64,000 bases of DNA, taken from assembly GCF_000613805.1 (NCBI RefSeq), contig NZ_BAJR01000013.1:1-64000 (forward strand), in the 5' to 3' direction. Positions 1-64,000 of this stretch are shown here, one piece after another; the first letter of the stretch is position 1, and each line of letters starts with the position of its first letter. A model generated the notes under the pieces. The model was given only the letters and a program-made list of their open reading frames with translations, had not been told where the DNA came from and searched no databases. The position numbers and the translations under genes are program-made. The DNA is from Phocaeicola paurosaccharolyticus JCM 15092 (GTDB taxonomy: Bacteria > Bacteroidota > Bacteroidia > Bacteroidales > Bacteroidaceae).

Positions 1-62
1 TTAATAATTCTAATAACCTAAAAAACGTTTATAGAAACATATTGAATTAGTTGGAAAAATTA

Positions 63-170
63 TCATCTCTCAGCCGGCAAATTAGCCTCTGTTGGCCAAT
101 ATGGATTCTGATAAAGTGTTGAGTTAGCAACATCCTTAGATATTCTGTTTGAATCTGGAGTTGTAGCCAT
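63..170 (-). CDS. Unassigned 35-residue ORF at the window edge
   Basis: A short minus-strand reading frame starts at an ATG at 168-170 and ends at TGA at 63-65. Its C-terminus reads NPYWPTEANLPAER. I do not recognise it. It lies beyond the terminator of the regulator gene to its right, so it would be a separate transcript or a gene remnant. The plus strand of the same stretch also has a short open frame ending at 234, so coding is uncertain. Nothing else is visible in 1-248. Confidence 0.15.
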   Translation of the reverse strand: MATTPDSNRISKDVANSTLYQNPYWPTEANLPAER

Positions 171-248
171 GGTTCTTTTAAGTATTATTGGCAAGAACTT
201 TAGATTAAATGTAGATATTAAAAAGTAAGTTTTTTATGCAAAAAAAAA

Positions 249-274
249 GAGCTTCCTCAATTGAAGAAGCCCTC
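249..274 (-). terminator. Terminator of the hybrid two-component regulator gene
   Basis: On the minus strand an imperfect hairpin (GAGGGCTTCTTC, loop AATT, GAGGAAGCTC) is followed by nine T residues. It lies about 20 nt past the stop codon of the regulator gene, as expected for an intrinsic terminator. Confidence 0.7.
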
Positions 275-294
275 TTTATTGGCACTCAAATATA

Positions 295-3200
295 TCAGTC
301 GTCCGACTTCTTATCAAAGTCTATATCATTATCGTCATTTTCAGAATTATTATTTATATAATTCATTGGTGACAGTCCATAAAGCTCTTTGAATGCTCTT
401 GAGAATATAGTTATATTGCTGAAACCGGTCATCAAAGCAACCTCAGAGACATTATATTGTTTACTCTCCAGTAACGAAACAGCCTGTTTCAGACGTGTGT
501 TCCTTATAAGGTCTCTTGTGGTCTGATTGGTAAGTTCCTTTAGTTTACGGTGCAGATGTACTCGGCTTATTCCTACCTCGGATGCAATCATATTAACGCT
601 TAGCTCAGGATTACTTATGTTCTTATTTATCACATTCATAATTCTGTCAAGAAGCTTGTTGTCTGTATTCTTAATCTCAAACTTAGGTTGTCTCTCCTCC
701 TGTTCTTGACTTCCAGTGAAGCAGTTTTTCAATACTTCGCGGTTCTTCAGCAGGTTGTCTATGGTATTATGCAATACATCAATGTTGAATGGTTTGGTAA
801 TATAAGCATCAGCACCAGCATTAAGTCCTTCTATATTATCTTCATCTCTGCATTTTGCAGTGAGCAATATAACAGGAATATAGTTTATGTTTACATTAAG
901 TTTAATCTTCTTGCATAGTGTAATACCATCCATGTCAGGCATCATCACATCCGAAATGACAAGATCAGGTCTCTTACTAAGAATTAGTGCCAGTGCTTCC
1001 TTACCATTACAGCTCTCAATTATATGGTAGTCCTTTGAGAACTCGTTACTGATATAGTTTCTAATATTCTCATCATCTTCAACAATCATTATTCTATAGT
1101 GACTCTTAGATCTGTTAAGCTCCTTTTCTGTAATATCCTCATCATCTATGTCTTCTGTATCGGCATCAAAGATTATCTGCTTAGACTCATTCTCTATCAC
1201 CTCTGGATCATCATGCGCTATTTCGTCACTATTAAGGTGTTTGCATCCATAAGGAATCTCAACAATAAACTGGCATCCACCCTCTTCATTATTCTCAACT
1301 CTGATTGACCCGTGATGAAGATTAACAAGCATATTAGTAATATGTAATCCGATTCCAGTTCCCATGCTTGTTGAGTTTATTCTGCTTGATGATTGATAGA
1401 ATCGTTCGAAGATTTTTTCCATATCCTCTTTCTTTATGCTTTCTCCATTATCCCAGACTATTATCCTGATAACTTCTTCATCATTGTCCTTGGTTATCTT
1501 CTCTAAAGAAATATCTATAGCTCCATTATATGGAGTGTATTTAAAGGCATTAGACAATAAGTTGAATATTATCTTATCGAAATTCTTTGGGTCAACCCAT
1601 ACGTTAAGCTTTTCATCTTTATGTAAGAATCTGAATTGAATCTCCTTGCTTACTGCTTTATACTGGAAGAACTTATATATATCATCAATAAACTCTATAA
1701 TTTCTGTTTCGACAAAATGCATAGGCATCTGACCTTTGTCAATCTTTCTAAGGTCCATCAACTGATTAATAAGTTGAAGTATTCGTCTAGAGTTATTATA
1801 TATAAGTTTATAAGATTTTTGTCTCTCAACATCTTTATCACTGCTTATCAACTTCTGTAGAGGTCCTATGATAAGCGACATAGGTGTTCTGATCTCGTGA
1901 GATATATTTATAAAGAACTGTAGTTTGGTCTCATCTATCTCCTTAGCATGTACGTGCTTAAGTATCTCCTGCTGTACCTTATAATAATGTTTTACCTCAT
2001 ATATTATGAACATTATTATTCCAATAAAAAATAGTGCATACAACACTTTTGCAAAATTAGATAGATACCATGCCGGATGGATGATTATCTTAATACTCTT
2101 TATCTCGGAATAGTTATCGTAGTTCTTTGCTCTATATCTTACATCATATTCTCCGGCAGGAATGCCACTGAATGATACTGAGTTTACTCCAGTTTGCAGG
2201 CTTACCCAATCTTCATTGTTGACAGAATATTGGTAGCAAATATGCTCATTACTATTAAAATCAAGACTGGAGAATTCTATAGTGAATGAGTTATCATCGT
2301 AGTCAAGATTTACCTCGTCTTCATCACTTATTGCCTTGTCAATAATGTCATATCTTCCCGATTTCATGCCTTTCCTTATTGGCTTGTTCTGAAGATATAT
2401 ATCCGATATAAAAGCTTTAACACTGTGTACTGATGTAGTTATATCTCTAGGATTAAAATAGCTAATTCCATTAATACCTCCGAAATAGAGATTTCCCTTA
2501 TCGTCTTTAGTTGAGGCTGTTCTATTGAACTCATTGCCTTGAAGTCCATTGCTCGAATAGAAGTTTATGAAAGTGTTATTCTTTGTATTGAATTTGTTCA
2601 ATCCATAATTTGTACTTAACCATAGATTACCATCATTGTCAACTTCAATTCTACTAACTACACTATTTGACAGTCCATCTTCTACATCATAATGGCCTAT
2701 CAACTTTCTATCTTTACTTAACTTCATTAATCCGATAGAGGTTCCTAGCCACATAGTATTTTGTTTATCTTCGTAAATAGAAAATACAATGATATGAGGA
2801 AACTGTTTTTTTATGGAGTTCAACGGCTCATACTCTAATGTTCTCAAATTGAAACACTCAATTCCATCACAAGTGCCTATATATAATTTATTGTCATTGG
2901 ATGTAAATACTACGTTAATCCATCTGTTTTCAAGTTGGCTTTTGCCGTTTTTACCAATATTGATATTCTTAACGATACCATCTTTTAAATTCAGATAAAA
3001 AAGTCCATCTCCTTTTGTTCCTATCCAAAGACGTCCATCGTGATCCTGAGAGAAACTAAATGCTTTCTGAATAAGATTACTGGTATTATCCTTATACTCA
3101 TTAATCTGTTTGAATGAGTAGTTGGCTGAGCTCATCTTAAATATACCAGACATTAAAGTACCAATCCATATATCGTTATTGCTGTCCTTGAAAGTACTTA

Positions 3201-4404
3201 TTACAGTCGTAGGTGATTGTCCTACTTTATCAAAGCTCTTTATATGTTTTACTTGTTTGTTGTTTGATATTACATATAACCCATCATTATCAGTGCCAAC
3301 CCATAGTCTGCCATTTTTGTCATGATATATTGAAGATAGGCTGTTCGTTCCTATAATATTCATATTGTTGGAACGAGGGCCGATATACTTGAATTTATTA
3401 ACTGTATTTGGTACCATCATAAGACCTCTTTGGAAGAAACCAATCCATAAGTTGCCTGCGTGGTCTTTTATCATAGTGTGAACCTTAGAATTATCAAGAT
3501 AGAAAGATGGTACTTTAATATTACCCTCTTTAATTTTTTTGCTTTCTACATCTAGAATCTTTAGTCCATATCCATTAGTTCCAATATAGATACTCTTTTT
3601 ATCATATGGGTAGAGTGTCATTACAGTTAGGTTGGGATTACTATATTCGATGGATTCAAAGCTATCCTTTTTTTTGTCATATATGAATATACCTCTTCCC
3701 TGAGTACCTATGTAGAGATTCTTCTTACTATCCTCGCACATTGAGGATATGGTGTATAATGTACTCTCGGCGTTAGTGAAGTATCTTTTTATTATTTTGA
3801 AGTTTCTAGTCTTCAATAGTTCTCCGTTCTCTGTTGATATCCATAAGTTTTTGTCATGGTCTTCATAGAAATCACCAATGGATTTATTCTTCAAGTCAAT
3901 ATTCTTTATGGCATGGGCCTCAAATTTCCCTTTCCCTTTCTCTTCAATACGATACATACCATCGAATCCGGATGTACCCACTAATATTGATCCATCAGAT
4001 ATTATAGCTATTTTTCTTACACTAGGTTCATGCTTCTGATTGTTCTTTCCGTAAATAGGGACTGGAAAGAATTTGTCGGTTGCGTGATCGAAAAGTTGTA
4101 TACCTTTACTCGTACCAAAGAAAAGATTTCTCTTTGCATCTTCGCAGATACAGTGTACGCTGTTAGCCATTATGGAAAACTCATCTTTTGATGAATTTTT
4201 ATAAATAGAGAATTTTGCTCCGTCATATCTATTTAATCCGTCTTCAGTAGCAATCCAGATATTTCCTAACTTATCCTGAAAATTGTTATGAATCAAACTG
4301 CTTGATAGTTCTCTGTCAACAGTATAGAACCTTATAGATTGTGAGTAAACCTGAATATTAAGTACACATAAAAAGATGTACAGTAGGTGCTTGTATTTTA
4401 TCAT
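295..4404 (-). CDS. Hybrid two-component system sensor/regulator (HTCS), AraC-type output
   Basis: This one-piece membrane sensor and transcription factor is of the kind that controls glycan-use loci in Bacteroidales. In order it shows a signal peptide; a long periplasmic region of two-component-propeller repeats (many WIGT/LWVGT-like units, to about residue 660); a Y_Y_Y domain; a transmembrane segment near 781-803; a HisKA domain with phospho-acceptor His836 in ISHEIRTP; a HATPase; a receiver domain with Asp1152 in ISDVMMPD; and an AraC helix-turn-helix near 1285-1369. I place the start at the Met at 4404 rather than 4425, because a minus-strand -7 box (TACTTTTG) covers 4427-4434. No SusC/SusD pair is visible here, so the ligand is unknown. 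Confidence 0.95.
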   Translation of the reverse strand: MIKYKHLLYIFLCVLNIQVYSQSIRFYTVDRELSSSLIHNNFQDKLGNIWIATEDGLNRYDGAKFSIYKNSSKDEFSIMANSVHCICEDAKRNLFFGTSKGIQLFDHATDKFFPVPIYGKNNQKHEPSVRKIAIISDGSILVGTSGFDGMYRIEEKGKGKFEAHAIKNIDLKNKSIGDFYEDHDKNLWISTENGELLKTRNFKIIKRYFTNAESTLYTISSMCEDSKKNLYIGTQGRGIFIYDKKKDSFESIEYSNPNLTVMTLYPYDKKSIYIGTNGYGLKILDVESKKIKEGNIKVPSFYLDNSKVHTMIKDHAGNLWIGFFQRGLMMVPNTVNKFKYIGPRSNNMNIIGTNSLSSIYHDKNGRLWVGTDNDGLYVISNNKQVKHIKSFDKVGQSPTTVISTFKDSNNDIWIGTLMSGIFKMSSANYSFKQINEYKDNTSNLIQKAFSFSQDHDGRLWIGTKGDGLFYLNLKDGIVKNINIGKNGKSQLENRWINVVFTSNDNKLYIGTCDGIECFNLRTLEYEPLNSIKKQFPHIIVFSIYEDKQNTMWLGTSIGLMKLSKDRKLIGHYDVEDGLSNSVVSRIEVDNDGNLWLSTNYGLNKFNTKNNTFINFYSSNGLQGNEFNRTASTKDDKGNLYFGGINGISYFNPRDITTSVHSVKAFISDIYLQNKPIRKGMKSGRYDIIDKAISDEDEVNLDYDDNSFTIEFSSLDFNSNEHICYQYSVNNEDWVSLQTGVNSVSFSGIPAGEYDVRYRAKNYDNYSEIKSIKIIIHPAWYLSNFAKVLYALFFIGIIMFIIYEVKHYYKVQQEILKHVHAKEIDETKLQFFINISHEIRTPMSLIIGPLQKLISSDKDVERQKSYKLIYNNSRRILQLINQLMDLRKIDKGQMPMHFVETEIIEFIDDIYKFFQYKAVSKEIQFRFLHKDEKLNVWVDPKNFDKIIFNLLSNAFKYTPYNGAIDISLEKITKDNDEEVIRIIVWDNGESIKKEDMEKIFERFYQSSSRINSTSMGTGIGLHITNMLVNLHHGSIRVENNEEGGCQFIVEIPYGCKHLNSDEIAHDDPEVIENESKQIIFDADTEDIDDEDITEKELNRSKSHYRIMIVEDDENIRNYISNEFSKDYHIIESCNGKEALALILSKRPDLVISDVMMPDMDGITLCKKIKLNVNINYIPVILLTAKCRDEDNIEGLNAGADAYITKPFNIDVLHNTIDNLLKNREVLKNCFTGSQEQEERQPKFEIKNTDNKLLDRIMNVINKNISNPELSVNMIASEVGISRVHLHRKLKELTNQTTRDLIRNTRLKQAVSLLESKQYNVSEVALMTGFSNITIFSRAFKELYGLSPMNYINNNSENDDNDIDFDKKSDD

Positions 4405-4426
4405 AGTATGACCTTTGTTAACCACA

Positions 4427-4434
4427 CAAAAGTA
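4427..4434 (-). promoter_or_regulatory. -7 promoter box of the HTCS gene
   Basis: CAAAAGTA on the plus strand reads TACTTTTG on the minus strand, matching the Bacteroidota -7 consensus TAnnTTTG. It lies about 23 nt before the chosen start codon at 4404 and argues against the longer reading frame start at 4425. Confidence 0.5.
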
Positions 4435-4568
4435 CTTAAAAAGAGATATTTATCAAATAATAGTAGGATTATTACAATTTAAATTTACATTATGAAAAAA
4501 AAATAAAAAAAACTTGTTGCTGTATTAAACATTATTTTATAAAACGATGGGTTAATTATAAAAAATGT

Positions 4569-4576
4569 TATATTTG
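4569..4576 (+). promoter_or_regulatory. -7 promoter box before the 382-residue membrane protein gene
   Basis: TATATTTG matches TAnnTTTG and lies 25 nt before the start codon at 4602. No clear -33 TTTG is present at the expected distance. Confidence 0.45.
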
Positions 4577-4601
4577 CCTAGGTATTTATTAAGTATTAGT
4601 T

Positions 4602-5750
4602 ATGAGGTTGAAGTCTGTCGCAAAATTGGGTGTTATCGTATCCCTTAGTCTGTTCTGCATTGCTGCAGGGCTGTACATGCTGTGGGGCTTAAACAACAAT
4701 AAAGAGACCCAAGAAATTAACTTATACTCACTAGTACCTGAAGATGCAATATGTGTTCTCGAAAGCGATAATATCAATTACTACTTTAATGAAATTTCAC
4801 ATCTCAGCTGTGCAGAGAAATTTGATTCTATTGAAACTTTAGATTTAGCAAAATATGTACTTGGGACTTTGAATGACTACTCTTCTCAAGTAGGGCATGG
4901 GCTGAATAGCTATATGGGACATATATTGATAAGTGTTCATGATACTGATACCATAGATAATCAGGTGCTGTATATATATTCCGATGAGAATGGCTCAAAT
5001 GAGATGGATAATATGCTAAATGAGATCTTTGGTGCAGCTCAGAGTCCTAATATGGAGAAATATAAAGGTAAGAAGATATATCAATATAAGATTAATGCCA
5101 CAAGGGCTCTGTCAATGTATAAAGATGATGGCTTTAGAATTGTTAGTTTCAATATCAATCTGATAAAGGATGTAATAAAAGGGCAGAAGGAGAGTAAGTC
5201 ACTTTGGAACAATGAACAGTTTAAAAAGACAAGGGAGAAGAACATTACTCATAACTTCCTTACTCTCTATTGCAAAGAGTCATTGATGAGCTATTTAGAT
5301 AGCCACAAGGAGGTATGGAGTGCATATAACTTTAAGATAAATAGTGATGTGATATATCTTACCGGCAATACTTCATTCACTGAAGCAGGCTTAGAGTCTA
5401 ACGATATAGAAAGTAAATTAGTTAATGTGCCTGAAGTAGATCAAGATAGCATAATATTGACATCAAATATTAAATCTATGCGAGATAATATAGATGAGAT
5501 ATATGCTAAGAGGAGTAGAGGTGAAAATACTCTATTTGATGAGTGTGTGGCTAATGTCTCTCAAGATGCCTCTTTCATGATGGTTGTTGATGGAGAAAAA
5601 CTTAAAACAATAAAGAATGAGTGTAAGCCATATATAATACCTTTCATCCTGAATAATAAAGAAGATTTTTCGGACTTTATTTTATCTGCTCAATTATCTC
5701 TTTCACAAGACAATCTTATGCATGTCATAATCCTTACATACAAAGGATGA
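4602..5750 (+). CDS. Membrane-anchored conserved hypothetical protein
   Basis: This is a 382-residue protein with a single N-terminal hydrophobic segment (about residues 8-28) and a large, mostly hydrophilic domain predicted outside the inner membrane. The sequence SLVPEDAICVLES just after the anchor resembles DUF3352-like proteins, but I hold that only loosely. There are no catalytic motifs I recognise. The gene stands alone: it is divergent from the HTCS gene, has its own -7 box, and ends at a shared bidirectional hairpin facing pheS. Function is unknown. Confidence 0.8.
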   Translation: MRLKSVAKLGVIVSLSLFCIAAGLYMLWGLNNNKETQEINLYSLVPEDAICVLESDNINYYFNEISHLSCAEKFDSIETLDLAKYVLGTLNDYSSQVGHGLNSYMGHILISVHDTDTIDNQVLYIYSDENGSNEMDNMLNEIFGAAQSPNMEKYKGKKIYQYKINATRALSMYKDDGFRIVSFNINLIKDVIKGQKESKSLWNNEQFKKTREKNITHNFLTLYCKESLMSYLDSHKEVWSAYNFKINSDVIYLTGNTSFTEAGLESNDIESKLVNVPEVDQDSIILTSNIKSMRDNIDEIYAKRSRGENTLFDECVANVSQDASFMMVVDGEKLKTIKNECKPYIIPFILNNKEDFSDFILSAQLSLSQDNLMHVIILTYKG

Positions 5751-5876
5751 TATTTTAAACGCTGTTATTTGGTGAATAAGATTTTCATTATTATATTCCT
5801 AATGACATCCCTTGACGACATAAAGTGTACAGAAGTAGCCTATTATTGGTTGATTAGAATTATTTAGGTTAAAAAA

Positions 5877-5898
5877 GGAGAAGGTAATCACCTTCTCC
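5877..5898. terminator. Bidirectional terminator between the 382-residue gene and pheS
   Basis: A perfect hairpin GGAGAAGGT-AATC-ACCTTCTCC has A residues on its left and T residues on its right, so it can stop transcription of both convergent genes. Confidence 0.85.
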
Positions 5899-5920
5899 TT
5901 TTTATATATATGTAATATAA

Positions 5921-6940
5921 TTAATTAGCAGCTTCAAATTCCTTTAGGAATCTTGTGTCATTTTCTGAGAATAGACGAAGGTCGTTAACACGATACTTCA
6001 AGTTTGTTATTCTCTCGATACCCATACCAAGTGCATAACCAGAATATACTTTACTATCTATTCCGTTTAGCTCAAGAACATTAGGGTCAACCATACCACA
6101 ACCTAGAATTTCTACCCATCCTGTACCTTTACAGAAAGGACAACCTTTACCACCACAGATGTTGCAGCTGATATCCATCTCTGCACTAGGCTCTGTAAAT
6201 GGGAAATATGAAGGACGAAGTCTTATTTTTGTATCAGGGCCGAACATCTCTTTAGCAAAAAGAAGAAGAACTTGTTTAAGGTCTGTGAATGATACATTCT
6301 TATCAACGTAAAGAGCTTCTACCTGATGGAAGAAAGCATGAGCACGATAGCTTATAGCCTCATTTCTATAAACACGTCCCGGACAGATAACACGGATAGG
6401 TGGTTGGCTAACCTCCATAACGCGGCTCTGTACAGATGATGTATGTGTACGTAATATAATATCAGGATGTGCTTCTATGAAGAATGTATCTTGCATATCA
6501 CGTGCAGGATGGTCTTCAGCGAAGTTCATAGATGAGAATACATGCCAGTCATCTTCAACCTCTGGTCCGTCTGCGATAGAAAAACCTAAACGATGAAAGA
6601 TATCTATAATTTCATTTTTTACAATACTCAATGGATGTCTTGTACCTAGCGGAATAGGATATGGAGTACGAGAAAGATCAATCTCGCTAGTTCCGTTGTC
6701 TTGAGTTTCAAAAGATTCTTTTAGTGTGGAAATTTTATCTTGTGCTATACTCTTAAGCTCATTTAATTTCATTCCCACTTCCTTCTTCTGATCAGCAGCA
6801 ACATTACGGAAGTCTGCCATCAGCTCGTTTATTGCTCCTTTTTTGCTTAAGTACTTAATACGTAGCGCTTCAAGTTCCTCTAAATTTGAGGCAGAAATAT
6901 TGTTAATATCTTGAAGCAACTTTTCTATTTTAGCTAACAT
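5921..6940 (-). CDS. pheS: Phenylalanine--tRNA ligase alpha subunit
   Basis: The catalytic subunit of the (alpha-beta)2 phenylalanyl-tRNA synthetase charges tRNA-Phe in the cytoplasm. The 339-residue length is standard. It has an N-terminal coiled-coil tRNA-binding region (about 1-90) and the class II core, with HPLSIV and FHRLGFSIADGPEVE in motif 1, YRNEAISYRAHAFFHQVEAL in motif 2, and GYALGMGIERI in motif 3. The start is the first ATG. A -7 box reading TAAATTTG on the minus strand lies at 6967-6974. pheT is not adjacent, which is common in this phylum. Confidence 0.97.
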   Translation of the reverse strand: MLAKIEKLLQDINNISASNLEELEALRIKYLSKKGAINELMADFRNVAADQKKEVGMKLNELKSIAQDKISTLKESFETQDNGTSEIDLSRTPYPIPLGTRHPLSIVKNEIIDIFHRLGFSIADGPEVEDDWHVFSSMNFAEDHPARDMQDTFFIEAHPDIILRTHTSSVQSRVMEVSQPPIRVICPGRVYRNEAISYRAHAFFHQVEALYVDKNVSFTDLKQVLLLFAKEMFGPDTKIRLRPSYFPFTEPSAEMDISCNICGGKGCPFCKGTGWVEILGCGMVDPNVLELNGIDSKVYSGYALGMGIERITNLKYRVNDLRLFSENDTRFLKEFEAAN

Positions 6941-6992
6941 ACTTTCTTCTTAATTTTTATTGCATGCAAATTTAAGTAATTAAACTGAATTT

Positions 6993-7023
6993 TTTGTTCA
7001 AAAGTAAAAAAACTCTATTTTTG
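6993..7023 (+). promoter_or_regulatory. Promoter of the lipoprotein-murB operon
   Basis: A -33 TTTG at 6993-6996 and a -7 TATTTTTG at 7016-7023 are separated by 19 nt, a textbook Bacteroidota housekeeping promoter. The start codon at 7047 lies 23 nt downstream. Confidence 0.7.
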
Positions 7024-7046
7024 CAACAACTTTTTCCATATAATAA

Positions 7047-7907
7047 ATGAGAAAACTAGTTTATGTAGTTTTTATGCTCCTCTTAGTAAGTGGATGCACC
7101 GGTAACAAACAGAAGATGGGTTCTTCTGACGAGTTATCAAAGCAGACAGATTCATTAGACTCTGCTAAGGATTCTATCGTAGATTCAACTGAAATTGCTG
7201 AAGGTGATATTATTCCACCATCAGCAGATGAGAGTTTTGCCGACTTCTTTTATAATTTCGCAATTGACAAGAAGTTACAGAAATCTCGTATCGTTTTTCC
7301 TCTTGCTTATTACAAGGAGAATAAAAAAGAGAGTATTCAGGAAAAGCAGTGGAAACATGACCCTATGATGAGTAGATTAGCGTCTTATACTGTATTCTAT
7401 GATGAAGCATCTCAGATGGAGATGGAGAAGGACACATCAATAAACTCTGTGAAAATTGAATGGCGTTTCTTGAAAAATAATAAGATAAAGACATATTATT
7501 TTCAAAGAGTAAAAGGGGTATGGAAATTGGAAGCTATAGACTTGAGAAATATGGCTAAGACAGATGATGATAAAGAAGATTTCTATGACTTCTACAAGAA
7601 ATTTGCTGCTGACTCTCTTTTCCAGGAAGAAAGACTTGCTTCTCCTCTTAAATTTGTAACTGTAGATCCTGATGATGAGTTCCAGATTCTAGAGACTACT
7701 TTGGAGCAAGGACAGTGGTTTGCTTTTAAACCGCAATTGCCAACAAATTATCTTACTAATGTCATTTATGGACAATCACTGTCGAATAAGTCCAATAGCC
7801 GTGTTATGGAGTTGAAAGGATTTGGAAACGGATTCAATAATACCCTATATTTTGAAAGAAGAAATGGTAAGTGGAAATTGACACAGTTTGAAGACTTAAG
7901 TGATTAA
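7047..7907 (+). CDS. Lipoprotein, probable DUF4348 family
   Basis: This 286-residue protein has a lipoprotein signal peptide whose lipobox LVSGC puts the lipidated Cys at about residue 17. An acidic, Ser/Asp-rich linker follows, then two similar halves (about 60-170 and 185-286). Each has an aromatic DFFYNF/DFYKKF start, a substrate-less beta-rich core and a closing GVWKLEAID/GKWKLTQFE strand. This looks like the DUF4348 lipoproteins of Bacteroidales. It is first in an operon with murB (2-nt gap), which hints at an envelope role, but no function can be assigned. Confidence 0.75.
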   Translation: MRKLVYVVFMLLLVSGCTGNKQKMGSSDELSKQTDSLDSAKDSIVDSTEIAEGDIIPPSADESFADFFYNFAIDKKLQKSRIVFPLAYYKENKKESIQEKQWKHDPMMSRLASYTVFYDEASQMEMEKDTSINSVKIEWRFLKNNKIKTYYFQRVKGVWKLEAIDLRNMAKTDDDKEDFYDFYKKFAADSLFQEERLASPLKFVTVDPDDEFQILETTLEQGQWFAFKPQLPTNYLTNVIYGQSLSNKSNSRVMELKGFGNGFNNTLYFERRNGKWKLTQFEDLSD

Positions 7908-7909
7908 CA

Positions 7910-8923
7910 ATGATAGTATACGATAACTACTCTTTATTATCTAGAAATACATTTGGAATAGATGTAAAAGCGGACAAGTTCGTGGAATATGAATCTGTAG
8001 ATGAACTTACGTCTATACTTCAGGAAATAAAAAAAGATAACAATCCATTCTTACATATTGGGGAGGGTAGTAATTTACTCTTTTCTCAGGACTTCCATGG
8101 AACTATACTTCATTCACTCATAAAGGATATCACAATAACAGAAGAATCTGATTGTAGTGTCGATTTAAAGGTGGGAGCTGGTGCTAACTGGGATGATTTT
8201 GTTCAATATTCCGTATCAAAAGGACTGTATGGTGCTGAAAACCTCTCGTATATTCCAGGAGAAGTTGGTGCTTCGGCTGTGCAGAATATTGGTGCATATG
8301 GCAGAGAGGCAAAAGACATCATTTTAAATGTTGAGGCTATAGATGTGTTGAGTGGTGAGAAGCGTATCTTCTCTAATCAGGAGTGCAACTATTCATACAG
8401 ACACAGCATCTTTAAGAAGGAATTAAAAAACAGATATATTATAACCTATGTAACATATAGGTTGAGTAAGATAGCTGCTTTCGATCTTGATTATGGAAAC
8501 GTCCGTAGGGAGTTGGACATTGCAGGATGTGATGTTACTCTTGAGAATGTAAGGAATACAATCATTAAGATAAGAAGGGAGAAATTGCCGGATCCAAAGG
8601 AACTTGGAAATGCCGGAAGTTTCTTTATGAACCCTGTAGTCGGTAATAATAAGTTCAACGAGCTTATTGAAAAATACCCTTCAATGCCATATTATAAAAT
8701 GGGAGAAGATGGTATGAAGATTCCAGCTGCATGGCTTATTGACCAGTGTGGGTTCAAGGGATATAAGACAGGTAATGTTGGTGTACATCATATCCAGCCA
8801 CTTGTTTTAGTGAACTTGGGAGGAGCAGATAGCAGAGAGGTTATGGCTTTGGCTGAGAAAATTGTAGAATCTGTATTCGATAAGTTCGGTATTAAGATAG
8901 TACCTGAAGTGAATTATATATAG
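7910..8923 (+). CDS. murB: UDP-N-acetylenolpyruvoylglucosamine reductase
   Basis: MurB is the FAD-dependent, NADPH-using enzyme that makes UDP-N-acetylmuramic acid for peptidoglycan. The 337-residue protein shows the FAD-binding GEGSNLLF near residue 52, YIPGEVGASAVQNIGAYG near 115, a substrate-binding YSYRHSIFK, and the catalytic-Ser region GNAGSFFMNP near 238. The C-terminal substrate domain of type I MurB is present. It begins 2 nt after the upstream lipoprotein stop and ends 3 nt before the next gene, so it is probably co-transcribed with both. Confidence 0.97.
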   Translation: MIVYDNYSLLSRNTFGIDVKADKFVEYESVDELTSILQEIKKDNNPFLHIGEGSNLLFSQDFHGTILHSLIKDITITEESDCSVDLKVGAGANWDDFVQYSVSKGLYGAENLSYIPGEVGASAVQNIGAYGREAKDIILNVEAIDVLSGEKRIFSNQECNYSYRHSIFKKELKNRYIITYVTYRLSKIAAFDLDYGNVRRELDIAGCDVTLENVRNTIIKIRREKLPDPKELGNAGSFFMNPVVGNNKFNELIEKYPSMPYYKMGEDGMKIPAAWLIDQCGFKGYKTGNVGVHHIQPLVLVNLGGADSREVMALAEKIVESVFDKFGIKIVPEVNYI

Positions 8924-8926
8924 GAA

Positions 8927-9703
8927 ATGGTAATCAATATTTTAGGAAGCGGAACTTCTACGGGAGTTCCAGAAGTAGGATGTCGTTGTGAGGTATGTAC
9001 AAGTAGTGATAAGCGTGATGACAGATTGCGCTGTTCGGGACTTGTAGATGTTGATGGTGTTAGAATTCTTCTTGATTGTGGTCCAGATTTCCGCCAGCAG
9101 ATGATACGTATTGATGATTTCAAGGCTATTGATGGTGTTCTTGTCTCTCATGAACATTATGATCATGTTGGAGGCCTTGATGATTTACGACCATATTGCC
9201 GCTTCCGTGATGTACCTGTCTATACTGAGGAGAGTACAGCAAACAGAATACAGAAGAGAATACCATACTGCTTTGCTGAGAACTTATATCCTGGGGTACC
9301 AAAGCTGAAACTTATAAAGATTGAAACTGACAGAACCTTTGTTGTATCAAACAATGAAGGTCAAAGTGTTGAAGTTCTCCCTATAAGAGTGATACATGGC
9401 AAACTGCCTATATTGGGATATAGAATAGGAAATATGGCTTGGATAACAGATATGTTGACCATGCCTGAAGAGGAAATTGAAAAACTGAAAGGACTTGATT
9501 GCCTAATTATGAATGCTCTTAGGATTATGCCACACAACACTCATCAGAACCTTGAACAAGCTATTGAGAGCGCAAAAAGGATAGGAGCAAAACAGACTTA
9601 CTTTGTACATATGAGCCATCAGATGGGACTTCACTCAGTAATTGATGCTGCTCTACCAGAGGGTATTAACCTTGCTTACGATGGTTTGGTGATTAATATT
9701 TAG
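8927..9703 (+). CDS. MBL-fold metallohydrolase, PhnP-like cyclic phosphodiesterase
   Basis: This is a 258-residue metallo-beta-lactamase-fold hydrolase. The metal-binding motif SHEHYDHVGGLDDLRPYC sits at about residue 65, with later His ligands in VIHGKLPILGY and FVHMSHQMG. An N-terminal GSGTSTGVPEVGCRCEVC carries the Cys cluster seen in PhnP (phosphoribosyl 1,2-cyclic phosphate phosphodiesterase), which binds a structural zinc. No other phosphonate genes are near, so the real substrate may be another cyclic phosphodiester. It is the third gene of the murB operon and is convergent with nth. Confidence 0.85.
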   Translation: MVINILGSGTSTGVPEVGCRCEVCTSSDKRDDRLRCSGLVDVDGVRILLDCGPDFRQQMIRIDDFKAIDGVLVSHEHYDHVGGLDDLRPYCRFRDVPVYTEESTANRIQKRIPYCFAENLYPGVPKLKLIKIETDRTFVVSNNEGQSVEVLPIRVIHGKLPILGYRIGNMAWITDMLTMPEEEIEKLKGLDCLIMNALRIMPHNTHQNLEQAIESAKRIGAKQTYFVHMSHQMGLHSVIDAALPEGINLAYDGLVINI

Positions 9704-9725
9704 AAGATATCTACTTCCTTTCCCA

Positions 9726-10373
9726 CTATTTTATCTTAGGCTTAAGTGAAAACTTGCATAGCCCGTTAAGACCGCACTCGCTGCACTTAGGTGAACGTGC
9801 TATACAGACATATCTTCCATGTAATATGAGCCAGTGATGTGCTTTCGAGAGAATCTCCTCAGGCATATACTTCATTAGATATTTTTCAGTGGCAAGAGGT
9901 GTTGTGCATGAATCAGGTACTAGGCCTATTCGATGACTTACTCTGAATACGTGAGTGTCGACAGCCATGGCTGCTTTATTGAAAGCAACACTCTGCATCA
10001 CATTGGCAGTTTTTCTACCTACTCCAGGTAGCTTTACAAGTTGTTCAAGTGTATCAGGGACTTCACCGTTAAAATCTTTAATAAGCATCTTTGCCATGCC
10101 TACAAGGTGCTTTGCCTTATTGTTAGGATAACTAACAGTCTTTATATATTCAAAAATAATCTCGGGTGTTGCATTTGCCATAGCCTCAGCAGTAGGGTAG
10201 TGGGCAAGCAGGATAGGTGTGATCATGTTCACTCTCTTGTCGGTGCATTGCGCACTGAGTATTACAGCTACAAGTAGTTCGAAAGGAGTGTTGTATTGCA
10301 GTTCTGTTTCTGCAATGGGCATTGTGGTTTCAAAATAATCTATTACTTTGGAATATATCTCTTTCTTTCTCAT
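9726..10373 (-). CDS. nth: Endonuclease III
   Basis: This base-excision-repair enzyme removes oxidised pyrimidines and nicks the abasic site. The 215-residue protein has the helix-hairpin-helix LPGVGRKTANV with catalytic Lys near residue 120, the catalytic Asp of AVDTHVFRV near 138, and a C-terminal 4Fe-4S loop with four Cys (C-X6-C-X2-C-X5-C, in CIARSPKCSECGLNGLC). The start is the first ATG. A minus-strand -7 box (TATATTTG) lies at 10396-10403. It is a single gene, convergent with the murB operon. Confidence 0.97.
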   Translation of the reverse strand: MRKKEIYSKVIDYFETTMPIAETELQYNTPFELLVAVILSAQCTDKRVNMITPILLAHYPTAEAMANATPEIIFEYIKTVSYPNNKAKHLVGMAKMLIKDFNGEVPDTLEQLVKLPGVGRKTANVMQSVAFNKAAMAVDTHVFRVSHRIGLVPDSCTTPLATEKYLMKYMPEEILSKAHHWLILHGRYVCIARSPKCSECGLNGLCKFSLKPKIK

Positions 10374-10499
10374 CTTCTATTTTGTGATATTAGTACAAAT
10401 ATATAGAGAAATAATCTTTTGGATAATATTATATAAACATTATTATAATTCCTGCGTAATTATCAATGTGATGTTTTATTACTTATTTATATACAATTA

Positions 10500-10549
10500 A
10501 GCTCCATCTGAATCACTCTATAGATGCAATTAGTGAACAGATGGAGCTA
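10500..10549 (-). terminator. Terminator of the GH30 gene
   Basis: A perfect 11-bp stem (AGCTCCATCTG and CAGATGGAGCT) encloses a 28-nt loop. It lies about 40 nt past the GH30 stop codon. Confidence 0.6.
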
Positions 10550-10589
10550 TAATTTTTTTATCGGATACGATATAAGTAATTATAGATTA

Positions 10590-12227
10590 TTATAATTTCA
10601 ATCGAATAGATATTATACTTTGAGCGGAGATTGGAACATAGAATTTACTTTCACTCCCTTCTGTTGTAACACTCTTCATGTCTCTCTTTTCGGTTGTCTC
10701 CTCTGCTGTTACTGACTTCACACCTGGATAATCTATAGAAAGCATATTTGATTCATTGCCAAAGTTTAATGCTACTATTGTTATTTTGTCACCACTCTTA
10801 TTGATATAAGCAGTAGCTTTGATATTTGTATCTGAAGTCTGAGCATCAATACGTGTTGTGTTAGCTGCATATTTGGCATAATGAGAAAGAACATAACCAT
10901 TCTTTGTTATTAAACCTTCAGATACAGGAGAACGGCTGTCATTATCGCCCATCAAACCATAGAAACGCTTAAGATACCAATATACATAGGCACTGCAGTT
11001 TCCCTCCATTGTCATATGAATTTCTTTTGCCAGATGGGTTAATACATAATTCCATTTTTGGAATAGCCATTTTGAAGAATCACTCTCTTTTTCGCCGTCA
11101 TTGAATAGATGTTCTGTCATCCACCATGTCTTTCCTGACAGACGGCTATAAAGAGAGCAAATATAGTCATGGCGGTTCTTAACATAGCTGTAATCTAAAT
11201 CTATAAATCCTTGGTATATATGTCCCGCTATTATATCTGTCTGAGCCATCGCCTCAGCATCATTTATTATAGGATCTGTATATTGAGGTTGTGTGCCGCA
11301 TGCTTCCGGTGACATCAAAAGGACTCCGGTATTACGTATTCTTTGACCTTCTGCTTTGACAAAATCAACCACTTCATTAGGATACCAGAATGTAAAATCC
11401 ATATCAGGCTCGTTTTGTACAGATATGGCATGTAAGTTCACTCCTTGTCCTTTCATGTAGTTAATATAGCGTATCAGGTGGTCGGCATAAGCTGTATAGT
11501 TCTCTTTCTTTAGATGTTTTACATCACGACCATTTACACTTATCGTCTCAGCCAGTGCTGTAGTACAATCCCATGGACAGGCAAAAACAATTCCTCCCAT
11601 TTGCTGAACCGCTTTTGCTGCTTCAACATCAGCACTCCAATCAGCTTCGTTTGGATAAATCATCAGTCTTAGAATATTATATCCTAGTCCATCTTTGCCA
11701 TACATACTCTGAAGTTGAGAAAGATTTATAAGGTTGTTCCCACACCAAATTTTTGGGTTGTACATACCTCCAAATCCAACTACAGACTGATGTTTTTGAG
11801 AAGTGTTAATTGATAAGTTCACTATGCTCATAGCAGCTTCCTGTCTAATTGTAATTTTTGTGGTAGTATTGTTTACTTCATCTGTCAGTATTATTGTTTG
11901 TGTACGCTCATTTAATCCGGTATTGGCATTACAAGCCACCTTTATAGTAACAGTTTGTGGCTTGCCATCCAACATACCACCTGTTGTTGGAGTTATGGTT
12001 TTTATAATATCACCATCACCTTTGGTGATACTCCATTTGCTATATGCCCAGTCAATAGCTAGTGAATATTCACTAGCACCTGCAGTCGCACTCATCTCAG
12101 TTTTCTCGAAATAGGCATAAGCTTTCTTTTTATTACCTGTGTTGTTGGCAATGTCATCTCCTCCTGAGCATGATGAAAGCATTACAATTAAACATATTAG
12201 GTAAAATGATAAAAGGTTTTTCTTCAT
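10590..12227 (-). CDS. GH30 family glycoside hydrolase lipoprotein with BACON-like domain
   Basis: This is a 545-residue secreted lipoprotein (lipobox LSSC, Cys near residue 20). An all-beta BACON-like domain (about 35-135) is followed by a GH30 catalytic barrel and a C-terminal beta-domain. The likely acid/base is Glu273 in VQNEPDMDF and the nucleophile is Glu372 in MTEHLF. The region YVYWYLKRFYGLMGD followed by KNGYVLSHYAKY resembles subfamily 8 glucuronoxylanases, so xylan is the best guess; other GH30 activities remain possible. It is a lone gene with no SusCD partner beside it. A -7 box (TACATTTG, minus) at 12366-12373 implies a long leader. Confidence 0.9.
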   Translation of the reverse strand: MKKNLLSFYLICLIVMLSSCSGGDDIANNTGNKKKAYAYFEKTEMSATAGASEYSLAIDWAYSKWSITKGDGDIIKTITPTTGGMLDGKPQTVTIKVACNANTGLNERTQTIILTDEVNNTTTKITIRQEAAMSIVNLSINTSQKHQSVVGFGGMYNPKIWCGNNLINLSQLQSMYGKDGLGYNILRLMIYPNEADWSADVEAAKAVQQMGGIVFACPWDCTTALAETISVNGRDVKHLKKENYTAYADHLIRYINYMKGQGVNLHAISVQNEPDMDFTFWYPNEVVDFVKAEGQRIRNTGVLLMSPEACGTQPQYTDPIINDAEAMAQTDIIAGHIYQGFIDLDYSYVKNRHDYICSLYSRLSGKTWWMTEHLFNDGEKESDSSKWLFQKWNYVLTHLAKEIHMTMEGNCSAYVYWYLKRFYGLMGDNDSRSPVSEGLITKNGYVLSHYAKYAANTTRIDAQTSDTNIKATAYINKSGDKITIVALNFGNESNMLSIDYPGVKSVTAEETTEKRDMKSVTTEGSESKFYVPISAQSIISIRLKL

Positions 12228-12460
12228 AGTAATAAATTACAAAGTGTTATTAGAAATATTAGTAGTTAAATTTTTGAACAAAGGCTCATGAAAATATTAT
12301 ATAAAAAAGCTTTTAGTGTCATAAAATCTAAATTAATAGATGAATGCATTTTTATATTTATTGAGCAAATGTAAATAAAAATTTATAGAAATAATATTTG
12401 TCGCTGCAACTCTTTTATTAATAGTAGTTGAGCTATTTATGATTATTCAATAAATATACT

Positions 12461-12468
12461 TATATTTG
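12461..12468 (+). promoter_or_regulatory. -7 promoter box of the queuosine operon
   Basis: TATATTTG lies about 40 nt before the riboswitch-like element, so transcription would start near 12475 and the whole aptamer would be in the leader. I see no -33 TTTG at the right spacing. Confidence 0.5.
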
Positions 12469-12507
12469 CAGCCGAAATAATAGACATCTGATGCCGTGAA
12501 TAGCGGT

Positions 12508-12540
12508 CGTGTATTCTAGATTAACCACGTAAAAAACAAG
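12508..12540 (+). promoter_or_regulatory. Putative preQ1-I riboswitch
   Basis: The 33-nt stretch just before the transporter start folds like the compact class I preQ1 aptamer. P1 is CGUG (12508-12511) with CACG (12526-12529). The loop holds CUAG (12516-12519), which can pair with CAAG (12537-12540) at the end of an A-rich tail. U12512 and C12525 sit where the known aptamer has its ligand-contacting U and specificity C. The tail ends 3 nt before the ATG, so ligand binding would mask the ribosome-binding region and control translation. All three downstream genes belong to the queuosine pathway, which supports the call. Confidence 0.72.
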
Positions 12541-12543
12541 AAA

Positions 12544-13233
12544 ATGAGTAAAAGTAACAACACTGTTTCTGTATCTTTCATGATACTTGGCATACTATTC
12601 TGTGTATGCTTAGTCGCTGCAAACCTCTTAGAGTCTAAAGTGGTCCAGATAGGGCAACTTACCGTAACAGCAGGTCTTGTGGTCTTCCCAATTTCTTATA
12701 TTATTAATGACTGTATAGCCGAAGTATGGGGCTTTAAGAAGGCACGTCTTATCATATGGATGGGTTTCCTGATGAACTTCCTTGTAGTTTTACTTGGACA
12801 GATAGCAATAATTCTTCCTGCTGCTCCTTTCTGGAAAGGTGAGGAGGGTTTCAATTTTGTCTTTGGCATGGCCCCAAGAATAGCAGCTGCAAGTCTGTTG
12901 GCTTTCCTTGTTGGCTCATTCCTTAATGCTTTCGTTATGAGTAAGATGAAAAAAGCCAGCAATGGTAAACATTTCTCTATTCGTGCTATTGCCTCTACTC
13001 TTGTTGGTGAGAGTGCAGATTCTTTAATCTTCTTCCCGATAGCCTTTGGTGGCCTTATTCCTATGGATGAACTTTTAAAGATGATGCTTATCCAAGCTAT
13101 TCTAAAGACTCTTTATGAGGTGATTATTCTTCCTGTAACCATAAAAGTGGTGAATTATATCAAGAAGGTTGATGGAAGTGATGTATTCGATGATAATATA
13201 TCATACAATGTATTGAAAGTAAAGGAGATTTAA
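12544..13233 (+). CDS. yhhQ: Queuosine precursor transporter (YhhQ/VUT family)
   Basis: This is a 229-residue integral membrane protein with about six hydrophobic segments. The family signature [18 protein letters not shown] is near residue 55 and [14 protein letters not shown] near 160. Members import queuosine precursors such as preQ0 or preQ1. It leads an operon with queC (4-nt gap) and queF, and its translation start is 3 nt past the preQ1-like aptamer, which fits feedback by the imported or synthesised base. Confidence 0.93.
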
Positions 13234-13237
13234 TTTC

Positions 13238-13921
13238 ATGAAAAATAGTGATGCGCTGGTCGTTTTCAGCGGAGGGCAGGATTCAACAACCTGTCTGTTC
13301 TGGGCCAAGAGAAGATTCAGAAAAGTATATGCTATAAGCTTTATCTATGGGCAGAAACATATCAGAGAGATTGAACTGGCAAAAACAATAGCCGATAAGG
13401 CCGGTGTAGATTTCCATGTCATCGATCTCTCTTTCATAGGAAACTTAGGAAAGAACTCTCTCACCGATACATCAATAAAGATGGATGAAGAGAAGCCTGA
13501 TGACACGTTCCCAAATACTTTTGTACCGGGACGTAATCTATTCTTTCTTAGTGCAGCAGCAGTATATGCTCGTGAAAAGGGAGTTAAGCATATAGTAACA
13601 GGAGTCTCTCAGACAGATTTCAGTGGATATCCTGATTGCAGAGATAACTTTATAAAGTCGCTGAACGTAACACTCAATCTTGCTATGGACGATCAGTTCG
13701 TTATTCATACACCATTAATGTGGATTGATAAAGCTCAGACATGGGCACTCGCTGATAAATTGGGAGTTATTGACCTTGTTCACAAGGAGACGCTGACATG
13801 CTATAATGGGATAGAAGGTGACGGATGTGGACATTGCCCTGCATGCAGGTTGCGTAGAGAGGGACTGGAAAGATATCTTGATAATAGAGAAGAGTATTTA
13901 AAAGAATATTATACAGAGTAA
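13238..13921 (+). CDS. queC: 7-cyano-7-deazaguanine (preQ0) synthase
   Basis: QueC converts 7-carboxy-7-deazaguanine to preQ0 using ATP and ammonia. The 227-residue protein has the PP-loop SGGQDSTTC near residue 10 and a C-terminal zinc site of four Cys in [19 protein letters not shown]. It lies between the transporter and queF in one tight operon and would share riboswitch-controlled transcript levels, though translational control acts directly only on the first gene. Confidence 0.97.
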
Positions 13922-13931
13922 TAATTTATTT

Positions 13932-14387
13932 ATGGAAAGAAGTGAAGAATTGACAATATTGGGTCGCAAGAGTGATTACAAGCAGGATTATGCACCCGAG
14001 GTATTGGAAGCTTTTGTTAATAAACATCAGGAAAATGATTATTGGGTAAGATTCAATTGCCCTGAGTTTACTAGTCTTTGCCCTATTACAGGACAGCCTG
14101 ACTTTGCAGAGATCCGTATCAGTTACCTTCCTGATGTTAAGATGGTTGAGAGCAAGAGTCTCAAACTATATCTTTTCAGCTTCCGTAACCATGGAGACTT
14201 TCATGAAGATTGTATAAACATAATTATGAAAGATCTTATAAAACTTATGGATCCAAAATATATTGAGGTGACAGGAATATTCACCCCTCGTGGAGGTATA
14301 TCAATCTATCCATATAGTAATTATGGCCGTCCAGGTACAAAGTATGAAGAACTGGCCATATATAGATTAAAAAATCACGATCTTTAA
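13932..14387 (+). CDS. queF: NADPH-dependent 7-cyano-7-deazaguanine reductase
   Basis: QueF reduces the nitrile of preQ0 to the amine of preQ1. This 151-residue protein is the short, unimodular form. It has the active-site Cys in [15 protein letters not shown] near residue 56 and the substrate-binding [20 protein letters not shown] near 77. It ends the operon. Its stop codon overlaps that of dnaX on the other strand by two bases, so no terminator separates the convergent genes. Confidence 0.97.
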
Positions 14388-16180
14388 GAGAGCTCAAGGC
14401 CGAATGCCTCTTTCATCTTAAGAAGGCTAGGGTTCTTTTGGCTCATAAGTTGGAAACGTTCTTTGTGGGAGTATGCACGGATAATCTCTTTATTCTCGCT
14501 TACTCTCACTTTCATTGTTATATAGCGGTTATGAAGTTTCTCACAGAGATGTTTCTCTATCAAAGGACGTAGTTCATTCATATACTTCTCAACCATCTCA
14601 TTGTCTACAACAACTTCGAACAGGGTATCATCAAGAAGTTTAGGAGATATGTTCATCATTCTTGAGGCATTGGCTTTCTCTTCATCAGGAAGAGAGGTAG
14701 CAAAGTCTCTCCAATAGTAACTCAAATCTTTCTCGTTGAATATATAGTCTTTATAATCTTCTTCAACGACATTATCCTTCAAGGTCTCTTCGTTATCTTT
14801 CTCTGTGCTCTTAAGCAAACTCCTTTTTAAAGAGAAACGGATGTCGCTCTCCTTCATAACAGGAATATTGCTCTTTGCCTCTTTCTTAGGCAGTGGAGAT
14901 TTTGGTATATTTAGAGACTTTTTGTCTCTATTTTCAGATACAGTGGAAGAGGAAGAGGTTGATTCTGATTTATCGTTATCTACCTCTCTCTCCTGAGCAG
15001 AGCCGTTGTTCTTAACAGCAGCTTGCTTAAATATTGGTTTTAATATATGCTTAGGGCGACGCCCATGACCTATGCCATCCTCATCAGGCAAGGTTGCCTG
15101 GGCACACTCTATCAGAGTAAGCTCAACAAGAAGGCGTTTATTTTTACTTGTCTTATAATTGATGTCGCAGTTATTGCATAGCTTCATCGTCTTATATAGG
15201 AACTTTGTATCACATCTTGAAGCTTGCTCTGTATATTTCCCTTTTACAGAGTCGCTCACCTCAAGCAGCTCGACAGTTGCTTTGTCCTTACTCACAAGCA
15301 GATCACGTAGGTGAGATGCTAAGCCGTTGATGAAATTATTACCATCAAATCCTTTATTGACGATCTCATTCATGAGAAGCATGGCAGCTGTAACGTCATT
15401 TTTTAGGAATATATCTACTAGTCGGAAGTAGTAATCGTAATCTAAAACATTGAGATTCTCGATGACACTCTTATAAGTAACATTTGCATTAGTAAAACTT
15501 ACAATCTGATCGAATATTGAGAGTGCATCACGCATACCACCATCAGCCTTCTGAGCAATAACCATTAACGCTTCCAGTTCAACTACTATACTCTCTTTCG
15601 AAGCTACATACTTAAGATGCTCAACAGTCTCGTTTATTCCTATTCTGTTGAAATCATAGATCTGACAGCGGCTAAGTATGGTAGGAAGTATCTTATGTTT
15701 CTCGGTAGTGGCGAGAATAAAAATAGCATGATGAGGTGGCTCTTCCAATGTCTTTAGGAAAGCATTGAAAGCAGAGCTTGATAGCATATGAACCTCATCA
15801 ATTATATATACTTTATATTTACCTATCTGAGGCGGTATTCGAACCTGTTCAATCAATGTCCTTATATCATCAACTGAGTTGTTTGATGCAGCATCAAGTT
15901 CATGTATGTTGTATGATCGCTGCTCGTTGAAAGCTTTGCAGGACTCGCATTCGTTACATGCCTCGCCATCTGCAAGAGGATTCAAACAATTTATTGTTTT
16001 TGCAAAAATACGTGCACAGGTAGTTTTTCCTACTCCTCTGGGACCACAAAAAAGATATGCATGCGCCAGCTTGTTGTTGGCTATAGCATTTTTCAGAGTA
16101 GTTGTCAAAGACTTTTGGCCAACTACTGAGTCGAATGTTGTGGGACGGTATTTACGCGCTGATACTATATAATTTTCCAT
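14384..16180 (-). CDS. dnaX: DNA polymerase III subunit gamma/tau
   Basis: This is the clamp-loader ATPase of the replicative polymerase. The 598-residue protein has Walker [10 protein letters not shown] near residue 45, a four-Cys zinc module ([17 protein letters not shown]), a DEVH-type Walker B ([20 protein letters not shown]) and sensor regions, then a charged low-complexity linker (about 380-470) and a C-terminal tau-like domain. A minus-strand -7 box (TACATTTG) at 16210-16217 supports the first ATG. I see no obvious slippery site for a separate gamma form. Confidence 0.96.
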
Positions 16181-16263
16181 AACTTGGAGAAAACAAATAA
16201 TGAGTTATGCAAATGTAATACAAAATATCCTCTTTTCAGAGATAGCCGTGAATGAAATATTCT

Positions 16264-16271
16264 TATATTTG
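16264..16271 (+). promoter_or_regulatory. -7 promoter box of the divIC-like gene
   Basis: TATATTTG matches TAnnTTTG 19 nt before the ATG at 16291. The leader would be very short. Confidence 0.5.
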
Positions 16272-16290
16272 CAAATAAACATTGATATAA

Positions 16291-16599
16291 ATGGGCGTTA
16301 ACAGATTGCTTAAAGTTTGGAACTATATAAGGAAACATAAGTACATGTTTACTTTTGTTGTTTTTATCATTATTATCGGTTTTATTGATGAAAACAGTCT
16401 AGTTCGTCGTGTGCAACACCAACGTGAAATTATCAATCTTAATTCTCAGATAGAAACCTACCGCAAGCAGTATGAGGAGGATTCAAAAATGTTGAAGGAG
16501 ATAACATCCAATCCTCAGACTATTGAGAAGGTAGCTCGTGAGAAATACTATATGAAGAAACCTAACGAGGATATCTATATAATTCAGAATAATGAATAA
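16291..16599 (+). CDS. Septum formation initiator (FtsB/DivIC family)
   Basis: This 102-residue bitopic membrane protein has a short basic cytoplasmic start, one transmembrane helix (about 20-38), a coiled coil (about 42-75) and the conserved tail NPQTIEKVAREKYYMKKPNE. These are the marks of FtsB/DivIC proteins, which join FtsL and FtsQ in the division complex. It overlaps the next gene by 8 nt and is therefore probably translationally coupled to it. Confidence 0.9.
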   Translation: MGVNRLLKVWNYIRKHKYMFTFVVFIIIIGFIDENSLVRRVQHQREIINLNSQIETYRKQYEEDSKMLKEITSNPQTIEKVAREKYYMKKPNEDIYIIQNNE

Positions 16600-16936
16600 A
16601 CTTTATGATATAATAGGCTATGCCGGAGCCACGATGATTCTTGCCGGTGCAGTATTAGAGATTCTCAAGCTCTCTTTTTCACCATACATATTCTCTATAG
16701 GAGCAGTCTTTTTTGCTTATGTACAGATTGTTCATAATACATACAATGGCTCAAACTATATAGTGAAACGTCTTCGTCGTCAGCAGATTCTTGGTGCTTT
16801 TCTACTTATTGTTGCCGGATTTATGATGATATTGCTGAAGAATAATGAGTGGATACTCTGTATGACTATTGCTGCGGTGTTTGAACTATACTCTGCTTTC
16901 CGAATTCCTTACGAGATAGAAAAGGAGAAGAAATAA
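16592..16936 (+). CDS. Small four-helix membrane protein, conserved hypothetical
   Basis: The 114-residue protein is almost entirely hydrophobic, with four predicted transmembrane helices and an IVKRLRRQQILG basic loop between helices 2 and 3. I recognise no enzymatic motif. It overlaps the divIC-like gene by 8 nt, which suggests joint expression and possibly an envelope or division role, but that is inference from position only. Confidence 0.7.
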   Translation: MNKLYDIIGYAGATMILAGAVLEILKLSFSPYIFSIGAVFFAYVQIVHNTYNGSNYIVKRLRRQQILGAFLLIVAGFMMILLKNNEWILCMTIAAVFELYSAFRIPYEIEKEKK

Positions 16937-16982
16937 TCGGAATAAAGATGATGTTACTGAAACAGAGATAATAATCTCTTTT

Positions 16983-16990
16983 TATATTTG
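16983..16990 (+). promoter_or_regulatory. -7 promoter box of the cation efflux gene
   Basis: TATATTTG lies 18 nt before the ATG at 17009, giving the exporter its own promoter separate from the gene upstream. Confidence 0.5.
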
Positions 16991-17008
16991 TAGCCAAAAC
17001 AGATAAAA

Positions 17009-17899
17009 ATGGAACAAGAACATCATCACCATCACCATAATCATGGAAATGCAGAGAAAAATATTTCCATAGCATTTTACCTGAATGCATTCTTTGTATT
17101 AGTTGAGATAGTAGGAGGATTATTGACCAATAGTATTGCTATCCTTACCGATGCTTTACATGACTTTGGCGATTGTCTCTCTCTTGCTACAGCATGGGCT
17201 CTTCAGAAAAAGTCGACTAAAGGCCGTGACAGTAACTACTCCTATGGATACAAACGTTTCTCTCTTCTTGGATCAGTTTTCCTCTCAGGAGTTTTGACTA
17301 TAAGTTCCATATTTGTTCTTGTAGCTGCAGTAAGGCGTGTACTATCTCCAGAGGAGGTGAGCGCACAAGGTATGTTATGGATGGCTATAATTGGTATAAT
17401 TATTAATGGTTCTGCAGCTTTTAGTGTTAAGAAAGGATCGTCTCTAAATGAGAGAGCTGTATATCTTCATATAATGGAGGATGTGCTTGGTTGGGTAGGA
17501 GTGTTGGTTGTCAGTGTTGTTATGATGTTTACTGACTTACCTATACTCGATCCTATTTTGTCAATAGTAATAAGTTTATGGGTATTGAGCAATATCTACA
17601 AAAACTTGAAGAGTGTATTCAAAATATTACTTCAGGCTGTCCCTTATGATGTTCCTATTGATGAACTTACTTCTAAAATAACAGATATATCTGGAGTGGA
17701 ATCAATACACGACCTTCACATATGGAGTCTTGATGGAGAGAGCCATGTTATGACACTCCATGTTGTTACTGATGTTGCTGATCACTTCTCAATAAAGAAT
17801 AATATTCTAGACATAGTTTCTCAATATCATATAGTTCATGTGACAATAGAGTTTGAACCAATAGATTCTATCTGCACTACAGACTGTGACTGCTTATAG
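17009..17899 (+). CDS. Cation diffusion facilitator (zinc/cadmium-type efflux)
   Basis: This is a 296-residue CDF transporter that exports divalent metal ions by proton antiport. It has a His-rich N-terminus (EHHHHHHNHG), six transmembrane helices, the transport-site motif TDALHDFGDCLSLATAW in helix 2 with the HxxxD pair, and a C-terminal cytoplasmic domain (SIHDLHIWSLDGESHVMTLH). The closing CTTDCDC adds Cys ligands. Metal specificity is probably zinc (CzcD-like) but cannot be fixed by eye. Confidence 0.93.
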   Translation: MEQEHHHHHHNHGNAEKNISIAFYLNAFFVLVEIVGGLLTNSIAILTDALHDFGDCLSLATAWALQKKSTKGRDSNYSYGYKRFSLLGSVFLSGVLTISSIFVLVAAVRRVLSPEEVSAQGMLWMAIIGIIINGSAAFSVKKGSSLNERAVYLHIMEDVLGWVGVLVVSVVMMFTDLPILDPILSIVISLWVLSNIYKNLKSVFKILLQAVPYDVPIDELTSKITDISGVESIHDLHIWSLDGESHVMTLHVVTDVADHFSIKNNILDIVSQYHIVHVTIEFEPIDSICTTDCDCL

Positions 17900-17905
17900 A
17901 TACAA

Positions 17906-17947
17906 GAAAGAGCCCCGAATATTCAATGGAATATTCGGGGCTCTTTC
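17906..17947. terminator. Strong bidirectional terminator
   Basis: A perfect 19-bp stem begins GAAAGAGCCCCG, has loop AATG and ends CGGGGCTCTTTC. It lies between the convergent cation exporter and the S46 peptidase genes and serves both. Confidence 0.9.
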
Positions 17948-17962
17948 TATTGTTTAATATGT

Positions 17963-20128
17963 TTATTGCACGATTGTCATCTCATCAACGAGGTTTTTAC
18001 AACCACCAAGTTTATCTAATATAAATAGTACATAACGTATATCAACAGCAATGCATCTTTGTAAATCATTGTCGAAGTTGATGTCACCACTCAATGATTC
18101 CCAGTTGCCATCGAATGCTATACCAATAAGCTCTCCTTTACCATTTATAACAGGTGACCCTGAATTTCCTCCTGTTATATCATTTGTAGTAAGGAAGCAA
18201 GTAGGCATCTCCCCACTCTTCATAGCATAGCGTCCGAAATCTTTATTGCTGTAAAGCTCTTTTAGCTTTGTCGGTACGACAAATTCAGGATTTGTTGGGT
18301 CTTCTTTTTCCATAACTCCTTTTAAAGTAGTGTAGTAGTTATAGTGAACACCATCCTTTGGATCGTAAGATTTAATGTTTCCATAAGTCATACGTATTGT
18401 GAAGTTAGCATCAGGTGCTTTTGGAGTAGGCTGATACATCTCACAAAGTCCACGAACATATGTCTTGTGAAGAAGTTCAAGTTTATCCGCATCTTTCGCA
18501 GTCAAAGCTATTGCTTTATTGTATATAGAAAACTTGCCACGTACGAAGCCTGTCATAGGGTCATTATCAATAGCTTTTATAGTAGGCTTGCTGATGAACT
18601 TGTTGAAGTTTTTGTCATTAGAGAATATTGAGTTGTCGTAAAGGTTGTCAATATAAGCATCGAAATTACCTTTCCATTTCTTCTCTACCTCTTGGAATAG
18701 AGGCAGCAAAAATTCCTTACTAGCATTTCTACCATAAATAGGAATTAATCTCTTCATAACTTTTCTGTCAACTTCATGATCATAGTCTTTGTTGTGTATA
18801 TAATTATATACATCTTTCAGTTGAGCAATATATTTCTCAATCTTTGTTTTGTCTTTCTGCTGAACAGCAACTTTAAGGCTATCCATTACAACATATGGAG
18901 ATCCAAACTCAATTGCGTTCTGGAAAACTTCAGAGAAATATGTAAGGTTGGTAATTAGATCAGTTTTTTCTTTTATGATATTATCAATTTGTGATACCAC
19001 ATCCATGTACTCCTTATTGTTATTCTCTTTGGCGAACTGAGCAAATCTAATCTCCTGTTCATTTTTTGTCTCAAGTACTTTGTTGTCAACAATAGCTTTG
19101 TTCATACCGATAGAGTTCTTCCAGTAGTTGCTGCTTCTAGCATATTTGCTTGCATACTGAATTCTTGTCTTGTCGCTTTTTGACATTACATCTTTCAGTA
19201 CATTCAGGTATGCAGTACGTACATCTATTCTTGGCTTATTTGATGCATTCATACGCATTTCAACTTCTTGTTTTGTCAGATAGCGGCTTGTGCTTCCAGG
19301 AAATCCCATTATCATTGCGTAATCTCCATTTTCGAAACCTTTTAGAGAAATAGCAAAATGTTTCTTCACTTTAAGTGGAACATTATCTTTGCTATATTCT
19401 GCAGGTTCTCCGTTTTTATCAGCATAGATACGGAAAATTGAGAAGTCGCAAGTATGACGTGGCCACATCCAGTTGTCTGTCTCCCCACCGAATTTGCCTA
19501 TAGAAGATGGAGGAGCTGCAACCATACGTACGTCAGTATAGTTCTTGAGATACATCATGTAGAATTTGTTGCCTGCATAGAATGGAAGAGCCATAGCAAT
19601 AATTCCTGGTTTACCATTCAGATCGCTATTCTTTAACTGATCCTGAGCAAACTTATTAAGGAACTCTCTTCCCATAGCATCATATTCGTTAACCTTGCCC
19701 TCTTTTATCAAGGCATTGATAGAGTCGGTAATATCTACTATTCTCTCGACGAATTTGAAAGCTAGCCCCGGAGTAGGTAACTCTTCACTCCTGTTCTTAG
19801 CCCAAAAGCCATCTGTTAGGTAGTCGTGTTCAACAGAACTATGTTTTTGTATTGCCCCATAACCACAATGATGATTAGTCAGAATCAGTCCGTCAGTAGA
19901 TACAATCTCACCGGTACATCCACCTCCGAATATACCAACTGCATCTTTCAGTGAAACGCTGTTAGGACTATATAGCTCTTTACCGTCTATCATCAGTCCC
20001 TGAGTCTTCATCTTATCCAAAAGATTTTGCTCCTGCATAAGTTGAAGAAGCCACATTCCTTCATCTGCATGTAACTGTCCGAAGAGATTACACGAGAGTA
20101 AGATTAGGAGTAGTTTTATTTTCTTCAT
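17963..20128 (-). CDS. dpp7: S46 family dipeptidyl-peptidase, DPP7-type
   Basis: This periplasmic serine exopeptidase releases dipeptides from peptide N-termini. The 721-residue protein has a signal peptide cut near HA-DEG, the catalytic His region [11 protein letters not shown] (His86/87), the Asp region [11 protein letters not shown] and catalytic Ser656 in GGNSGSP. At the position that separates the two S46 types it has Gly674 (FDGNWE). By established DPP7/DPP11 work, Gly fits DPP7 (hydrophobic P1), whereas Arg would mark Asp/Glu-specific DPP11. It is a single gene, which fits an amino-acid-fermenting or peptide-using lifestyle. Confidence 0.94.
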
Positions 20129-20269
20129 ATAGTTTTAAATATTTATGTAATATTAATGCGAAAGTATAAAAAATAGTTGATTATTGCTATTTCATGAAAA
20201 TGTTAACCAATAATGCTATATTAAGTTTTAAATATTAATAAAAAATTTTTATTGATAGATTAAAGATTA

Positions 20270-20277
20270 TATTTTTG
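20270..20277 (+). promoter_or_regulatory. -7 promoter box of the DUF4369 lipoprotein gene
   Basis: TATTTTTG matches TAnnTTTG 29 nt before the ATG at 20307. The best -33 candidate, TTG at 20252-20254, is closer than usual. Confidence 0.4.
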
Positions 20278-20306
20278 CTACTACGAAATAGTAAGAGGTA
20301 TTTTTA

Positions 20307-21011
20307 ATGAAAATGAATAAACTTTTTTTCTCTGTTATCTCAATCTTAGCTTTTACATCATGTGCTAGCGAATATAAGATAGAAGGTAGTTCTTCTGTTT
20401 CAAGGCTGGATGGAAAAATGTTATTTGTAAAAGTTCCTATGGGTGAATCTATGGTAAACATAGACTCATCAGAGGTTATTCATGGAATGTTTAAGATGGA
20501 GGGTGTTGCAGATTCTTCTATCTTCGCCTCACTATATATGGATGATGAAAGCATAATGCCTTTTGTCATTGAAAAGGGCCATATCTCTATAAGCATTGAC
20601 AACGCACGTATTCTTGTGAGTGGAACTCCACTTAATGATAAACTCTATTCATTTATTGCAAAGAAGAATTCGATAGATGATATGGCTTATGAACTTAGTA
20701 GGTTGGAGAGCCGTATGATTATGGATGGAAGTGATCCGGAGGATATTTCTCGTGAGTTGAGCATACGTCAGGAGAAGTTGGTTCATGATATGGATAAGCT
20801 TACTAAAGAATTTATTCAGAGTAACTATAATAATATCCTTGGTCCTGCTGTATTTATTATGATATGCAACAACTATCAGTATCCGGTTATTACTCCTTAC
20901 GTGGAGGAGATACTTAAAGATGCTCCGGATAGTTTCAAGAATGTACCATATGTTAAGGAGTACATCTCTGCTGCAAATATGAATATGGAGAAACTCAGAA
21001 ATGAACGGTAA
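20307..21011 (+). CDS. DUF4369 domain lipoprotein
   Basis: The 234-residue protein has a lipobox FTSC (Cys near residue 19) and then a beta-rich domain (about 30-110) whose pattern KVPMGESMVNIDSSEVIHGMFKMEG is typical of DUF4369. That domain is normally found in front of thioredoxin-like domains of Bacteroidota disulfide enzymes. Here the C-terminal part is alpha-helical, with no CXXC motif, so this is the domain without its redox partner. It may bind a ligand at the envelope, but the role is unknown. It is a single gene convergent with the acyltransferase. Confidence 0.8.
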   Translation: MKMNKLFFSVISILAFTSCASEYKIEGSSSVSRLDGKMLFVKVPMGESMVNIDSSEVIHGMFKMEGVADSSIFASLYMDDESIMPFVIEKGHISISIDNARILVSGTPLNDKLYSFIAKKNSIDDMAYELSRLESRMIMDGSDPEDISRELSIRQEKLVHDMDKLTKEFIQSNYNNILGPAVFIMICNNYQYPVITPYVEEILKDAPDSFKNVPYVKEYISAANMNMEKLRNER

Positions 21012-21014
21012 AAT

Positions 21015-21767
21015 TTATTGATCCGGATTATCCACTATGCCCTGATACTCTTCAGGTAAAGATTTATCAATAATTTCGTAAGATTCTTTCATTGTCTTTC
21101 TTACATTCTCCATGCCTTGTGATTCAGGAAATATAGGAGTATGTATAGTTAAGGTCATAGGATGCCAACTAATAAATCCTCCTGTTCGTGGAAGTACATT
21201 GAATGAGCCTGATATGGTAAGTGGTACAACAGGTAGTTGTATATCATCGGCAAGTTGGAAAGCCCCTTTCTTAAAATATCCCATATGCCCCGAGAATGTT
21301 CTTGCTCCTTCAGGGAATACCACAAGTGATGTTCCTCCTTGCAAAATCTCTCTTGCATGTTCTATCGTTTCTGCAATCTTTTTAGGACCCGATTTATCAA
21401 CGAAAATGTGATTAGCTGCTGCACAAGCAGGACCGACAAATGGCATCTTGCGGAGTGATTTCTTCATCATCCATTTAAAGTTTCGTCCTAAGAATCCATA
21501 AATTAGGAATATATCAAAAGAACCTTGGTGGTTAGCTACAAATACATACGAAGTTGTCTTCGAGATATTCTCTCTACCTTTTACGCGAACCGGCAATAGC
21601 AAGAAGAAACAGATAAGTTGTGACCAGATCTTCCCTGGATAGTATCCCCAAAAATGTGCATTCCCTAATGTGGACCCTAATATTGTAGTAATAGATGTCA
21701 GTATTGTTATGGCAAGAAGTATAGGAAAAGCAATAAATATTTGATATAAAACATATATGATTTTCAT
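21015..21767 (-). CDS. plsC: 1-acyl-sn-glycerol-3-phosphate acyltransferase
   Basis: PlsC acylates lysophosphatidic acid to phosphatidic acid at the inner membrane. The protein, 250 residues from my start, has an N-terminal membrane helix, the catalytic NHQGSFD (HX4D) motif near residue 80 and the substrate-binding FPEGARTFSGH near 150. I use the second Met (21767), because a minus-strand -7 box (TATATTTG at 21789-21796) overlaps the first possible start at 21791. Confidence 0.92.
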   Translation of the reverse strand: MKIIYVLYQIFIAFPILLAITILTSITTILGSTLGNAHFWGYYPGKIWSQLICFFLLLPVRVKGRENISKTTSYVFVANHQGSFDIFLIYGFLGRNFKWMMKKSLRKMPFVGPACAAANHIFVDKSGPKKIAETIEHAREILQGGTSLVVFPEGARTFSGHMGYFKKGAFQLADDIQLPVVPLTISGSFNVLPRTGGFISWHPMTLTIHTPIFPESQGMENVRKTMKESYEIIDKSLPEEYQGIVDNPDQ

Positions 21768-21853
21768 AAGGCTAAGCTTAATTTTACACAAATATAATGC
21801 AACTTAAGTGTAGTCCAAAAAAGGGTATTGATTTTTTATCTCTTTAAATAGGT

Positions 21854-23023
21854 TTATCTTTTTCCCTTACCATCAGATAGTGTTATCACGGTAATCTCAG
21901 GCCTGGCTCCAATTCTGAGAGGAAACATAACATATCCTAGACCTATGTTTACAAATAGTTTTCTATCTCCTTGACTATATAAACCATCATATTCATCGTA
22001 AACAAACTTAGCCGGAGAGAATCCAAATATAGATGTCTGCATGTTGTGTGTATGTCCTGATAGCATGAGATTAACATCCGACTTTGGAAGAACTTCTCTT
22101 CTCCAATGAGTGGGGTCATGGCTAAGCAGAACCTTGAACATCTTACCAGTACCTTTCAAGGCTTTAGGCAAGTTACCATAGTCAGGAAATGGAGGTCTTC
22201 CACTGTTCTCTACTCCGATAAGTGCTATGCTGTCATTGCCTTTCCTTAGTTTTACATTCTCATTGTTTAACAATCTCCATCCCATTTGTGCCTCGTAACT
22301 CTTAAGTTCGTCCATATTCTCCTTTTTTGCCTTTTCGCTATTCCACTTTACATATGGAGAATAGTCATGGTTGCCAAGTACTGAATAAACTCCGTCTTTT
22401 GCCTTAAGTCCTGACAAAATTTTCATGAATGGGGTCACTTCATAAGCAAGGTTATTTACCAGATCCCCGGTAAAAACTATGAGGTCTGGGTTTTGTTTGT
22501 TTACAATTCTTACTACTTTACTTAGTGCTTTTCCCTTGTCGGTCCAACTTCCGGAGTGAAGGTCGGATATCTGTACTATCTTATAGCCATTAAATTCTGG
22601 TGGCAGTTTCCTAAATGTTGTTGTAACTTCTCTTACCTGGAAGTCTCTTTTACCATAAGTACCTCCATATATTATATACCCTAGAGCTATTATAGCTATT
22701 GCACCTCCTATATACTCTCCGTTTATCTTTAATCCTGTAATCTTATGAAAGAGCATCATAAATAGGATCATAAGTGTGAACAGAATCTGTGGAACTGTAT
22801 AGCAGAGAAAGAAAATTATAAAGTTAGCAAGTACTCTTATTGATCTGGGAGAAGGCTCATATGAAATAAGTATATAAGCCATGACAATAATAATTAATAG
22901 GGTAGGAAGCCAGAATAGTAGCTTTACCACTCTATTACTCATCTTAGAAATATATTTTCTATAGATAAAGAATGTTGGAAGTACAAGTATTAAAAGAAAG
23001 AATATTAAAAGTCGGATAAGCAT
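21854..23023 (-). CDS. Membrane metallophosphoesterase
   Basis: The 389-residue protein begins with three or four transmembrane helices (about 1-125). A calcineurin-like phosphoesterase domain follows, with all metal-binding blocks visible: QISDLHSGSW, TGDLVNN, LGNHDY, LLSHDPTHW and LSGHTHNMQ. The layout resembles YkuE/YaeI-type phosphodiesterases, which act on membrane-linked substrates. The substrate here is unknown. It stands apart from its neighbours, with about 60 nt to the next gene on each side. Confidence 0.9.
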   Translation of the reverse strand: MLIRLLIFFLLILVLPTFFIYRKYISKMSNRVVKLLFWLPTLLIIIVMAYILISYEPSPRSIRVLANFIIFFLCYTVPQILFTLMILFMMLFHKITGLKINGEYIGGAIAIIALGYIIYGGTYGKRDFQVREVTTTFRKLPPEFNGYKIVQISDLHSGSWTDKGKALSKVVRIVNKQNPDLIVFTGDLVNNLAYEVTPFMKILSGLKAKDGVYSVLGNHDYSPYVKWNSEKAKKENMDELKSYEAQMGWRLLNNENVKLRKGNDSIALIGVENSGRPPFPDYGNLPKALKGTGKMFKVLLSHDPTHWRREVLPKSDVNLMLSGHTHNMQTSIFGFSPAKFVYDEYDGLYSQGDRKLFVNIGLGYVMFPLRIGARPEITVITLSDGKGKR

Positions 23024-23083
23024 GATTCATCTAATTTATATACTATATAACATGTTATCATTGCAAATGTTCAGACTGAAAAA

Positions 23084-23962
23084 CTAAATATTTGCTGCTA
23101 AATATTTTTTTGCCTGTTCAATTGATATGCCTCTTCTCTTTGCATAGTCAGCCAACTGAATTTCATCTATCTCTCCTATAGAGAAATATTGTGCTTTTGG
23201 GTGAGCAAACATAAGTCCGCTTACAGATGCATGGGGAATCATCATGCCGTTTTCAGTTAGTGTAATGCCTATTGATGATAAGTTTATCAGATCATTAATG
23301 ACAAAGTTAATTGACTGGTCGGGTAGTGAAGGGTATCCCACAGCCGGACGAATACCCTGATATCTCTCCATGAACAGATCTTTTGGAGATAGGTTCTCAT
23401 CCTTAGCATATCCCCAAAGCTCCTTTCTTACATATTCATGTACCTTTTCAGCTGTAGCTTCAGCAAGTCTGTCGCATATTGTCTGTGAGAGCATTCGCAT
23501 ATAGTCATCGTTATCAAAAAGATGTTCCATCTCTTTTTCCACTGTTGATGCAAATACTCCTATTTTGTCTTTTATATTGTGAGATAAAGGTCTTATATAA
23601 TCACTCAGACAGATGAATACCTCTTTCCCTTTAGACTGTTGACGAAGTAGAGGAAATAGTGTATCTCCAATAATTATATCATCCCCCTGGCTGTTTGCAT
23701 CAAATAGTTCACAGATAGCATGGGTATGGTACTTCTTATCTAAAGCTTTTAGTAGTTCCTTTGCATCTTTATATAGTTTGCTTGCCTGAATGGCCTTCTC
23801 TCTATCCTCTGGAGGAAAACTATCTAACCAACCTGTTTGGCAAGCCACACAGTCGTGTATGTCTGCAACTGTTGCAAACTTGGGAGCAAAGCTCCATGCA
23901 TGGAAGAAGTATATCCAATTGATATACTCGCTCACTTGATGGATTTTGTAGTCTATTATCAT
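23084..23962 (-). CDS. Stand-alone methionine synthase (MetH) reactivation domain
   Basis: The 292-residue protein consists of the AdoMet-binding activation domain that normally ends cobalamin-dependent methionine synthase. The AdoMet motif GIRPAVGYPSLPDQ sits near residue 210, and a closing region SGLMFAHPKAQYFSIGEI matches the family. The cobalamin, folate and homocysteine domains of MetH are absent here. It would reductively methylate oxidised cob(II)alamin on a partner protein, in trans. It overlaps pyrC by 4 nt (ATGA) and is last in a three-gene operon. Whether it serves a split MetH or another B12 enzyme cannot be told from this window. Confidence 0.88.
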   Translation of the reverse strand: MIIDYKIHQVSEYINWIYFFHAWSFAPKFATVADIHDCVACQTGWLDSFPPEDREKAIQASKLYKDAKELLKALDKKYHTHAICELFDANSQGDDIIIGDTLFPLLRQQSKGKEVFICLSDYIRPLSHNIKDKIGVFASTVEKEMEHLFDNDDYMRMLSQTICDRLAEATAEKVHEYVRKELWGYAKDENLSPKDLFMERYQGIRPAVGYPSLPDQSINFVINDLINLSSIGITLTENGMMIPHASVSGLMFAHPKAQYFSIGEIDEIQLADYAKRRGISIEQAKKYLAANI

Positions 23963-25299
23963 CTTGCAAATGTTAGATGTTCTCCTAAGCTACCTTCTAT
24001 AATTGTATTATTTGAATATACCAGATTACCATTTACAAATGTTTTCTCTACTTTAGAGCTAAGGGTCTCACCATTTAGAGGACTCCATCCACATTTGCTT
24101 AGAATATCCTTTTGCTTGATTTTATGGGCAGAGTTACTGTTTACTATAACAAGGTCTGCCTTATATCCCTTACGTATAAATCCTCTCTTCTCAATGTTAT
24201 AAAGCTTTGCCGGATTATGACACATCTTTTTTACAATCTCTTCTATTGAAATTATTCCCTCTTTTTCAAGTTTCATCATTGCCAACAGCGAGAATTGTAT
24301 CATTGGCATTCCCGATGTAGCTTTAAAAGCGCCACCTTCCTTCTCAGACAATAGGTGAGGAGCATGGTCGGTAGCAATGACATCAATTAAATCAGTTGCA
24401 ATAGCTGCTCGCAAAGCATTTCTGTCATTTATGCTCTTTATAGCCGGGTTACACTTAACAAGTGATCCTAATCTCTTATAATCTTCATCCGAGTAGAGTA
24501 GGTGTGCAATACATACTTCAGCAGTAATCTGTTTATCTTCAAGAGCTCTGTTCTCAAGTAGTGATAGCTCTTTTTCTGTTGTGAGATGAAGGATATGTAG
24601 TTTCGCATCGGTCTCTCGGGCCAATTCTATAGCTAGTGATGATGATCTATAACATGCCTCTTCACTTCTTATAAGAGGATGATATTTTATGTCGACATCT
24701 TCACCGAAATATTTCTTATAGAATGCACTGTTCTTGGATATGATTGACTGCTCCTCACAATGTGCCGCAATAATCATATTGGCATTTTTGAAGATCTTAT
24801 TCAAAGCATCTCTCCTGTCAACAAGCATGTTCCCCGTACTGGAGCCCATAAAGAGTTTTATACCACATATGTTTCTCTTATCAAGTGAAGGGAGTAAATT
24901 GCTGTTATTGTTTGTTGCTCCGAAATAGAATGAGTAGTTTGCAATACTATTCTCCTGTGCTACAAGGAATTTATTCTCGAGTGCCTCAATAGTTGTAGTC
25001 TGAGGGTTGGTATTAGGCATGTCCATATAGCTTGTAACGCCACCTGCTACTGCAGCACGACTTTCTGTAGATATATCAGCTTTATAGGTAAGCCCCGGAT
25101 CACGGAAGTGTACATGATCATCAATTACACCGGGTATCAGAAAATTACCTTTCGCATCAACTATATTATCGAATATATTCTCATCAAATGCACCGTCCTG
25201 TAGTATATCGGCGATTTTATCATTTTCGATAACAACAGCACCTGGGAAACTCTTTCCTTCGTTTACGATTATTGCATTCTTGATTAATGTGGATGCCAT
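23959..25299 (-). CDS. pyrC: Dihydroorotase
   Basis: This zinc enzyme closes carbamoyl-aspartate to dihydroorotate in pyrimidine synthesis. The 446-residue length marks the type I/AllB-like form. Visible motifs are the metal-binding DHVHFRDPG near residue 61, GIKLFMGSSTG with the Lys of the binuclear site near 150, AAHCEEQ, CNPAIKS and IATDHAPH near 310. It sits between a glycosyltransferase (1-nt overlap, TAATG) and the MetH-activation gene (4-nt overlap), so the three are one translational unit. The operon promoter is probably at the -7 box 26076-26083. Confidence 0.93.
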   Translation of the reverse strand: MASTLIKNAIIVNEGKSFPGAVVIENDKIADILQDGAFDENIFDNIVDAKGNFLIPGVIDDHVHFRDPGLTYKADISTESRAAVAGGVTSYMDMPNTNPQTTTIEALENKFLVAQENSIANYSFYFGATNNNSNLLPSLDKRNICGIKLFMGSSTGNMLVDRRDALNKIFKNANMIIAAHCEEQSIISKNSAFYKKYFGEDVDIKYHPLIRSEEACYRSSSLAIELARETDAKLHILHLTTEKELSLLENRALEDKQITAEVCIAHLLYSDEDYKRLGSLVKCNPAIKSINDRNALRAAIATDLIDVIATDHAPHLLSEKEGGAFKATSGMPMIQFSLLAMMKLEKEGIISIEEIVKKMCHNPAKLYNIEKRGFIRKGYKADLVIVNSNSAHKIKQKDILSKCGWSPLNGETLSSKVEKTFVNGNLVYSNNTIIEGSLGEHLTFAR

Positions 25300-26045
25300 T
25301 ATCTTTTCTTTTGAGGATATTTTTTTAATAAACTGTCCAATTTAAGTTGTATAACTCCAAGAACTGCCTCTCCAAATATGGAGCTGTTCATTTTAGATAC
25401 GCCAAGTTCGCGGTTAACAAATATAACAGGTACCTCAGCTATTTTAAAACCACATTTATAGGTGGTGAACTTCATCTCTATTTGGAACGCATATCCTTTG
25501 AATCTGATCTTATCCAGATCTATTGTTTCAAGAACCTCTCTGCGATAGCACTTAAATCCGGCTGTAGTGTCGTGAATCTTAAGACCTGTAATTATACGTA
25601 CATATTTTGATGCAAAATAGGACATTAGCACTCGTCCCATTGGCCAGTTAACAACGTTTACTCCACTTACATATCTTGATCCGATAGAGAGGTCATATCC
25701 ATCATTAGAACACTTTTCATATAGTCTTGGTAGGTCATTAGGGTTATGGCTGAAATCAGCGTCCATCTCGAATATGTAGTCATATTTTTGCTCTATAGAC
25801 CATTTGAATCCGGTAATATATGCTGTACCAAGGCCAAGCTTGCCTTTTCTCTCTATCATAAAAAGTCTGTCTGGAAATTCAGTCTGTAATCTCTTTACGA
25901 TATCTGCAGTCCCGTCTGGTGAATTGTCTTCAATGATTAATATATCGAAACTCTTTTCTAGATTGAAAACAGCTCTTATAATGCTTTCTATATTCTCTTT
26001 TTCGTTGTATGTTGGTATTATAACAATACTGTCAGACTGTGCCAT
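25299..26045 (-). CDS. Polyprenol monophosphomannose synthase-like GT2 glycosyltransferase
   Basis: The 248-residue GT-A enzyme transfers a sugar, typically mannose from GDP-mannose, to a polyprenyl phosphate on the cytoplasmic face. It shows PTYNEKENI, the nucleotide-binding EDNSPDGTADIVK, the metal-binding MDADFSHNP (DXD-like) near residue 93 and the GSRYVSG...DTTAGFKCYRR block typical of DPM1 homologues. There are no membrane helices, as in the single-domain type. It is first in the operon with pyrC. A minus-strand -7 box (TACATTTG) lies at 26076-26083. Confidence 0.92.
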   Translation of the reverse strand: MAQSDSIVIIPTYNEKENIESIIRAVFNLEKSFDILIIEDNSPDGTADIVKRLQTEFPDRLFMIERKGKLGLGTAYITGFKWSIEQKYDYIFEMDADFSHNPNDLPRLYEKCSNDGYDLSIGSRYVSGVNVVNWPMGRVLMSYFASKYVRIITGLKIHDTTAGFKCYRREVLETIDLDKIRFKGYAFQIEMKFTTYKCGFKIAEVPVIFVNRELGVSKMNSSIFGEAVLGVIQLKLDSLLKKYPQKKR

Positions 26046-26127
26046 ACATGTTCTTTTAATAATTTTTCAATAAGACAAATGTAATTATAATATTAATATG
26101 TGTCTCTTAATTTTATTATATTAAATA

Positions 26128-26163
26128 AAAACGGACTAATAAAAAATGTTATTAGTCCGTTTA
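26128..26163. terminator. Hairpin in the 284-nt gap before the S41 peptidase gene
   Basis: A 10-bp perfect core stem, ACGGACTAAT with ATTAGTCCGT, is extended by A/T pairs and has a short A-rich loop. On the minus strand it follows the S41 peptidase stop by about 170 nt and could end that transcript. I see nothing else in this gap. Confidence 0.65.
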
Positions 26164-26329
26164 TATATGATTATGAAATTAATAAGTCAATACCCGCTTA
26201 GAAGCGTCTATTACTACATTTGTCTATATTATAATAGAATAGCAGTTCCTGCGCCTTTTAACATGCTTTATTTATCACTTATTTCAAAAAGCTATAGTCT
26301 TTCTTTTTGATTGTTTTTGTCTTCTTTTC

Positions 26330-27724
26330 TTATTTGATTTTAAAACCTATAGGATTGCGAAGAGATATAGATGATTTAAGTTCCGATGTCCCTTGAACAT
26401 TCACTTTGCTCATGGTGTAATCAGGCATTGTACCTGATGTTATTAAAGAGATTGTATTCTTTAATAGCAATTCATTTATATCACCTAATGGAAGAAGGCT
26501 ACCTGAATAACTACGTTCACTTATTGCATATGTAGGATTTATGCCCGTTGAGTAATCCCCTGAACCATTTGAATTAAGGACATAAGCGACAACAGGCCAT
26601 AAAACAAATTTAAGATTATCTGTTGTGAATGGTTCTAATGCAACGTTCTTTCCAACAGTTTTTTCACCAATGATTATTACATTATCATCTCCCATATATG
26701 GTTTCAGGCAATTGATAACTGCTTCAGATGCGGAAGCCGTGAACGATGAAGTTAGTATATATATCTTTTTTAGATTCAAGTTGTAAGCGCTTAAATCGTT
26801 TATGAAATCATATGATACATTCTGTGGAGTTGTCTTGTCATTATACTTCAAAGTGAGGAATGTCTTCCCAAGTGCAGTTGATGGCGCAAGCATAGAGGCA
26901 AGTTCTTGAGCACATGTCAGGTAACCTCCGGTATTATATCTTAAATCAAGAATAAATTCGCTTGGTGCCTCACCCTTGAACTTAGAGAATATCTGTTTCA
27001 TATTATTCAAGTACTGAGTATCTTTGCTATTGTCGTCTGGGCCTGTGCTGAATTTGTTGTATACAAGATATGCAATCTTCTTTCCGCCTACGGTGTAAGT
27101 TGTATCTACAAAGAATGGGTTGTTCTCGACCTTGCGTGATGCCTGAATTTCTATTTTTCTCTCATTTATCCATGCCGGTTCTCCATCAACAGAGGTAATA
27201 TCTCTTACTGTAAATTCTTTGGCATAACCATCCATTAGGTAGGCATAGTTGTCGTTGGTAACACGTTCTCCCATCACTTCGGAAATCCAGTCACCTCTTT
27301 TCAATCCTGCTTCGTAAGCAGGTGAATTAGGAAGTACATAGAGTACTCTGGCGAGTGTGTGGGCTGTTGTTTGAGTAGGGTCTTTTATAAGTTCAAAGTC
27401 AAAGCCGTAAGTAGATTTATTTTTTATGTAATTTCCGGAATTGATTATTGAGCTATCTTTAACTACAACATATGAGTATTGGTCAGCTTTTTCTGATGTG
27501 CTCCCTTTGAACATTATTGTTTGTAGAAACTCATCAGCAGTTGCAAAATAGTCATCGAATGAGGTCTCAGACATATTATCATACCATAGGTAATGTTCTT
27601 GCATTATTCCTTCTATCCACTTGTCATCATTTGTCATTTCTTCGAATTCGTAAGTCCTGTCAACTCCACACGAGTAGATAAGGGTGGTAGAGAAAATATA
27701 TAATATTAGTCTGGAGATTTTCAT
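26330..27724 (-). CDS. S41 family peptidase lipoprotein (PDZ, CtpA-like)
   Basis: The protein is 464 residues from my start and has a lipobox IYSC. A short helical N-terminal region is followed by a PDZ domain (about 110-200, with LPNSPAYEAGLKRGDWI) and a tail-specific-protease domain. The catalytic Ser lies in SSFTASASEAV near residue 330, and the Lys in GEKTVGKN about 27 residues later. Such proteins are periplasmic or surface-exposed in Bacteroidales. I prefer the Met at 27724 because it starts a normal signal peptide. A -7 box (TAACTTTG, minus) lies at 27742-27749. Confidence 0.9.
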   Translation of the reverse strand: MKISRLILYIFSTTLIYSCGVDRTYEFEEMTNDDKWIEGIMQEHYLWYDNMSETSFDDYFATADEFLQTIMFKGSTSEKADQYSYVVVKDSSIINSGNYIKNKSTYGFDFELIKDPTQTTAHTLARVLYVLPNSPAYEAGLKRGDWISEVMGERVTNDNYAYLMDGYAKEFTVRDITSVDGEPAWINERKIEIQASRKVENNPFFVDTTYTVGGKKIAYLVYNKFSTGPDDNSKDTQYLNNMKQIFSKFKGEAPSEFILDLRYNTGGYLTCAQELASMLAPSTALGKTFLTLKYNDKTTPQNVSYDFINDLSAYNLNLKKIYILTSSFTASASEAVINCLKPYMGDDNVIIIGEKTVGKNVALEPFTTDNLKFVLWPVVAYVLNSNGSGDYSTGINPTYAISERSYSGSLLPLGDINELLLKNTISLITSGTMPDYTMSKVNVQGTSELKSSISLRNPIGFKIK

Positions 27725-27766
27725 ATGCAAAAAATTTGCGACAAAGTTAGATTTTTTTTAGAGAAG

Positions 27767-29155
27767 TCAGTGCTTTATTTTCTTTTTATATGATTCTGCA
27801 GCTTCGAGAACATTGATTACAAAGTTGTATGTGTCTTTGCCACGGAAATAACCACTTTTGCATACAGGGTCATTATAGTACTCTTCATTACTCTTCAAGA
27901 GAATAAATTCTGCAACATTATTATCCCATTTGTATCCGTTCTTGCCATATTTCTTTGCTAAAGCCATGGCATCTATAACATGTCCAGCTCCGGCATTGTA
28001 GGCAGCAAGTATAAATTTAACTCTCTCTTTAGGGTCTTTTATCTTACTGAACTTCCTGTCAGTAATTTTTATATATTTTGTAGCAGCCTTTATGCTCTCT
28101 TCAGCATCGTGCTCTTTTCCTGGTAGAATACCCATTTTTCTAGCAGTGCTAGGCATAAGCTGCATCATGCCTTGGGCTCCTGCCCAGGAAACAGCTCCTG
28201 TATTGAAGTTTGATTCAATGTATGCCAGAGCAGCTAGCAATCTCCAGTCCCATCCAATACCTTTGGCGTATTTTTTAAACAACTTATCAAAATGAGAAAT
28301 TTTTCCATCTTTCAGTGATAGTATAGAACCATGTTGATATGTCTTACTCTGCTCAAAATAACGTGATAAAAGATTAGTGTAGAAGCTTGCGTCTACAATC
28401 TTTTGGTGCCATTCGTTTGCCGCTTTTTCAAGTAGTGGGGTATTCTTCCTTACTGCCCATGATGCTCTTTGGTCGAAACTTACCGGAACATCAATTAAAA
28501 TATTGGGATAGTATGTCTTGTTGAACTTGGCTAGGTTGTCGTCACTGATAGCAAAATCGATCTTTCCACTTGATACCTGCATTATCAGATCCTCCTCTGT
28601 AACAGAGTCATTATCTACCCTATGAATCTTAATACCGCCACCAAGCTCTTTATCAAGGTTTACTAATCTATCATAATGCTTTCCGGGTTTCACATAAATC
28701 TCTTTACCGATAAGCTCGGTGACATTTTTTACCTCATTTTCATTATCTTTCCTTTGAACCAAGACCTGATGTGATATAACCTCCTCTCCACAGAAGTTTA
28801 TTGAGTCTTTGTACTCTTTTGTAACAGGGAAGTTGTATGCTATAATATCGCCCTTGCCACTCTTTAGCATTTTAAACATCTCATCATTACTCTTAGCCAC
28901 CTTGATGTCAAGTTTTACCCCTAGTGACTTGGCGAACTCTTTGGCCAGTTCATACTGGAAACCCATCTCTTCGCCACGATATCTGAAATATGATAAGGAA
29001 CTGTTTAATGTAAGTACTGTAATTTTCCCCCTCTTCTTTATCTGCGGCAGATCATACTGCATATTTTTATCTGCCTGTTTATCTTTTTTAGAACAACCTA
29101 AAGTAAAGAGAGATAGGCAAGTAACCAAGCATAGTATAATCCACTTATTTATCAT
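27767..29155 (-). CDS. mltF: Membrane-bound lytic murein transglycosylase F-type
   Basis: This is a 462-residue lipoprotein (TLGC lipobox). An SBP_bac_3 solute-binding-like domain (about 38-265) is followed by a soluble-lytic-transglycosylase domain (about 295-450), with the catalytic Glu in ALAYIESNFN and the supporting AGAQGMMQLMPSTARKMG. MltF cuts the glycan strand of peptidoglycan to 1,6-anhydro ends; the binding domain is thought to regulate it. Its start overlaps the end of udk by 4 nt, so the two genes form one transcript. Confidence 0.92.
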   Translation of the reverse strand: MINKWIILCLVTCLSLFTLGCSKKDKQADKNMQYDLPQIKKRGKITVLTLNSSLSYFRYRGEEMGFQYELAKEFAKSLGVKLDIKVAKSNDEMFKMLKSGKGDIIAYNFPVTKEYKDSINFCGEEVISHQVLVQRKDNENEVKNVTELIGKEIYVKPGKHYDRLVNLDKELGGGIKIHRVDNDSVTEEDLIMQVSSGKIDFAISDDNLAKFNKTYYPNILIDVPVSFDQRASWAVRKNTPLLEKAANEWHQKIVDASFYTNLLSRYFEQSKTYQHGSILSLKDGKISHFDKLFKKYAKGIGWDWRLLAALAYIESNFNTGAVSWAGAQGMMQLMPSTARKMGILPGKEHDAEESIKAATKYIKITDRKFSKIKDPKERVKFILAAYNAGAGHVIDAMALAKKYGKNGYKWDNNVAEFILLKSNEEYYNDPVCKSGYFRGKDTYNFVINVLEAAESYKKKIKH

Positions 29156-29763
29156 TTACCAAGAATCTTCTCAATATATAGTTTAATAATCTCTATAGCC
29201 TTCTGGTTATGCCCTCCTTGAGGAATTATAAGATCAGCGTAGCGTTTACATGGCTCAATAAATTCCAGATGCATAGGTTTAAGTACTTTCATGTACCTTT
29301 CCATAACAGCTTCCGCAGTACGGCCTCTTTCGAGCACATCTCTTTGAATAACTCTTATAAGTCGTTCATCAGGGTCGGCATCCACAAAAAACTTAAGGTC
29401 CATAAGGTTTCTCAGTCTCTTGTCACTTAATGCCATGATACCTTCAATAATAATAACCTCTTTAGGCTCTACATGTATTGTCTCTCTTTGACGAGTACAG
29501 GTCAGATATGAATAAATCGGTTGCTCTATAGATTCTCCTTTTTTCAGCATTGCAATATGTTTTGAAAGCAAATCCCAGTCGAAAGCATTTGGGTGATCAA
29601 AGTTTATATTTTGTCTCTCTTCAACAGGAACATTACTACTATCCTTATAGTATGAATCTTGAGGAATGAGTGCTACCTCATCTTTGGGGAGAGAGTCAAT
29701 AATTCTTTTTACCACTGTTGTCTTTCCCGATCCAGTTCCGCCGGCAATACCGATTATTATCAT
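29152..29763 (-). CDS. udk: Uridine kinase
   Basis: This pyrimidine-salvage kinase phosphorylates uridine and cytidine. From the Met at 29763 the protein is 203 residues, starting MIIIGIAGGTGSGKTT with the P-loop at residues 7-16, then DSYYKD, NFDHPNAFDW and VIIIEGIMALSD. A longer frame to 29817 exists but adds 18 residues before the P-loop that the family lacks. A minus-strand -7 box (TATTTTTG) is at 29840-29847. It is coupled to mltF by a 4-nt overlap. Confidence 0.95.
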   Translation of the reverse strand: MIIIGIAGGTGSGKTTVVKRIIDSLPKDEVALIPQDSYYKDSSNVPVEERQNINFDHPNAFDWDLLSKHIAMLKKGESIEQPIYSYLTCTRQRETIHVEPKEVIIIEGIMALSDKRLRNLMDLKFFVDADPDERLIRVIQRDVLERGRTAEAVMERYMKVLKPMHLEFIEPCKRYADLIIPQGGHNQKAIEIIKLYIEKILGK

Positions 29764-29872
29764 TTTATTGAATGCAGTTATAAGAAATTTATTAAATTTG
29801 CAACAGGTCAGAATCATTCTTCTGACCTATTATATAATACAAAAATAGAAGAATAAATTTACATAATCAAGT

Positions 29873-30172
29873 ATGGTTAAACATATTGTAATGTTCAAGT
29901 TGAAAGAAACTCTTTCACAAGACGAGAAAAATGACTTAATGGTAGCTTTTAAAAGAGCTATAGAGGTATTACCTGAAACTATAACTTTCATACGTCGAAT
30001 CTATGTTGGTTTCAATATTAACAGTGCTGAGAAATGGGATATTTGTCTTGAAAGTGAATTTGATAACTTGGACGATGTGAAGAAATATGCAGTTCATCCT
30101 TCTCATGTGGCAGCAGGGGCTATCCTAAAAGATGCCAAAGAGGATAGAGCATGTGTAGATTTTGAATATTAA
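29873..30172 (+). CDS. Dabb (stress-responsive A/B barrel) family protein
   Basis: The 99-residue single-domain protein begins MVKHIVMFKLKE and has the family pattern of a ferredoxin-like dimeric barrel: IRRIYVGFN in the middle and YAVHPSHVAAGAILKD near residue 66. The family is broad and mostly uncharacterised in bacteria, so function is unknown. It is divergent from udk and runs into the thioesterase gene 60 nt downstream. Confidence 0.85.
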   Translation: MVKHIVMFKLKETLSQDEKNDLMVAFKRAIEVLPETITFIRRIYVGFNINSAEKWDICLESEFDNLDDVKKYAVHPSHVAAGAILKDAKEDRACVDFEY

Positions 30173-30232
30173 TAGTTTTGTTGACTAGACTTATATTTTT
30201 CAAATAGCGTTTCGCTTATAAACTGAGAGAAT

Positions 30233-30724
30233 ATGAAGAAAATTATAAATCCTTGGAAGGGGATGGACAAATATAATTGCTTTGGATGTTGTCCTACAAA
30301 CGAGAGTGGAGTAAAGATGGAATTCTTTGAAGATGGTGACGAGATTATAAGTTTCTGGAAACCCGAACCACAGTTTCAAGGATGGATAAATACACTTCAT
30401 GGGGGCATACATGCAGTATTACTCGATGAGATAAGCGGATGGACTGTTTTCAGAAAGATGCAGACTGGTGGCGTTACCTCCAGGATGGAGATAAAATACC
30501 TTAAACCGGTAGATACAACACAGAGTCATCTTATTTTGAAAGCTCGTATAAAAGGTGTTGTCAGGAATCTTGTTACAGTCGAAGCAGAGTTATATAGTGC
30601 CGATGACGAGTTATGTTCTAAGGCTCTTTGCACATATTATACCTTCTCTAAAGAAAAGGCAGAGAAGGATATGAATTTTAGAGGTTGCGATGTAGAGCCT
30701 GAAGAGTTCATTCCTTTAATTTGA
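30233..30724 (+). CDS. PaaI-type hotdog thioesterase
   Basis: This 163-residue hotdog-fold protein hydrolyses acyl-CoA or a similar thioester in the cytoplasm. The helix motif LHGGIHAVLLDEISGWTVF near residue 60 carries the HGG and the catalytic Asp/Glu region of PaaI-like enzymes. An N-terminal NCFGCCPTNESGVKM resembles the Cys-containing start seen in related thioesterases. The true substrate is not evident. It ends about 30 nt before the his operon promoter. Confidence 0.85.
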   Translation: MKKIINPWKGMDKYNCFGCCPTNESGVKMEFFEDGDEIISFWKPEPQFQGWINTLHGGIHAVLLDEISGWTVFRKMQTGGVTSRMEIKYLKPVDTTQSHLILKARIKGVVRNLVTVEAELYSADDELCSKALCTYYTFSKEKAEKDMNFRGCDVEPEEFIPLI

Positions 30725-30753
30725 TAGAAAACAGTATAAAAAAATGATATTTG

Positions 30754-30785
30754 TTTGCTATTTATAAATATATACTTTACTTTTG
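30754..30785 (+). promoter_or_regulatory. Promoter of the his operon
   Basis: A -33 TTTG (30754-30757) and a -7 TACTTTTG (30778-30785) are separated by 20 nt. Transcription would start near 30793, just before the leader peptide ATG at 30805. The match to the Bacteroidota promoter consensus is complete. Confidence 0.75.
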
Positions 30786-30804
30786 TCGCATAAAACAGAA
30801 AATA

Positions 30805-30849
30805 ATGGTAATTATAACTACACATCATCATCATTATCCTAACGATTAA
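30805..30849 (+). CDS. hisL: his operon leader peptide
   Basis: A 14-codon ORF encodes MVIITTHHHHYPND, with four consecutive CAT His codons (30823-30834). It lies between a consensus promoter and an intrinsic terminator ahead of hisG. This is the classic layout of histidine attenuation: a ribosome stalling at His codons for lack of charged tRNA-His would favour an anti-terminator. The competing RNA pairings were not computed. Confidence 0.85.
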   Translation: MVIITTHHHHYPND

Positions 30850-30884
30850 TCGGTGGGCTGTGATGCTATTGTAGAAAAATATAT

Positions 30885-30917
30885 AGAGGCTTGCCGTAAG
30901 GTGAGCCTCTTTTTTTG
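30885..30917 (+). terminator. his attenuator terminator
   Basis: The stem AGAGGC (30885-30890) pairs with GCCTCT (30905-30910), with further pairing of CTT and AAG inside, and is followed by a run of T. It sits 38 nt before hisG and 35 nt after the leader peptide stop, the position of an attenuator rather than of a gene-end terminator. Confidence 0.8.
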
Positions 30918-30954
30918 TTTTTAATCGAATAACAACTAAATAAATAAATCTTTT

Positions 30955-31806
30955 ATGCTAAGAATTGCAGTACAATCAAAAGGCCGTCTATTTGAAGAGA
31001 CAATGGCTTTGCTTGAAGAGTCAGATATAAAGATCCCATCTTCAAAAAGAATACTTCTTGTTCAGTCTACAAACTTTCCTGTAGAGATACTTTTCCTTAG
31101 AGATGACGATATCCCTCAGTCTGTTGCCTGCGGTGTTGCCGATGTTGGTATAGTAGGTGAGAATGAGTTTGTTGAACGTAATGAGGATGCTGTTATCATA
31201 AAGAGACTTGGTTTTAGTAAATGCCGTCTCTCTCTTGCTATTCCTAAAGATATTGAATATGCCGGATTAGAGTGGTTCGAAGGCAAGAAGATTGCTACCT
31301 CTTATCCTGGAATCCTGAAAAGATTCATGGCCAAGAATAACATAAAATCAGATGTCCATGTCATAACAGGATCTGTAGAAATCGCTCCTGGAATACAATT
31401 GGCTGATGCTATTTTTGATATTGTAAGCTCTGGCTCAACACTTGTAAGCAACAGACTGAAAGAGGTTGAGGTGGTTATGAAGAGCGAGGCTGTTCTTATT
31501 GGTAACAAAGAGTTGTCACAGGAAAAGAGAGACATACTCGATGAGATTCTTTTTCGTGTAGATGCTGTTCAGGCTGCCGAGGATAAGAAATATGTCCTTA
31601 TGAATGCTCCTACAGATAAACTTAAAGAAATTATTGAAGCTCTTCCAGGTATCAAGAGTCCTACAGTGATGCCTTTGGCTCAGGATGGATGGAGTTCAAT
31701 ACATACAGTGTTGGATGAGAAATGTTTCTGGGAGATTATCGGTAAACTGAAATCTCTAGGTGCACAAGGTATTTTGGTCTTGCCTATCGAAAAAATGATT
31801 ATCTGA
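30955..31806 (+). CDS. hisG: ATP phosphoribosyltransferase, long form
   Basis: HisG catalyses the first step of histidine synthesis, joining ATP and PRPP. The 283-residue length and the C-terminal region (about 205-283, with VMPLAQDGWSSIHTVLDE) mark the long form with the regulatory domain that binds histidine for feedback. The N-terminal catalytic domain starts MLRIAVQSKGRL, and the PRPP-binding stretch ADAIFDIVSSGSTL is near residue 143. It is first in the hisGDCB operon, under the leader-peptide attenuator. Confidence 0.97.
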   Translation: MLRIAVQSKGRLFEETMALLEESDIKIPSSKRILLVQSTNFPVEILFLRDDDIPQSVACGVADVGIVGENEFVERNEDAVIIKRLGFSKCRLSLAIPKDIEYAGLEWFEGKKIATSYPGILKRFMAKNNIKSDVHVITGSVEIAPGIQLADAIFDIVSSGSTLVSNRLKEVEVVMKSEAVLIGNKELSQEKRDILDEILFRVDAVQAAEDKKYVLMNAPTDKLKEIIEALPGIKSPTVMPLAQDGWSSIHTVLDEKCFWEIIGKLKSLGAQGILVLPIEKMII

Positions 31807-31807
31807 T

Positions 31808-33091
31808 ATGGAAAAAATATACTATCCAAATAGAAAAGAGTGGAAGGATATACTTTCTCGTCCTACTATTGATGTTACAACTCTGTACAATGTGGTAAGA
31901 GAGGTGGCTGAGAAGATAGAAAAGGATGGCGACTCTGCCGTAAGAGAGTATGAAGAGCGCTTCGACAAGGTGAAGTTAGGTTCACTTGCTGCCTCAAAAG
32001 AGGAGATGGATGAAGCGGGTTCTCTTATCAGCAGTGAGCTTAAAGAGTCTATCGTAGCTGCTTATAATAATATTAAGAAGTTCCACGAAGCTCAGAAGTT
32101 CCAGGGAAAGAAAATTGAGACTATGCCGGGTGTAGAGTGTTGGCAAAAGAGCGTTGGTATAGAGAAAGTGGGATTATATATTCCTGGGGGTAGTGCACCT
32201 TTATTCTCAACGGTTCTTATGCTTGCTATACCTGCCAAGATAGCCGGATGTAAAGAGATTGTTCTTTGCTCTCCTCCAAATAGAGAGGGCAAGATAAATC
32301 CTGCTATACTTTTTGCTGCACATACTGCCGGAGTTGACAAGATATTCAAGATAGGAGGTATACAAGCTATTACCGCTATGGCCTATGGTACAGAGTCTGT
32401 TCCACAGGTTTATAAGATATTTGGTCCTGGTAATCAGTATGTGATGGCTGCAAAACAGTTTGTTTCTCTTAACAAGGTGGCTATTGATATGCCTGCAGGT
32501 CCTTCGGAAGTCGAGGTGCTGGCAGATGAAAATGCTAATCCTGTGTTTATAGCATCCGATCTGCTCTCTCAAGCAGAACACGGTCCCGACAGCCAGGCTA
32601 TACTAGTCACAACATCCGAAGAACTTCTTCTTAAGGTGGAGAAGGAGGTTGAGAGACAGTTGGCACTGCTTCCTCGCATTGATATTGCAACAAAATCTAT
32701 AAAGAACAGTAAGTTGATTCTGATAAAAGATATGGATGAGGCTATTGAAATGTCAAATATGTACGCTCCGGAACACCTTATCATGCATGTTGAAAGGTGG
32801 GAAGAGTTGTCGGATAAGGTTGTAAATGCAGGTTCGGTATTCCTTGGTCAATACTCTCCTGAAAGTGCAGGAGATTATGCTTCGGGTACTAACCACACAC
32901 TGCCAACTAACGGCTATGCAAAAGCATATAGTGGTGTGAGCCTTGACAGCTTTATAAAGAAGATTACTTTCCAACATATCTCACGTCAAGGAATTGAGAA
33001 TATAGGAGGTATTATTCAGGTTATGGCTGAGAACGAACAGTTATTCGCTCATAAAAATGCCGTAACAGTAAGGTTGGAATCAAAAGAGTAA
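31808..33091 (+). CDS. hisD: Histidinol dehydrogenase
   Basis: This zinc and NAD enzyme makes the last two oxidations from histidinol to histidine. The 427-residue length is normal. Motifs include [44 protein letters not shown], the zinc-ligand region [13 protein letters not shown] near residue 258, and [15 protein letters not shown] near 355. It starts 1 nt after the hisG stop, so translation is probably coupled. Confidence 0.97.
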
Positions 33092-33096
33092 TTATT

Positions 33097-34134
33097 ATGA
33101 AAGATTTAAAAGAACTTGTAAGACCAAATATATGGAGTCTTAAACCATACTCATCTGCAAGAGATGAGTATAAGGGATTTGAGGCATCAGTTTTCCTCGA
33201 TGCCAACGAAAGTCCTTTCAACAACCCAAATAACAGATATCCTGATCCTCTTCAGATAGATCTTAAGAAGATGATATCTCCTATAAAAGGTGTGCCGGCA
33301 GATAACATATTTCTTGGCAATGGTAGCGATGAGGCTATTGATATTATATATCGTATATTCTGTACTCCGTCTGTTGACAATGTAGTAGCAATTGAACCAA
33401 CTTATGGAATGTATAAGGTTTGCGCAGATGTGAATGATGTGGAGTATAGAAAGGTGCTTCTTGATGACTCTTTCCAGTTCTCTGCTGACCGTTTACTTGA
33501 AGCTTGCGACGAGAAGACAAAGGTTATATTCCTCTGCTCTCCAAACAATCCTACAGGTAATGATCTTGATGCGAAAGAGATAAAGAAACTTATAGAGACT
33601 TTCCAAGGTATAGTAATTGTGGATGAGGCATATTCTGACTTCTCATCTTCTGAATCGCTGCTGAAGAAACTTGATAATTATCCTAATTTGATTGTTCTTC
33701 AGACATTCTCAAAGGCTTGGGGCTCTGCTGCAATACGTCTTGGTATGGCATTTGCATCTGCTGAGATTATATCTATATTCTCAAAGGTGAAGTATCCTTA
33801 CAACATAAATAGACTTACTCAGAAGGAGGCTAGAGAGATACTTAGTAGGAACTCAGATGTCGAGAGTTGGGTTAAGACAATCATCGAAGAGCGCAGCGTA
33901 TTAATAGATAAGTTCTCCAAACTTGATTGCTGCATTAAGGTTTATCCTACAGATGCAAACTTTTTCCTTGCTAAGGTGAGCAATGCCACTAAGATTTATA
34001 GCTATCTTGTAAACAATGGTATCATTGTTCGTAACCGAAACAATATAACTCTTTGCAATGACTGCTTAAGAGTTACTATAGGCTCTCGTCAGGAGAATGA
34101 TGCACTTATAGAATCACTTAGTAAATATAAATAA
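33097..34134 (+). CDS. hisC: Histidinol-phosphate aminotransferase
   Basis: This PLP-dependent class I/II aminotransferase converts imidazole-acetol phosphate to histidinol phosphate. The 345-residue protein shows [39 protein letters not shown] and the PLP-binding Lys in [15 protein letters not shown] near residue 209. It is third in the operon, 5 nt after hisD. Confidence 0.96.
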
Positions 34135-34142
34135 TATAATTT

Positions 34143-35261
34143 ATGAAGAAGGTATTGTTTATAGATAGAGATGGTACTCTGGTTATTGAACCACCGGTAG
34201 ATTATCAGTTGGACTCATTCGAGAAACTTGAATTCTATCCTAAAGTATTCAAAAATCTCAACTTTATTGCTGATAAACTTGATTTCGAACTTGCCATGGT
34301 GACAAATCAGGATGGACTTGGTACATCATCTTTTCCTGAAGAGACATTCTGGCCTGTTCATAACCTCCTCTTAAATACATTGAAAGGTGAGGGGATAGAG
34401 TTTGATGAAATTTTTATCGACAAGAGTATGCCTGAAGATAATCTGCCTACAAGAAAGCCGGGACTTGGAATGCTTGGTAAGTATATTGATAATCCCGAGT
34501 ATGACCTAGCAGGCAGCTTCGTGATAGGCGACAGATATACTGATGTTCAGATGGCTAAGAATCTTGGATGTAAGGCTATTCTTCTTCAGAAGAGTATGGA
34601 CTCTCTAAGTGATGAGCTGAGAGATACATGCGCTCTTGCAACCGACGATTGGGATAAGATAACTGAGTTTCTTTTTGCGGGAGAGAGAAGTTCTGAGGTG
34701 CGTCGTACGACAAAGGAGACTGATATATATGTATCTTTATCACTCGATGGAAGCGGTAAGTGTGATATCTCTACAGGACTAGGTTTCTTTGACCATATGC
34801 TTGAACAGATAGGTAAACATGGAGGTTTGGACCTTACCATAAAGGTGAAAGGCGACCTGTATGTTGATGAACATCACACTATTGAGGATACTGCAATAGC
34901 TCTTGGAGAGTGTATTTACAGTGCTCTGGGCAATAAAAGAGGTATAGAGAGATATGGTTACTCTCTTCCTATGGATGACTGCCTATGTCAGGTGGCACTC
35001 GACTTTGGAGGTCGCCCATGGCTTGTTTGGGATGCTCAGTTCAAGAGAGAGAAGATAGGAGAGATGCCTACAGAGATGTTCCTCCACTTCTTCAAATCAC
35101 TCAGTGATGCAGCAAAGATGAATCTGAATATAAAGGCAGAAGGTGAGAATGAACATCACAAGATAGAGGGCATTTTCAAAGCTCTTGCGCGCTCTATAAA
35201 GATGGCTGTAAAGAGAGACATATATAGATATGAAGTTCCTTCAAGTAAGGGATGTTTATAA
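34143..35261 (+). CDS. hisB: Bifunctional histidinol-phosphatase / imidazoleglycerol-phosphate dehydratase
   Basis: Two enzymes are fused in 372 residues. The N-terminal HAD phosphatase (about 1-170) has the nucleophile Asp in FIDRDGTLV and the late motif [14 protein letters not shown]. The C-terminal dehydratase (about 180-372) has the metal-binding repeats [14 protein letters not shown] and [14 protein letters not shown], and later [12 protein letters not shown]. This fusion is the enterobacterial-type arrangement, also found in Bacteroidales. It ends the operon at a terminator; hisH, hisA, hisF and hisI are not present in this window. Confidence 0.97.
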
Positions 35262-35284
35262 TAATTACATATACAACTGAACTA

Positions 35285-35314
35285 AAAAAGGACTTGATTT
35301 CTCAAGCCCTTTTT
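35285..35314. terminator. Terminator between hisB and nadE
   Basis: An A-rich left arm and T-rich right arm frame the stem AAAAAGGACTTGA / TCAAGCCCTTTTT with one mismatched pair. It serves the convergent hisB and nadE genes. Confidence 0.8.
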
Positions 35315-35332
35315 AGTTATATGTTATGCATA

Positions 35333-37264
35333 TTAAAGTTTGCTGCATTCATTCAACCATAATGTTGCCGAAGCATCACTAGGCATTCTCCAGTCTCCTC
35401 TTGGGCTTAGAGAAACAGAACCAACTTTAGGTCCGTCTGGAAGGCATGAGCGTTTGAATTGCTGCTGGAAGAAACGGCGGTAGAAAGTAGTGAGCCATTT
35501 CTTTATAGTCTCTCTGTCGTATTCACCTTCGAATGCAATATTTGCAAGGAAGAATACTTTGGCAGGTGAGAATCCGAAACGAATTATGTTATATAGGAAG
35601 AAGTCGTGTAGTTCGTATGGACCTACTAAATCTTCCGTCTTCTGTTTTATGTTTCCATTCTCATCGGCAGGTATAAGTTCCGGACTGATTGGTGTATCAA
35701 CAATATCAAGAAGAGTTGTCTTTGACTTCTCATCTACTATGTTCACAGCAACCCAGTTTACAAGATACTTGACAAGTGTCTTAGGAATACTAGCATTGAC
35801 CCCATACATTGACATATGGTCACCATTATAGGTAGCCCATCCAAGTGCCAATTCAGAAAGGTCACCTGTACCAATTACAAGTCCGCCAATCTTGTTGGCA
35901 TAATCCATAAGAATCTGTGTTCTCTCTCTTGCCTGAGAATTTTCATAAGTCACATCGTGCTGGTTGATGTCGTGCTCTATATCATTAAAGTGTTGTATGC
36001 ACGCATCCTTTATGCTAATCTCCTTTATCGATACTCCAAGTGACTCCATGATGGAGATGGAATTGTTGTAAGTTCTGTCGGTAGTACCAAATCCCGGCAT
36101 TGTAATGCCAGTGATACCTTCTCTTGGCAGACCTAGCTTATCGAATGTACGTACGCATACCAAAAGAGCAAGTGTAGAGTCCAGTCCTCCGGATATTCCC
36201 ACAACTACACTCTTTGCGTTTGTATGTACTAATCGTTTTGCAAGTCCTGCTGTCTGTATCTCGAATATCTCCTCGCAACGTAGATCCAGCTCTTTACCTT
36301 TTGGCACAAACGGGTGTTTCTCGATAAAGCGTGTCAGCTTGATTTCTGAAGTCTCATCAGTTGCCTGATCAATGTTTACAGTAGTAAAGCTCTGATCTTT
36401 TATATTACTAACAGATATAGCAAATGATGTATTAACTTTTCTCTCATTTCTGAGGCGTTCAATATCGATATCACCAATAACTAACTGTTCATCAAGAGAG
36501 AATCTTTCCGATTTAGCTATAAGTGTACCATTCTCGTATATTATTGCGTTGCCTCCAAATACAATGTCAGTGGTTGACTCACCAAAGCCACATGAAGAGT
36601 ATACATATCCTGAACTACACCTTGCCGACTGTTGCTCTAGAATAGAGCAAAGATACTTATGTTTGCCAATCACATCATTGCTTGCTGAGAGGTTGAATAT
36701 AACATCTGCACCAGCCAAGGTTAGTGTTGAACTAGGAGGTATAGTAGCCCATACGTCTTCGCAAATCTCAATTCCGAAATTCATTGCTGGTGTATGGAAA
36801 ATAATGTTTCTTCCTAATGGAACTCTTTGGCCGAACAGCTCTATTGTAGTATCTGCATGAACTAAAGAGGAAGCAAACCATCTCTGCTCATAGAACTCTT
36901 TATAATTTGGTATATATGTCTTTGGTACTATACCTATTATATTACCTTTATGTAGAACAGCAGCACAGTTTAATAGAGTGTTATTGTGCTCTAACGGGAA
37001 GCCTACAATGGATATTATATCAAGGTTAGAAGTACTGCTCATCAATCTCTCCAAGGAATTCAGTGATTCTTTGATAAGCATAGATTGTGCAAAAAGGTCA
37101 CCACAGCTATATCCTGTTATAGATAGTTCTGGGAAAACAACTATTCCGGCACCTTTCTTTGCAGCTTCATTGATAAGCTTTTCTATATTTTCTGAATTAA
37201 ATTGGCAATCGGCTACTCTTGTTGAAGGTATTGCCGATGCTACTTTTACAAAACCGTAATTCAT
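35333..37264 (-). CDS. nadE: Glutamine-dependent NAD+ synthetase
   Basis: This enzyme makes NAD from nicotinate adenine dinucleotide, using glutamine as nitrogen donor. The 643-residue protein joins an N-terminal nitrilase-like glutaminase (Glu in VFPELSITGYSCGDL near 45, Lys in PKTYIPNYKEFYE near 115, Cys in GIEICEDVWA near 168) to a C-terminal synthetase with the PP-loop GISGGLDSTLALL near 360. A -7 box (TACTTTTG, minus) at 37288-37295 supports the first ATG. It is a single gene. Confidence 0.97.
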   Translation of the reverse strand: MNYGFVKVASAIPSTRVADCQFNSENIEKLINEAAKKGAGIVVFPELSITGYSCGDLFAQSMLIKESLNSLERLMSSTSNLDIISIVGFPLEHNNTLLNCAAVLHKGNIIGIVPKTYIPNYKEFYEQRWFASSLVHADTTIELFGQRVPLGRNIIFHTPAMNFGIEICEDVWATIPPSSTLTLAGADVIFNLSASNDVIGKHKYLCSILEQQSARCSSGYVYSSCGFGESTTDIVFGGNAIIYENGTLIAKSERFSLDEQLVIGDIDIERLRNERKVNTSFAISVSNIKDQSFTTVNIDQATDETSEIKLTRFIEKHPFVPKGKELDLRCEEIFEIQTAGLAKRLVHTNAKSVVVGISGGLDSTLALLVCVRTFDKLGLPREGITGITMPGFGTTDRTYNNSISIMESLGVSIKEISIKDACIQHFNDIEHDINQHDVTYENSQARERTQILMDYANKIGGLVIGTGDLSELALGWATYNGDHMSMYGVNASIPKTLVKYLVNWVAVNIVDEKSKTTLLDIVDTPISPELIPADENGNIKQKTEDLVGPYELHDFFLYNIIRFGFSPAKVFFLANIAFEGEYDRETIKKWLTTFYRRFFQQQFKRSCLPDGPKVGSVSLSPRGDWRMPSDASATLWLNECSKL

Positions 37265-37354
37265 AATATACTAATATTGAAACCATACAAAAGTAAGCAT
37301 AATTAACGATTATATTTTGTAAACGAACTTTTTTTAAAAAAAATAGAATAATTA

Positions 37355-37385
37355 TTTGCATGTATTTATATTCTTTATATATTTG
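37355..37385 (+). promoter_or_regulatory. Promoter of the perR-rubrerythrin operon
   Basis: A -33 TTTG (37355-37358) and a -7 TATATTTG (37378-37385) are separated by 19 nt. This is a full consensus match, and the operator-like palindrome lies just downstream of the predicted start point. Confidence 0.75.
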
Positions 37386-37399
37386 CAATCACAATAAAG

Positions 37400-37414
37400 T
37401 TGTAATGATTACAA
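37400..37414 (+). promoter_or_regulatory. PerR/Fur-type operator
   Basis: TTGTAATGATTACAA is a perfect 7-1-7 inverted repeat and differs at only two positions from the Bacillus PerR box TTATAATNATTATAA. It begins 15 nt after the -7 box, so bound repressor would block transcription start. It lies between the promoter and a gene for a Fur-family protein, which suggests autoregulation and control of the downstream rubrerythrin. Confidence 0.75.
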
Positions 37415-37434
37415 ACTTATAATTATTAAAGGAG

Positions 37435-37845
37435 ATGAAAACATACGATTATCTTTTGGAGCATGGGATAAAACCTTCAATGCAACGAATTGCAATTATG
37501 GATTATCTTATATCTCGCAAAGATCATCCTTCAATAGATGCTATACATATGGCTTTGAATAAAAAGTTACCGACTCTCTCAAAGACTACAGTGTATAATA
37601 CACTAAAATTATTTGTTGAGAACAGAGCAGCTTTGATGCTTACTATTGAGGAGAAGAATACATGTTTTGACGGTGATACATCACTCCATTCGCATTTCTT
37701 ATGTAAAAAGTGCGGAAAGATATTAGACATGCCTTTTTATGGAGATAAAATAGAGAATCCTACTTATGTAAATGGTTTCTTGATAGATGAGATTCACCAT
37801 TATTATAAAGGAATTTGCCCTTCTTGTGAGGGAAAAAAGATATAA
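37435..37845 (+). CDS. perR: Fur-family transcriptional repressor, PerR-like
   Basis: The 136-residue protein has the Fur-family winged helix (GIKPSMQRIAIMDYL, then KTTVYNTLKLF near residue 55) and a metal-binding dimerisation domain with HSHFLCKKCGKI and a C-terminal CPSC, forming the structural zinc site. Co-location with a peroxide-reducing rubrerythrin and the PerR-type box upstream point to a peroxide sensor rather than an iron regulator. The start codon directly follows AGGAG with no spacer, but Bacteroidota do not depend on such sites. Confidence 0.88.
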   Translation: MKTYDYLLEHGIKPSMQRIAIMDYLISRKDHPSIDAIHMALNKKLPTLSKTTVYNTLKLFVENRAALMLTIEEKNTCFDGDTSLHSHFLCKKCGKILDMPFYGDKIENPTYVNGFLIDEIHHYYKGICPSCEGKKI

Positions 37846-37875
37846 AAAATTAATTAACAAATTAAAAAAGAAATT

Positions 37876-38427
37876 ATGAAAAAGTTTATTTGCAAAGTTT
37901 GCGGTTATGTTCATGAAGGTGAAACAGCTCCTGATTTTTGTCCAATCTGTAAAGCTCCAGCTTCAAAATTCGAAGAGTTAGTTGAAAGTACAAACGGTCT
38001 TCAATTTGTTGACGAGCACGTAATTGGTATTGCAAAAGATACTGATGATGAGATGAAGAAGGATTTGAATGCACACTTTATGGGTGAGTGCTCAGAGGTT
38101 GGTATGTATCTTGCAATGAGCCGTCAGGCTGATCGTGAAGGCTATCCTGAAGTAGCTGAAGCTTTCAAACGTTACGCTTGGGAAGAGGCAGAGCACGCAT
38201 CAAAATTCGCTGAACTTTTAGGTGACTGCGTATGGGATACTAAGACAAATCTTGAGAAGAGAATGGTTGCTGAGGCTGGTGCTAACGCTGACAAGAAGCG
38301 TATTGCTACTCGTGCAAAAGCTCTTAACCTTGATGCAATTCATGATACTGTTCATGAGATGTGTAAAGATGAAGCTCGTCATGGTAAAGGTTTCGAAGGA
38401 CTTTACAACCGCTACTTCAAAAAATAA
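37876..38427 (+). CDS. Reverse rubrerythrin (NADH peroxidase-type)
   Basis: The 183-residue protein places a rubredoxin domain first ([12 protein letters not shown] and [14 protein letters not shown], two CxxC iron ligands) and a ferritin-like diiron domain second, with the Glu/His motifs [35 protein letters not shown] and [12 protein letters not shown]. This reversed order defines the reverse rubrerythrins, which reduce hydrogen peroxide in anaerobes. It follows the PerR-like gene by 30 nt and shares its promoter and operator. Codon choice (CGT, GCT, CTT) suggests high expression. Confidence 0.93.
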
Positions 38428-38456
38428 TTAATTAGTAATCTATTACTAATAATAAA

Positions 38457-38487
38457 ATGCCCTCTCACAAACAAGTGAAAGGGCATT
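38457..38487 (+). terminator. Terminator of the perR-rubrerythrin operon
   Basis: The stem ATGCCCTCTCAC / GTGAAAGGGCAT has one mismatch, a 6-nt loop and six T residues after it. It lies 30 nt past the rubrerythrin stop. Confidence 0.8.
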
Positions 38488-38561
38488 TTTTGTTATTTAT
38501 TATATCTCCGAAAGCATTATAAACAGGGGTCTCTCGGCTATTAATCTTCATTTGCCGTCGT

Positions 38562-38626
38562 CAGCCATATGGCTGTCGTCGTCGTCTGATGAGTTGACGC
38601 CGTCAACTGATAGGCTGTCGTCGTCG
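38562..38626. repeat. GTC-rich intergenic element with two palindromes
   Basis: This short patch has much higher GC than its surroundings. It holds the palindrome CAGCCATATGGCTG (38562-38575), the hairpin GTTGAC-GCC-GTCAAC (38593-38607), and two direct copies of GGCTGTCGTCGTCG (38571-38584 and 38613-38626). No start codon or long frame covers it. It lies in a 344-nt gap after the rubrerythrin terminator. The gap also has an imperfect inverted repeat (about 38671-38686 with 38742-38757). The copy number elsewhere in the genome is unknown. Confidence 0.6.
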
Positions 38627-38771
38627 AATAAATAATATATCACTATCTGTTTAGGAAAGTATATAAAAGAACCAAGTCACCAGGTTAAATAAAACAACTC
38701 TTTACTAAAAATGGAATGTAGGTGAGAGCCAAATCTATAAAACCGGTAACTTGGCATATTCTATAACCATT

Positions 38772-39233
38772 TTAATTATTATTCAGAAGCACCTCTTTTA
38801 CTGCATTATTGAAAACTTTTTTACTCGTTGCACCAATAATAGCCTGTGGTTGTCCCTCCATAGGAATGAACAGTATAGTAGGCAGTGACTGTATTCCCAT
38901 AGCTCTTGCAAGCTCTTTCTGTTGATCTGTATCTATTTTATAGACATAGATTTCTCCATTATAATCCTCTGCTAAAGATTTCATTATAGGCGAAACCATC
39001 TTGCATGGTACACACCAAGTGGCATAAAAATCAATAATGGCAGGTTTATTACCATTATATTTCCACCCATCTTTATCATTTTTATAATCGAATACTTTAT
39101 CAATAAACATCTGATTATCCATCTGTATTACCGATGTCTCGTTGTTCTTTGCCTCTTTGTTATTGCTCTGTTGGCCATATGATAGAAGTGCAAATAGAGA
39201 AAGAAAAAGCGAAAGTGTTGTTACTCTTTTCAT
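38772..39233 (-). CDS. Exported thioredoxin-family protein
   Basis: The 153-residue protein has a cleavable signal peptide (SLFALLSYGQQ) and a thioredoxin fold with the active site YATWCVPCKMV near residue 75 and the cis-Pro in QSLPTILF. WCVPC is close to the WCGPC of cytosolic thioredoxins but directs here to the periplasm, where it probably reduces disulfides. It is second in an operon, 10 nt after a cytoplasmic trxA. Confidence 0.9.
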   Translation of the reverse strand: MKRVTTLSLFLSLFALLSYGQQSNNKEAKNNETSVIQMDNQMFIDKVFDYKNDKDGWKYNGNKPAIIDFYATWCVPCKMVSPIMKSLAEDYNGEIYVYKIDTDQQKELARAMGIQSLPTILFIPMEGQPQAIIGATSKKVFNNAVKEVLLNNN

Positions 39234-39243
39234 ATCTGTTTAG

Positions 39244-39540
39244 TTATTCGTATTGAGATAATAAGTTGCTTAACTCTTTGGCTTGCATCACTCCGCTCTG
39301 TCTCCATAGAAGACTTCCATTCTTGAAAATCATCAATGTGGGAACTGCTTGAATTTGATATTCATTTGCAATCTGATTTTGAGCGTCAACATCTATTTTT
39401 ACTATTCGCACACTATCTCCTTTTATTTTCTTCACCTCTTCAAGGATAGGTATCATCATTTTACAAGGGCCACACCATGTTGCATAGAAGTCAACAAGAA
39501 CAGGTATGGGAGATTTTATTAGTTCATTAAATTTTTCCAT
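39244..39540 (-). CDS. trxA: Thioredoxin
   Basis: The 98-residue cytoplasmic thioredoxin has the canonical WCGPCKMMIPILEE active site near residue 26 and the cis-Pro in QAVPTLMIF near 75. It lacks a signal peptide. It leads the operon with the exported thioredoxin-family protein, pairing an inside and an outside disulfide reductase on one transcript. Confidence 0.95.
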   Translation of the reverse strand: MEKFNELIKSPIPVLVDFYATWCGPCKMMIPILEEVKKIKGDSVRIVKIDVDAQNQIANEYQIQAVPTLMIFKNGSLLWRQSGVMQAKELSNLLSQYE

Positions 39541-39613
39541 ATCATCTGTGTTTAATTATAAAATAACATTGCTAATAGTCTGATTATTTGGTGTGAATAT
39601 ACGAAAATAAAAA

Positions 39614-39643
39614 AAGCCACTCTACATTTAAGTAGAATGGCTT
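39614..39643 (-). terminator. Terminator of the OmpH-like gene
   Basis: The stem AAGCCACTCTAC / GTAGAATGGCTT has one mismatch and a 6-nt loop, and is followed on the minus strand by a long T run. It lies about 22 nt past the stop of the OmpH-like gene. Confidence 0.8.
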
Positions 39644-39664
39644 AATATTTTAATTATAATTATA

Positions 39665-40273
39665 TTATTTTTTTGCTGATGTAGTATATCTGGCATTAAG
39701 TCCATCTATAATCTCGTTTGTGATATTGTATGCAGGATTAGCATATAACAGATTATCGAATCCACTGTTGCTGATAATCAAATCATAACCTTTGTCTTTG
39801 TTGTATACCTTAAGGAAAGAGTTGATAGAGTCGCGTAGCTGAAGGCTGTTCTTCTGGTTCTCTGCGGCAAGTTCGTCGCTTAATTTCTGCTGAAGAGCCT
39901 GTAGCTCCTGCTGTTTCTTATAAAGACGCATCTGTTCCTGTTCTGCACGTTCGCGAGAAGCAAAGCCATTGTTTTCTAATTTACGTTGGAATTCTTTAGC
40001 ATCAACATCTAGAGCTTTTGCTCTTTCGTTCAGAGTAGTACGGATGTTCTCCTCTTTCTGAATCATCAACTCATTAAGGTCATTCCAAAAATTATATTTT
40101 GTCAAAAGAGAATCTATTTCAACATAAGCAATTTTCATATTTGTAGAGCCCTGTACTCCGGAATTAACAGTCGGTTTATTAGCCTCTTTGTTTCCTTTAT
40201 CGCTGCATTGTGCAAACGTAAGTCCGATAGCAAGGACTAAGCATCCTTTGAGGACGATACTTGTTTTTTTCAT
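39665..40273 (-). CDS. OmpH/Skp-family lipoprotein
   Basis: The protein is 202 residues from my start. It has a lipoprotein signal (TFAQC, Cys near residue 23) and then the OmpH domain: a beta strand MKIAYVEIDSLLTKYNF and two long coiled-coil helices rich in Gln, Glu and Lys (about 75-150), closing with a strand KGYDLIISNSG. Skp-type proteins chaperone outer-membrane proteins in the periplasm as jellyfish-shaped trimers. Lipidation is unusual against the classic soluble Skp. I chose the Met at 40273 as it gives a standard signal peptide. Confidence 0.88.
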   Translation of the reverse strand: MKKTSIVLKGCLVLAIGLTFAQCSDKGNKEANKPTVNSGVQGSTNMKIAYVEIDSLLTKYNFWNDLNELMIQKEENIRTTLNERAKALDVDAKEFQRKLENNGFASRERAEQEQMRLYKKQQELQALQQKLSDELAAENQKNSLQLRDSINSFLKVYNKDKGYDLIISNSGFDNLLYANPAYNITNEIIDGLNARYTTSAKK

Positions 40274-40318
40274 AATCTTATCCACGTATAGTTTTTATTA
40301 ATATTATTTCTCTTATTC

Positions 40319-40525
40319 TTATTTCTCAACTTCTTTAACAGCTTTACTGTTATTAACTCTTGCCTCTCTGTCCTGAGATTGTATGCAGTGAATTCCCTTT
40401 TTTCTAAGAAATTTATTGCCACTGACATGTGTGTTGGGGAATTTACCTTTTATAATAATTCCGACTGATAATAAAGCAATGCAAATTGCAACAATTAACA
40501 CTGTTATAAATATAGTATCAACCAT
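40319..40525 (-). CDS. Small single-pass membrane protein, Bacteroidales-type hypothetical
   Basis: The 68-residue protein starts MVDTIFITVLIVAICIALLS, a single transmembrane helix, followed by a basic cytoplasmic tail (GNKFLRKKGIHCIQSQDREAR). I recognise it only as a conserved-looking small protein. A minus-strand -7 box (TATATTTG) at 40545-40552 lies just before the Met at 40525, so a longer frame to 40585 is not used. It precedes the OmpH-like gene by about 45 nt and probably shares its transcript. Confidence 0.7.
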   Translation of the reverse strand: MVDTIFITVLIVAICIALLSVGIIIKGKFPNTHVSGNKFLRKKGIHCIQSQDREARVNNSKAVKEVEK

Positions 40526-40672
40526 TTCTATTAAATTTGTACTGCAAATATATGTTTTTGAACTGATTTCCCTTTCTCTTTTCAAATAAAAAAGAGTAAC
40601 AAGGTGATTAATGATATTAATTTAACGATTTTTTACACATAAGACGATTATTGCTTTTAAAAAAGTACATCT

Positions 40673-42130
40673 ATGGATATAAATGATTTAAAACCTGCTT
40701 CACTTTTTCACTATTTTGGTGAGGTATGTAAGGTTCCTAGACCTTCAAAACATGAAGAGAAAATAAGAAAATTCCTTATAGAATTTGCCCGTGAACATAG
40801 CCTGGAGGCAAAAGAGGACGAAATAGGCAACATCCTTATTAAGAAAAATGCTTATCCTGGAATGGAAGATCGCGAGACTGTGATTCTTCAATCGCATATG
40901 GATATGGTATGTGAGAAGAATAGTGATGTTACTCATGATTTTCTTGTAGACCCTATAGAAACTTATGTTGATGGAGAGTGGTTGAAGGCAAAAGGAACGA
41001 CTCTTGGTGCCGATAATGGTATTGGTATTGCATCTGAATTAGCAGTACTTGCTGATGACTCTATAAAGCACGGACCTTTAGAGTGTCTTTTCACTGTTGA
41101 CGAGGAGACAGGACTTACCGGCGCTTTTGCTTTGAAAGAGGGATTCATGGATGGTGACATCCTTATAAACCTCGATTCAGAGGATGAAGGAGAGATGTTC
41201 ATCGGTTGTGCCGGCGGTGCTAACTCAACTGCAGAGTTTGCATATAATGAGGTAGATATTCCTAAGAACTATTTCTTCTTTAGTGTTGCTATAAAGGGAC
41301 TTGTTGGTGGACACTCTGGTGATGATATCAATAAGAACAGAGCAAATGCAAACAAGTTGCTGAACAGATATCTCTCTTTGCTCGACTCTAAATATGATCT
41401 CTATATTTGCAATATTGATGGTGGTAACCTTCATAATGCAATTCCTCGTGAGGCCAGTGCTCTTTGTGCTGTAGAGATGAAAGATAAGGAGAATGTAAGA
41501 GTAGATTTGAACATATTCCTTGCAGAAGTAGAGGATGAGTTCTCTGTAACTGAACCAAATATTAGAATGGAATTATCTTCAGAGAACCCTGTTGATAAGG
41601 CTATTGACAGAGAGACAACAAAGAATTTATTAAAGTCGGTATATGCTGTATTCAATGGTGTTTTTGCTATGAGTCAGGATATTCCTAATTTTGTTGAGAC
41701 ATCCTCAAACCTTGCTTCAATTAAGCAGAAGGATGGTAAGATAGTTATTGTAACAAGCCAGAGAAGCTCTATTCTATCTGCCAGAAAGAATGTATCAAAG
41801 GTGGTCAGATCGGCTTTCGAACTTGGTGGTGCTAAAGTATGTACAGCTGAGGGATATCCTGGATGGAAACCTAATGCAGATTCAGAGGTGCTTAAGGTTG
41901 CGGTAGATAGTTACAAACGTCTCTTTGGTGAAGAGCCGAAGGTAAAAGCTATCCATGCAGGACTGGAGTGTGGACTATTCCTTGAAAAATATCCAAGATT
42001 GGATATGGTATCATTTGGACCAACTTTGAGAGGTGTTCACTCGCCAGATGAGAGAATGCTTATTCCTACTGTAGAAAAATTCTGGAATCACCTTTTGGAT
42101 GTTCTTGCTAATATTCCTGTAAAAAAATAA
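40673..42130 (+). CDS. pepD: Aminoacyl-histidine dipeptidase
   Basis: This M20 metallopeptidase cleaves carnosine-type and other dipeptides. The 485-residue protein shows LQSHMDMVCEKNSDVTHDF with the first metal His near residue 80, GTTLGADNGIGIA near 112, the catalytic VDEETGLTGA near 145, LINLDSEDEG, and the late metal ligand HAGLECGLF near 430. It is a single gene with its stop 2 nt before the following gene start, so the two are likely co-transcribed. Confidence 0.95.
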   Translation: MDINDLKPASLFHYFGEVCKVPRPSKHEEKIRKFLIEFAREHSLEAKEDEIGNILIKKNAYPGMEDRETVILQSHMDMVCEKNSDVTHDFLVDPIETYVDGEWLKAKGTTLGADNGIGIASELAVLADDSIKHGPLECLFTVDEETGLTGAFALKEGFMDGDILINLDSEDEGEMFIGCAGGANSTAEFAYNEVDIPKNYFFFSVAIKGLVGGHSGDDINKNRANANKLLNRYLSLLDSKYDLYICNIDGGNLHNAIPREASALCAVEMKDKENVRVDLNIFLAEVEDEFSVTEPNIRMELSSENPVDKAIDRETTKNLLKSVYAVFNGVFAMSQDIPNFVETSSNLASIKQKDGKIVIVTSQRSSILSARKNVSKVVRSAFELGGAKVCTAEGYPGWKPNADSEVLKVAVDSYKRLFGEEPKVKAIHAGLECGLFLEKYPRLDMVSFGPTLRGVHSPDERMLIPTVEKFWNHLLDVLANIPVKK

Positions 42131-42132
42131 AT

Positions 42133-43148
42133 ATGAAAAAAAGATATCTTGCCATTGCTCTTCTTTTCTCTGCGCTAGCATTGAATGCTGCCGAGCCATT
42201 TAGAATAATGTTCTATAATGTTGAAAATCTCTTTGATTGCCAGCATGACACTCTGAAGAACGATAACGAGTTTCTTCCTACTTCAGTAATGAAATGGGAC
42301 GAAGCAAAATACAATGACAAACTTTCTAAAATATCGAAGGTTATTATCGCTACTTCAAACAAGAATGTACCTGACCTGGTAGGTCTTTGTGAGGTGGAGA
42401 ATGATAATTGCCTTACCGATCTTACAAAACATTCACCTCTTCGTGAGGCCGGATATAAGTATTTGATGACTGAGTCGCCCGACCAAAGAGGTATTGATGT
42501 TGCTCTGCTTTATCAGAGAGCTACATTCAGACCTATTTCAAAGGATTGTATAAGAATACCAAATAAGGAGATAGATAGAAATCCTACAAGAGACATACTT
42601 CATGTAACAGGACAGATAGCCTCAGGCGACAGTCTGGATGTATTTGTATGTCATATGCCATCAAGATCAGGAGGTGAGGAGCAGAGCGAACCATACAGAC
42701 TCTTTACCGCACAGATTCTTAAGCTATATGCAGACTCAGTAATGTCAGTACGCAAGAATCCTAATGTTATTATCATGGGCGATTTCAATGACTATCCTAC
42801 AAATAACTCCATAGCAAAAGTACTTGGTGCTACAGCTCCTTCGGAAAAAATAAGGTTGAGACTAGAAAACTTTACAACCTTATGGATGGAAGATCAGATG
42901 GTACATATAGGTATAAGGGAGAGTGGAATATACTCGATCAGATGATTGTTTCGGGCAATCTGCTTAATGGAGGGAATAATGTTTCTACATCATATGATAA
43001 AGCTCAAATATTAAAATATCCATTTCTTCTGGAAGAGGATGACAGATATGGAGGTGATACACCATCCAGAACATACTGGGGCAACAGATTTCACGGCGGT
43101 TACAGTGACCACCTTCCAATCGCTCTTGATCTTATGATTAATAATTAG
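42133..43148 (+). pseudogene. Endonuclease/exonuclease/phosphatase-family protein, frameshifted
   Basis: Two overlapping frames make one protein. The first (from 42133) has a signal peptide and the EEP motifs FRIMFYNVENLFD, GLCEVEND and IIMGDFNDYPTNN, then runs to an early stop at 42943. The expected ending (KLYNLMDGRSDGTYRYKGEW, then YWGNRFHGGYSDHLPIALDL) continues in another frame to 43148. The switch fits one missing A in the run of six A at 42845-42850; with seven A the frames join smoothly into 338 residues. Without the repair the catalytic SDHLP His is lost. Real decay, slippage or a sequencing error are all possible. Confidence 0.88.
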
Positions 43149-43156
43149 AAATTGCT

Positions 43157-43183
43157 GTCCCTGTCATTCATGATGATAGGGAC
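43157..43183. terminator. Hairpin at the convergent end of the EEP gene and rlmH
   Basis: GTCCCTGTCAT pairs with ATGATAGGGAC (one G-T pair) across a 5-nt loop. It overlaps the last codons of rlmH. No long T run follows on either side, so termination strength is uncertain. Confidence 0.45.
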
Positions 43184-43637
43184 TGTTGTTTAATATGGAG
43201 AATGCTCTGTATAGTTGTTCAACAAAGATAAGCCTTATCATCTGATGCGAAAAGGTCATCTTCGAGAGAGAAATCTTTTCACTTGCTATGTCGTAAATCC
43301 TCTGTGAGAATCCATAAGGCCCACCAATAATAAATACTGCGCGCTTATTTACAACATTCATCTTTTTCTCTATCCATTGTGAGAATTCAATGGAGCGGAA
43401 CTCTTTTCCATGTTCATCCAACAGTACAACAGTGTCGCCTGGTTGAACAGCTTTCAGAATCAAATCAGCCTCTTTCTCTTTCTGCACCTCATTACTAAGA
43501 CTTTTAGTGTTTTTCAACTCCGGAATAACCTCCATATCAAAAGAGGTGTAATGTTTCAATCTGCCTATGTAATCTTCAATCAGTGATATATAGTTACTGT
43601 CGACGGTACGTCCTACTACTAAAAGTGTAAATCTCAT
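43164..43637 (-). CDS. rlmH: 23S rRNA (pseudouridine-1915-N3)-methyltransferase
   Basis: This SPOUT-class methyltransferase acts on pseudouridine 1915 in helix 69 of 23S rRNA on the assembled ribosome. The 157-residue protein has DTVVLLDEHGKEFRSIEF near residue 75, the AdoMet-knot region FIIGGPYGFSQ near 105 and the C-terminal signature RLIFVEQLYRAFSILNNSPYHHE, which is nearly invariant in the family. It is divergent from nadC. A -7 box (TATTTTTG, minus) lies at 43658-43665. Confidence 0.96.
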   Translation of the reverse strand: MRFTLLVVGRTVDSNYISLIEDYIGRLKHYTSFDMEVIPELKNTKSLSNEVQKEKEADLILKAVQPGDTVVLLDEHGKEFRSIEFSQWIEKKMNVVNKRAVFIIGGPYGFSQRIYDIASEKISLSKMTFSHQMIRLIFVEQLYRAFSILNNSPYHHE

Positions 43638-43653
43638 CTGTGCTATAATTATT

Positions 43654-43684
43654 TTTGCAAAAATAGAGAAAATCTCTACCTTTG
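43654..43684 (+). promoter_or_regulatory. Promoter of nadC
   Basis: A -33 TTTG (43654-43657) and a -7 TACCTTTG (43677-43684) are separated by 19 nt. It supports the nadC start at 43715 rather than the in-frame ATG at 43682, which lies inside the -7 box. Confidence 0.75.
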
Positions 43685-43714
43685 CTCATTAATTTATTGA
43701 AAATAGATATTAAA

Positions 43715-44569
43715 ATGGATAGTACTGTTGTTAAAGATTTGATAGACAGACTTATAGATTTGTCGTTTGCAGAAGATATAGGTGATGGCGACCATACAAC
43801 TCTTTCTTGTATTCCGGCCGATGCCATGGGTAAGTCAAAACTTCTTATAAAAGAAGAGGGAATATTGGCTGGTATAGAGATCGCGAAGGAGGTTTTCGGA
43901 CGCTTTGATCCAACAATGAAGGTTGAGGTGTTTATCAACGACGGTGCTCATGTAAAACCGGGTGATGTTGCAATGGTTGTTGAAGGTAAAATTCAGTCTT
44001 TGCTTCAGACAGAGCGTCTTATGCTTAATATAATGCAGAGAATGAGTGGTATTGCAACTATGACAAACAAATATGTCAAGAAGTTGGAAGGAACAAAAAC
44101 ACATGTACTAGATACTCGTAAGACCACTCCCGGAATGCGTATTCTTGAGAAGATGGCTGTTAATATCGGTGGTGGTGTAAACCATAGAATAGGTCTTTTC
44201 GATATGATTCTTCTTAAAGATAACCATGTTGATTTTGCCGGTGGCATAGATAAGGCTATCCTTCGTGCTAAAGAGTATTGTAAGGCAAAGGGTAAGGATC
44301 TTAAGATTGAAATTGAGGTACGTAACTTTGATGAACTTCAGCAGGTGCTTGATCTTGGTGGTGTAGACAGAATCATGCTCGACAATTTCTCAACAGAGAA
44401 TACAAAGAAGGCAGTCGACATCATTGGCGGTCGTTATGAGACTGAGTCATCAGGAGGTATCACTTATGATACATTAAGAGATTATGCTGAGTGCGGTGTG
44501 GATTTCATTTCAGTTGGAGCACTTACTCATTCTGTTAAAGGTCTTGATATGAGCTTTAAAGCTTGTTGA
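43715..44569 (+). CDS. nadC: Nicotinate-nucleotide (quinolinate) pyrophosphorylase
   Basis: NadC joins quinolinate and PRPP to nicotinate mononucleotide in NAD synthesis. The 284-residue protein shows EDIGDGDHTTLSCIPAD near residue 18, QRMSGIATMTNKYV, HVLDTRKTTPGMRILEK near 130, NHRIGLFDMILLKDNHVDF near 155 and SSGGITYDTLRDYA near 245. nadE is also in the window, but nadA and nadB are not adjacent. Confidence 0.96.
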   Translation: MDSTVVKDLIDRLIDLSFAEDIGDGDHTTLSCIPADAMGKSKLLIKEEGILAGIEIAKEVFGRFDPTMKVEVFINDGAHVKPGDVAMVVEGKIQSLLQTERLMLNIMQRMSGIATMTNKYVKKLEGTKTHVLDTRKTTPGMRILEKMAVNIGGGVNHRIGLFDMILLKDNHVDFAGGIDKAILRAKEYCKAKGKDLKIEIEVRNFDELQQVLDLGGVDRIMLDNFSTENTKKAVDIIGGRYETESSGGITYDTLRDYAECGVDFISVGALTHSVKGLDMSFKAC

Positions 44570-44590
44570 TAATATTAAATAACTTACATA

Positions 44591-44623
44591 ATCGTCATTG
44601 TTGTATTTTACATCAATGACGAT
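44591..44623 (+). terminator. Terminator of nadC
   Basis: The stem ATCGTCATTG / CAATGACGAT has a 13-nt loop and is followed by a run of seven T. It lies 22 nt past the nadC stop. Confidence 0.85.
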
Positions 44624-44713
44624 TTTTTTATCTTTATGCCAACTTAATTAATACTATCGAATTAATTGTTTTATATGCTTAGCGGCTATAAAATATAAAC
44701 ATTGAAATAAACT

Positions 44714-47031
44714 GTGATGAAAAGATTCATATTGTCATCGGCAATGCTTCTTGCCTGTTCTGCATTTTATGCTCAACAGGTTTACACTTTGGATGAGCCT
44801 TCTGAGCGAGATAAGATTGTCGAAGGAGCTCTGAAGATGGGAGGCAAATCTCCTTCCGGAGGTAGTATCTCTGTAAATAACTACTATATGAGTATTGACG
44901 GTGTGCCGTCTATCCCTGTGATGGGAGAATTTCATTATTCGCGCTATCCTGTTGCACAATGGGAAGAGGAGATAATGAAGATAAAGGCTGGAGGTGTAAA
45001 TGTTATACCTAGTTATATATTCTGGTCACTTCATGAACAGAAAGAGGGCGAATTCAGCTGGAGCGGAAATAGAGATCTCAGACATTTCATAGAGCTGTGC
45101 AGGAAACATGATATGTATGTTATCGTTCGTATTGGCCCTTTCGGACATGGAGAGATCAGAAATGGCGGAATACCCGACTGGATATTTGCCAAACCTTTGG
45201 AGATAAGGTGTAACAACTCTTTGTATCTATCGTATGTCAGGAAATTCTATAAGCAGATAGCAAGACAGCTCGAAGGACTCTACTACAAAGATGGTGGCCC
45301 TATCATTGGATGCCAGATAGAGAATGAACTGCAACATTCGGCTGCTCCTTGGGGAATAAATTACCCGAGTGAGCCAAAAGATATGACAGTAGCAACTATG
45401 GATGTAGCTACAACAAAGATTGGAGTTAGTGTCCAGGATAAGAGAAGTTTGCATCAGAAAGAGGGAGAGGAGCATATGCTTACCCTCAAGTACATGGCGG
45501 AGGAAGAGGGAATAGTTACCCCTCTGTATACTGCTACAGGTTGGGGAAATGCAGCTGTCATAGGTAATGAGCACTTCCTGTAACGGCGGCTTATACTTAT
45601 CCTTTCTGGGCGGAACCTAAGATGTCGCCATTCTGCTTGTTCAAAGATATTCGCAGAAATCCCGATTATGCCCCTGTGCGTTATGATGTAAATGCATTCC
45701 CCTCTTTTTGCGCAGAGATGGGAGTGGGCATACAGATGATATACAGCAGAAGACCTATTGTCTCCGGAAAAGCGGCAGAGGCTCTTATGGTACGAACATT
45801 AGGTTCCGGAAGTAATGGAATAGGTTATTATATGTACCATGGAGGATCCACTCCTTTGCGTAGTGACAGCATAGGCTCTTACAATGACGAACCAATGGGT
45901 ATGCCAAAGATTTCATACGACTTTCAGGCACCTATTGGTGAATTCGGACTGGAGCATGAGAGTTACCGTTATCTTCGTCTTCTGCACACTTTCCTTGATG
46001 ATTTTGGTTCCCAACTGGCTCCTATGCAGAGTGTACTTCCAAAAGATTATGATAAGATTGTGCCATCCGACCGCGAGACTTTGCGCTATGCTGCCCGTAT
46101 GAGCGATGGATCAGGTTTTCTCTTTATGGTCAACTTCCAGGATCATGATGAGCAGAGACATGACCAGTCTTCACTTCAGATTAAACTCAACCTCTTGGGT
46201 GAGTCTATAACAATACCGTCATCAGGCAGTTTTACCCTTCCTAAAGATGAGAGCCTTATACTGCCATTCAACTTTAAGTTGTATGATGCCACACTGAAGT
46301 ATGCCACAGCACAGCTTCTTATGAAGATTGATGACAGAGGTGTGGACCATTATTTCTTCTTTGCTCCCGATGGAGCCGATGCAGAGTATCTCTTCTCAGG
46401 CATAAAGGGTAAGAATCTTATACTACCAAAAATTGGTGTCGACGGTACCTTCACTGTTACTACGAAAGCTGGAAAGAAGATAAAGATAACAACTCTTACC
46501 CGCAGCCAAGCACTAAATTCATGCAAGGTAAATGGTAAGATACTTATCACTGATGCCACAGTATTGCCATCAACAGAAGGTGTCAGCCTGCTCTCACTTG
46601 GAAAAAACAGCGTTGACTATATACTATATCCATCCAAATACTCATTCAAGATGCAGAGAGCCGAAGTGAAGGCTGTATCTCCACAATTCTCATGGCAGAT
46701 GGTAGGGGGAAGAAGAATGACTATTCATTTTAACGATTCCATTAAGACCCCTCAGGTCAATGAGTATTTCTTGAAAGTAGATTACAGAGCTGATGTAGCC
46801 ATGGCTTTTATTAATGGTATATTAGCTCAGGATGAGTTCTATCATGGCGCTCCTTGGATGATTGGTCTGAAACGTTATCGTGAGAAGATGAGCAGAGAAG
46901 ATATGGTGTTCTATTTCCGTCCATTAACGAGTAAAGCCCCTTATCTTAAAGATCTGCCAAAGGATAAAATACCCGATTTTTCAAAAGTCAGTACTCGAGG
47001 TGAACGATGTAGCTATCATTCCTCAGTATAA
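44714..47031 (+). pseudogene. GH35 beta-galactosidase, frameshifted
   Basis: This is one enzyme in two frames. The first part (44714-45583, 289 residues) has a signal peptide and the GH35 barrel, with GEFHYSRYP, RIGPFGHGEIRNGGIPDW and the acid/base Glu in GCQIENEL near residue 205. It stops after NEHFL. The second part (45622-47031) continues from the other frame, where LPVTAAYTYPFWAEPKMSPF leads to the nucleophile Glu in PSFCAEMGVG and the C-terminal beta-sandwich domains. One missing base near 45569-45572 explains the break (NEALPVTAAY when restored). As read, the protein lacks the nucleophile and would be inactive. Confidence 0.9.
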
Positions 47032-47060
47032 GATAGATTTAGGGAAAATATAATATAATA

Positions 47061-47113
47061 AATAAGCTACACATTTCGGCAGATTATAAATACTGCCTAA
47101 TGTGTAGCTTATT
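47061..47113. terminator. Bidirectional terminator between GH35 and recA
   Basis: A 13-bp perfect outer stem (AATAAGCTACACA with TGTGTAGCTTATT) encloses a second short stem GGCAG/CTGCC. It lies between convergent genes. Confidence 0.75.
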
Positions 47114-47135
47114 AACATAGATATATTCTTCTCTC

Positions 47136-48176
47136 TTATTCTTTATCTTTTAGTGCTTCGAAAATTAGAGCTTCAAGTTCTTCTGCAAGTTCAGGATTAT
47201 CTTTCATAACCTGTTTAGATGCATCGCGTCCTTGACCTATTTTGGTATCATTATAGCTGTACCATGAACCGCTCTTCTTTATTACTCCAAGTTCAGCACC
47301 AAGGTCTATAATCTCTCCGGATTTGGATATACCCTCGCCAAACATTATATCGAATTCAGCTTTTCTGAAAGGAGGAGCCACTTTGTTCTTAACCACTTTA
47401 ACTCTCACCTGATTACCAATAACCTCATCACCATCTTTAAGCTGAGAGACACGGCGTATGTCCAGACGAACTGAAGCGTAGAACTTAAGTGCGTTACCAC
47501 CGGTAGTTGTTTCAGGGTTACCGAACATAACACCAATCTTCTCGCGGAGCTGATTGATGAATATACATGTAGTATTGGTCTTGTTGATAGCTGAAGTAAG
47601 TTTTCTAAGAGCTTGTGACATCAGTCTTGCTTGAAGACCTACCTTGTTTTCGCCCATCTCTCCTTCGATTTCAGCCTTAGGAGTCAGAGCAGCAACAGAG
47701 TCGATAACAATTATATCGATAGCCGAAGAACGGATAAGTTGCTCTGTAATTTCAAGAGCCTGCTCACCATTATCTGGTTGAGATATGATAAGCTCATCAA
47801 CATTCACTCCAAGTTTAGCAGCATAGAAGCGGTCGAAAGCATGCTCAGCATCAATGAATGCAGCTATGCCACCATTTTTTTGAGCCTCTGCAATAGCATG
47901 TATTGCAAGAGTAGTTTTACCTGATGACTCAGGGCCATATATTTCAACGATTCTTCCTTTTGGATAACCACCCACACCAAGAGCCGCGTTAAGTGCAATA
48001 GAACCAGATGGTATAACCTCAACTTCCTGAATATTCTCAGAACCGAGTTTCATAATAGAACCTTTTCCAAAGTTTTTCTCTATTTTGTCCATTGCAGCCT
48101 GCAGTGCTTTCAGTTTCTCGCTGTTGCTTGAACCTGAACTGGCAAAATCCAATTCTTCGTTTTCTTTTTTAGCCAT
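47136..48176 (-). CDS. recA: Recombinase A
   Basis: RecA forms filaments on single-stranded DNA for recombination and the SOS response. The 346-residue protein has Walker [10 protein letters not shown] near residue 81, Walker [13 protein letters not shown] near 155, the DNA-binding loop 1 [20 protein letters not shown] and loop 2 [25 protein letters not shown]. It precedes no other repair gene here; bcp lies 12 nt upstream on the same strand and probably shares the transcript. Confidence 0.98.
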
Positions 48177-48188
48177 TTTAATTTTGAT

Positions 48189-48635
48189 TTATAGAATTTG
48201 TTTGGCATGATCGCTTGTCTTTATCTCTTTAGGTGAGATAATTCTCTCGACTATACCATCCTCATTAATGATAAATGTGGTTCTGAAAGTACCCATATAT
48301 TTTCTTCCGTACATACTTTTCTCACCCCATACTCCAAACTCTTCAACGAGTTTCTTGTCAGTGTCGGCAATTAGATTGAATGGAAGTCCGTTCTTAGAGA
48401 TAAATTTCTGGTGAGACGTAGCATCATCAACGCTTACTCCAAGAACTTCGTATCCAGCTTTTCTAAGCTCACTGTAGTTGTCACGAAGATTGCAAGCCTC
48501 GGCTGTGCAACCTGAAGTGCTGTCCTTAGGATAAAAATAGAGGACAAGTTTCTTTCCTTTGAAATCACTTGCTTTAATCTCTTTTCCATTTTCATCGAGT
48601 CCCAATATTCCGGGAATTCTATCTCCTACGTTCAT
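48189..48635 (-). CDS. bcp: Thioredoxin-dependent thiol peroxidase (peroxiredoxin Q/Bcp)
   Basis: The 148-residue peroxiredoxin reduces peroxides with electrons from thioredoxin. The peroxidatic Cys is in YPKDSTSGCTAEACNLRD near residue 42; the second Cys five residues later is the resolving Cys typical of Bcp. GVSVDDATSHQKF and RTTFIINEDG complete the fold. It lies between a carboxynorspermidine dehydrogenase gene (about 20-nt gap) and recA. Confidence 0.95.
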   Translation of the reverse strand: MNVGDRIPGILGLDENGKEIKASDFKGKKLVLYFYPKDSTSGCTAEACNLRDNYSELRKAGYEVLGVSVDDATSHQKFISKNGLPFNLIADTDKKLVEEFGVWGEKSMYGRKYMGTFRTTFIINEDGIVERIISPKEIKTSDHAKQIL

Positions 48636-48654
48636 AATTTATTTTATTAAAAGA

Positions 48655-49848
48655 TTACAGTTCAAGATCTTTATCATGTTCTTCATGCCACGGTAAGCCC
48701 TGTTTGTTGAGTTGTTCCATAAATGGATCTGGATTGAATTCCTCAACATTCCATACACCCGGACGTTTCCATAAGCCCTTCATGAACATCATAGCCCCGA
48801 TCATTGCAGGAACACCTGTTGTGTAGCTTACACCCTGCATACCTGTTTCAACAAAAGCTTCATGATGACTGCAGTTGTTGTATACATAGTATGTACGCTC
48901 TTTGCCATCTTTCTTACCTCTTATTCTACAACCTATAGATGTCTCACCTTCATAGTTCTCGCCAAGATCCTGAGGATTAGGAAGAACAGCTTTAAGGAAC
49001 TGAAGTGGAACAATCTCCATGCCGTTGTAATTGATAGGCTTAATGCTTGCCATACCGATATTCTCAATAACACGCAGGTGAGTAAGATACTCCTGACCGA
49101 ATGTCATCCAGAATCTGGCACGTTTGATTGTTGGGAAGTTCTTTACAAGAGACTCCAACTCTTCATGATAAAGCAGATATGAATCGCGAGGACCTATGTT
49201 TGGATATGTAAGGTCTTTATGAATTTCAAGAGGTTTTGTAGTTACCCAATCTCCTTCATGAAAGTAACGTCCGTTCTGAGTAATCTCACGGATGTTGATT
49301 TCAGGATTGAAGTTTGTAGCGAATGCCTTGTGGTGGTTACCTGCATTGCAGTCAACTATATCAAGATACTCTATTTCGTCGAAATGGTGCTTTGCTGCAT
49401 ATGCAGTGAAGATACCACTCACTCCCGGGTCAAATCCGCATCCAAGAATAGCAGTAAGTCCTGCCTCTTCGAAACGCTTTTTGTAAGCCCACTGCCAACT
49501 ATATTCAAAATGAGCAACATCTTTAGGCTCATAGTTAGCTGTATCAAGATAATTAACTCCTGCCTTAAGACAAGCCTCCATAATAGTAAGGTCTTGATAA
49601 GGAAGAGCGACATTAATAACGATTTCAGGTTTGAAACTGTTGAATAGCTCTACAAGTTCATCTACATTATCTGCATCAACTTGTGCAGTCTTTATAGTAG
49701 TATCACCTATTGCCTTTACAATAGCATCACATTTTGATTTTGTTCGGCTTGCTATCATGACATCAGTAAATACATCACGATTTTTAGCTACTTTATGTGC
49801 AACGACAGTTCCTACACCGCCCGCACCGATAATTAATACTTTCCCCAT
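48655..49848 (-). CDS. Carboxynorspermidine synthase (saccharopine dehydrogenase family)
   Basis: The 397-residue NAD(P)-binding protein starts with the Rossmann motif VLIIGAGGVGTVVAHKVA and belongs to the saccharopine dehydrogenase group. The region NVALPYQDLTIMEACLKAGVNYLDTANYEP and FDPGVSGIFTAYAAKH match carboxy(nor)spermidine dehydrogenase, which condenses a diamine with aspartate semialdehyde for polyamine synthesis, as known for gut Bacteroidales. The decarboxylase partner nspC is not in the window. A -7 box (TATCTTTG, minus) lies at 49903-49910. Confidence 0.88.
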   Translation of the reverse strand: MGKVLIIGAGGVGTVVAHKVAKNRDVFTDVMIASRTKSKCDAIVKAIGDTTIKTAQVDADNVDELVELFNSFKPEIVINVALPYQDLTIMEACLKAGVNYLDTANYEPKDVAHFEYSWQWAYKKRFEEAGLTAILGCGFDPGVSGIFTAYAAKHHFDEIEYLDIVDCNAGNHHKAFATNFNPEINIREITQNGRYFHEGDWVTTKPLEIHKDLTYPNIGPRDSYLLYHEELESLVKNFPTIKRARFWMTFGQEYLTHLRVIENIGMASIKPINYNGMEIVPLQFLKAVLPNPQDLGENYEGETSIGCRIRGKKDGKERTYYVYNNCSHHEAFVETGMQGVSYTTGVPAMIGAMMFMKGLWKRPGVWNVEEFNPDPFMEQLNKQGLPWHEEHDKDLEL

Positions 49849-50148
49849 TTGCTATTTAAAATTAAAAGAACAAGTAGTACGGCCAATATGCCGTTTAGTA
49901 TACAAAGATAACAAAATATTTATTCGATGTAACTTGTGCACAATTTTCTGTTTTACGTATGGTTGTTTTTAGATTAATAATGATCTAATAATAATTAGAC
50001 TTGTGAGGCTTTTTGGGAGGTTAAACAGGGTATGTCGTCATATTTCCACTTTTTTCAACTTAATTATGTCATATTTTTCGAGCCATTTTGGCAGTCTAAG
50101 GTGATAAAATATTTTTTGGCACAACCTTTGTTCCTGATGAAGTGTGAT

Positions 50149-50184
50149 TGATTGACAGGTCAAACAAGACAGATGAGTCAATCA
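50149..50184 (+). promoter_or_regulatory. Inverted repeat in the dnaK leader region
   Basis: TGATTGAC (50149-50156) and GTCAATCA (50177-50184) form an 8-bp inverted repeat with a 20-nt spacer, 45 nt before the dnaK ATG. It could be an operator or an RNA hairpin in the leader. It does not match the CIRCE element. The 380-nt gap (49849-50229) has no gene. Upstream there are two similar tracts, ATGTCGTCATATTT and ATGTCATATTTTT, of unknown meaning. Confidence 0.4.
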
Positions 50185-50229
50185 TAAATTAATGTTTTAA
50201 TAAAGAATAAATATAAAGAATATACAATT

Positions 50230-52143
50230 ATGGGAAAAATTATTGGAATTGACTTAGGAACTACAAACTCATGCGTTTCTGTATTTGAAGGAAACGAACC
50301 TGTAGTAATTACAAATAGTGAAGGTAAACGTACAACACCTTCTGTTGTGGCATTTATTGATGGTGGAGAACGTAAGGTTGGTGATCCTGCAAAACGTCAG
50401 GCTATCACAAACCCTAAACGTACAGTTTTCTCAATCAAACGTTTCATGGGTGAGAACTGGGACCAGGTTCAGAAAGAGATTGCACGTGTACCTTACCATG
50501 TAGCTAAGGGTGAAAACAACACTCCACGTGTTGATATCGACGGACGTTTGTACACTCCTCAGGAAATTTCAGCTATGATACTTCAGAAGATGAAGAAGAC
50601 TGCTGAGGATTATCTTGGTCAGGAAGTTACAGAGGCTGTCATCACAGTACCTGCATATTTCTCGGACTCTCAGCGTCAGGCTACAAAAGAGGCTGGTCAG
50701 ATTGCCGGTCTTGAGGTTAAGCGTATTGTAAACGAGCCAACTGCCGCAGCACTTGCTTACGGTCTTGATAAGGCTCATAAAGATATGAAGATTGCTGTAT
50801 TCGACCTTGGTGGTGGTACATTCGATATCTCTATCCTTGAATTTGGTGGTGGTGTATTCGAAGTTCTTTCTACTAACGGTGATACACACCTTGGTGGTGA
50901 TGACTTTGACCAGGTAATCATTGAATGGTTGGTTGAAGAGTTCAAGAAAGATACAGGTGCAGATCTTAAAAAAGATCCAATGGCAATGCAACGTTTAAAA
51001 GAGGCTGCAGAAAAGGCAAAGATAGAGTTGTCGTCTTCTACAACAACAGAGATCAACCTTCCTTATATCATGCCTGTTGACGGACGTCCTGAACACTTGG
51101 TTAAGAGTTTGAGTCGTGCTAAATTCGAATCATTGGCTCACAGCTTGATTCAGGCTTGTCTTGAACCATGTAAGAAGGCTATGAATGATGCAGGTCTTTC
51201 TAACGCAGATATCGATGAAGTAATCCTTGTAGGTGGTTCTTCACGTATACCATCAGTTCAGAAACTTGTTGAAGATTTCTTTGGTAAAGTTCCATCTAAG
51301 GGTGTAAATCCTGATGAGGTTGTAGCAGTAGGTGCAGCAGTACAGGGTGCTGTTCTTACAGATGAGATTAAGGGTGTTGTTCTTCTTGACGTTACTCCAT
51401 TGTCAATGGGTATCGAGACTATGGGTGGTGTGATGACTAAGCTTATTGATGCAAATACAACTATTCCATGTAAGAAGAGCGAAGTATTCTCTACTGCAGC
51501 CGACAACCAGACAGAAGTTACAATACATGTTCTTCAAGGTGAGCGTCCAATGGCATCACAGAACAAGTCTATCGGTCAGTTCAACTTGACAGGTATTGCT
51601 CCTGCTCGTCGTGGAGTTCCTCAGATTGAAGTAACATTCGATATCGATGCTAACGGTATCTTGAAGGTATCTGCAAAAGATAAGGCAACAGGAAAAGAAC
51701 AGGCAATCCGTATTGAAGCATCTTCCGGCTTGAGCAAAGAGGAGATTGATAAGATGAAAGCTGAGGCTGAAGCTAATGCAGAGGCAGATAAGAAAGAGCG
51801 TGAGAAAGTTGACAAGTTAAATCAGGCTGACTCAATGATATTCCAGACAGAAAATCAGTTGAAAGAGTTGGGTGATAAGCTGCCAGCCGATAAGAAGGCT
51901 CCAATTGAAGCAGCTCTTCAGAAACTTAAAGATGCTCACAAGGCTCAGGATATTGCAGCAATCGATGCAGCTATGGCAGAGGTTAACACTGCATTCCAGG
52001 CAGCAAGCGCTGATATGTATGCTCAGTCAGGTGCTCAAGGCCAGCAGGCTGGTCCAGGTGCAGGAGAGCAGCAACAGCAGCAACAAGGTTCTGCAAACAA
52101 TGGTGAAGATATTCAGGATGCAGACTTTGAAGAAGTGAAATAA
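50230..52143 (+). CDS. dnaK: Chaperone protein DnaK (Hsp70)
   Basis: This 637-residue Hsp70 has the nucleotide-binding domain signatures [32 protein letters not shown] and [14 protein letters not shown], the hinge [16 protein letters not shown] near residue 390, the substrate domain and the lid, with a Gln/Gly-rich tail ending DADFEEVK, close to the usual EEVK-type end for interaction with partners. It is a single gene in this window: dnaJ and grpE are not adjacent. Codon use is strongly biased, consistent with high expression. Confidence 0.98.
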
Positions 52144-52174
52144 GTTTGATAAACAAACAATAATTAAATATAAT

Positions 52175-52207
52175 AATCCCGTGTAATACAATAAATTACA
52201 CGGGATT
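52175..52207 (+). terminator. Terminator of dnaK
   Basis: The perfect 13-bp stem AATCCCGTGTAAT / ATTACACGGGATT has a 7-nt loop and is followed by a T-rich tract, 32 nt past the dnaK stop. It marks the end of the core region on the left of the accessory island. Confidence 0.9.
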
Positions 52208-52236
52208 TATTTTTTATTAGAATCAATTGTTTTTGA

Positions 52237-52265
52237 TTTGTTTCCGGATGCTTGTCGTATATTTG
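52237..52265 (+). promoter_or_regulatory. Promoter before the zinc-ribbon remnant
   Basis: A -7 TATATTTG (52258-52265) is preceded by TTTG at 52237-52240 (17-nt spacing) and by another TTTG at 52232-52235 (22-nt spacing). It would drive the truncated gene at 52341. Confidence 0.5.
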
Positions 52266-52340
52266 TTTCAAATCGTTGACTTGACAAAATAGTCGGTGAA
52301 GTAAAACAAAATATTTCTAAGTATTTAAATAGCAATAAAT

Positions 52341-52487
52341 ATGGCAAAGGCAAAATATGAAATGCGAAGGAAATGTCCTATTTGTAATTCTGTTTTTCAA
52401 ATTCGTTCAATCGATTCTGTGTATTGTTCAAAGCAATGCTCTGACATAGCATATAAACGTAAGAAAGACTGTTTGATTCATGAATAG
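52341..52487 (+). pseudogene. Truncated zinc-ribbon DNA-binding protein of mobile-element type
   Basis: The 48-codon frame starts MAKAKYEMRRKCPICNSVF and has CPIC and CSKQC, a four-Cys zinc site at about residues 12, 15, 29 and 33, followed by SDIAYKRKK. This matches the start of the helix-turn-helix (excisionase-like) proteins carried on Bacteroidales mobile elements, in which the zinc finger precedes a HTH domain. Here the frame ends where the HTH should begin. It meets the truncated end of the phosphoesterase gene on the other strand at 52478, so a recombination or deletion junction lies here. Confidence 0.6.
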
Positions 52488-52930
52488 AAAATGGCATCAG
52501 AAAAAGTAAGTAGTTCTCCATTATATATGATTCTACGGAAGTCACTGATTACTTGTTCTGTGTAGAATGAATTCTCCAAATCAATGGATGACCAAAGTGT
52601 GGACACAATAATATCCGTATATGCAATGGATACAATGCCGTTGTAATAACTATGAATATTCTTTCTAATCTCAAGACTATAGCCCTCTTTTAGCGTAGCT
52701 ATGTCATCGTATTTATAGAACTCGTGATTGCCCATACAGACAATCACTTGCTGATAGTTATCTGATGCCCAGTCCCAAAACAGATGTTTGGAATAGTTGT
52801 CACCGCCGAGATAACCTATATCTCCTGCCAAGACCAATATGTCACCAGAAACCTCTAGAGGATGTTCTTTAAGATATCGCCAGTTCTCAGCAAATTCTAA
52901 ATGAAGGTCTGATGCGATTTGTATCTTCAT
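52478..52930 (-). pseudogene. Metallophosphoesterase, C-terminally truncated
   Basis: The 150-residue protein starts MKIQIASDLHLEF and has the first blocks of a calcineurin-like phosphoesterase: SDLHLEF, LAGDIGYLGG and CMGNHEFYKY. It ends soon after LWSSIDLE, before the later metal-binding His blocks (the H-H and GHxH motifs), which are needed for activity. The end faces the truncated zinc-ribbon gene, so both genes were probably cut at the same junction near 52,480. It is third in a minus-strand operon, 8 nt after the AbiEii-like gene. Confidence 0.75.
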
Positions 52931-52938
52931 ACCCAGTA

Positions 52939-53724
52939 CTATTTAATGATGAATGCATCTCTGAGTATCTCTAGATAGCCACGAATAACATTCGAATTAC
53001 GTTCCAGTGCTGCCTCTAACAATTGAGGTTCGCTTTCAAGTAACTCTTCTATTCTATGAATATATGCCAAAATGCATTCGTGTATCTTCGAAGAAACATG
53101 TGTAGGTGAATCAAACGCAGTAGTGGCAACGAGTTTCAATACATCGTTTCTGTGCTTTTTGATATCTTTCGTATTAACAGTTCTGCCTTTAGCTTTTTCT
53201 TCAATCAAATTGAGAAAAGCCTTTGCTTTGAGGCAAATAAGTGCAATAGAAGATGCAAAACGTAATCCATTATTTATAAAACTGTTTTGAATGGTTATGT
53301 TGTAATAATCTTCGTCCATCATAATGGCTGATAGACTAGAAACATCTTCACCTGTAGGTATTGGTTCTATATGGAAGCCCGATGGTTCTCCTAGAAGATC
53401 AGAATGTCTTGATAATAATTCAATTTTTATTGGAAAATCCTCTTTCCCATCATCAAAACGATAGAGTTCATATACTGGAGTTTTGTCTTCACCACGTTTT
53501 CGCTTACCATTCCTGTATTCGCCATCTTTGATGAACTTCCAAAACGCTTGTGCAAATTCGGTACTCATATTCTCAACTACCAATATCATATCAATATCGT
53601 CTGTGGCACGAGGACGCATTAATGTGCCGCTGAGTATGGCATCACAGGCTGTACCTCCAATAATCACATAATTATCTGCGTAGACTTCAAAAGCCTCTTT
53701 AAATTTTTCTATTCCTCTTACCAT
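52939..53724 (-). CDS. AbiEii-like nucleotidyltransferase (toxin candidate)
   Basis: The 261-residue protein has a minimal nucleotidyltransferase core: VIIGGTACDAIL near residue 21 and RATDDIDMILVV near 40, giving the GG and DxD pattern. A helical C-terminal half (about 150-261) follows. Such proteins in the AbiE family modify tRNA and act as toxins. It overlaps by 7 nt the gene for a winged-helix protein upstream, the usual antitoxin-then-toxin order of type IV AbiE pairs. Identity with AbiEii is by motif and context only. Confidence 0.72.
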   Translation of the reverse strand: MVRGIEKFKEAFEVYADNYVIIGGTACDAILSGTLMRPRATDDIDMILVVENMSTEFAQAFWKFIKDGEYRNGKRKRGEDKTPVYELYRFDDGKEDFPIKIELLSRHSDLLGEPSGFHIEPIPTGEDVSSLSAIMMDEDYYNITIQNSFINNGLRFASSIALICLKAKAFLNLIEEKAKGRTVNTKDIKKHRNDVLKLVATTAFDSPTHVSSKIHECILAYIHRIEELLESEPQLLEAALERNSNVIRGYLEILRDAFIIK

Positions 53725-54656
53725 AATGATTTAATCATTGTTTCTAATTCTTTTTGTACTCTTGGGTCGTGATCGTATTTAAGTGTCAGATACAGTGATA
53801 ACTTATCTACGATATTTCCGATATATAGGATGGGTGGATATTTCCAAACTTCGATTCTAGTTAAGCCTTCCACTTTATTAAGACGTAAATCTGTATTATC
53901 TCGTATTTTATTGAAATCTTTATCGTAGAATACAACTGTTCTCTGGTAGTCAGGATTAAGGTGTGAATAAGCCGATAAAGCATCAATTCCCCCTAATGTA
54001 GCTTCATTGATATTATCATCTGCATACCATATAGCCTTTATAGGGTTTTGCATAAGTGGTTCTGTCTTTTTCCATAGTTCCTGATTGGGTAATGAAAAGG
54101 AAATTTCCTTTATGCCAGAATCCAGTGTGTTTACGTCCACCAATTGCATAGCTTCTAATTGTCTGACAGCTCTACTGATTGCAAGATAATTATAAGGTAT
54201 CTTGTTAGATAAATCGCTGAGTGTAGCATTTTGTATTTGTTCCTTTTGAAGATGGTATAACAGCAAGTATTGACTGGCTGGTTGCATACGGTCTTTTGAT
54301 ATTTCTACACTATCTTTAGCGTTGATAAGCAAAAAAGGGAGAAAAACATATTTTCCACTTACAACAAAGAATACTCCACGTTCAATAAGTCTGTTTCTTT
54401 CATAGGTTGCCAGACTATTAAATAAGAATACACAAGGTTTTTTTAATACAGAAGCGAGTTGCTCTGCTAACTTCTTATATTGTAATGGGGCAAGTTTTCT
54501 TTCATCTTTAGATTGGAGCAATACAAATTCATTACCTTGAAATAGCACGTCATAGAATGTATATCCTAATAAGGCATCGGTAAAAACTCCTTTTAGTTCA
54601 GAACGCTCCATTAGTCTTGTCTGAAGCATCATTCCTGCAATCACTATATTTTCCAT
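53718..54656 (-). CDS. Winged-helix regulator, AbiEi-like antitoxin candidate
   Basis: The protein is 312 residues from the Met at 54656. A helical N-terminal part (about 1-110) is followed by a winged-helix region (TLSDLSNKIPYNYLAISRAVRQLEAMQLVDV near 145-178) and a C-terminal domain. The wing resembles MarR-like DNA-binding domains. It leads the operon with the nucleotidyltransferase and probably represses it from the palindrome upstream. Assignment to AbiEi is tentative: I rely on gene order and domain type, not a family match. Confidence 0.6.
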   Translation of the reverse strand: MENIVIAGMMLQTRLMERSELKGVFTDALLGYTFYDVLFQGNEFVLLQSKDERKLAPLQYKKLAEQLASVLKKPCVFLFNSLATYERNRLIERGVFFVVSGKYVFLPFLLINAKDSVEISKDRMQPASQYLLLYHLQKEQIQNATLSDLSNKIPYNYLAISRAVRQLEAMQLVDVNTLDSGIKEISFSLPNQELWKKTEPLMQNPIKAIWYADDNINEATLGGIDALSAYSHLNPDYQRTVVFYDKDFNKIRDNTDLRLNKVEGLTRIEVWKYPPILYIGNIVDKLSLYLTLKYDHDPRVQKELETMIKSLW

Positions 54657-54692
54657 ACTGCTAATATTTGATATTATCAATAATTTTGCTCT

Positions 54693-54713
54693 ATTATCAT
54701 AGCTAATGATAAT
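54693..54713 (-). promoter_or_regulatory. Palindromic operator of the AbiE-like operon
   Basis: ATTATCAT (54693-54700), spacer AGCTA and ATGATAAT (54706-54713) form a perfect 8-bp inverted repeat. A minus-strand -7 box TATTTTTG is at 54718-54725, so the palindrome lies over the predicted transcription start. Further half-sites ATTATCA and TGATAAT flank it on both sides. This is the expected place for autorepression by the winged-helix protein. Confidence 0.6.
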
Positions 54714-54755
54714 GATGCAAAAATAGTGATAATACTTGAGTGCTAGTCTTCTCTT

Positions 54756-54792
54756 GGCAAAAATATTTTCATATAAAAGGCAAAAATATTTT
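54756..54792. repeat. Direct repeat GGCAAAAATATTTT
   Basis: Two exact 14-nt copies (54756-54769 and 54779-54792) lie upstream of the AbiE-like operon. On the minus strand each contains TATTTTTG, a -7 box-like sequence. From 54793 to 55110 I see only A/T-rich DNA, with the palindrome TTGCGACGCAA at 55047-55057 before the relaxase relic, which could belong to an origin of transfer. Confidence 0.45.
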
Positions 54793-55110
54793 GGAAAGTG
54801 AGGGCAGCCTTAAAAATGTATTTAGTTTTGTTATGATACAATCTAATACTAGCCGAGGTTATATTTATGGATGTTTGTTTTTTGTTTGGCTTTAATGTGT
54901 ATAAAACATAATCAAAAGGTTAACGCGTACTTGTAATTGATTAATATTCAGTTGTGATTAGATTTGAAGAAGAGGTGAATTATTTTTAGTAAATCGATAT
55001 ATCTCTATTGATTATTCTCGATATTAGGCTTATATCTGCTACATATTTGCGACGCAATTTAAATAGCGAGACGGAATTTACAACTCTATTATAGACAAAT
55101 CAAAACCTAA

Positions 55111-55857
55111 ATGAGTACACAATATGTAGTATGCCATCTACAACGTCTAAGTGGTAATGATGCAGGAATGTCATGCCACATAGAAATAAAAACAGCAGAT
55201 TTTTTGCTTTATTTAATAAAGGTGATTTAGCTAAAGCCAAGAGTTCAATATCAGAGAAAGATAAGGAAATAGTATTACTCAAAAATATAATAGCAGAACT
55301 GCAAAAAGAGAAAGATATGCTATGCCAACAACATAGACAGGATGTATCAAAACTTCATAATGGCTATAAGCAAGAGATAACGAAAGCCATTAAGGAATTA
55401 GAAAAGCTGAGAGGTACAATTGAAAGTAAAGATGCTCAGATAGCAAAGCAGAATCAACAGATAGATAGACTTGATAGAAAAGCAAATCCGCATAGATATA
55501 ATTTATTATCAGGAGCAATATTGACAAATCTATTTGTGCCAAACTATTTGCATCCATCTCTTCATATCTGGACAAAGGTAGGAGAGGAGGAATATGAAGC
55601 AATAAAATATGATATAGATTACCAAACAGCCAAAGCGCATAGCAATGGAGAGATTACCGACCATGAATTTGTGAATGCTATATTTGAACCTTGGGAGCAG
55701 GTGAATGAGGTGCAAGCTCAGATGTTAGGAGCAGCTTTTACACTTGCATGTGGTGGACCCGCACAAGCTCATGTTGGAACTGGAGGAGGCGGTTCACAAT
55801 CGGATATGCCATGGGGAGAGAAAGATAAAAGACGTAAGGATGGCATGAGACGTTAGC
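55111..55857 (+). pseudogene. MobV-family relaxase, internally deleted
   Basis: The frame from 55111 starts MSTQYVVCHLQRLSGNDAGM SCHIE, the N-terminus of Bacteroidales MobV mobilisation relaxases, but goes out of frame within 25 residues. From about 55173 another frame gives the C-terminal part of the same family: a coiled coil (KAKSSISEKDKEIVLLKN), NPHRYNLLSGA, then YLHPSLHIWTKVG, EFVNAIFEPWEQVNE and a Gly-rich tail. The central catalytic region (about 200 residues or more) is missing, so the protein cannot nick DNA. It is the relic of a mobilisable element that once occupied this island. Confidence 0.8.
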
Positions 55858-55877
55858 TGTCTATTTTTTAGCAATCA

Positions 55878-55904
55878 AAGGGTATACTTTAAAAGTATGC
55901 CCTT
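55878..55904 (+). terminator. Terminator after the MobV relic
   Basis: The stem AAGGGTATACTT / AAGTATGCCCTT with one G-T pair has a very small loop. It lies 21 nt after the relaxase stop codon and could end that transcript. Confidence 0.65.
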
Positions 55905-56013
55905 GCTGTACTTGATAGATGAACTATGGATTCATTATACATAAGTCTCTGAAATACAAGGGGGCTTCTGATTAAGGGACCCATACCTTGAGATTTGTGA
56001 TTATCAAGTTTAG

Positions 56014-56075
56014 GGGGTGAACGATTTGTGCACCCCTTTTTTTTGAGCCTTTATAAGGGAGTGATTTCAAATCAC
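56014..56075 (+). terminator. Two tandem terminator hairpins
   Basis: GGGGTG (56014-56019) pairs with CACCCC (56031-56036) and is followed by eight T. A second hairpin, GTGATTT-C-AAATCAC (56061-56075), is followed by CACC and eight T. Together they insulate the restriction-like operon from the relaxase relic. Confidence 0.75.
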
Positions 56076-56108
56076 CACCTTTTTTTTACTAAATTGTCAT
56101 TTGCAAAA

Positions 56109-56132
56109 ACCATTCCATTGAGATGGAATGGT
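56109..56132. terminator. Hairpin ahead of the XRE regulator gene
   Basis: ACCATTCCAT, loop TGAG, ATGGAATGGT: a perfect 10-bp stem with A runs on both sides. It lies about 90 nt before the XRE start codon. It may be a third terminator or part of the regulator's leader. Confidence 0.55.
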
Positions 56133-56223
56133 GAAAAAATCAAATTTATAAAATTAAAGAAATATATTATATTATACGCTATATAGATAATATTGTTGTA
56201 TATTGCATTTAAATAATGATAAC

Positions 56224-56427
56224 ATGACTAAAAAACTCAATAGAATAAAAGTAGTTCTTGTCGAAAAAGGTGTATCTCAGACAGAATTAGCTGAAGTGAT
56301 AGGTAAAAGCTTTAGTACAATTAATGCTTATTGTGCTAACAGACAGCAACCATCTTTGGAGGTATTGGCAGATATTGCAAAGTTCCTTTCGGTTGGTATT
56401 AAGGATTTGATTACTGATGAATATTAA
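56224..56427 (+). CDS. XRE-family transcriptional regulator
   Basis: The 67-residue protein is almost only a helix-turn-helix: LVEKGVSQTELAEVIGKSFSTINAYCANRQQPSLEVLADIAKFLSV covers the five-helix Cro/C1 fold. A longer frame from 56203 exists, but MTKKLNRIKVVL gives the standard start. Small XRE proteins in front of restriction genes often act as controller (C) proteins that time nuclease and methyltransferase expression. It lies 39 nt before the helicase-nuclease gene. Confidence 0.88.
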   Translation: MTKKLNRIKVVLVEKGVSQTELAEVIGKSFSTINAYCANRQQPSLEVLADIAKFLSVGIKDLITDEY

Positions 56428-56466
56428 AGAGAATAGTATTTTTGATAATTAAAGAGAGAATAAAAC

Positions 56467-59400
56467 ATGAGCAGTAGTTTTATAACAAATAAAGATAAGT
56501 TCCTTTCGGATATTATAAACGGTATTCTTCCTAAAACTGACGCTGTTGATATATTAGTAGGCTACTTCTATTATTCCGGATATGTTGAGCTATCAGAAAA
56601 TCTTATAAACAAGAATATAAGAATACTTGTCGGACTTGATGTTGACTTACAGATAACTAAACATATTCGTGAAGTTGAGAATTTTAGGCAAGCATTACCG
56701 TCGCGTAGTAATATTAAAGAAGAGTACTACAAGCAATTTGTAAAAATATTCAATGACACCGATTTCTTGGACACAGTAGATAAACTGGAACAGTTCAAGA
56801 TATTCTATTCAAAGATTGTAGATGGCACATTGGAAATAAGAAAAACTCTTGAGCCATGCCATTCCAAAATGTATCTGTTTGCATATAATGATATGATGAA
56901 TGAGGGAGGTGAATTGCCTGGTGTAGTGATTACAGGTTCCAGTAACCTTTCCTATCAAGGGCTTACAGGTCGTTTGGAATTGAATGCTCGTTTTGATGGA
57001 AAGCCTGATTATGAAGAAGGTGCTAAAATATTCCAAGAACTATGGGATAGTTCTGTTGTGATTGCCAACAAAGATAATGTTGATGAATGGAATAATAAGG
57101 TGATGTCTAGAATTTGGTATGATCAAATCTACTCTCCATATCTGATGTTTATCCGAGTACTCAAGGAATATTTTTCTATTCCAACTAAGGAGAATCTGCT
57201 TACTCCTTACGATATAACAGATGGCAAGTATTCTAATTTGAAATATCAGACAGATGCCGTACAAATGGCTTTGAATGCCTTGGATAATCATAATGGTGCA
57301 ATTGTTGCCGATGTGGTTGGTTTAGGTAAGAGTATTGTTGCTTCTGCTATTGCTCGTAATTTAAAATTGCGAACCATAGTTATTTGCCCTCCTCACTTAT
57401 ATAAACAATGGGAAGGCTATCGTGATGAATTTGGCTTTACAGCATCTGTGTATAGTGCAGGAAAGATAGAGAATGCACTATTACATTTTGAGGAATTGAG
57501 AAAGGATGATGAACAATTTTTGATTATCATTGATGAAGCTCACCGTTTTAGAAATGAATATACACAAGATTATGCGCTGCTGCATAACCTTTGTTCAGGT
57601 AATAAAGTGTTACTACTCACTGCAACGCCATTCAATAATCAACCAGCCGATATCTATTCTTTGGTTAAATTGTTTCAGATTCCGTCACGTTCAACACTAA
57701 AGACCGTAGAAAACCTTGGTGCTGCATTTAAGGATTTAATTGATAAGTATCGTGATTTGCGTGAGTCACAAAGAAAAGGAGAAGCATCTGATGAAGATGT
57801 TAAGGTAGAGGTAGCACAAATTTCAAAGAATATACGTTCAATAATCAGTCCATTGGTTGTGAGACGTTCCCGGTTGGATTTACAAGAGATAGACGAATAT
57901 TCAGATGATTTAGAACAGCAAAAGATACAATTGGTTATTCCTAATGATCCTGAAGAATTGACCTATGACCTTAGTGAATTAAAAGATTTATATCTTTCTA
58001 CACTCGATCGTATCAGTAAATCAGAGAATAGTGATGCCGATATATATAGATTCAAGGCAGCACGTTATTCCCCTGCTCTTTATGTACAAGACGAAAAGAA
58101 GGAAAAGTTAGCGAAAGAATTGGAAGAGAAAACAGGCATAAAGTTCGGACTTTTGATTGGACGACAGGCAAACGTGGCAAGTTTCATGCGCCATCTTTTG
58201 GTCGGACGTTTTGAAAGTTCTGTTGCAGCTTTTCAATCATCTTTAGGATATATGATTCAATCTTCAGAACACATGCTGAGATGGGTGGATAAACGTCACA
58301 AGATACCTATTTATAAAAAAGGTAATCTACCTGATGTGAGCGATTTCTACGATACTTCTGATGATGATTGGGAAGAGATTCAAGAAACCTTTGATAAATA
58401 TGAATCAAAAGGATTTTTTGAAATTGATATGAAGTACATAAAAGATGACTTTGTGGCTGATGTAAAATCGGATATACAATTGCTGAAGAATCTACGTGAA
58501 CAATGGTTTGGGGTAGATAACAAGATACAGTTTGACCCTAAATTGGACTCTTTCATTAAAATAGTACGTGAGAGAATGAAAACCGACCCTAAGCGCAAAC
58601 TCATTGTGTTCTCTGAATATGCCGATACAGCCGATTATTTGGGAAAGGCTCTGAAAAAAGCAGGATTGCCTGTAATGAAATATACATCAGCCGATGCATC
58701 CCAAACAAACAAAGATATTATTAGAGCTAATTTTGATGCAGGTTTAAAGACATCATTGCAGCAAGATGACTACCATATTCTTGTTGCAACGGATGCTATT
58801 TCAGAAGGTTATAACCTCCACCGTGCAGGTGCAATCTTTAATTATGACATACCTTATAACCCAACACGAGTAATCCAACGTATAGGGCGTATTAATCGTA
58901 TCAATAAGAAGGTGTTCGATGAATTGTACATTTACAATTACTTCCCTACTGATGTGGGAGAAAAAGACACACGCAAAAAGGAAATATCCACTCTTAAAAT
59001 GGCAATGATACATGCCATTATGGGAGAAGATACAAAAGCACTTACTAAAGAAGAAGAGGTTCAAGCATACTTTAAAGAGCGCTATCGTAAGGAATTTGCT
59101 AAGAGCGAGGAGACTTCTTGGGACACACCTTATCGGAAACTTCTTAATGAGCTGAAAGGTACAGAGGCTTATGAAAAGGCTCTTGATCTGCCTCATCGTG
59201 CCCGAACTGCCAGAAATATAGATAAGCCTAAACAAGGTATCTTAATGTTTGGTAAGAAAGGTAATGATTTTGTTTTCAAAATAGGTAGCAAGACCATTGA
59301 ACCTGTTATGATTCCTGCTGAAGAAGCCTTGTCGCTATTCTCTGCTGATGCTAAAGAAATACCTGTAGATTTAAGTAAGGATTTTGATACGACTTACCAA

Positions 59401-59718
59401 AAAGTAAAAGCTTCACTATTTAGTAATGATGTGAAAGATCGTAATGAAAAAGATATTCTGAATGCTGTGAGTAAAATAAAGATACTCCAAAAAGGCAAAC
59501 TTCTATCCTCCGATTATTTGTTCGACTTAATGTCGGTAGTAAAAGCGGATGCACTATCCGGTTATGAGATACGTTTCATCAATCAGTTAGCAATAAAGGA
59601 TATAGATAAGTTGCCAAAGAAAATCTCAGCCGAATATATAGCACGTATCATTATTACTCAAAACAAAGTAGATGATAGTGAAGAGACCCTAATATTAAGT
59701 GAAGAACTACAAAAGTAA
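56467..59718 (+). CDS. PLD-nuclease and SNF2-type helicase fusion
   Basis: This 1083-residue protein is likely the DNA-cleaving motor of a restriction system. The N-terminal phospholipase-D-like nuclease domain (about 1-210) has one HSK motif (CHSKMYLF near residue 130) and GSSNLSYQGL. The helicase core (about 260-850) has the P-loop DVVGLGKSIVASA near 286, IIDEAHRFRNE near 355, TATPFNNQPADIY and the late motif VIQRIGRINRINKK near 803. A helical C-terminal region is unassigned. A single HKD motif implies dimeric cleavage. It precedes the methyltransferase by 8 nt. Confidence 0.88.
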   Translation: MSSSFITNKDKFLSDIINGILPKTDAVDILVGYFYYSGYVELSENLINKNIRILVGLDVDLQITKHIREVENFRQALPSRSNIKEEYYKQFVKIFNDTDFLDTVDKLEQFKIFYSKIVDGTLEIRKTLEPCHSKMYLFAYNDMMNEGGELPGVVITGSSNLSYQGLTGRLELNARFDGKPDYEEGAKIFQELWDSSVVIANKDNVDEWNNKVMSRIWYDQIYSPYLMFIRVLKEYFSIPTKENLLTPYDITDGKYSNLKYQTDAVQMALNALDNHNGAIVADVVGLGKSIVASAIARNLKLRTIVICPPHLYKQWEGYRDEFGFTASVYSAGKIENALLHFEELRKDDEQFLIIIDEAHRFRNEYTQDYALLHNLCSGNKVLLLTATPFNNQPADIYSLVKLFQIPSRSTLKTVENLGAAFKDLIDKYRDLRESQRKGEASDEDVKVEVAQISKNIRSIISPLVVRRSRLDLQEIDEYSDDLEQQKIQLVIPNDPEELTYDLSELKDLYLSTLDRISKSENSDADIYRFKAARYSPALYVQDEKKEKLAKELEEKTGIKFGLLIGRQANVASFMRHLLVGRFESSVAAFQSSLGYMIQSSEHMLRWVDKRHKIPIYKKGNLPDVSDFYDTSDDDWEEIQETFDKYESKGFFEIDMKYIKDDFVADVKSDIQLLKNLREQWFGVDNKIQFDPKLDSFIKIVRERMKTDPKRKLIVFSEYADTADYLGKALKKAGLPVMKYTSADASQTNKDIIRANFDAGLKTSLQQDDYHILVATDAISEGYNLHRAGAIFNYDIPYNPTRVIQRIGRINRINKKVFDELYIYNYFPTDVGEKDTRKKEISTLKMAMIHAIMGEDTKALTKEEEVQAYFKERYRKEFAKSEETSWDTPYRKLLNELKGTEAYEKALDLPHRARTARNIDKPKQGILMFGKKGNDFVFKIGSKTIEPVMIPAEEALSLFSADAKEIPVDLSKDFDTTYQKVKASLFSNDVKDRNEKDILNAVSKIKILQKGKLLSSDYLFDLMSVVKADALSGYEIRFINQLAIKDIDKLPKKISAEYIARIIITQNKVDDSEETLILSEELQK

Positions 59719-59726
59719 AATAGAAC

Positions 59727-62700
59727 ATGGAATTCAACAAAGCATACAATCGTCAGGAGTTTATGAAGTTCCTGCAAGGTCGTTTTCTCCCAAATGATTT
59801 TCTTCCAACGGAGGAACAAGTTACATTAAGCAAACAGATGAATTATACAACCGAGGCTGTTAAACTAGGTTCGTCTGAAGCCCTCGATTTGGTGGTTTAT
59901 GAGATAAAGCACACATCTCATCATGATGCGCGTGTGTCGCTTTCTAAAGATGCATTCCGTCTACTCAATGAGGAAGTGGAAGACCGTGCACTTATAATCT
60001 TTGTACCAGAAGATAATAATGACAATTATCGTTTTTCGTTTATCGAGATTACTCTTGATATGGTAGAGGAAGGTGGTAATCGGATTTCAAAAGGATACAG
60101 TAATCCTCATCGATATAGTTATTATCTCGGTGAAGGAATTTCTTACTATACCCCAAATAAGTATCTGAATAAAAAGGAACGTGTTGTCGATGATGATGAT
60201 TTACATAGCCGTTTCTCTGTTGAAGTACTTACTAAAGAATTCTATAATGAATTGAGTGACTGGTATGCATGGGCTATAAAAATCATACGCTTCCCAAATG
60301 ACATAAACGATGATACAGATGATGCGAAATATAACAACGAGGGAGCAATACGTTTAATAACTCGTCTTATCTTTGTGTGGTTCTTGAAGCAACGACATCT
60401 GATACCTGAAGAGTTTTTTGATGAAACAATCATCTCTCAACAGTTATTAAAGGATTTCAATCCACATAAGACTGAGGGTGTTTTCGAACAGAAGCTAATG
60501 GATAGCAAATATTATCCGGCTATACTTCAGAACTTGTTCTTTGCAATGTTGAATAGCCCCATTACGGCTGAAGGTAGTTCTGAACTTTCTGAACGTCACT
60601 TCCGTAATGGACGTGGAGATTTCGACAACAATAAGTTAATGCGTTATGAGGACTATTTTATTAATCCGCAATTGTTTGTAGAGTTAGCAAATAAGACTGT
60701 ACCTTTCCTCAATGGCGGATTGTTTGACTGTTTGGACGATAAAGATAAAAAGATGTATTATGATGGCTTTAGTGATACCGAAAAATCTCGAAAAGCTCTT
60801 GTTGTTCCAGACTTTCTTTTCTTTGGTGAAGAAGCTGGTACGGATATCGACCTTTCGGAATGGTATGGAGATAAAAATAAGAAGAAGGTATCTGCACGAG
60901 GTATTATTGACATTCTAAAACGATATAATTTTACAGTTGAAGAGAATACACCATTTGATAAAGAAGTATCTCTTGACCCTGAATTGTTGGGTAAGGTTTT
61001 TGAGAACCTATTGGCATCATTCAATCCGGAAACTCAAACAACAGCCCGTAAACAGACAGGTTCATTCTATACACCTCGTGAGATTGTACAATATATGGTT
61101 GATGAAAGTCTTGTGGCGCATCTAAAAAGGACTGTTGGAGGGGAACTAGAATCGAAGTTTCGACAACTAATTCAATATACCGATGAACAAGTAAAGTTTA
61201 CAGACGAGCAGCGAATGCAAATTATGCAGTCACTATACGATTGTAAAATTCTCGACCCTGCTTGTGGTTCCGGTGCTTTCCCTATGGGTATGCTTCAGCA
61301 GATGGTTCATATTCTTGGACGTATCGACCCTGATAATGTTCAATGGAAAGAAATGATGATGAATCAAGCCATTGATGAGACTACTGAGGCATTTAAGAAT
61401 GCAACAAAAGAAGAACGACAAGAACAGATTGCTGATATAGAACGCAGTTTGATGAGGGTGTGAATCGCTCAGACTATGCACGTAAGCTGTACTTGATTGA
61501 GAATTGTATTTATGGTGTAGATATTCAGCCTATAGCCATTCAGATTAGCAAACTCCGTTTCTTTATTTCATTGGTTGTTGACCAAAACACGAATAATGAC
61601 CCTACCGATAATTTTGGTATTCGTCCATTGCCTAATCTTGAAGCGAAGTTTGTGGCAGCAAATACATTGATAGGACTTAACAAAAAAGATGCTTCGTTAT
61701 TTGATAAAGATACTATTAATGCTAAAGAGAATGAATTAAAATCGGCCAAGCATAAGATTTTTAGCGCAAAGACTGTTCGCACCAAGCGGAAATGGCGTGA
61801 TAGAGTTAATAAATTGCGACAAGAAATTGCCGATATGCTAAAAGATTGTGGTGCTGTAGGTAATGCAGAAGCACAACAACTGGCTGGTTGGGATATGTTT
61901 AATCAAAATGACTCTTCTCCTTTTTTCGATTCTGAATGGATGTTTGGGGTAAAAGATGGTTTTGATATTGTGATTGGAAATCCACCGTATGTTCTTTTGC
62001 AGAATACTAATATACCCCAAGGGGTAAAAGATTTATTACTATCTTCATATAATGTAGCTCAATATAAGGTGGATTTATATCATCTTTTTTATGAAAAAGG
62101 TTTGGAGATGCTTAAGAATGGTGGAGTCCTTGATTACATTACGCCTATAGCATTTTTGAAAAACACATATAATAACAAGTTGAGACAGAAACTTATTTCT
62201 GAATCTTCAATTCTAATTATTATTAGATTTTTCATTCCTGTATTTGACGCTTCTGTAGATAATATCATTTTCATCTGTAGAAAGGAAAAAACAATAAATA
62301 ACGTTGTAAGATACATAGATATTAAAAATAATATTAGTGAGATAATAGATAAAAGGCAGTACAATCATTATAATCAAGAACTTGCAAAAAGCTCCAGATT
62401 ACAGTTTAGCATTGGACGTAGATACAGATAATAATATATTATTAAAAATAGAAAAAACTTTCGTTTAAACGATTTTACTAAATCCTATTTTGGAATTCAA
62501 ACCTTTGACAGAAGTGTATTTGTGTCTAATACAAAACTTGATAACAATTATGTACCAGTCATAGACGGATCTAATATAAAGCCATATGTACTTGTACCAC
62601 ATACAGAATATGTTAAATTTATACCAGAGGCTATTAAAAGTGGAGGTAATTCCAATGTGTATTGTTGTGATAGAATAGTAGTTCGTCAAATAGGTATATA

Positions 62701-63112
62701 TCCAGAAGGATGTATATGTCCATCAGGCTTATATACTCTTAATACGATTTATAATTTGTATTTATGGAATGATAAACTCAGCCTCGAATATCTTTTGGGC
62801 TTAATAAATAGCAAACTATTACATTATTATTGGATATTGACTTATAGTGATTCAAAAAAAACTTTTCCAAAGATTAAGAAAGTCCCTTTAGATTCTATGC
62901 CAATAGCCTATACTCAAGATAATAGGATAAAAAATAGAATAGTTTCGCTTGTTACAGATATTATTGATTTTAAACGTACTGCTCCAAATACAGATACATC
63001 ATTAGAAGAACAAGAAATAGATTATCTTGTTTACAAACTTTATGGCCTAACTTACGATGAAGTAAAGATTGTAGATCCAAAAACGCAAATAACAAAAGAA
63101 GAATATGAGTAA
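59727..63112 (+). pseudogene. Eco57I-like DNA methyltransferase, broken by several frameshifts
   Basis: A single enzyme of about 1,125 residues is split over three frames. The N-terminal part (59727-61463) has a possible nuclease-like patch (ALDLVVYEIKHTSHHDAR near residue 53, with an EIK pattern) and methyltransferase motif I ILDPACGSGAFPMG near 509. The next part has the amino-methyltransferase NPPY motif (VIGNPPYVLLQ) and the C-terminal part a target-recognition-like region (SYFGIQTFDRSVF). Breaks lie near 61448 (TTT, one T missing), near 62375-62395 (one extra or two missing), and at 62452-62457 (one A missing from six). It pairs with the upstream helicase-nuclease. As read, no functional protein is made. 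Confidence 0.85.
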
Positions 63113-64000
63113 ACCTGCATCAGATAATACTATAAAACAGTTAGCGACTAATATGGGATGTGTTATAAATGATTGTTTCCCTAAATTGATAAACTGTATT
63201 AATGGGCTTTCTAAACTTGAAGAAATTCATCAATCAGATGGTGTAGAAAACAATAATTATTATGACTACAAGAATGTATTAGAAATGCATTCTTCTGTAT
63301 TATATACAATAATTGAGGTCGCATGTTCTTTTCGTGCAGATTTTTATTCTAATATTACAATTGAAAAAAGGGTTAACCTAAAGTATATTGTTTATATTAC
63401 ATCAGAATTCTTTAAATCATATCTTAACTTAAATAAGAAAAATGAAAGCCTATGGAATAGTGTTTCAGAACATATATCGGCACTAAATATTGTTTCTATA
63501 AATAGCGACATAACCAAAGTGAACGAAAATATATCTCGATACAAGAAGTTATATTATGATAAAGATAAAGGAAACCGAGATATTACTGTTCACTATGATT
63601 TTGATTTATGTAAGTTGTATGATTATCTTGTGAATATAAGCGAGGGAAATGAAGCACAACGTTTATGCGATTTCATGGCAATAGTACAACCATTACATAA
63701 TATACTAAGTTTTTATTCATCAGTAATAGTAAAACAAGTTCAAGTGGAGAACACTTCAACTTTATCAGATTCCTTATTTGACAAAACTTTGTCTGATAAT
63801 TTGAGAGAGAAACTATATCCTTTGTTAGGTGATTCATTGCAACATTTTGCATACTGTTTAGATAAGAATATGCATACCTATTCTATAGTTGAGAAACTGC
63901 CTGATAACATTAAAAAAACATTGGGTAATTCTGGCTTAGAACGAATAATAGCTATACGAGACTATACTAAAACTGCCATATTACTGCATTATATATATAT
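63105..64000 (+). CDS. HEPN-like protein, cut by the window end
   Basis: An ORF opens with ATGAGTAA overlapping the methyltransferase stop by 8 nt and stays open to the window edge (at least 298 residues). It is mainly alpha-helical. At residues 158-163 it carries RDITVH, an R-X4-H motif of the kind that forms the RNase site of HEPN domains. I found no better family match by eye. Position at the end of a restriction-like operon suggests a defence role, possibly as an RNase effector. The HEPN call rests on one motif and helical content, so it is tentative. Confidence 0.55.
   Translation, partial: MSKPASDNTIKQLATNMGCVINDCFPKLINCINGLSKLEEIHQSDGVENNNYYDYKNVLEMHSSVLYTIIEVACSFRADFYSNITIEKRVNLKYIVYITSEFFKSYLNLNKKNESLWNSVSEHISALNIVSINSDITKVNENISRYKKLYYDKDKGNRDITVHYDFDLCKLYDYLVNISEGNEAQRLCDFMAIVQPLHNILSFYSSVIVKQVQVENTSTLSDSLFDKTLSDNLREKLYPLLGDSLQHFAYCLDKNMHTYSIVEKLPDNIKKTLGNSGLERIIAIRDYTKTAILLHYIY

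Follow-up and report, generated by a model that had tools for sequence, protein, structure and literature searches.

Positions 12508-12540 of the window, by which we mean the whole 64,000-nt stretch of DNA analysed here, contain a 33-nt element that we interpret, with a probability of about 0.88, as a Bacteroidales lineage variant of the type II-like class I preQ1 aptamer, working as an off-switch of translation. What we observe directly is how the element is built, that it is conserved and covaries, where it lies and that it accompanies queuosine genes. Judged from sequence, it is very likely a variant preQ1-like riboswitch of class I, and its most likely action is repression of translation; the ligand and the direction of control are what we infer.

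Anatomy of the element and score with the standard model

The P1 helix comprises four Watson-Crick pairs (C12508-G12511 with C12526-G12529), as the original prediction had it, and is followed by U and then A, with AC preceding its 3′ strand (Table 1). U12512 occupies the position of a ligand-contact U in class I aptamers; together with C12525, it bears out the two ligand-contact letters that had been claimed, and the A-rich tail was found as well. The claimed CUAG/CAAG pseudoknot is present, but its pairing is not complete: the steps are C-G, U-A, A.A and G-C, giving three of four pairs with one mismatch. The 3-nt distance between the aptamer and the YhhQ start codon and the succession of YhhQ, queC and queF had been correctly anticipated, all three proteins scoring above their family cut-offs. 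The best protein matches come from Phocaeicola and related Bacteroidales, in keeping with the proposed Bacteroidales host. A pattern written from the window's subtype has a single match in the 64 kb and none in 100 dinucleotide shuffles.

Table 1 Coordinates of the element, its operon and the related coding-sequence genes
Feature	Position	Strand	Remark
Promoter-like motif TATATTTG	12461..12468	+	fits TAnnTTTG
Small hairpin	12493..12507	+	5 pairs (two G-U), directly abutting P1; pattern scan
33-nt element	12508-12540	+	between promoter-like motif and yhhQ-queC-queF operon
P1 5′ strand CGUG	12508..12511	+	pairs with 12526-12529
U12512	12512..12512	+	directly after P1; present in 61/61 distinct rows of alignment A5
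P2 5′ strand CUAG, loop	12516..12519	+	pairs with 12537-12540, one A.A step
C12525	12525..12525	+	before P1 3′ strand, specificity position; preceded by A
P1 3′ strand CACG	12526..12529	+	pairs with 12508-12511
A-rich tail UAAAAAA	12530..12536	+	-14 to -8 relative to ATG
P2 3′ strand CAAG	12537..12540	+	ends 3 nt before ATG 12544
yhhQ-type queuosine precursor transporter	12544..13233	+	TIGR00697, 124.5 bits, cut-off 50.95
queC	13238..13921	+	TIGR00364, 270.2 bits, cut-off 150.3
queF (QueF-II, preQ1 synthase)	13932..14387	+	TIGR03139, 166.9 bits, cut-off 86.9
Coding-sequence genes L262-L272, L285, L287-L289, L293, L294, L296, L297, L311, L318	codons 3-12 of yhhQ

The whole window gave no match to Rfam at gathering scores. 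The covariance-model check that the original prediction proposed came out negative: in a permissive search of 12300-12700, RF00522 scored 16.2 bits at the site against a cut-off of 39 bits, which is a database gathering threshold and no biochemical property, so there was no significant match. The alignment nevertheless runs end to end over the site (12503-12545), which is the best of eight RF00522 matches in the host genome, all at noise level. None of 80 homologous loci reached the cut-off, and across 394 Bacteroidota genomes it was exceeded in one (G107, locus L161), with 50.7 bits; that match precedes a YhhQ equivalog and carries, by eye, the type I marks UU and UC.

Models built from relatives and distribution in Bacteroidales

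The 80 loci, which are the best 80 of 351 YhhQ-protein matches in named genomes, belong mostly to Phocaeicola, Bacteroides, Parabacteroides and Tannerella. Two subtypes of the element occur upstream of yhhQ, one pairing CUAG or CCAG with CAGG or CAAG and the other pairing CUUG with CAAG; the Bacteroides/Phocaeicola subtype is nearly identical in sequence. A covariance model, R1, was trained solely on CUUG/CAAG sequences, 12 in number, to the exclusion of the window's subtype, and recognized the window with an E-value of 3.9e-6 over 565 kb. This match, together with the conserved pairing described below, supports the reading as a preQ1-I-like riboswitch from which the analysis started. With stricter filters, the window site was the only one in the host genome at E ≤ 0.1. 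Over 81 sources (the window and the 80 loci), R1 produced 75 matches, one per source, and no further match at E ≤ 1. Six loci went unmatched: in L027, L032 and L065 the element has a longer tail, L047 lacks its upstream sequence, and L055 and L073 show no intact element.

In broader searches, R1 matched 84 of 393 genomes of the order at E ≤ 0.05 and 53 of 394 genomes of the phylum at E ≤ 0.1, with all matches at E ≤ 1e-3 lying in Bacteroidales. Run blind to genes over the 393 order genomes, the model marked 68 places at E ≤ 1e-3, of which 67, the window included, precede yhhQ, queC or queD, the exception being L175. Matches weaker than 1e-3 are mostly chance: no such gene lies behind, for example, L158, L163, L164, L170, L178, L195 and L201, nor behind L204, L205 and L215-L220 or behind L159 and L160 of the phylum search, and yhhQ, queC or queD does lie behind L157, L193, L194, L202, L203 and L221.

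Collected and aligned, the elements number 135 distinct sequences including the window (141 rows, six being the same sequence under two locus identifiers); 120 stand before yhhQ, 13 before queC and one before queD, in addition to the window, in a set that was partly hand-chosen: 80 loci were entered for alignment because they had been judged to hold an element, so that their link to que genes is partly by choice, a bias from which the 67 of 68 places of the gene-blind search are free. Several genomes carry a second strong copy before queC or, once, queD. At L155 (genome G391), the element lies directly before a queD that exceeds the TIGR03367 cut-off.

The element is not universal in front of yhhQ. 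Forty extra yhhQ 5′ ends were hand-selected from those order genomes in which R1 had found nothing at yhhQ: 11 hold the coding-sequence type described below, five are leader variants (L222, L223, L229, L238 and L244), and 24 showed no element by eye or in a loose scan, whose rate in shuffled sequence was 70/880. The loose scan of these ends also returned L241, at a spurious place, and L256, and four further yhhQ 5′ ends (L278-L281) showed no element by eye. The element is lost or absent in L055 of the 80 loci and in L224 and L236 of the 40 extra ends, the proteins of the latter two resembling the window's YhhQ. By eye, the A-rich tail of L223 and L229 is set apart from the P1 3′ strand by an insertion that seems to form a hairpin; L073 perhaps has the same insertion, and no clear P1 5′ strand. 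Viral contigs yielded neither a relative of the transporter nor the coding-sequence pattern.

Conservation of pairing and covariation

Pairing is conserved in homologous operons, as the original prediction expected, with changes on both sides in P1 and in P2. In alignment A5 (81 sequences, 61 distinct rows), 98.9% of cells are paired and 25 cells are changed on both sides; none of 500 shuffles was as high on any of five measures, and sliding the partner strand lowers pairing to 19-72%. Across relatives, pair 1 of P1 is C-G, A-U or U-G and pair 3 is U-A or A-U, and P1 cells are paired in 100% of cases both in A5 and in alignment A7. For P2, the paired fraction is 97.8% in A5, where two of four pairs changed on both sides (rows L040, L173, L174 and L177 are gapped at P2 and not counted there), and 97.0% in A7, where three of four did. 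The AC before the P1 3′ strand occurs in all 61 distinct A5 rows, with a single exception outside A5 (L244, CC), and the A-rich 3′ tail is present in the aligned relatives.

The alignments differ in what they favor. A5 and A4 were aligned by a model that contains P1, so that P1 pairing is favored, and both misplace the loop of some rows of the window's subtype. A7 was aligned without such a model; it is gapless and consists of 20 leader and five coding-sequence elements picked for equal length. In A7, 98.5% of cells pair and both partners are altered in six of the eight pairs, although the number of pairs and the number of pair types were reached by 130 and 105 of 500 shuffles, respectively. 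Since the change in A7 is largely a single between-group difference, it indicates two families with one architecture rather than many independent events. A MAFFT alignment, A1, shifted P1 by two letters between the subtypes and was left out of the counts. Searching 1.21 Mb of element-rich DNA with a structural descriptor gave 54 distinct strings, every one of which starts with a P1 sequence belonging to this family, compared with 0.33 hits per Mb in mononucleotide shuffles; its rules postdate the sight of both groups and require four of four P2 pairs, of which the window has three.

The CCAG forms with CAAG (L040, L173 and L174) have two non-pairing P2 steps and the window has its A.A step, so that P2 is weaker in the window's subtype, where an alternative register is possible. 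Pseudoknots with altered letters and wholly or mostly retained pairing were also seen, namely AUUG/CAAU in L193, L238 and, by eye, L244; L194 has AUAG/CUAG with one non-pair.

Start codons, promoter motif and initiation signals

An ATG lies at most 12 nt downstream in 129 of the 135 distinct elements, including the window. This position and a pattern scan of 12400-12800, which found no terminator-like site 3′ of the aptamer and had its sole match in the upstream hairpin, fit the translational control that was originally proposed. The other six elements (L166, L167, L169, L186, L209 and L210) all precede queC, from which L167 is about 170 nt and the other five 68-85 nt away, without an adjacent start codon, so that occlusion of the start site cannot be direct there; examined by eye and folded singly, these leaders showed no switch-like platform and no shared terminator.

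TAnnTTTG, the Bacteroides -7 promoter motif, occurs within 150 nt upstream in 114 of 129 elements (shuffles: mean 10.9, maximum 18), at distances of 4 to 142 nt. In the window, a transcript would start some 6-8 nt past this motif. A perfect stem of at least five pairs ending 0-3 nt 5′ of P1 accompanies 83 of 129 elements, compared with a mean of 19.3 and a maximum of 30 in mononucleotide shuffles, a count that includes many close relatives with an identical hairpin and is uncorrected for kinship. Such a hairpin may stack on P1 or shield the 5′ end. Its sequence varies between elements. Nested RNA folding gave the leader a stability no greater than that of shuffles, as expected for a leader that is open without ligand.

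Bacteroidia ribosomes are reported not to recognize the Shine-Dalgarno sequence and instead to use adenines at -3, -6, -12 and -13 together with low structure (PMC9976891), and a weak AGGA has virtually no effect in Flavobacterium johnsoniae according to the same source. The window has A at all four of these positions; among 129 elements, A is found at -12 in 124, at -13 in 113, at -3 in 74 and at -6 in 68. Strong Shine-Dalgarno-like strings occur in 26 of 129 elements and AGGA in 53 of 129. Aptamer tail and initiation signal thus coincide in most of their letters, a hint at how ligand binding would act on translation, with the tail adenines, not a Shine-Dalgarno sequence, as the signal that would be occluded.

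In the proposed mechanism, the 5′ end of the mRNA would be weakly structured at low preQ1 and the A-rich stretch before the ATG would be free, allowing translation of yhhQ, behind which queC and queF follow in the operon. As preQ1 builds up, the ligand would pair with C12525 in a pocket between P1 and P2 and lock the tail and CAAG into an H-type pseudoknot. The pseudoknot would hide the adenines at -12, -13 and -6 and bring a compact fold to within 3 nt of the start codon, and through both effects initiation would fall.

A coding-sequence form in yhhQ-queL genes

In 21 yhhQ genes (Table 1), the same architecture occupies 30 nt inside the open reading frame, at codons 3-12, which read AAG GTW NYG GAM AAC CCT TTM AAA AAC CGA. 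The corresponding RNA has a P1 of AAGG/CCUU, the U, a P2 of UCGG/CCGA, the AC and a tail of UAAAAAA or UCAAAAA, with the spacing of the short leader form. Eleven of these genes, found by a TIGR00697 protein search without use of the motif, are those among the 40 extra 5′ ends that form one YhhQ subfamily (at least 30 bits from residue 13 on, compared with at most 21 for the rest), and all 11 members of that subfamily have the element. The ten further genes were collected with a model, R2, and a sequence pattern.

Synonymous codon choice in this stretch is strongly constrained. Where the 11 genes share an amino acid, they use the same codon in 484 of 512 comparisons (94.5%) in codons 3-12 and in 210 of 210 in codons 9-12, which lie outside the search pattern, versus 3230 of 7667 (42.1%) in the rest of the open reading frame, where the highest of 202 four-codon windows reaches 75.2%. 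For all 21 genes, the identity is 94.5% in codons 3-12 versus 41.4% elsewhere, a value inflated in codons 3-8 because the genes were collected with a pattern for those codons. Codon 5 encodes Ser in 17 genes, Thr in two, Leu in one and Ala in one, and its third base is G throughout, with C as the second base in 20 genes. The codons ACG (twice), GCG and TTG at this position break or weaken the outer P2 pair in four genes.

All 21 genes have in-frame stops upstream of the ATG, with a possible in-frame start before the stop in two, and translation likely starts at the assigned ATG; most genes have further in-frame start codons after the element. In six of them, TAnnTTTG starts 25-32 nt upstream of the ATG. 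In 19 of 21, queL (queuine lyase) follows as the next gene, and the L262 queL product aligns over its full length with the solved queuine lyase 6p78 (E 8.6e-46). A QueL protein search found the enzyme in three of 237 order genomes, all three having the coding-sequence element. Genome G467 contains both a leader-type and a coding-type yhhQ.

What speaks for this form is the synonymous constraint, the architecture in common with the leader elements and the gene context. Within the group, covariation is almost absent, and RF00522 gave no match at E ≤ 3 in 20 short loci (including ten coding-sequence loci and five leader variants), so that the standard model lends the coding-sequence form no support. 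Taken together, codons 3-12 are probably a preQ1 riboswitch, whose bound pseudoknot, beginning at +7, would block initiation of yhhQ-queL, and preQ1 that QueL makes from queuine would thus shut off its own salvage.

Alternative explanations

An element with the same fold and control could have preQ0 or queuine, not preQ1, as its physiological ligand. The controlled genes handle several 7-deazaguanines, and QueC makes preQ0. Members of the YhhQ (QPTR) family also differ in substrate (PMC11130926). We nevertheless regard another ligand as improbable: the U, the AC and the tail letters fit class I type II, which recognizes preQ1 (PMC11625349), and preQ1 is the product both of QueF, encoded in this operon, and of QueL in the coding-sequence cases (PMC11130926). 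Slightly less probable still is an action on transcription, through termination or pausing, or on mRNA stability, a reading to which the six of 135 elements lying 68 to about 170 nt before queC and the small hairpin that often abuts the 5′ side of P1 would lend themselves; against it stand the lack of a terminator-like site after the aptamer in 12400-12800 and, by eye and in single folds, of a common terminator in the six far leaders.

The near-identity of the Bacteroides/Phocaeicola subtype would also be expected of a protein-binding operator or a conserved promoter or leader sequence in which the pairing is incidental. That reading is already disfavored, and we consider it very improbable, given that both strands of P1 and of P2 vary while remaining paired, that the promoter motif lies anywhere from 4 to 142 nt away, and that the same architecture recurs within coding sequence.

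Relation to known preQ1 riboswitches

The window element is closest to preQ1 class I type II (RF00522), represented by the Thermoanaerobacter tengcongensis and Bacillus subtilis aptamers. Both have a short P1, AC before the P1 3′ strand, an A-rich tail, a loop-tail pseudoknot and queuosine genes, and both have the U after P1, a ligand contact in class I; the A.A step in the window's P2 is comparable with the tengcongensis aptamer. The AC is described as a type II mark (PMC11625349). Unlike type II, the Bacteroidales family falls below the RF00522 cut-off at all 80 loci, has lineage-specific P1 and P2 sequences, belongs to a host group without Shine-Dalgarno pairing, and includes members with a tail insertion (L223 and L229) or located inside an open reading frame. 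Type I shares the class and the gene context (compare G107) but is marked by UC ahead of the P1 3′ strand and by UU behind P1, whereas the window family has AC (61/61) and the window U-A (PMC11625349). Type III, known from E. coli, agrees in the AC at the specificity site and in its occurrence in bacteria using yhhQ; it differs in being almost confined to Pseudomonadota and in having UU after P1, and its own features are a pyrimidine-rich stem-loop and an AAGG that is buried as the Shine-Dalgarno sequence (PMC11625349).

Class I preQ1 riboswitches were already known from the phylum, types I and II having been reported from Bacteroidota according to PMC11625349, which cites McCown 2014; in the genomes covered by PMC3766115, preQ1 switches are mostly limited to Firmicutes. 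A transcriptome study of B. thetaiotaomicron that used Rfam lists three TPP riboswitches, with preQ1 absent from its main text (PMC7366714), and has among its references a preprint on transcriptional or translational control by TPP riboswitches in Bacteroides, so that translational riboswitches in Bacteroides are not new either. Synthetic intragenic riboswitches are referenced in PMC9495366, and a thin search of the open-access literature found no natural preQ1 riboswitch within coding sequence.

Implications

The window element extends a well-studied riboswitch class to the queuosine operons of many Bacteroidales, where it is invisible to the standard model. A 2024 review (PMC11625349) names riboswitches in mRNAs without a Shine-Dalgarno sequence as a future challenge, for which the leaders described here are ready-made test cases. 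The coding-sequence form, which lies outside the window, is the more surprising part: if it binds preQ1, it would be a natural riboswitch written in codons and tied to queuine salvage, and the N-terminus of the protein would be dictated by RNA.
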